A DNA stretch of 21,144 nucleotides from a virus, in IMG/VR virus record IMGVR_UViG_3300017989_000502, positions 1-21,144 of that record; one strand, given 5' to 3'. Below the pieces are notes generated by a model that worked only from the letters and a program-made list of their open reading frames with translations, was not told the DNA's origin and did no database searches. How positions within the stretch are numbered: the stretch's first letter is position 1; each line of letters opens with the position of its first letter. This document shows, piece by piece, positions 1 to 21,144 of the stretch. The position numbers and the translations under genes were made by a program.

Positions 1-117
1 AACGTTAATAGATGACATATCGTTTGATTCTGAAGAGAAAGAGGACATTTCTCGCCTTAGGCGCTTGTTACTTGGGTTCACAGACACTGCATCCCGGGAA
101 TACACACCGGAAATTGA
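1..117 (+). pseudogene. Frameshifted upstream part of the methyltransferase
   Basis: No single frame carries the methylase through this stretch. Frame 2 gives LIDDISFDSEE from about base 5, which resembles the acidic stretch that follows the catalytic motif in these methylases. Frame 3 gives FLALGACYLGSQTLHPGN and then LLSGAGTG, like the LxPGG...YVAS segment of the fold. Frame 1 takes over from about base 145 with LEFGQAFVVVGW. Two single-base shifts, near 45 and near 145, would join these into one protein. This may be real decay or sequence error near a contig end. The alignment is by eye and from memory of the family. Confidence 0.45.
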
Positions 118-573
118 AACTGCTTTCAGGTGCTGGAACTGGAGTTTGGGCAAGCATTTGTTGTTGTTGGGTGGCGACTCCACGAAACGCTGGTGTGGGT
201 CAAGGACTCTATGGTCCTTGGGCATTCTGATTACCATTACAAACACGAGCCCATTCTGTATGGTTGGAAGGGCAAGAACCGAAGTTGGTATGCCGGTCGT
301 GATCAGGTATCAGTGTTTGAGGTCCCGCGGCCGAAGCGGAGCGCCGAGCACCCAACCATGAAACCGACCGAACTAGTACAGGCGCAGTTGCAGAATAGCA
401 CAAAGCGCGAGGATATTGTATATGACCCCTTCCTCGGCTCCGGCACCACCCTCATCGCCTGCGACAACCTCAACCGCCGCTGCCGTGCCGTGGAGATTTC
501 GCCGGGGTACGTGGCGGTGGCGCTACAGCGATGGGCAGACCTGACCGGCCGGGACCCGGAGCGGGTCAGTTAG
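118..573 (+). CDS. DNA methyltransferase, C-terminal part (N4/N6, beta-class layout)
   Basis: The product would transfer a methyl group from S-adenosylmethionine to adenine N6 or cytosine N4 in DNA, probably protecting phage DNA from host restriction. Visible in order are LHETLVWVKDS and SDYHYKHEPILYGW, then HPTMKP, then the SAM-binding motif I DPFLGSGTT, and an ending like ISPGYVAVALQRW. This order, with motif I near the C-terminus, fits the beta class; the catalytic DPPY-type motif is missing because it would lie upstream. The frame is open only from base 118, and a GTG at 130 is the first possible start, but homology appears to continue upstream in other frames. It stops 16 bases before the small terminase gene, a common place for phage methylases. 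Assignment to the family is firm; target base and specificity cannot be read. Confidence 0.85.
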   Translation, partial: NCFQVLELEFGQAFVVVGWRLHETLVWVKDSMVLGHSDYHYKHEPILYGWKGKNRSWYAGRDQVSVFEVPRPKRSAEHPTMKPTELVQAQLQNSTKREDIVYDPFLGSGTTLIACDNLNRRCRAVEISPGYVAVALQRWADLTGRDPERVS

Positions 574-589
574 TACTTGGGCTGGTACG

Positions 590-1135
590 ATGCCTGGAAA
601 CACCGGGAAACGGCGATCGGCGTCCCAATTGTCGCGGGACCGGCGAGCAATCGCCGAATATTACCTCAAAGGCTGGCTTCAATCCGCCATTGCGGCGGAA
701 TTGGGTATTTCCCAGCAGACGGTTTCAAATGATCTTCGGGCGCTCCAGGTCCAATGGGAGAAATCCGCGCTCCGTGATTTCGACACAATGCGGGGCGAGG
801 AATTGGCAAAGATCGACAACCTGGAGCGGGAATATTGGGCGGGTTGGTTGCGGTCAGGCAAGAACGAAGAGACGCTGGTCAAGAAAGCCAAAGATGGGAA
901 AGGGACCGAGGCAATTAAAACCTCGAAGGGCCAGGCGGGTGACCCGCGCTTTTTGGCCGGTATTGAGCGGTGCATCGAGCGTCGTTGCAAACTACTCGGC
1001 ATTGACGCGCCCGCACAACACGAGCACCGTGTCCGGTTTGGTGTAGCGGAATGGCGCGAAGAACGCGCGGCCCGATTGGCGGCAATCGAAAACGATGACC
1101 TTATGGAAAACGGAGAAAGCGCTCTGGGCGGCTGA
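590..1135 (+). CDS. terS: Terminase small subunit-like HTH protein
   Basis: Probable small terminase: it binds phage DNA at the packaging start and hands it to the large subunit. The 181-residue product carries a helix-turn-helix at about residues 24-52, reading QSAIAAELGISQQTVSNDL. A charged helical middle (RDFDTMRGEELAKIDNLE) follows, and then a conserved-looking GDPRFLAGIERCIERRCKLLGI segment near residues 122-144. This layout is typical of small terminases found directly before the large subunit, as here, where the two genes overlap by 41 bases. No strong ribosome-binding site precedes the ATG at 590. The alternative is a plain DNA-binding regulator, but position and length favour TerS. 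Confidence 0.75.
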   Translation: MPGNTGKRRSASQLSRDRRAIAEYYLKGWLQSAIAAELGISQQTVSNDLRALQVQWEKSALRDFDTMRGEELAKIDNLEREYWAGWLRSGKNEETLVKKAKDGKGTEAIKTSKGQAGDPRFLAGIERCIERRCKLLGIDAPAQHEHRVRFGVAEWREERAARLAAIENDDLMENGESALGG

Positions 1136-2564
1136 GTTCATTGATCTCCCGGAAGCGGCCGCCGCGTCAGACGCGCGGTGGGAGCCGTTCCAGATTGGTT
1201 ACCTCAACAATCCTTCACGTTTTGCGATCGACGTTAAAGCGCGTCAGATTGCCTGGTCGTTTACGGCCGCTGTTGACGCGGTGACGGACGGGGTGCTCAA
1301 CCCGGACACCGCGCACATTTTTACTTCGATCAATCTTTCCGAAGCTAAAGAGAAAATCCGATACACGGCCGCCATCGTCAGGGCAATTGACTGGCGGGTG
1401 CGACCGGACATTATACGGCAGTCGTCAACCGAGATTGAATTCCTGAATGGGTCCCGTTTCATTTCTCACCCATGCCGGCCGCCCCGTGGGAAACCACGCG
1501 CGAGAATCTACCTTGACGAAATGGCCCATTATAAGGACGGGTTGGACCGCGAGATTTACACGGCCGCGCTCCCGGCGACAACCAAGGGGGATGGATATGT
1601 CAGAATCGGGTCGTCACCGCTGGGGGCGAAAGGGCTATTTTGGGAAATTGCAACCGAATCTATGCGGGCATGGCCCGGGTATGTCCGGCGCTTTATCCCA
1701 TGGTGGAACGTCCGGGCGTTGTGCGTTGATGTCAAGATGGCCCGGATGGTTGAGCCCCGTATGTCCACCAGCGAGCGTGTCCATACATTCGGCACTAGGG
1801 CGCTCCGGGAGATTTTCGAGAACATGTTCCTCGAGGATTTCCAGCAGGAGTATGAATGTGCCTGGGTTGACGAGGCGACGGCGTGGATTACATGGGAAAC
1901 GATAAAGAAGAACCAGGACGCCGATCTCATTTGGTACCATGCAACAACGGTTGACGAGGCGCTGGCGCTGATCCCGGTCATTATTGACGACATTCAAACC
2001 GGCCGGCTCGAATCGTCATTCTTGGCTGGGCTAGACATTGGCCGCAAACGGGACCTGACCGAATTCATGATGCTGGGCAACACAACCACCGGTAGATTTC
2101 CGCTCCGTTTTAGTGTATCATTAGACCGTGTGGAGTATGACGACCAGGAGCGGTGTTTTGTTGAATTGCTCAATCGGTTGCCAATCGCAAATTGTCTGAT
2201 TGACGAGAGCGGAATTGGGGCACAATTGGCGGAGAACATTGCCAACAAAACCGGGAAGGCAGAGGGCGTGACGTTTACAAATGCCAATAAAGAACTTTGG
2301 GCGGTCGAAGCGCGAATCCAGGCACAGCGTGGGAGAACCCCGCTACCAGTCGATCGGGATATCGCATATCAAATTCACTCAATCAAAAAGACAACGACGG
2401 CCGCAAAAAACAACGTGTTCGACACAGAGCGAAACGAGAAGCACCATGCTGACAAGTTTTGGGCGTGGGCGTTGGGCGTTTGGGCTGGAAGCGGAAGCGG
2501 TGCAACATGGGGGGACCTGGAAAATCTAGGGACCGTGAGCGGTTATGAATCGAGGTGGGCATAA
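1095..2564 (+). CDS. terL: Terminase large subunit (ATPase-nuclease, Mu gp28-like)
   Basis: Packaging motor: the N-terminal ATPase drives DNA into the prohead and the C-terminal RNase H-like nuclease cuts the concatemer. In 489 residues the expected parts are present. A Walker A-like KARQIAWS lies at 48-55 and Walker B RARIYLDE at 135-142 (D141, E142). A coupling motif YVRIGSSPLG is at 168-177. Nuclease acids are seen in GLDIG (D314), CLIDESG (D370) and HHADKFWAW (D453). The P-loop is unusual: where most ATPases have GK and Mu-type proteins have RQxG, this reads RQIAW. It overlaps the small terminase by 41 bases and its stop shares one base with the portal ATG, so the three genes are probably translationally coupled. 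Assignment is secure. Confidence 0.93.
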   Translation: MTLWKTEKALWAAEFIDLPEAAAASDARWEPFQIGYLNNPSRFAIDVKARQIAWSFTAAVDAVTDGVLNPDTAHIFTSINLSEAKEKIRYTAAIVRAIDWRVRPDIIRQSSTEIEFLNGSRFISHPCRPPRGKPRARIYLDEMAHYKDGLDREIYTAALPATTKGDGYVRIGSSPLGAKGLFWEIATESMRAWPGYVRRFIPWWNVRALCVDVKMARMVEPRMSTSERVHTFGTRALREIFENMFLEDFQQEYECAWVDEATAWITWETIKKNQDADLIWYHATTVDEALALIPVIIDDIQTGRLESSFLAGLDIGRKRDLTEFMMLGNTTTGRFPLRFSVSLDRVEYDDQERCFVELLNRLPIANCLIDESGIGAQLAENIANKTGKAEGVTFTNANKELWAVEARIQAQRGRTPLPVDRDIAYQIHSIKKTTTAAKNNVFDTERNEKHHADKFWAWALGVWAGSGSGATWGDLENLGTVSGYESRWA

Positions 2565-4054
2565 TGAAGTTTGGTGAAACGGGAACACAGGGGCTCGAGG
2601 AATACGATGGGTTCATTTCTGAGGCATATAACACCAAGTTGTTTTGGCCGGGGTGTTACGACGATTACAACCGGATTCGAAGGAGCGATCCAGAAATAAC
2701 GCTTGCCCGCCAGGGATTTATCACCATGGCCCGCCAAGTGACTTTGGACGTTGAACTCCACGACGATGCGAACGACGCTGAGCGGAAATACCAGGATTTC
2801 TTGCGCGAGGTCCTGGACGACATCGACGGCGGCCCGGGTGAATTGCTCGAAGCCGCCGTGTCATATGTGCCGTTCTTGGGTTGGGCATGGTGGAACGCGG
2901 TTCCTGGATTACGCCGCGCAGAATGGCGGCCGCCAGGCGGTGACGATTGGCGCTCAAAATATAATGACAACCGGATCGGCATTCGGCGCTTTGGTTGGCG
3001 TGATCATTCCAGCTTCCATAAATGGGATATGGACAAGCGCGGCCGTGTGCGTGGTTTGGTTCAGATTGACGGGGACCGGAAAAAGACAACCATTCCCGCC
3101 CGGGAGAGCCTTCACTTGACTTTCGGGGACCCGTACAACCCCGAGGGCATGGCGTTACTTGAAGCCATTTGGCGGCTGGAGCGGATCAAATATGGACTGG
3201 AGATTATCCAGGGCATCGGGTACGAACACGCCGCGGGGCATCTGTCGGTCACGGCCGACCGCAAACTTGGTGACGGCGACGAAACCGCGATTGCCCGCGC
3301 GGCCCGAAACATCCTCACGGCTCAGGAAGGGAATTATGCAACATGGCCGGCCGGTTTCACGGGCGAGGTAAAAGACATTCCATTTGCGGCTGGCGCGTCA
3401 ATTCTTGAGGCGATCCGGTATTATGGGATTCTCAAACTCCAGGTATTTTTTATGCAATTTATCTCGGTCGCAACAACGGCCGGGACGGGGGCATATTCGG
3501 CCCACAGCGACAGCCGTGAAGCGGGAATCGATGCGTTCAACGGAATGATGAAGGGATTTGCAAAACAAATTGAGAACCAAATCGGCGGGCGAATTTGGGA
3601 ATGGAACAAGGGCGCATTTCCCGGGGTTGTGAACCGGCCGCGCATTGTCGTTACAGCGGTTGAGAAAACAATACCGCTAGAGACGCTTGGCGCGTTCATG
3701 CAGGCAATTTCCGCGATCGTACCGCTCGACGATGACGACTTGATAGCCGTGCGGCGGAAGTCTCAATTCCTACCAGAAACGTTGGCCGACGATGGAGCAC
3801 CGAAACCAGAGCCTGACTCGGACCCGGACCCGGCCGGTGACGACCCGGACGATGATCCGCTTGGCGAATTCGCCTCGCGGCCAGTCGTTCTTGGACCAGA
3901 CGAACATCCGACAAATGTAACATTTGACGCCGCCATAACACCGGAGGACATCGAGGGCGCCTTTCGCCGGTTTGGGTCGTGGGCGAAAGAAGAGGACCCG
4001 CTTCTGTGGGGGCTGTTGAACGCCAAGATTGAGAAGGGCGATGCGACTGATTGA
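2564..4054 (+). CDS. Portal protein (DUF935 / Mu gp29 type)
   Basis: Forms the dodecameric ring at one capsid vertex through which DNA enters and leaves. The 496-residue length and position after the large terminase fit the Mu gp29/DUF935 portal group. Family-like segments include an early SDPEITLARQ (41-50) and VSYVPFLGWAWW (99-110), a central GDPYNPEGMALLEAIWRLER, and a long helical EAGIDAFNGMMKGFAKQIEN that would line the channel. The C-terminus near residues 410-436 is a low-complexity Asp/Pro-rich stretch. I chose ATG 2564 over GTG 2555 because GAGGTG at 2552-2557 lies 6 bases ahead of the ATG and the ATG overlaps the terminase stop by one base (TAATG). Confidence 0.85.
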   Translation: MKFGETGTQGLEEYDGFISEAYNTKLFWPGCYDDYNRIRRSDPEITLARQGFITMARQVTLDVELHDDANDAERKYQDFLREVLDDIDGGPGELLEAAVSYVPFLGWAWWNAVPGLRRAEWRPPGGDDWRSKYNDNRIGIRRFGWRDHSSFHKWDMDKRGRVRGLVQIDGDRKKTTIPARESLHLTFGDPYNPEGMALLEAIWRLERIKYGLEIIQGIGYEHAAGHLSVTADRKLGDGDETAIARAARNILTAQEGNYATWPAGFTGEVKDIPFAAGASILEAIRYYGILKLQVFFMQFISVATTAGTGAYSAHSDSREAGIDAFNGMMKGFAKQIENQIGGRIWEWNKGAFPGVVNRPRIVVTAVEKTIPLETLGAFMQAISAIVPLDDDDLIAVRRKSQFLPETLADDGAPKPEPDSDPDPAGDDPDDDPLGEFASRPVVLGPDEHPTNVTFDAAITPEDIEGAFRRFGSWAKEEDPLLWGLLNAKIEKGDATD

Positions 4055-4706
4055 CACAATGCGGGCATTTGTGCTCGAATTGGCCGAAACCGGCTCGAAG
4101 GGATATCGCTGGCTAGTAACGGCCGCGCGGTATCAGGATATCGCTACCGGCCGGTTTGTGGCTGAAAAGACGGTTCTTCGACGTGTTGATAAAATGAATG
4201 ACGAGAAAGTTGTCTCGGTGAAAATCGGTGCAATAACCGATCGTTTCATAAAGGACAAGGGTTATAAAATCCAGAACTGGCAAGAGGACATGAAGCGTCA
4301 GTTGAAGGATGCATTCATCATAAACGCCACCATTGGCCGGGGCGGCAAGAACGCAATGACGCCCCAGGACTGGGGGCGCGTTGGCGGCCGGCTGGCTTAC
4401 GAATACGGCCGGTTAAATAACTTTGCGGCCCAAATCGCCAAGGGTGAGTACTCGCCCGAATACATCAAGAATCGGGCGTCATTATACGCGGGCGGGCCGC
4501 GTACCGCTTACTTTGATGCGTTGACGCGGGCCAAGGCAGGCGCTGGCATGTCCGAGGAGCGGCGCATATTGGAGCCGGGTGCGGACCATTGCGGGGACTG
4601 CCCGGATTTAGCCGCAATGGGCTGGCAACCAATCGGGACCCTGCCAGAGCCGGGAGTTGGTACGGAATGCGGGCATCGCTGCCGGTGCTCGAAGGAATAT
4701 CGGTGA
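4041..4706 (+). CDS. Minor head / head morphogenesis protein with cysteine-rich C-terminus
   Basis: Likely a minor capsid component sitting next to the portal, in the place of Mu gp30/SPP1 gp7 relatives. The 221-residue product has RYQDIATGRFV near residues 30-40, a segment recurrent in phage head proteins, a helical middle, and a C-terminus with HCGDCPDLAAMGW followed by LPEPGVGTECGHRCRC. C184, C187, C210, H212, C214 and C216 look able to bind zinc, as suggested for the CPxC...CRC end of the gp7-like family. It is shorter than full gp7 proteins, so it may be only the C-terminal type. ATG 4041 overlaps the portal by 14 bases and follows AAGGG; a TTG at 4029 and ATG at 4059 are alternatives. 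Confidence 0.7.
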   Translation: MRLIDTMRAFVLELAETGSKGYRWLVTAARYQDIATGRFVAEKTVLRRVDKMNDEKVVSVKIGAITDRFIKDKGYKIQNWQEDMKRQLKDAFIINATIGRGGKNAMTPQDWGRVGGRLAYEYGRLNNFAAQIAKGEYSPEYIKNRASLYAGGPRTAYFDALTRAKAGAGMSEERRILEPGADHCGDCPDLAAMGWQPIGTLPEPGVGTECGHRCRCSKEYR

Positions 4707-4936
4707 CAGACATTTCCAACGCGGCCCAGTCGCTGGGTAGAACGCTCGACCGTCTCCCGCGCGGATGGCGGTATATGATCGCGGTTGACCGGCCGGCGAG
4801 CGGTACAATGCGGGCCGAGATTATTCAAAAAGAGGAGATTGATGGGAGAGCTAATAATAACCAAGACGACGAAGAGCGACATGACCTGGGGCAAATTTCG
4901 GAAGTTACCGATCGTTGTCCGTGCGATCAGGTTTGA
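4703..4936 (+). CDS. Small hypothetical protein overlapping both neighbours
   Basis: No family recognised. A GTG start at 4703 overlaps the upstream stop as GTGA and has GAAGGA at 4691-4696 six bases ahead, a good coupled start. The 77-residue product begins with a helical ISNAAQSLGRTLDRLPRGWR stretch, then a beta-like YMIAVDRPASGTMRAEI, and ends in a very polar tail (RANNNQDDEERHD) with two late cysteines. That tail is encoded in the 95 bases that also encode the start of the next gene, which probably explains its odd composition. The N-terminal part looks like a real folded protein. Function is unknown; membership in the late operon suggests a virion or assembly accessory. Confidence 0.55.
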   Translation: MTDISNAAQSLGRTLDRLPRGWRYMIAVDRPASGTMRAEIIQKEEIDGRANNNQDDEERHDLGQISEVTDRCPCDQV

Positions 4937-5078
4937 AGTCCCGTTCCGTGTTGAAACGCGCGAAGGCTGGATGCGTGGCAATGCGGGCGATTGGCTAATA
5001 GAGGGCGTGGCTGGCGAGTTGTATCCATGCGCTCATGATATTTTCATTCGAACATATGGACCAGTTGATGAAAGCTAA
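4842..5078 (+). CDS. Small conserved phage protein (GDWLIxGVxGExYPC family)
   Basis: A 78-residue protein with FRKLPIVVRAIRF early on, REGWMRGNAGDWLIEGVAGE in the middle and YPCAHDIFIRTYGPV at the end. This combination is a familiar small phage protein of unknown function, found in many siphophage and prophage genomes, often with the core PGDWI...GExYPC...IFxxTY. The fold is probably a compact beta barrel; no enzyme motif is visible. ATG 4842 is preferred because AGAGGAG at 4831-4837 lies four bases ahead; an upstream ATG at 4785 in the same frame lacks this. It lies among head genes, and its role is not established. Confidence 0.75.
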   Translation: MGELIITKTTKSDMTWGKFRKLPIVVRAIRFEVPFRVETREGWMRGNAGDWLIEGVAGELYPCAHDIFIRTYGPVDES

Positions 5079-5367
5079 ACGGCGCAAATTGCAACGGGAT
5101 CACGTTTGGGGGATCGACCGGTACACGGCGAGCCCAGCATTCGGGGATTTGACGGTACCAGTGATATTCCTCTGGTCGAACCCGGAAGGACAACAGAGCC
5201 CAGCGACCATGACGGGGGCGCTGAATCATGGAACGGAGATAATTGTCAAACGCCATAGGGCGATTGACGGCGAGCCGTGGTACCGCGTCGAAAACGGGGC
5301 GTTGGGTCAGAGCGGCTGGTGTTCCGGGAAATTGCTCAAAAAGCGCGGTGAGAAGTTATTCGGTTGA
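5068..5367 (+). CDS. Small SH3-like domain protein
   Basis: The 99-residue product has a basic N-terminus (MKAKRRKLQRDHVW) and ends with an SH3b-like pattern: HGTEIIVKRHRAIDGEPWYRV followed by GQSGWCSGKLLKKRG. The spacing of GT..IV, the dG..WYrV strand and the GxxGW..g.LL end is typical of bacterial SH3 domains, which bind cell-wall peptides or other proteins. There is no catalytic domain and no signal peptide, so it is not an endolysin by itself. It overlaps the preceding gene by 11 bases; ATG 5068 has GGA seven bases ahead, and ATG 5035 is possible but less likely. Its TGA stop lies inside the -35 element of the promoter described next. Confidence 0.6.
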   Translation: MKAKRRKLQRDHVWGIDRYTASPAFGDLTVPVIFLWSNPEGQQSPATMTGALNHGTEIIVKRHRAIDGEPWYRVENGALGQSGWCSGKLLKKRGEKLFG

Positions 5368-5392
5368 CACGAGTAGAAATGTGCTGTAAACT
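5364..5392 (+). promoter_or_regulatory. Sigma70-type promoter for the head maturation/capsid genes
   Basis: TTGACA at 5364-5369 matches the -35 consensus exactly. A 17-base spacer leads to TAAACT at 5387-5392, matching four of six bases of the -10 consensus. Transcription would start near 5399. It lies in the largest gap of the head region, just before the protease, decoration and capsid genes, which are needed in large amounts. This is a sequence match only. Confidence 0.6.
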
Positions 5393-5406
5393 AATCCTTG
5401 TCTGAC

Positions 5407-5425
5407 GTTTTTGTCTCGACAAAAC
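5407..5425 (+). promoter_or_regulatory. Leader hairpin 1
   Basis: TTTTGTC at 5409-5415 is followed after two bases by GACAAAA at 5418-5424, giving a short A/T-rich stem (a four-base CTCG loop is the realistic form). It lies just after the predicted transcription start and so would be at the 5' end of the protease-capsid mRNA, where it may stabilise the transcript. It could also be an operator palindrome. Confidence 0.35.
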
Positions 5426-5441
5426 TGGACGTTCGATCTCG

Positions 5442-5488
5442 CACAAAGCTGGCCGAACCCGTGATGGGTTCGGCCGTTTGTGTGTTTT
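5442..5488 (+). terminator. Leader hairpin 2, terminator or attenuator-like
   Basis: GGCCGAACCC (5451-5460) and GGGTTCGGCC (5466-5475) form a perfect 10-bp stem around the loop GTGAT. The stem extends by CACAAA (5442-5447) pairing with TTTGTG (5477-5482) across a small internal loop. A T-rich run GTGTTTT follows to 5488. The SD of the protease gene comes directly after, so the hairpin may end upstream transcription, attenuate the promoter at 5364, or protect the mRNA 5' end. Confidence 0.6.
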
Positions 5489-5498
5489 AGGGGTAGTT

Positions 5499-6572
5499 AT
5501 GGAATCAAGGATTCTGTTGGTTGAATTGAGCGGGGACGGTAGACCATTTGATGGGCTCACAACGTCCGCCCGCAGGGGGTCCCCATTCGTTGACATGTTC
5601 GGGCGGGAAATCGAAATTTCGCTCGACGATTTGCGCGAAATGGAAAGCAACACCAGGGCCGTCATTGAATCGACGGCGACCGAATCCGGCGAGATTGTTG
5701 GCCTACCCATTGACGTGCGGGATCACGATAAGGGGGACGGCGCTGGTTGGATTGTTGGCGTTGAGCTGGCCGACGACGTGCTCCGGTTCATTCCCAAATG
5801 GACCGAGATTGGTCGTGAATTGATCGAGAAGGGTATTCGTAGATTATTCAGCGCTACGGTTGACATGACCAGAAAGGTCGTCATCGGTGGAACGCTGACG
5901 AATTGGCCGGCTGTGCGGTCCGCCGATGGGCGGTTATTGTTGCGGCCGATTGAATTATGCAACCTCAACCCGGTTGCACCAAAGCAGGAGGGAAAACGGA
6001 TGGGTGAGCAAGTGAACTTCGCCGATCTGCCAAAAGCGGACCAGGCACGGTTGCGGTATGAAGCCGGTCAAACGGTCCGCGCTGAGTTTGGTTTGACGCC
6101 AAAGGGCGACCCGGGCGGGTCAGACTTTGCGGCCGAATTGGTGGCGGAAATGCGGCAAAAAGCACGGGATGACGCACGGGCGGAAATGCAAGCCGAAATG
6201 GCGGCCCAAAAACGCGCGGGTGAAATCTCGGAGTTCTGTAATCGGATTACTGGTGGAACCGACGAGACGCCCCACGGTTTGTCCATTGAAGCGGATCGGT
6301 TGGAAAAGATTCTCACCGCGGTACCAGATGCGGAACGAGCAGAACTCCAAACCGTTCTCGGTGAAATCGTCGAGAGCGGGGTTGTCAATTTCCAGGAAGA
6401 GGGACATGCCCAGCATATGGGCGGCAAGAGCGACCTTCCCGAATGGGCTGAATTGTCGATCCGCAAATTTGTTGCCAAGGGCAACAAGGTTGAGGACTGG
6501 TTCCAAATCAACCCCGATCTAATTGGAAGCGCTGACGATTACGATTTGAGCGCTTTTGTGAAGGAGGAATAA
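5499..6572 (+). CDS. Mu I-like head maturation protease with C-terminal scaffold
   Basis: Serine-type prohead protease that removes the scaffold during capsid maturation. In 357 residues the N-terminal half (about 1-150) holds the Mu-I family pattern: SPFVDMFGREIEI, GEIVGLPID followed by DHDKGDGAGWI, WTEIGRELIEKGIRRLFSAT, and GGTLTNWPAVR. H76 (or a nearby His/Asp) and S118 are the best catalytic candidates. From about residue 168 the protein is helical and charged, with a coiled-coil-like stretch at 209-246, typical of a scaffold. ATG 5499 has AGGGG five bases ahead. An in-frame start at 6000 with an excellent SD suggests that the scaffold is also made alone. The next gene begins one base after the stop. 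Confidence 0.85.
   Translation: MESRILLVELSGDGRPFDGLTTSARRGSPFVDMFGREIEISLDDLREMESNTRAVIESTATESGEIVGLPIDVRDHDKGDGAGWIVGVELADDVLRFIPKWTEIGRELIEKGIRRLFSATVDMTRKVVIGGTLTNWPAVRSADGRLLLRPIELCNLNPVAPKQEGKRMGEQVNFADLPKADQARLRYEAGQTVRAEFGLTPKGDPGGSDFAAELVAEMRQKARDDARAEMQAEMAAQKRAGEISEFCNRITGGTDETPHGLSIEADRLEKILTAVPDAERAELQTVLGEIVESGVVNFQEEGHAQHMGGKSDLPEWAELSIRKFVAKGNKVEDWFQINPDLIGSADDYDLSAFVKEE
5986..5992 (+). promoter_or_regulatory. Internal ribosome-binding site for the nested scaffold
   Basis: AGGAGGG lies seven bases ahead of the in-frame ATG at 6000, inside the protease coding region. It is among the best SD sequences in the window, which supports use of the internal start. Confidence 0.65.
6000..6572 (+). 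CDS. Nested scaffold protein (internal in-frame start)
   Basis: ATG 6000 is in the protease frame and has a near-perfect SD, AGGAGGG at 5986-5992, seven bases ahead. This is stronger than the SD of the full-length protease. The 190-residue product would hold only the scaffold part: FADLPKADQARLRYEAGQTV, a long helix with ARDDARAEMQAEMAAQKRAG, and an acidic C-terminus ending in FVKEE. The arrangement matches phage Mu gpI/gpZ and lambda C/Nu3, where an internal start supplies excess scaffold over protease. The SD and frame are seen directly; the separate product is inferred. Confidence 0.65.
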   Translation: MGEQVNFADLPKADQARLRYEAGQTVRAEFGLTPKGDPGGSDFAAELVAEMRQKARDDARAEMQAEMAAQKRAGEISEFCNRITGGTDETPHGLSIEADRLEKILTAVPDAERAELQTVLGEIVESGVVNFQEEGHAQHMGGKSDLPEWAELSIRKFVAKGNKVEDWFQINPDLIGSADDYDLSAFVKEE

Positions 6573-6573
6573 A

Positions 6574-7029
6574 ATGGCGGACTTGACAAAGGACGCACCG
6601 CTTCGGTTTCTTGGTGATCCGATTATCGAGGAATGGATTCTCGACAATTCGGCGGCACAGACTGTATACCGCGGGCAACCGGTCATTATTGACCAATCTG
6701 AGGACACCGCCTACGGTCGCGGTTTCGTTGACGCTACTGTTGTAGCGGCCACCGACGTTTTTCTCGGGATCGCTCTTGAGGGTTGCACCGTTGCGACCAC
6801 GGACACCGAGACGGACAACAAAATCAAACTTGCCGCGCGTGATTCGATCGTTGGTTTCAAGTCAACTGTTTTCTCGGTTGCTGATCTTGGCAAGACGGTA
6901 TACATGAGCGACAGCGGAACACTCTCGACCACGGCCGGCGACAATCCGCAAATCGGCAAATTGGTTGACGTTAAGGACGGTTACGCTTACGTTCAATTGA
7001 CCGCTCCGCAGGTTTGCACCGGAGCATAA
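6574..7029 (+). CDS. Capsid decoration-like protein (DUF2190-like)
   Basis: A 151-residue, beta-rich protein between the protease/scaffold and the major capsid protein, the usual place of the head decoration (cement) protein. The pattern fits DUF2190-like decoration proteins: ATDVFLGIALEGCTV, a middle IKLAARDSIVGFKS, VADLGKTVYMSDSGTLST and an ending with NPQIGKLVDVKDGYAYVQL. Such proteins trimerise on the capsid surface and stabilise it. AAGGAGG at 6561-6567 lies six bases ahead of ATG 6574, suggesting strong translation. No signal peptide or enzyme motif is present. The N-terminus (residues 1-30) is not family-like to my eye. Confidence 0.7.
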   Translation: MADLTKDAPLRFLGDPIIEEWILDNSAAQTVYRGQPVIIDQSEDTAYGRGFVDATVVAATDVFLGIALEGCTVATTDTETDNKIKLAARDSIVGFKSTVFSVADLGKTVYMSDSGTLSTTAGDNPQIGKLVDVKDGYAYVQLTAPQVCTGA

Positions 7030-7047
7030 AAGAGGGGGTATTGAAAA

Positions 7048-7944
7048 ATGATTTCTGGACAAACACCGAAACACCTACTGGCCGCCGCGCGGACTGGGTT
7101 TCTGGACGGACTCAAAGCCAAAAGTTACCCATGGCAACGCGTCGCTGGCACGTTTGACATGACGGCCCGTGAAGTCGATCTTGTCGATCTTGGGGCTCCG
7201 CCCATGCCGCTCGAAGTGACCAAGGGTCACGAAATGCAAGACTGGATCGAGAAATCGATCGCGGTGAAACCGAAGGACTGGGGGATCAAAGTCGGCATTT
7301 CGCGCAATGCGCTGGCCGACGACCAGACCGGAAACCTCGAGGCGAAATTCAACCAAGCCGGGTCGAATTTCCAGAAACACATAAACAAACTTGTGTTTCA
7401 GGCGCTGAATGGCGGGGACGGTACCACCTATGGACTCTGTTACGATGGCGGGAATTTCTTCCAGAATTCCCACATTGATGACGGGGCGGATTACCAGACG
7501 GCCCAGGACAACATGTTTGGGCTGGCTCTTTCGCTCACGAACTTCGATACCGTGATGGTTGCGGCCCAGGCATTCAAAGACGACCGCGGCGAATATGCCG
7601 ATTTCGACTACGATCTTTTGGTCTGCAATCCGGCGCTGAACATGACCGCTCACAACATTGTCAAAAATGTTGAGGATTACGAGACGGCCAACCGGGCAGA
7701 GAACGCATACAGCGGCAAGGTCGCGCATTTGTCGAGCCCGCACCTTGACGCCGCGGCATGGCTCCTGGTCGCGTCCAACGAATCGATCAAGCCGATCATT
7801 GTCGCTATGCGGGAATGGCCGAACTTGACCTCTACCAAATGGGACCCGGACCAGCCCGAGGGCGGTATGCACTATTTCTACTTCAACGCCCGTTATGATG
7901 TGTTCTACGGTGACTGGCGACTAGTCGCAATGGGGAACACGTAA
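7048..7944 (+). CDS. Major capsid protein (Mu gpT-like, HK97 fold expected)
   Basis: The main shell protein. Its 298 residues are close to Mu gpT size. Family-like segments are PWQRVAGTFDMTAREVDLVD, then KDWGIKVGISRNALADDQTG near residues 76-95, then FFQNSHIDDGADYQTAQDN, DFDYDLLVCNPALNMTAHNI, and the end YFYFNARYDVFYGDWRLVAM. AGAGGGGG at 7031-7038 precedes ATG 7048 by nine bases. Unlike HK97, there is no N-terminal delta domain fused to it; scaffold is supplied by the protease gene. The next gene starts in the last base of the stop. An opposite-strand open frame of 265 codons over the gene is a codon-bias shadow. Confidence 0.88.
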   Translation: MISGQTPKHLLAAARTGFLDGLKAKSYPWQRVAGTFDMTAREVDLVDLGAPPMPLEVTKGHEMQDWIEKSIAVKPKDWGIKVGISRNALADDQTGNLEAKFNQAGSNFQKHINKLVFQALNGGDGTTYGLCYDGGNFFQNSHIDDGADYQTAQDNMFGLALSLTNFDTVMVAAQAFKDDRGEYADFDYDLLVCNPALNMTAHNIVKNVEDYETANRAENAYSGKVAHLSSPHLDAAAWLLVASNESIKPIIVAMREWPNLTSTKWDPDQPEGGMHYFYFNARYDVFYGDWRLVAMGNT

Positions 7945-8165
7945 TGAAGGCGCGTGTTCGAAGTGACTCAAATCTCATAACGGCCGTCTGTGCTGGGTTG
8001 GAGTTCGTTCGTTACGAATTCAGGGATGTCCCGGAATCGGCGCGAGCCGAGGTTGCTCATTACGTCGATCTTGAGATTCTCGAATTCGAACCGAAACCAG
8101 AACCAGAGAAAGCGGAAGAACCAGAGAAGCCGGAGAAGTCAAAGAAACCGGCCGGCGACAAATAA
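7944..8165 (+). CDS. Small hypothetical protein with Glu/Pro/Lys tail
   Basis: A 73-residue protein whose ATG shares one base with the capsid stop (TAATG). The first 50 residues include VCAGLEFVRYEFRDVPESAR and HYVDLEILEFE, resembling small proteins found directly after capsid genes in many siphophages. The last 20 or so residues are a PEPEKAEEPEKPEKSKKP repeat, likely extended and disordered. No function is established for such proteins; coupling to the capsid gene suggests a role in the head or its connector. Confidence 0.6.
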   Translation: MKARVRSDSNLITAVCAGLEFVRYEFRDVPESARAEVAHYVDLEILEFEPKPEPEKAEEPEKPEKSKKPAGDK

Positions 8166-8179
8166 CCGATGCGGGTGAT

Positions 8180-8207
8180 TTGGGCGGGTTGCCACTGACC
8201 CGCCCAA
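8180..8207 (+). promoter_or_regulatory. Intergenic hairpin after the capsid cassette
   Basis: TTGGGCGGGT at 8180-8189 and ACCCGCCCAA at 8198-8207 form a perfect 10-bp stem with an eight-base loop TGCCACTG. No T-run follows, so it is not a classical terminator. It more likely protects the 3' end of the capsid mRNA or lowers read-through into the accessory genes. Confidence 0.5.
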
Positions 8208-8226
8208 TCCCGCGCAGGGAGAAACC

Positions 8227-8757
8227 ATGACAGAGCGAAACAAGACTTTTATCGGTTGGGCGATCGTGGCAATAGCCATGATCGTCAGCGCTTATTTCGG
8301 GGTGACGTACCCGATCCCGGACCCGCCCGAGATTTTGGCAGAGCCGGTTGAGACGGAACAGGTCGAAACGCTCGGAACGACAAACTTCACTGACCTCGAA
8401 TTGACCGGCGATCTGACCGTTGGCGATGACGCAACCATAACCGGCGATCTCGTTGTTGATGACGTTTTTGGTATTGACGAACTTTCGAACACCGACACGG
8501 GCACAACGACCTTGAACCCCGTCAGTACATATTACCAAGTTGCACCGGTAACCGTTCTGACGCTCACGCTGGGTACAACCGGCGTTGAGGTTGGCGACCT
8601 TTTGATTGTTCACAATACGGTAGCAACGACAACTACGATCGTTGATACCGGGGCGACGGTTGGCGGTAGTGATGTGACGCTGGCGGCAAACGACCTCGCC
8701 GTTTTCATTTATGGTAATTCCAAATGGATCGAGGTCGCGTCACCGGACAATAGCTAA
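8227..8757 (+). CDS. Membrane-anchored, stalk-like hypothetical protein
   Basis: The 176-residue product begins with a short basic segment and one hydrophobic helix at residues 8-27 (FIGWAIVAIAMIVSAYFGV), with no clear cleavage site. It is thus either a membrane anchor or an uncleaved signal. A Pro/Glu linker (29-48) follows. Then come short beta repeats at 57-77, ELTGDLTVGDDATITGDLVV, like those of trimeric fibre stalks, and a C-terminal beta domain rich in Thr, with VGDLLIVHNTV and LAANDLAVFIYGNSKW, the latter common in phage tail tips. AGGGAG at 8216-8221 precedes the ATG. A membrane helix is unusual for a gene placed between capsid and connector. It may be a surface-displayed moron or a virion fibre. 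Function unknown. Confidence 0.6.
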   Translation: MTERNKTFIGWAIVAIAMIVSAYFGVTYPIPDPPEILAEPVETEQVETLGTTNFTDLELTGDLTVGDDATITGDLVVDDVFGIDELSNTDTGTTTLNPVSTYYQVAPVTVLTLTLGTTGVEVGDLLIVHNTVATTTTIVDTGATVGGSDVTLAANDLAVFIYGNSKWIEVASPDNS

Positions 8758-9278
8758 TGAAACGAGCCGCCCTGTGTGCAGAGCAATGGCGGCGGGTTGT
8801 GCGGCGGGTGGCAGGGGTCGAACCGGTCCTCTCGCCACCCGTTTCTTTTTCCGCATTTGATCCGGGATTCCTTGAGGGTTCTGATTTTGTATACATCAAA
8901 TTGCATGGGAAACCGAAAGAGCCATACTGGTATAACGCGGACTGGGAGACGGTCTGCAATGCGTACCAAATCGCGGCCGCCGATTTACGCGGGGCGGTCG
9001 TTGTTGTTGGGGCGTGTCATGTCCCGAATAGCCCAATGCTCGACGCGCTCAAATCAACGGGTGCGCGGGCGGTCATCTATGGGGACGGCGAGAACTATTC
9101 GATCCCTGGGCGGGTTGGCGGTGCTGACCGGCTGGCGCTATATGTTCGGTACGGGTTGACCTTTGGCATGAGCCCGCTTTTCGCGTTCTGGTTTGCGCGT
9201 ATGCGGTTCAAATTCAAACCACGGAATAAGGTCACTTTGGACACGTTGAACTTTGAGATTCTGGAGATTAAACAATGA
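8757..9278 (+). CDS. Caspase/CHAT-like protein of unknown role
   Basis: The 173-residue product looks like a small caspase-hemoglobinase (CHAT/C25-like) fold. A beta strand ending in His-Gly (DFVYIKLHG, H50) is followed 37 residues later by a strand ending in Ala-Cys (GAVVVVGACH, C87). Then come PMLDALKSTGARAVIYGDG, matching the 'laaGArAVig' strand after the catalytic Cys, and a closing RYGLTFGMSPLFAFWFARMR helix. H50 and C87 would be the catalytic pair. The N-terminus AEQWRRVVRRVAGVEPVL is not part of the known fold. The ATG overlaps the upstream stop (TAATGA). Proteins of this look occur in phage contigs without known function, but I cannot confirm catalysis. It may be a protease, an inactive homologue or a host-interference factor. 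Confidence 0.55.
   Translation: MKRAALCAEQWRRVVRRVAGVEPVLSPPVSFSAFDPGFLEGSDFVYIKLHGKPKEPYWYNADWETVCNAYQIAAADLRGAVVVVGACHVPNSPMLDALKSTGARAVIYGDGENYSIPGRVGGADRLALYVRYGLTFGMSPLFAFWFARMRFKFKPRNKVTLDTLNFEILEIKQ
8805..8851 (+). terminator. Terminator-like hairpin inside the caspase-like gene
   Basis: CGGGTGGC (8805-8812) pairs with GCCACCCG (8834-8841), and AGGGG (8813-8817) pairs with CCTCT (8828-8832), with one G-T pair and one bulged C. The T-rich run TTTCTTTTTC follows at 8842-8851. It lies 48 bases after the start codon, so termination here would reduce expression of the caspase-like gene. Confidence 0.4.
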
Positions 9279-9667
9279 TTCAGATAGTGGGACCAATTAC
9301 GACGGGTGAAGCGGCTGGTGCGGACGGGTCCGCAACCAATAACGAGAACACAACGCAACCGGTAGTAGGCAAATTGCTCGGGGTATACCTAAAATACAAC
9401 GACTCGCCACCGGCCGGAACAACTGATATCGTTCTGAAAACAAAGGGAACGTCACCAAGTCCACCAAGCGAAACGCTTCTCTCTATTGCGAACGCGGCCA
9501 CAGACGGCTGGTTCTATCCACGTACTCAGGTCAATTTGAATTCGGACGGGTCCGCCATTGCCAACGAATATGACATTATGCCGATTCATGACATTCTGAA
9601 CTTTGCGATCACGGGGGCCAATGCCGGGGATTACGTAGAGGCTTGGCTTATGCTGGAAACCGGTTAG
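9275..9667 (+). CDS. Hypothetical beta-rich virion protein
   Basis: A 130-residue protein whose ATG overlaps the upstream stop by four bases (ATGA). Segments such as VYLKYNDSPPAGTTDIVLKT, LLSIANAATDGWFYPRTQV and GANAGDYVEAWLMLE have the look of a compact beta-sandwich and resemble uncharacterised proteins that sit just before connector genes in uncultured siphophages. No catalytic motif, signal peptide or membrane helix is seen. It may decorate the capsid or neck. Confidence that it is a real gene is high; function is unknown. Confidence 0.6.
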   Translation: MIQIVGPITTGEAAGADGSATNNENTTQPVVGKLLGVYLKYNDSPPAGTTDIVLKTKGTSPSPPSETLLSIANAATDGWFYPRTQVNLNSDGSAIANEYDIMPIHDILNFAITGANAGDYVEAWLMLETG

Positions 9668-9676
9668 GGAGAACCA

Positions 9677-10189
9677 ATGGCGATTGACGACAATAGCTAC
9701 GGGACATTGGCCGGGGTTGGTGCCATGGTTCCAATGTACAGCGATGACGGCGCTTTTACGGCGTCTGTTCGTCCGTCGAGCGGGACGGTGGAAGCGTGGA
9801 TCGATCAGGTTTCCTCGTTGTTGAACGTGATGCTCAAAAAGGAACGGTTCACAATCCCGGTAGAGCAGGCGGACGCCGTTAAAACGTTGACGTTGTTTGT
9901 AGAGACGGAAGTAGCGGACCTCGTGCTCGCCGTCAATGGGTCCGGCAGGTTCGGCCCCAACGCCAAGGATAAGAATGTCCGCCAGCGCGGGCGGTGGGCG
10001 ACCATCCTGGACGACATAAAGGACTTTGTTGAATCTATGGCGTTTGGACTCGAAGAAATGGGCGTTGAACGGCCGGAAACGGACTCAGACGGGATTGGGT
10101 CGCGTGACCAGGACGAGGGCGGTGATGACACATTCCCCATTTTTCAGCGTAAGGGATTCGGTAATTCGTTCCACGACTGGGATTCGTGA
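9677..10189 (+). CDS. Head-tail connector (adaptor, gp6-like)
   Basis: Likely the adaptor ring under the portal. The N-terminus YGTLAGVGAMVPMY followed by RPSSGTVEAWIDQVSSLLNV (about residues 8-52) and the helical ERFTIPVEQADAVKTLTLFV match the all-helical gp6-like/DnaT-like connector family. The C-terminal third (from about 125) is acidic and disordered-looking, ending in FPIFQRKGFGNSFHDWDS. AGGGAG at 9666-9671 precedes ATG 9677. The position before the neck and tail terminator genes supports the call. Confidence 0.65.
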   Translation: MAIDDNSYGTLAGVGAMVPMYSDDGAFTASVRPSSGTVEAWIDQVSSLLNVMLKKERFTIPVEQADAVKTLTLFVETEVADLVLAVNGSGRFGPNAKDKNVRQRGRWATILDDIKDFVESMAFGLEEMGVERPETDSDGIGSRDQDEGGDDTFPIFQRKGFGNSFHDWDS

Positions 10190-10716
10190 TGGCAACGCCA
10201 GCAACACTATTTTCGATCGAAGGACGGCCACCGTTCAGGGACATGTCCGGCCGGTTCGTCAAAGCGTCCGACGAATTGCTCCAGGATCGACGCGATCTTA
10301 TTCGTGTCCAGGGGCGGCGATTTCTCGAACTTGCCCGCGCGGAAGCGCCAAGAGGAAAGACGGGGAAATTTCGCAGAGGGTTGCGTTGGCGTTCGTTTGT
10401 CCAGGGCGATTCGATCGGGTTCAAGGTCACAGACCCGCAACCGTTAGGGCTGTGGATTCGTGAGGGTACGAAACCGCACGCGATCCCGAAACCACCGCGG
10501 CCGCCAGGTAAGGCGCTTTATTTCTATTGGCCCAAAGGTCCCAATGGCGCTGGCTGGTATTCGTTTTTCAATGTTTGGCATCCGGGCACCAAGCCGAATC
10601 GGTATCCGGGGCGGGCATACCGGCGCTGGTTACCAGGCGCCAGGAAGGACTTGGCGAGAATCGGTGACAATTTCTCGCGGACATTGCGCGGCAAAGAAAA
10701 GCAGGTAATCGGGTGA
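10189..10716 (+). CDS. Neck / tail completion protein (HK97 gp10-like)
   Basis: The 175-residue product resembles HK97 gp10-like and related virion morphogenesis proteins that complete the head-tail junction. It has helical RRDLIRVQGRRFLELARAEA, then PRGKTGKFRRGLRW, then WIREGTKPHAIPKPPRPPGKAL, and HPGTKPNRYPGRAYRRWL near the end. The paired KPHxI and HPGTKP segments are characteristic. It is strongly basic. ATG 10189 overlaps the upstream stop by one base; GTG 10186, in the same frame, is an equally coupled alternative that adds one residue. Confidence 0.7.
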   Translation: MATPATLFSIEGRPPFRDMSGRFVKASDELLQDRRDLIRVQGRRFLELARAEAPRGKTGKFRRGLRWRSFVQGDSIGFKVTDPQPLGLWIREGTKPHAIPKPPRPPGKALYFYWPKGPNGAGWYSFFNVWHPGTKPNRYPGRAYRRWLPGARKDLARIGDNFSRTLRGKEKQVIG

Positions 10717-11156
10717 GCGTTACGGAAAAATCACTACAAGAGGCGATTCAAGACACGCTCCAAGCGTTGACCGAATTCAAGGAAAACTCGGTCACAATCA
10801 ACGACTGGTCAAAATTGGACGGGTCAACGAAAGAGGGACCATATGCGATCGTTGTCAATTCCGACACGTTCCGCAATAACGCAACATATGACACCAAGTC
10901 ATATTGGGAGATAAAGGTCGAATTGTGGTTGCCATTTGACACCAAATGGATCGACTCCTTGGATGAATTCAGAGATATGCGCGAGGCGGTTCTTGGTGGG
11001 TTCGTTGGAGCGGCCCGCACCGGTAGCATGGATTCGGTGGATATAAAAGAAATCAGGAATGACGGGCCGATCACTTACCTCGGTGCAGAGGACGCACCGG
11101 ACGCGATCCCGTCATATATTTTCCAGTCGGTTGTTTTCGTTTGTGAGGAATTCTAA
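10713..11156 (+). CDS. Tail terminator-like protein
   Basis: A 147-residue protein with a GTG start overlapping the upstream stop (GTGA). It begins with a helix (KSLQEAIQDTLQALTEFK), followed by YAIVVNSDTF, a strand YWEIKVELWLPF, and a closing SYIFQSVVFVCEEF. This alpha-beta layout and its place between the gp10-like protein and the tail tube genes match tail terminators, which cap the tube and bind the head connector. Sequence similarity is weak, so the call rests mostly on order and secondary structure. Confidence 0.55.
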   Translation: MSVTEKSLQEAIQDTLQALTEFKENSVTINDWSKLDGSTKEGPYAIVVNSDTFRNNATYDTKSYWEIKVELWLPFDTKWIDSLDEFRDMREAVLGGFVGAARTGSMDSVDIKEIRNDGPITYLGAEDAPDAIPSYIFQSVVFVCEEF

Positions 11157-11908
11157 TGGGAAAGGACAAGATTCTCCTTGGCGCTCGGCTCTATGTCGGC
11201 GGGTATGATTTCTCTGGTCAAGGTATCGAGCCGGGGACCCTGCAGGACGAAATGGGGCGGGTGCCAATGTATGGATGGGACCAGGTTACAAAATGGTTTA
11301 TACCGTCCGGCCGGCGCGAAGTCGGCATTGATGGGCTACAGGTCCACATGGACGATACCGCCGACACGGGGACCATGACGAGTATAGCGGCGAAACCGTC
11401 CGCCGAATCAGCGACGTTTGCGATTGGCCAGAACGGTGCCGCACCGGCCGCGGCCGATCCGGCGTATTTGGTGCCGCCGCTCCAGGACGGCGCTCAATTA
11501 AGCTGGAACGAGGAGCGGGCGGTTTTGTCGGCAAATTTCGTCATGGACTCGGCGAAGGAAACGGCTAACTATGACAAGCCCTGGGGCGTCGTTCTCCTTC
11601 CGCTGACGGCGCTCACGGCGTCAACGAATGGCACCGTTGTAGACCTGGGGGCGGCCGGTGCAGATGGTGCGGCCGCCAATCTACATATAACGGTATCCGG
11701 TCCGGGTGATTTCGCCTTTGTGATCGAGGATTCACCAACCGGAGCATTTGGCGGTGAAGAGACAACGTTGATCACGTTCGATTCAGACGGTAGCGCAGTC
11801 GGGGGTGAATTTGATAGCGTTAGTGGGGCGGTTCTTCAATATGTCCGGGTCAAAGTGACTCGAACTTCAGGAACGTGCAGCGCAATGATCGCGCTGACGG
11901 TGAATTAG
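11156..11908 (+). CDS. Tail tube-like protein A, with extra C-terminal domain
   Basis: A 250-residue protein whose ATG shares one base with the upstream stop. It shares its core with the next gene: VHMDDTADTG at 63-72 and NGAAPAAADP at 93-102 here, YMDDTATTG and SGAAPAAGDP there, with RAV...FV later in both. Gene order (after the tail terminator, before the tape measure) points to the major tail tube protein. Residues from about 151 on form an added beta domain (GTVVDLGAAGADGAAANLHI to VRVKVTRTSGTCSAMIALTV), like the surface domains attached to tube proteins of some siphophages. Which of the two genes is the main tube protein cannot be told. Confidence 0.55.
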   Translation: MGKDKILLGARLYVGGYDFSGQGIEPGTLQDEMGRVPMYGWDQVTKWFIPSGRREVGIDGLQVHMDDTADTGTMTSIAAKPSAESATFAIGQNGAAPAAADPAYLVPPLQDGAQLSWNEERAVLSANFVMDSAKETANYDKPWGVVLLPLTALTASTNGTVVDLGAAGADGAAANLHITVSGPGDFAFVIEDSPTGAFGGEETTLITFDSDGSAVGGEFDSVSGAVLQYVRVKVTRTSGTCSAMIALTVN

Positions 11909-11919
11909 GAGAATGAACG

Positions 11920-12369
11920 ATGGCAGGAAAGAATAAAGTTGAACTCGGTTTCAGAATTTGGCTCGACGATGACGGCGGAACACCGCGCGATCTCACGCCC
12001 AGCCTTGTGCCGGGTACGTGCGTTGGTGGCGGGGACACACACGAGAAAGTAGACCTCACCGCTGCCAATGACAACACCAAGAACTATTTGCGCGGCCATG
12101 CGGAAGCGGAAATTTCCGCGCAGTTCTACATGGACGATACCGCCACAACCGGGTCACACACTGTGATTGAATCGGTAAACGGCGCGGCTGGCACGTTGAC
12201 CATGCAATGGGGCTCCAGCGGTGCCGCCCCAGCGGCTGGTGATCCCGAATGGGAAGGGGAATACCTTTGTCTCGGTGGTCCTGTTTCCATGAGCGGCGGC
12301 CGCGCAGTTCGTCAGGTAACGTTTGTCCCAGGGAGTTCGGTGGCTCCCGCGTTCGGAACCGTCAGCTAA
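11920..12369 (+). CDS. Tail tube-like protein B, related to the preceding gene
   Basis: A 149-residue protein, likely the tube itself or a second tube-associated subunit. VELGFRIWLDDDGGTPRDL begins it; YMDDTATTG (70-78), SGAAPAAGDPEW and RAVRQVTFVPGS follow, matching the first 150 or so residues of the upstream protein. The two genes also share the 17-base string ACATGGACGATACCGCC at 11346 and 12128, consistent with duplication. Upstream GGAGAATG gives a moderate SD. It is followed by a strong terminator-like hairpin before the tape measure gene. Confidence 0.55.
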   Translation: MAGKNKVELGFRIWLDDDGGTPRDLTPSLVPGTCVGGGDTHEKVDLTAANDNTKNYLRGHAEAEISAQFYMDDTATTGSHTVIESVNGAAGTLTMQWGSSGAAPAAGDPEWEGEYLCLGGPVSMSGGRAVRQVTFVPGSSVAPAFGTVS

Positions 12370-12397
12370 ACGAACGCTGGGCAATCTCCTTTGTGGT

Positions 12398-12436
12398 GGC
12401 GGGGTGGGTTCGAATCCCGCCCCGCCTTGTTTTTTA
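12398..12436 (+). terminator. Rho-independent terminator between tail tube and tape measure
   Basis: GGCGGGGTGGG (12398-12408) and CCCGCCCCGCC (12416-12426) form an 11-bp stem with one G-T pair and the loop TTCGAAT, followed by TTGTTTTTTA. This is the clearest terminator in the window. The loop and flanking bases also look like a tRNA T-arm, but no other tRNA part is present. It probably lowers transcription of the tape measure relative to the tail tube. Confidence 0.75.
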
Positions 12437-12448
12437 TGTGGGTGACAA

Positions 12449-14287
12449 ATGGCCGATGAACGAATAATGATGCAGATGGTGATCAGCCTGGTCGATAATG
12501 CCGCGGCCGGGATGGAAGCCATAGCAGACGGTATGGTCAAGATTGGCGACGCCGCTACGGGGGCGGGTGACGAGGGTGGTATATCGTTCACCGAACTGAA
12601 ATCTAAAATTGACCTTGTTCTTGGGGCCGTGAATGCCGTTTCTCGCGCAGTTCAAGAGGGGCTGGAATTCGCGGAAATGGGGGCGCAAGTCGCCCAGTTG
12701 GAGGAATCGTTTAATCGGGTGAATCGCCAAATGGGGATGACGCCCGAATATATGCGCCAAATCGACGATGCGACCGGGGGGACAATTCCAAAACTCCAGC
12801 AATATGCTGGGCTGAACACATTGATCGCGGGGACAACGGACGAATTCGGCGGGGCGCTGGCTGGCGCTTACCCACAATTGATCGAATACGCCCGGGCGGC
12901 CGCCAAGTTGAACCCAACGCTGGGCGATACGTCCTTCATGTTGGAGAGCATTTCGACTGGTCTAAAACGCGGCTCGCCAATGATTTTGGACAATCTCGGT
13001 TTGGTTGTCAAAGTCGGGGACGCCAATGAGCAATATGCTCAAAGCATCGGCAAAGCGGTTGAAGAACTGACGGCCGAAGAGAAACAATTGGCCCTTCTTA
13101 ATGCGACCATGACGGCCGGCGAGCGGCTAGTTGAACAGGTCGGCGGAACGGTGGACAGCACAACGGATGCATTCGACCGAATGCGAGCGAGCACGGCGGA
13201 CCTAAAAGCTGAATTGGCGAAACTGGCAAAAGAAGAAGGGATCGGCATCGCGGGACTAATTTCCCGAAATGCCGAATACCGGACGGCGCAATTAATCCTT
13301 CGTGATTTGAAGCGCGAATTGCGCGATTATAACGGGGCTGTTGTTGAAGAGGCTGAAGCCGCCATTGACGCGCAACTAGCCGAGAGCGGTTTGATCGGGA
13401 CCCGCGAGGAAGTTGGGGAAGAACTCCGGGTGATGACGGAACAAATCGACAATCTCCTAGCCGCCCGTCGTGCCATTCAGGACGCCATGGAGGACGAAGC
13501 CGCGTCCTGGCGCAGGCTGGGTGCCGCCCAAGACGTTCAAGCTGAAAGCGCGGAGAACGCGGCGCGGGCCGCGCGGGAAAATGTCGAACACGCTGAATCA
13601 ATGGACCGTGTGCTCGATCAGAATGTCCAATCGATCCAGGCATACGATCACATGTTGGAACGCAAAATCGAGGCGGAGAATGCCGCGATCGTCACGGTCC
13701 AGGATTTGACCAGAGCGCAAGAAGAACTGAAAGCCAAACAAGAACTGGCGGCCGGTGTTTGGGGGACGGCAGAGACGGCCGTCCGTAATTCAAACATGGC
13801 GCTCCGGGACCAGGAAGCGCTTATCCAGTCGATCAAGTTGCAGTCCGGCGATTTGACCGAAACCGAACTTCAGCAACAACGGGCGATCGAATTGCTCACC
13901 CAACGCCGCGAGGCGGGGTCGCTCACCAATGGGGAATACATCCAACAACTGGCTGATATAATTGAGGGCAACGTTGAATATGCGGATATAATAGAATCGA
14001 GCGCGATCCCGGCATCAGAGGAATTCAATCGGCAGATGGAATTGGGACACGAGAAAGCCGGTGATTTCCAGGCAACGCTGGAGAACATGCCCGAGGACTT
14101 TGTGATTCACCTTGACACGTCATCCGTTGACGAGGCGATCAACCGGGCGGGGATTTTGCGGCAAATCCTCGAGGAAATTGGTAACATGGTTCTAACGCCA
14201 GAGGTCCAGGCGGATTTCAGCGGCGAGAGCCTAAAAGACGAAATGGACGATTTGCGGGACACAACGCGATCTCAGGGAATTCAGTAA
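12449..14287 (+). CDS. Tape measure protein
   Basis: The tail length ruler, inside the tube. Its 612 residues are almost wholly helical and polar, rich in Ala, Glu, Arg and Gln. The segment RGSPMILDNLGLVVKVG (near residues 174-190) followed by NEQYAQSIGKAVEELTAEEK and LVEQVGGTVDSTTDAFDRM is the recognisable core of tape measure proteins. No hydrophobic membrane segment or lysozyme/peptidase domain is seen, which is simpler than many. At about 1.5 angstrom per residue the tail would be about 90 nm. The start follows GGGTG closely. The usual frameshifting tail assembly chaperone gene expected just upstream is absent. Confidence 0.85.
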   Translation: MADERIMMQMVISLVDNAAAGMEAIADGMVKIGDAATGAGDEGGISFTELKSKIDLVLGAVNAVSRAVQEGLEFAEMGAQVAQLEESFNRVNRQMGMTPEYMRQIDDATGGTIPKLQQYAGLNTLIAGTTDEFGGALAGAYPQLIEYARAAAKLNPTLGDTSFMLESISTGLKRGSPMILDNLGLVVKVGDANEQYAQSIGKAVEELTAEEKQLALLNATMTAGERLVEQVGGTVDSTTDAFDRMRASTADLKAELAKLAKEEGIGIAGLISRNAEYRTAQLILRDLKRELRDYNGAVVEEAEAAIDAQLAESGLIGTREEVGEELRVMTEQIDNLLAARRAIQDAMEDEAASWRRLGAAQDVQAESAENAARAARENVEHAESMDRVLDQNVQSIQAYDHMLERKIEAENAAIVTVQDLTRAQEELKAKQELAAGVWGTAETAVRNSNMALRDQEALIQSIKLQSGDLTETELQQQRAIELLTQRREAGSLTNGEYIQQLADIIEGNVEYADIIESSAIPASEEFNRQMELGHEKAGDFQATLENMPEDFVIHLDTSSVDEAINRAGILRQILEEIGNMVLTPEVQADFSGESLKDEMDDLRDTTRSQGIQ

Positions 14288-15057
14288 TGTACAAACTGTA
14301 CCAATTCAACAGCGTGGATTTGCCCGATTCAATCTCAATGCACGAACTCGGCCCTGGCCGGTTCTCGTCTCGGGCGCTGAACTTGCCCGGGGGCGGGCTG
14401 TTTGACCCGGACGGAGCCGAAACCGTCATACCGGGGCTCCGCCAGATTCGTTGTGACGGCCGGATTGGCAAAACCGGAACCGAGGCACAATTCGAGACGG
14501 CGCTTGACAACCTGATGGCGCTTGACGGGGTGCGGGCACAATTGACCCGCCAGAAATCTAGTGATTCAAGTTACCAGTGGATATATGCCCGGTGCGTTGG
14601 TGTTTGGGCTCCGCGGTCTGGCAAAAATCACGTTGACGTGAGCATGATGTTTGAATTGCTTCAGCCGAGTTGGTCCAGCAGTACACAAGTCTCGGACGTT
14701 ACGCTCAAAACCGGCCCAACGTCGCTCACAAATTCGGGCAATGTGAACCAGCGAGATATCCAATTCACAATTGGCGCGGATTCGACTGATATAACCGCAA
14801 TCTCCATAGCCAACACAACCACGGGCCATACCTTAGAATGGGCGGGGACCCTGACGGCGGGTAATTCTTTGGTGATCGATTGCGGGGCGCTTTCTGTTCT
14901 CAATAACGGGTCCGGGGATTATGCCAGTCTAACCCCGCCAAGTGATAAAGACGAATGGATGATGCTTGAACCAGGAACGAATTCGTTCACCGTGACGATC
15001 ACCGGGGGGTCGGCGTCCAGCACATTCGTTACCCGGTATTATCATCCCTACGCATAG
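14287..15057 (+). CDS. Distal tail protein (Dit)-like
   Basis: A 256-residue protein whose ATG shares one base with the tape measure stop. The N-terminal half includes ETVIPGLRQIRCDGRIGKTG and NLMALDGVRAQL, then IYARCVGV and VDVSMMFELLQPSW. This resembles the ring-forming N-terminal domain of Dit proteins, which make the hub joining tube to tip. The second half (SLTNSGNVNQRDIQFTIG..., ITAISIANTTTG, GNSLVIDCG) is the galectin-like C-terminal domain seen in many Dit proteins. Position between the tape measure and the hub/fibre gene is exactly that of Dit. Confidence 0.75.
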   Translation: MYKLYQFNSVDLPDSISMHELGPGRFSSRALNLPGGGLFDPDGAETVIPGLRQIRCDGRIGKTGTEAQFETALDNLMALDGVRAQLTRQKSSDSSYQWIYARCVGVWAPRSGKNHVDVSMMFELLQPSWSSSTQVSDVTLKTGPTSLTNSGNVNQRDIQFTIGADSTDITAISIANTTTGHTLEWAGTLTAGNSLVIDCGALSVLNNGSGDYASLTPPSDKDEWMMLEPGTNSFTVTITGGSASSTFVTRYYHPYA

Positions 15058-15064
15058 GTGACTT

Positions 15065-18000
15065 ATGCAACCGAGAATCGACATTGACGACGGCGGGACC
15101 ATCCAGGGTTATGGTCCGATCGCGTCTGTTACAAAATGGAAGAGCAAACTAAAACTCGACCGTTCCGGGGACTTTAGCTTTTCCATGCCGTCCAGTGATC
15201 CCATGGCCGACGAGATAGCGGCCAAACGCGGGGCGACGTGCAACGTCATGATCGGGGATTCGATCGGCGAGGTTGGTGCTGGGATAATTGACAAGGTTCT
15301 TACGCGTCATTCCTCAACCGGCGCAATTCTCCGGGTCAGCGGCCATGATATGCTTTACGAATTGGCGAGCCGTCAGGTTGGTGACCTGGAATTGTACGAT
15401 TGGCAGACCGTGACCCCGGCAAATTTCCAACACGTCGAAACATCCGGGTCAACAGAGCTCACAAACGCGATCGACGGCGATACGGGAACATTTGTCTCTG
15501 TGACTCTGGAAGCAGGCGAGTTTTTGTATTGGGGTAACCCGTCACGGTTCCAAGACATATACCTCGATCTTGGTCCGCAATTCAACGCCCAAGCCGTAAC
15601 CGTTCACATTCAATATTTTGATGGGTCAGGGTGGATCGACATATCCCATACAGACGGGACCGAATCGGGCGGTGACACATTGGCCCAAGATGGGACTATC
15701 TCCTTCACGATCCCGGCCGGTTGGCAACAACCAATGGAACACGAGGGCGTAACGCAATATTGGCTCCGAATGTATTGCAGCGCAACGATCGATACCGTGG
15801 ATTTCCGAGAATGCACGATCGAGGAAGTTGGCCCAACCGCAACCGCGCTCTCGGAGATTATGGCGTATGCGCCAAGCGGCTGGTCGCTGGACACGGTGAC
15901 CGGACACGCCGAGGCGGGGTCCAGCGTTTATTTGTCGTTCAACGGTGAAACGGTCCTGGCCGCCCTTTGCCGGTTGGCGGAACAGACCGGAGAGCATTTC
16001 CGCCTCGGCGACGGGCGCGAAGTCGTGTGGTTGCAAGACGACCAGGCGGATAGCGGCATCCGTCTCGTTGGTGGACATGCGGCCGATCCGGTTTCGGTGG
16101 CCGACAATGACGACGTAGCCATAATTACCCAGCTTGAGAAAAGCGAGGAAAGTTACGAGCGATTCTCGCGGATTTACCCATATGGGGCCGGGTTCGGACC
16201 TGCCCGCGTGACGCTGGCCAGTACAACGCAATCAGCACCGGCCGGTTACACTTTGGACGTGTCGAACAATTACCTAAAACACGACGCTACAGAATCTGCA
16301 ATTGGCCGATATGAGAAGGCGGTCCAGTTTAAGGACGTGGTACCGCTGGACGTGGACACGTCGCACGACGAGCAAGCCGCGGACGCGCTCTTTGATGCCG
16401 CTTATGAATGGCTCGCGCGGCACAAAGACAACAATGAGGCATATGATATCAAAGTGACCGGACTCGCAACGGCGCTCAACCCCGGCGACACGGTGCGCGT
16501 TGTGTATAAGCGTGTCATTGACGGATACACAGAAATAGACATAGATGACGACCTGGTGATCCTCGAAGTCACCAACGAAATAACGGCCGCTGGTGCTCAG
16601 ACGGTTGGCGTCAAATGCTCAACCATTGACATTTGGCCGGACTCGGGAACCGAATTTCTCTCTGGGCACGTCCGCTCGATGACGACCATGAGTAGTCATT
16701 CTCAGCCGGTCGCCTCTACGGTCATTGTGACAACCGTTGAGAATTCCGACCTTTACGTGCCAAAGGCGGGCGGGGTAATGACCGGGGCGCTCCAATTCAC
16801 CAGCGGGGGCGTCATCACGGCCGAGATTGCCGCGGACGGTGATGCGTATGTACAGAATTTCGAGGTTCAGGGGACAATGACGGCCGCGCTCGATATGGGC
16901 GGATTTGCAATTACCAATGTTGGGAACGTTGACGGCGTGGATATTTCCGCGCTTAAAACGGACGTTGATGGGTTCCCGGACGAGCTGAAAAACCTAACGA
17001 CCGCCGAAATCCAACAACTGGAAAACATCGGAGCGGTCACAATAAGCGCCGCCCAATGGGGTTATGTGGGGTCCATGGATCAGGGGGTTGACACGGGGGA
17101 TTCTGTGCAGTTCGCCGGTTTGACCGTCGAGGCATCTACACCAACCATAACCGTCACAACGACCAGGGCCAGCGGTGGGGTTGCGTTTAACTTTTTTGAC
17201 CTCAATATTGACAATGCGGGCGGTTCTGCTGACTGGGCAAATTTCGGGGTTTATGGATCGGCAGATACCAACATTATGAATTATGTCTTTTTGGGGGATG
17301 CGTACAACGATGCATGGCAAACCTGGAGCGATTCTGAAGTAGCGGTCAACCAACATGGATCGGACATTGATTTTCGGGTTGAATCTGACACGTTGACCCA
17401 TGCTCTTTTTGTGCGCGGTTCTGACGGGAATGTTGGGATCGGTCACAGTTCACCATCTTACGGTTTGGATGTCTACCAAAAATCATTGGGGGTTCATGGT
17501 ACAGCGGCAAACTGGAGTATCTCGTCAACTGGGGTCACGATGAGTTTCACACGACCGAGCGCTAACTATATCATGGCGACCCAATCTGGCGGGTATTTTG
17601 CGTTTTGCACCAATGCGGCCGCGTCCGGGCTGGCACCGTCAACGCTTGCCATGTTGGCAAGCTATGATGTTGTGGTGCCAAACGGCGGTATCTCGATCGG
17701 CAAAACGACCGCCCCGAGTTACGCGCTGGACGTTGTGGGCGGAGCGACATTCTCAGACGACGTGGACCCGACAGACACCTATACGGTCAACCTTGGGTCA
17801 ATAACCAAGAAATATCTGACGCTCCACGCGGCCGAACTTTGGGTATCAAATCTCGTTGCCCAGGATGTGATGGCGACGATCGGCGGGCGGATCTTGGTCG
17901 GGCCAACGACATACCTTACCAGCGCAATAACCAGCACGACCGCCACTACCATATACGTTGAGCACAATGACCTAGCCGCCAATGACTACGTAATTTTGGA

Positions 18001-19384
18001 AACGTCTGGCAAGTATGAACAAATGCTCGTCACGGCCGGACCATCGGGAACCGGCCCTTATTCCTACACCGTGACCCGGAACGTTGACGGGTCCGGTGGC
18101 AATACCTGGAACGAGGGTGACGCCGTTTTCTCAATGGGCGCGGTAGGCGAGGGCTGGATTGACCTGTACTCGGTGCGCGGCGTTGACTCGGGCGGGTACG
18201 GGCCAACCATTGTTGGCAACGTGACCGCTACTGGTGGGTCATGGGTCGAACATTGGGCAATAGGCAATCTCAACGGGATTTATGGGTATTCCACAGATAC
18301 CTATGGGGTCGGGTTGGGCAAATATGAGACGAGCCATCTGACCATTGACCCAACGGACGGCCTGCAATTTTACGCCGGCTCCGCTGTCGTTGGGTCATGG
18401 GACCCCGGCGGTGATGTCATAATTGGCGAGGTTGCGACAAACAAAGCCAACCTGTTCTGGGATGAATCGGCCGGCCGTCTCAATTTCCGGGGCGGGACTG
18501 ACGGCGAAGAGGTCGAGGTCTACATTGACACGGATGGGAGTATAACGGCCGGGGGTGGGGATGTAATCATCAATTCAGATGGATTATCAACTGAGATAGG
18601 TACAACCGTCTCGCAAAGTTCGGCTTTGTATTTTACCAGTTCTAGTGTCATGCAAGCCAATGTCGGCGCGTCTTTATCCAGCGGGACAACTACATTACAA
18701 CTCTATTCTGCAACGAATCCGGGCGGAAATCCGGTGTATATGTGGTTGCAGTCCAGCTCGTCTCTTTCGAGAATAACGCTTTACGCTACCGAAATCACAA
18801 CTCCGGGCCATCTGAACGTAACCGATTACATAACCGCTTCCGGTGGAATTTGGATAGGTCAAGATGCGGACCCAGGCACCGACAATCTGATAGTTGACGG
18901 CGCTACCAGGATCGGCACGGGGCTCTATGTCGGCTCGACCGGCACTGCACCAGACGCCGATGATATTCATTTTGACGGCAATCTGAAATCAGTCAAAAGT
19001 TCTACTACCTATGACGTTTATGCATTCCACCCGCTGTCGGCACCATTGACAAATACCAGCTTTGACGGTGATTCATTCTCGGATGTGGGAACTGCAACCA
19101 AAATTGAAAACACGTCCTGGAGTAGCGCAATTCCGGCCGATGCAAAGGCGCTCTTGATTCAAATTATCGCCGCTGATAGCGGAGCCGGTGACAATTGGTT
19201 TGCTATTGGGCCAACCAGCACTTATTGGTACGCAATGAGCGCCAGACCGGTGCATGGGAGCGATTACCCGAACGAGAACACCGGCCCAGTTCCATGCACC
19301 GATGGTGACATATATTACCGGGTCGAGGCGAGCGGCACGAGCACTATGGACGTATGGCTCCGGTGTTGGGGTTATTGGATTTAG
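15065..19384 (+). CDS. Tail hub (Tal-like) fused to a long tail fibre
   Basis: The 1439-residue protein probably forms the tail tip and receptor-binding fibre. Residues 1-115 and about 260-540 look like a Tal/gp27-type hub (KWKSKLKLDRSGDFSFSMPS; TVLAALCRLAEQTGEHFRLG; LNPGDTVRVVYKR). They are split at about 117-257 by a beta-sandwich that looks carbohydrate-binding (DIYLDLG, YFDGSGWIDIS, TISFTIPAGWQQP, TQYWLRMY). The fibre part has a stalk (GGVMTGALQF) and two copies of a fibre motif, NVGIGHSSPSYGLDV (about 789-803) and GISIGKTTAPSYALDV (about 875-890). The tip ends FAIGPTSTYWYA...GDIYYRVEASGTSTMDVWLR...WGYWI. AGGTGA is close to the ATG. No peptidase motif is seen. Confidence 0.8.
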   Translation: MQPRIDIDDGGTIQGYGPIASVTKWKSKLKLDRSGDFSFSMPSSDPMADEIAAKRGATCNVMIGDSIGEVGAGIIDKVLTRHSSTGAILRVSGHDMLYELASRQVGDLELYDWQTVTPANFQHVETSGSTELTNAIDGDTGTFVSVTLEAGEFLYWGNPSRFQDIYLDLGPQFNAQAVTVHIQYFDGSGWIDISHTDGTESGGDTLAQDGTISFTIPAGWQQPMEHEGVTQYWLRMYCSATIDTVDFRECTIEEVGPTATALSEIMAYAPSGWSLDTVTGHAEAGSSVYLSFNGETVLAALCRLAEQTGEHFRLGDGREVVWLQDDQADSGIRLVGGHAADPVSVADNDDVAIITQLEKSEESYERFSRIYPYGAGFGPARVTLASTTQSAPAGYTLDVSNNYLKHDATESAIGRYEKAVQFKDVVPLDVDTSHDEQAADALFDAAYEWLARHKDNNEAYDIKVTGLATALNPGDTVRVVYKRVIDGYTEIDIDDDLVILEVTNEITAAGAQTVGVKCSTIDIWPDSGTEFLSGHVRSMTTMSSHSQPVASTVIVTTVENSDLYVPKAGGVMTGALQFTSGGVITAEIAADGDAYVQNFEVQGTMTAALDMGGFAITNVGNVDGVDISALKTDVDGFPDELKNLTTAEIQQLENIGAVTISAAQWGYVGSMDQGVDTGDSVQFAGLTVEASTPTITVTTTRASGGVAFNFFDLNIDNAGGSADWANFGVYGSADTNIMNYVFLGDAYNDAWQTWSDSEVAVNQHGSDIDFRVESDTLTHALFVRGSDGNVGIGHSSPSYGLDVYQKSLGVHGTAANWSISSTGVTMSFTRPSANYIMATQSGGYFAFCTNAAASGLAPSTLAMLASYDVVVPNGGISIGKTTAPSYALDVVGGATFSDDVDPTDTYTVNLGSITKKYLTLHAAELWVSNLVAQDVMATIGGRILVGPTTYLTSAITSTTATTIYVEHNDLAANDYVILETSGKYEQMLVTAGPSGTGPYSYTVTRNVDGSGGNTWNEGDAVFSMGAVGEGWIDLYSVRGVDSGGYGPTIVGNVTATGGSWVEHWAIGNLNGIYGYSTDTYGVGLGKYETSHLTIDPTDGLQFYAGSAVVGSWDPGGDVIIGEVATNKANLFWDESAGRLNFRGGTDGEEVEVYIDTDGSITAGGGDVIINSDGLSTEIGTTVSQSSALYFTSSSVMQANVGASLSSGTTTLQLYSATNPGGNPVYMWLQSSSSLSRITLYATEITTPGHLNVTDYITASGGIWIGQDADPGTDNLIVDGATRIGTGLYVGSTGTAPDADDIHFDGNLKSVKSSTTYDVYAFHPLSAPLTNTSFDGDSFSDVGTATKIENTSWSSAIPADAKALLIQIIAADSGAGDNWFAIGPTSTYWYAMSARPVHGSDYPNENTGPVPCTDGDIYYRVEASGTSTMDVWLRCWGYWI

Positions 19385-19399
19385 AAAAGGAGATTTGGA

Positions 19400-19774
19400 A
19401 TGGCAAAGAAACAGAGCAAAACGATCGAGTTGACGACGTGGCAAGCGGTCACCGTCCGGGATATTGTCGGGTCCCAACAGGGCGATTTCAAACGGGCGCA
19501 CCGCGCCCTGGCGGTTCTGACCGCGCTCGAATTTGACGACGGTTACGCGGCCGAAATCGACTACCACGAGACTCGATTACCAAACGGAACGTCACAAGTT
19601 CGCTGGAACATGGAGAAGGAGATCCCGTTCAAGATGACGATCAAAAACGGCCGGGTGTTCGAATTCCTGCAGAACGAACTAAAGGCATTCACAAAATGGC
19701 CGATGATCCAAGCCGCCGAAATTGTGGATTTGTTCGACAAGTTTGAAATCGAGTTTGAGGACGATGGCGACTAG
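19400..19774 (+). CDS. Hypothetical protein after the tail fibre
   Basis: No family recognised. The 124-residue protein has AAAGGAGA at 19385-19392, eight bases from ATG 19400, a strong start. It begins with a Lys-rich MAKKQSKTIELTTWQAVTVRDI, has a helical DFKRAHRALAVLTAL, a strand-like YAAEIDYHETRLPNG and VRWNMEKEIPFKMTIKN, then a helical end rich in Asp/Glu (VDLFDKFEIEFEDDGD). No cysteine, signal peptide or membrane helix. It could be a tail tip accessory, a fibre chaperone or a regulator; order after the fibre gene mildly favours a chaperone-like role, but this is a guess. Confidence 0.6.
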   Translation: MAKKQSKTIELTTWQAVTVRDIVGSQQGDFKRAHRALAVLTALEFDDGYAAEIDYHETRLPNGTSQVRWNMEKEIPFKMTIKNGRVFEFLQNELKAFTKWPMIQAAEIVDLFDKFEIEFEDDGD

Positions 19775-20429
19775 GCTATATCTACAATCCGGCGAAACGC
19801 CGCCCATAACCCCGGCGTATGGCTCCAACTGGGATAACACGACCACGGCGATCCGGTCAACCGCCGACACAACAAAGCAGAGCACGACCATGACCACAAT
19901 CTCAAAGGACGGGGACGGGGATGCGGCCGACACGGACCATTTATATTTGCAATTCACCGGCCCAGCGTTGGCCGCCCAAACATTGGCGGCCCAATCGGTC
20001 AAATTGCAAATGCGGCTGATGGAAGAAAACGCCCGCGCAAATCAGTACATGGCGCTTGAGGTTCGGGTCCACCAATCGGACGGGTCATTACGTGGGACAT
20101 TGTTCTCACTGACACGGGACACGACCGAATTAGCGACCAGCCTAACCAACCGGGGCATGAGCGGCACAACGTCAGAGTTAGAGGTCTATGACGGGGATTA
20201 CCCGGTAGTAGAGATTGGGACCGGTGGCGATCCCGCCACCGGCGCAGGCGGGAATAGTCATGACGGTGATCTTCGATATGGGGATGCGTCCGCGTCCGAC
20301 CTGCCGGAAAATGACACCAGCACGGACGATTACAACCCGTGGGTAGAATTCGCGGGCGATTGGTCCTGGTATTCGGCCGGGTCATCGAGCGTTCCGGCAA
20401 TGATGCAACATTATAGACAGCAGAGGTAA
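19764..20429 (+). CDS. Virion structural protein, tail tip region
   Basis: The 221-residue product starts ATRLYLQSGETPPITPAYGS, then has LYLQFTGPALAAQTLAAQSV, LRGTLFSLT, LATSLTNRGM, and near the end DLPENDTSTDDYNPWVEFAG. This combination (a 'RLYLPSSGxxPVSPAY' opening and a closing 'NPWVEF') is familiar in virion proteins of uncultured siphophages, where the fold is a beta-sandwich. ATG 19764 overlaps the upstream gene by 11 bases and follows GAGGA at short spacing; a longer form from 19722 is possible but would overlap by 53 bases. No function beyond a structural role can be assigned. Confidence 0.65.
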   Translation: MATRLYLQSGETPPITPAYGSNWDNTTTAIRSTADTTKQSTTMTTISKDGDGDAADTDHLYLQFTGPALAAQTLAAQSVKLQMRLMEENARANQYMALEVRVHQSDGSLRGTLFSLTRDTTELATSLTNRGMSGTTSELEVYDGDYPVVEIGTGGDPATGAGGNSHDGDLRYGDASASDLPENDTSTDDYNPWVEFAGDWSWYSAGSSSVPAMMQHYRQQR

Positions 20430-20431
20430 CG

Positions 20432-21144
20432 ATGCAATATCTAAAACAAAGCACCGCAAAAACGCTCCGTTTTGGTCCATTCCTGGACGACACGGACGGA
20501 AAGACGGCCGAAACAGGGCTGACGATCTCTCAGGCTGACATCCGACTCTCGAAAAACGGCGGGGCATTCGCGCAAAGCAACGACTCCAGCGGGGCAACCC
20601 ATGACGAGAACGGTTGGTATTATTTGCAATTGGACACGACCGACACCAACACGTTAGGACCGCTTACGGTGGCGATCCACGAGAGCGGGGCGCTCCCGGT
20701 ATGGCGGGAGTTTATGATTGTTACATCCAACTGGTATGATACGATGTTTTCCACGGACCAATTGGATGTCAACGTTACAAATATCGAGGGCAGCGATCCA
20801 ACGGACCAAATCAACGCCGCTTGTGATACGGCGCTGGCAGATTATGACGGTCCAACGAACGCGGAAATGGAAGCGCGGACTCTGGCCGCCGCAAGTTACT
20901 TTGACCCCGCGGCCGACACGGTAGCCAACGTGACCACGGTTGGGACCCTGACCGGTCACACGGCCCAAACCGGGGACAACTACGCTCGACTTGGTGCGCC
21001 GGCCGGCGCGAGTGTGTCTGCTGACATCGCGGCCGTAAAAGCAGAAACGGCTGACATTGTGGCTGACACCAACGAACTGCAAGGGGACGACGTGCCCGGA
21101 CTTATTGCGGCGCTTAACGACGTATCGACGGCCGAGGTAAACGC
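20432..21144 (+). CDS. Tail/baseplate-associated protein, 5' part (cut by window end)
   Basis: The frame is open from ATG 20432 to the end of the window, 237 residues so far, with AGAGGT at 20422-20427 ahead of the start. The first 100 residues (LRFGPFLDDTDGKTAETGL, DIRLSKNGGAFAQSND, HDENGWYYLQLDTTDT, LPVWREFMIV) form a beta domain common in phage tail proteins. The rest is a helical/repeat region with NAEMEARTLAAASYFDPAAD, YARLGAPAGASVSADIAAVK and DTNELQGDDVPGLIAALND. These are modules that recur in long tail proteins of uncultured phages. The missing part probably continues with similar repeats. Role: likely a tail fibre or baseplate accessory. Confidence 0.75.
   Translation, partial: MQYLKQSTAKTLRFGPFLDDTDGKTAETGLTISQADIRLSKNGGAFAQSNDSSGATHDENGWYYLQLDTTDTNTLGPLTVAIHESGALPVWREFMIVTSNWYDTMFSTDQLDVNVTNIEGSDPTDQINAACDTALADYDGPTNAEMEARTLAAASYFDPAADTVANVTTVGTLTGHTAQTGDNYARLGAPAGASVSADIAAVKAETADIVADTNELQGDDVPGLIAALNDVSTAEVN

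Follow-up and report, generated by a model that had tools for sequence, protein, structure and literature searches.

Genomic context of the CHATL gene

The window, i.e. the whole stretch of DNA analysed here, is a record of an uncultured bacterial virus and comprises 21,144 bases. On its plus strand, positions 8757–9278 encode a protein of 173 amino acids that, as originally predicted, is small and stands alone. We coin the name CHATL for this caspase-fold (C25/CHAT-like) protein; the assignment is based on the open reading frame, a family of 33 members, an AF2 model and structure matches in the PDB. The reading frame starts with ATG, ends with TGA and overlaps both neighbours, by one nucleotide with the preceding gene (TAATG, 8755–8759) and by four with the following gene (ATGA, 9275–9278), and hence lies within a tight operon. 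No promoter or terminator specific to CHATL was found above chance. The motifs LHG (residues 49–51), GACH (residues 85–88) and GARAVI (residues 102–107) are located exactly where the original prediction had placed them. The LHG motif contains the predicted catalytic histidine H50 (8904–8906, plus strand), the GACH/ANCY motif the predicted catalytic cysteine C87 (9015–9017, plus strand).

The gene had been described as part of a capsid-connector block, and its neighbourhood agrees with this description. The major head protein encoded upstream (7048–7944, plus strand) is Mu gpT-like (PF10124, E = 1.1e-24; phrog_371, E = 7.2e-29), and downstream of CHATL a neck-like gene (10186–10716) is indicated by a weak PHROG match (E = 0.013). 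The phage also encodes its own head maturation protease (5478–6572, plus strand), a Mu I-like protein with two weak matches (PF10123, E = 0.0013; phrog_328, E = 0.0044). This gene is separate from CHATL, and its orthologue in relatives precedes the head gene. Directly before CHATL lies a fibre-like gene (8227–8757, plus strand), directly after it a small conserved gene of 130 amino acids (9275–9667, plus strand) with orthologues in loci L011, L012, L014, L038 and others. Positions 130–573, at the left edge of the window, encode the C-terminal part of a DNA methyltransferase-like protein (DPFLGSGTT, recognised by eye). The proteins encoded by an IMG/VR contig of 7,787 bases (L005) match those of the window start (1–7787) exactly up to the head gene, with slight divergence at the contig end.

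The CHATL family and its conservation

As sole query, the CHATL protein of the window finds no relative in Pfam, PHROGs, the PDB, IMG/VR patterns, GTDB, phages or plasmids. The family was reached via the major head protein, which leads to two loci in which the following gene shows 41% (L008) and 32% (L009) identity to CHATL. Alignments A2 and A3 yielded more members from IMG/VR and from three MAG contigs; the label is Anaerolineales for two of these and Deltaproteobacteria for the third. The family as recovered comprises 33 distinct members, namely the 26 rows of alignment A4 and seven more reached through the head protein. Judged from the MAG contigs, the host of at least part of the family is likely a member of the Chloroflexota (Anaerolineales). 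The members scanned have no significant match in Pfam, PHROGs, NCBIfam or PADLOC, and no match for two CHATL relatives or two partner proteins was found in named phages. CHATL is a phage family that previously had no name.

Alignment A4 has 17 invariant columns, including L49-H50 and C87. The original prediction had proposed the conservation of H50 and C87 as a check, and both residues are kept in 33 of 33 members. Close pairs have a dN/dS of 0.2–0.37, indicating purifying selection (the pair L032/L033 is near-identical and hence uninformative). Given 33 distinct homologues, the invariant residues and these ratios, we regard CHATL as a real gene. Position C-2, two residues before the catalytic cysteine, is alanine in 28 of the 33 phage members. 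A divergent branch (L078, 3355–3870; L079, 5904–6416) keeps H50 and C87, carries threonine in place of N113 and glutamate at C-2, and adjoins fibres with a lipobox.

The invariance of the dyad argues for an active enzyme. One of the roles suggested originally, an inactive scaffold, is disfavoured for the same reason, and we consider a caspase-fold protein that only scaffolds or binds to be the most improbable of the readings weighed here. It would fit that G51, the residue beside the histidine, is kept in 29 members and replaced in four, and that activity is so far a prediction; against it, members with only 31–40% identity still retain both H50 and C87.

Predicted fold

The window protein as a single sequence gives an AF2 model with a pLDDT of 38.8; the family alignment is needed to solve the fold, and with A4 the model reaches a pLDDT of 93.9 and a pTM of 0.91. 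The first half of the model consists of β1 (3–8), α1 (9–19), β2 (24–26), α2 (36–39) and β3 (44–48), followed by H50. The middle part comprises a small hairpin (57–68), α3 (69–73), β4 (81–84), followed by C87, α4 (93–99) and β5 (105–108), and the C-terminal part three helices (122–135, 140–152 and 158–164) and β6 (167–170). Peptidases of clan CD are defined by a parallel sheet of strand order 2-1-3-4 with helices α1–3 (PMC4357240). In the model, the β-α order of CHATL is that of caspases, and H50 after β3 and C87 after β4 take the positions of the clan CD dyad, in agreement with the strand order proposed originally.

Foldseek matches of the model include SAVED-CHAT (E = 2.8e-6), DdvA, Csx29, TPR-CHAT, separase and gingipain. 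Structural alignment with VIA-align gives Z-scores of 14.4 for DdvA, 13.5 for TPR-CHAT, 13.4 for the gingipain RgpB, 13.0 for Csx29, 12.7 for SAVED-CHAT, 11.4 for separase, 10.1 for MALT1 and 9.8 for caspase-7. Caspase-haemoglobinase structures are thus the best matches of the model, spanning 147–160 of its 173 residues with Z-scores of 9–14. The structure prediction and Foldseek search that had been suggested as tests bear out the fold originally assigned by eye, with CHAT proteins and gingipain among the top matches. Flavodoxin and kinase rows in Foldseek were rejected as generic α/β matches. A weak Pfam match to a PA domain (E = 0.037) and weak PDB sequence matches to IMPDH (E = 0.041), ankyrin/ILK and KAS III were rejected as chance, as they are inconsistent between alignments and contradict the fold.

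Relationship to C25 and CHAT proteins

A profile search with A4 also identifies larger proteins in Anaerolineales-related genomes (two of three MAGs). Across the class, the profile matches in 26 of 298 genomes, one of which also holds the phage copy. Most of the Chloroflexota host relatives (22 of 25) are assigned to Peptidase_C25 by Pfam; in the two examined, TPRs precede the CHATL-like region. These relatives share with CHATL the pattern SPP...NLHG...WYG...EACYG...GADLLG...ALxxAK. Their C-2 residue is mostly glutamate (EAC), whereas that of phage CHATL is mostly alanine. At both loci read for this TPR and C25-like family of Chloroflexota (L042, 1006–3447, minus strand; L043, 13–2424, plus strand), a similar gene comes next (LGFHYFPD.../LGIGFSYFPD...), possibly forming a two-gene host system.

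Comparison of profiles with hhalign aligns A4 with the Chloroflexota TPR-C25-like family over 152 columns (E = 2.7e-25) and with CHAT domains of the same class at E = 3.9e-8 and a probability of 95. In both alignments, H50 and C87 fall on the catalytic residues, the cysteine on LSAC of CHAT and EACYG of the C25-like proteins. Because of the profile matches and the aligned dyads, we conclude that CHATL is homologous to clan CD, with C25-like and CHAT proteins as distant relatives, beyond a mere likeness of fold. By Foldseek, VIA-align and hhalign, it shares both fold and dyad with CHAT proteins. We note that CHATL is nonetheless outside Pfam C25 and Pfam CHAT, being below both profiles and a single subdomain. 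The C25 profile (PF01364) matches neither the window protein nor any of 11 family members scanned, and the CHAT profile (PF12770) matches neither the window protein nor the members scanned, such that the similarity is one between profiles only. The two-subdomain (A and B) catalytic domain of C25 is absent: CHATL is one caspase-like unit that takes up the whole chain of 173 residues.

The adjacent fibre gene

The gene preceding CHATL encodes a fibre-like protein of 176 amino acids that consists of an N-terminal transmembrane helix, a beta-rich shaft and a C-terminal Phage_depo_C beta-sandwich (PF25692, E = 1.9e-5). The predicted transmembrane segment or signal anchor spans residues 8–26 (8248–8304, plus strand; Kyte-Doolittle mean 2.18), with a net charge of +1 before and -5 after it. 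This membrane-anchored gene, a constant partner of CHATL, was missed in the original prediction. Of 25 informative loci, 24 have a fibre-like gene with an N-terminal hydrophobic helix and a beta-rich shaft next to CHATL, either before or after it, and Phage_depo_C is found in several of the adjacent fibre proteins. In locus L037, a radical-SAM-like gene (6048–7004, recognised by eye) lies between fibre gene and CHATL; the contig of L031 ends too early to show the partner neighbourhood. Among loci reached through the head protein rather than through CHATL, with at least 1.2 kb downstream, a transmembrane fibre lies within 1 kb in 14 of 14 loci with CHATL versus 10 of 46 without it (Fisher p = 1.1e-7, phylogeny ignored).

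According to the positive-inside rule, all 34 partner-type proteins examined are predicted to have the N-terminus inside and the C-terminus outside, and five fibres of CHATL-bearing loci have a recognisable lipobox. Whether CHATL is present or not, membrane-anchored fibre-like proteins (lipobox or signal anchor) are encoded within head operons of phages, an odd place for exported, structural-looking proteins. A juxtamembrane motif of the fibres (YQEMS / LGTTHF) was considered as a CHATL-specific cleavage site and is not claimed as such. YQxMS-type motifs occur in CHATL-bearing loci only; other fibres of these loci have the generic shaft start in common with CHATL-lacking loci, and no cleavage motif exclusive to CHATL-bearing fibres is established.

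Distribution across head modules

Wherever a head gene can be recognised, CHATL comes either directly after it or after the fibre. At least four unrelated head modules carry CHATL downstream of their major capsid gene, and it co-occurs with gpT-like (phrog_371), HK97-type (phrog_10), phrog_3990 and protease-fused (phrog_133/4523) head proteins. On the head-protein tree, at least three to four gains or losses are needed. Given these events and the several unrelated head proteins, we conclude that CHATL follows the fibre and not the capsid. In one relative without CHATL (L011, 5891–6565), a protein of 224 amino acids, α/β in appearance, occupies the slot after the head gene.

The distribution bears on a second role suggested originally, namely maturation. 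In favour of a protease that would act on the capsid, the scaffold or the neck proteins, CHATL immediately follows the gene for the major head protein in most loci. However, CHATL is not the sole candidate prohead protease, as the window and its relatives have the separate Mu I-like gene (5478–6572 and orthologues). In addition, CHATL accompanies several unrelated head proteins, and 46 of 60 relatives that share the head protein lack it. Head or neck maturation is therefore disfavoured and, in our estimate, improbable, if marginally less so than an inactive protein.

A further possibility is a moron-like cassette whose two products, CHATL and the membrane-anchored fibre, would target the host cell (superinfection exclusion, killing of the infected cell or counter-defence) and not the virion. 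The protease would cut a host protein or be triggered by a signal, with the surface fibre as sensor, decoy or effector. The predicted export of the fibre, in several cases with a lipobox, and a patchy cassette that crosses capsid types are in line with this explanation, as are the CHAT proteins found in 41 of 60 genomes of the likely host class and a CHATL-bearing MAG contig of 287 kb that is consistent with an integrated prophage. Yet overlapping start and stop codons couple CHATL to the expression of the head gene, with no promoter or terminator of its own beyond chance; PADLOC gives no defence match, and no known effector is recognised next door. As regards a gasdermin-type pair, CHATL has no PADLOC match, and the partner has a transmembrane anchor and in several loci Phage_depo_C. 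We regard action on the host cell as unlikely, though less so than the two roles above.

Proposed function

Ahead of all others, and still somewhat short of an even chance, we place the reading that CHATL is an active minimal clan CD cysteine peptidase and a dedicated processor of a phage surface protein, most likely the neighbouring fibre, rather than a head protease. CHATL would equal a C25/CHAT-type catalytic subdomain that lacks the usual partner domains, and would be made late, along with the head proteins. It may cut the neighbouring fibre close to the hydrophobic N-terminal anchor or immediately behind it, and the cut would release or mature the fibre. We infer peptide-bond cleavage, with the fibre as main substrate, from the invariant dyad and from the constancy of the partner, as substrates of CHAT proteases are often encoded by neighbours (PMC9729208); Craspase, for example, cuts the neighbour-encoded Csx30, reportedly after Leu407 (PMC9729208). 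The residue preferred at P1 may be neutral or hydrophobic and not basic, since C-2 is alanine in most phage members as opposed to glutamate in most C25-like host proteins.

Two observations count against the fibre as substrate. Transmembrane fibres occur without CHATL at 10 loci, and, because the anchors are oriented N-in/C-out and some have a lipobox, the fibre ectodomain should be exported. As CHATL lacks a signal and probably stays in the cytosol, contact between the two proteins might be limited to the time before translocation or to lysis. The more specific proposal, a phage protease of caspase/gingipain type that processes an adjacent membrane-displayed fibre, with both genes travelling as a mobile pair between unrelated types of capsid, is put forward with more reserve, as a tentative idea.

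The pairing of CHATL with a fibre suggests an unrecognised protein-cutting step in these viruses, which would be distinct from head maturation. If confirmed, CHATL would provide a new protease for phage assembly or host interaction, and caspase-fold enzymes could be studied in a minimal form. Because the protein is small, its fold is predicted with high confidence and there is one obvious candidate substrate, its function can be tested directly.

Comparison with known systems

Prokaryotic caspase-fold proteases have been studied chiefly as defence, toxin or virulence proteins. A survey from 2015 seems to record no C25 peptidases in viruses (PMC4357240). The CHATL family consists of stand-alone, minimal caspase-fold proteins that are encoded in structural operons of phages, keep the dyad intact and have a fibre gene as constant partner.

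The C25 peptidases (gingipain R, RgpB; PF01364) and the TPR-C25-like proteins of Chloroflexota share with CHATL the caspase-haemoglobinase catalytic subdomain and the LHG...C dyad; RgpB superimposes on the model over 159 residues (Z = 13.4, rmsd 2.7). CHATL differs in being a single subdomain of 173 residues without TPRs, N-terminal subdomain A or signal. Nearly all members lack the glutamate at C-2, and no scanned phage member reaches Pfam C25. The CHAT proteases (TPR-CHAT/Csx29 of Craspase and SAVED-CHAT; PF12770) have the same fold (Z = 13.5, 13.0 and 12.7), an aligned dyad and a pairing with a neighbouring gene. Unlike them, CHATL stands alone, is far shorter than the Pfam profile (289 positions), has no sensor domain, is below Pfam detection and is located in phage head operons instead of defence loci. 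Viral proteins with a caspase-like predicted fold are also found in BFVD (A0A8S5MXG5 from a phage, A0A1P8DJ94 and giant virus C14 caspases); with 8–15% identity and mostly 264–385 amino acids, they are a different family by sequence. By its description in the literature, YabG, a spore-coat processing protease for which clan CD has been proposed (PMC12445089), is an analogue of CHATL. It is likewise a His-Cys enzyme of clan CD type and is dedicated to processing the proteins of a large assembled shell, although it has arginine at P1 and acts in sporulation, not in a phage.
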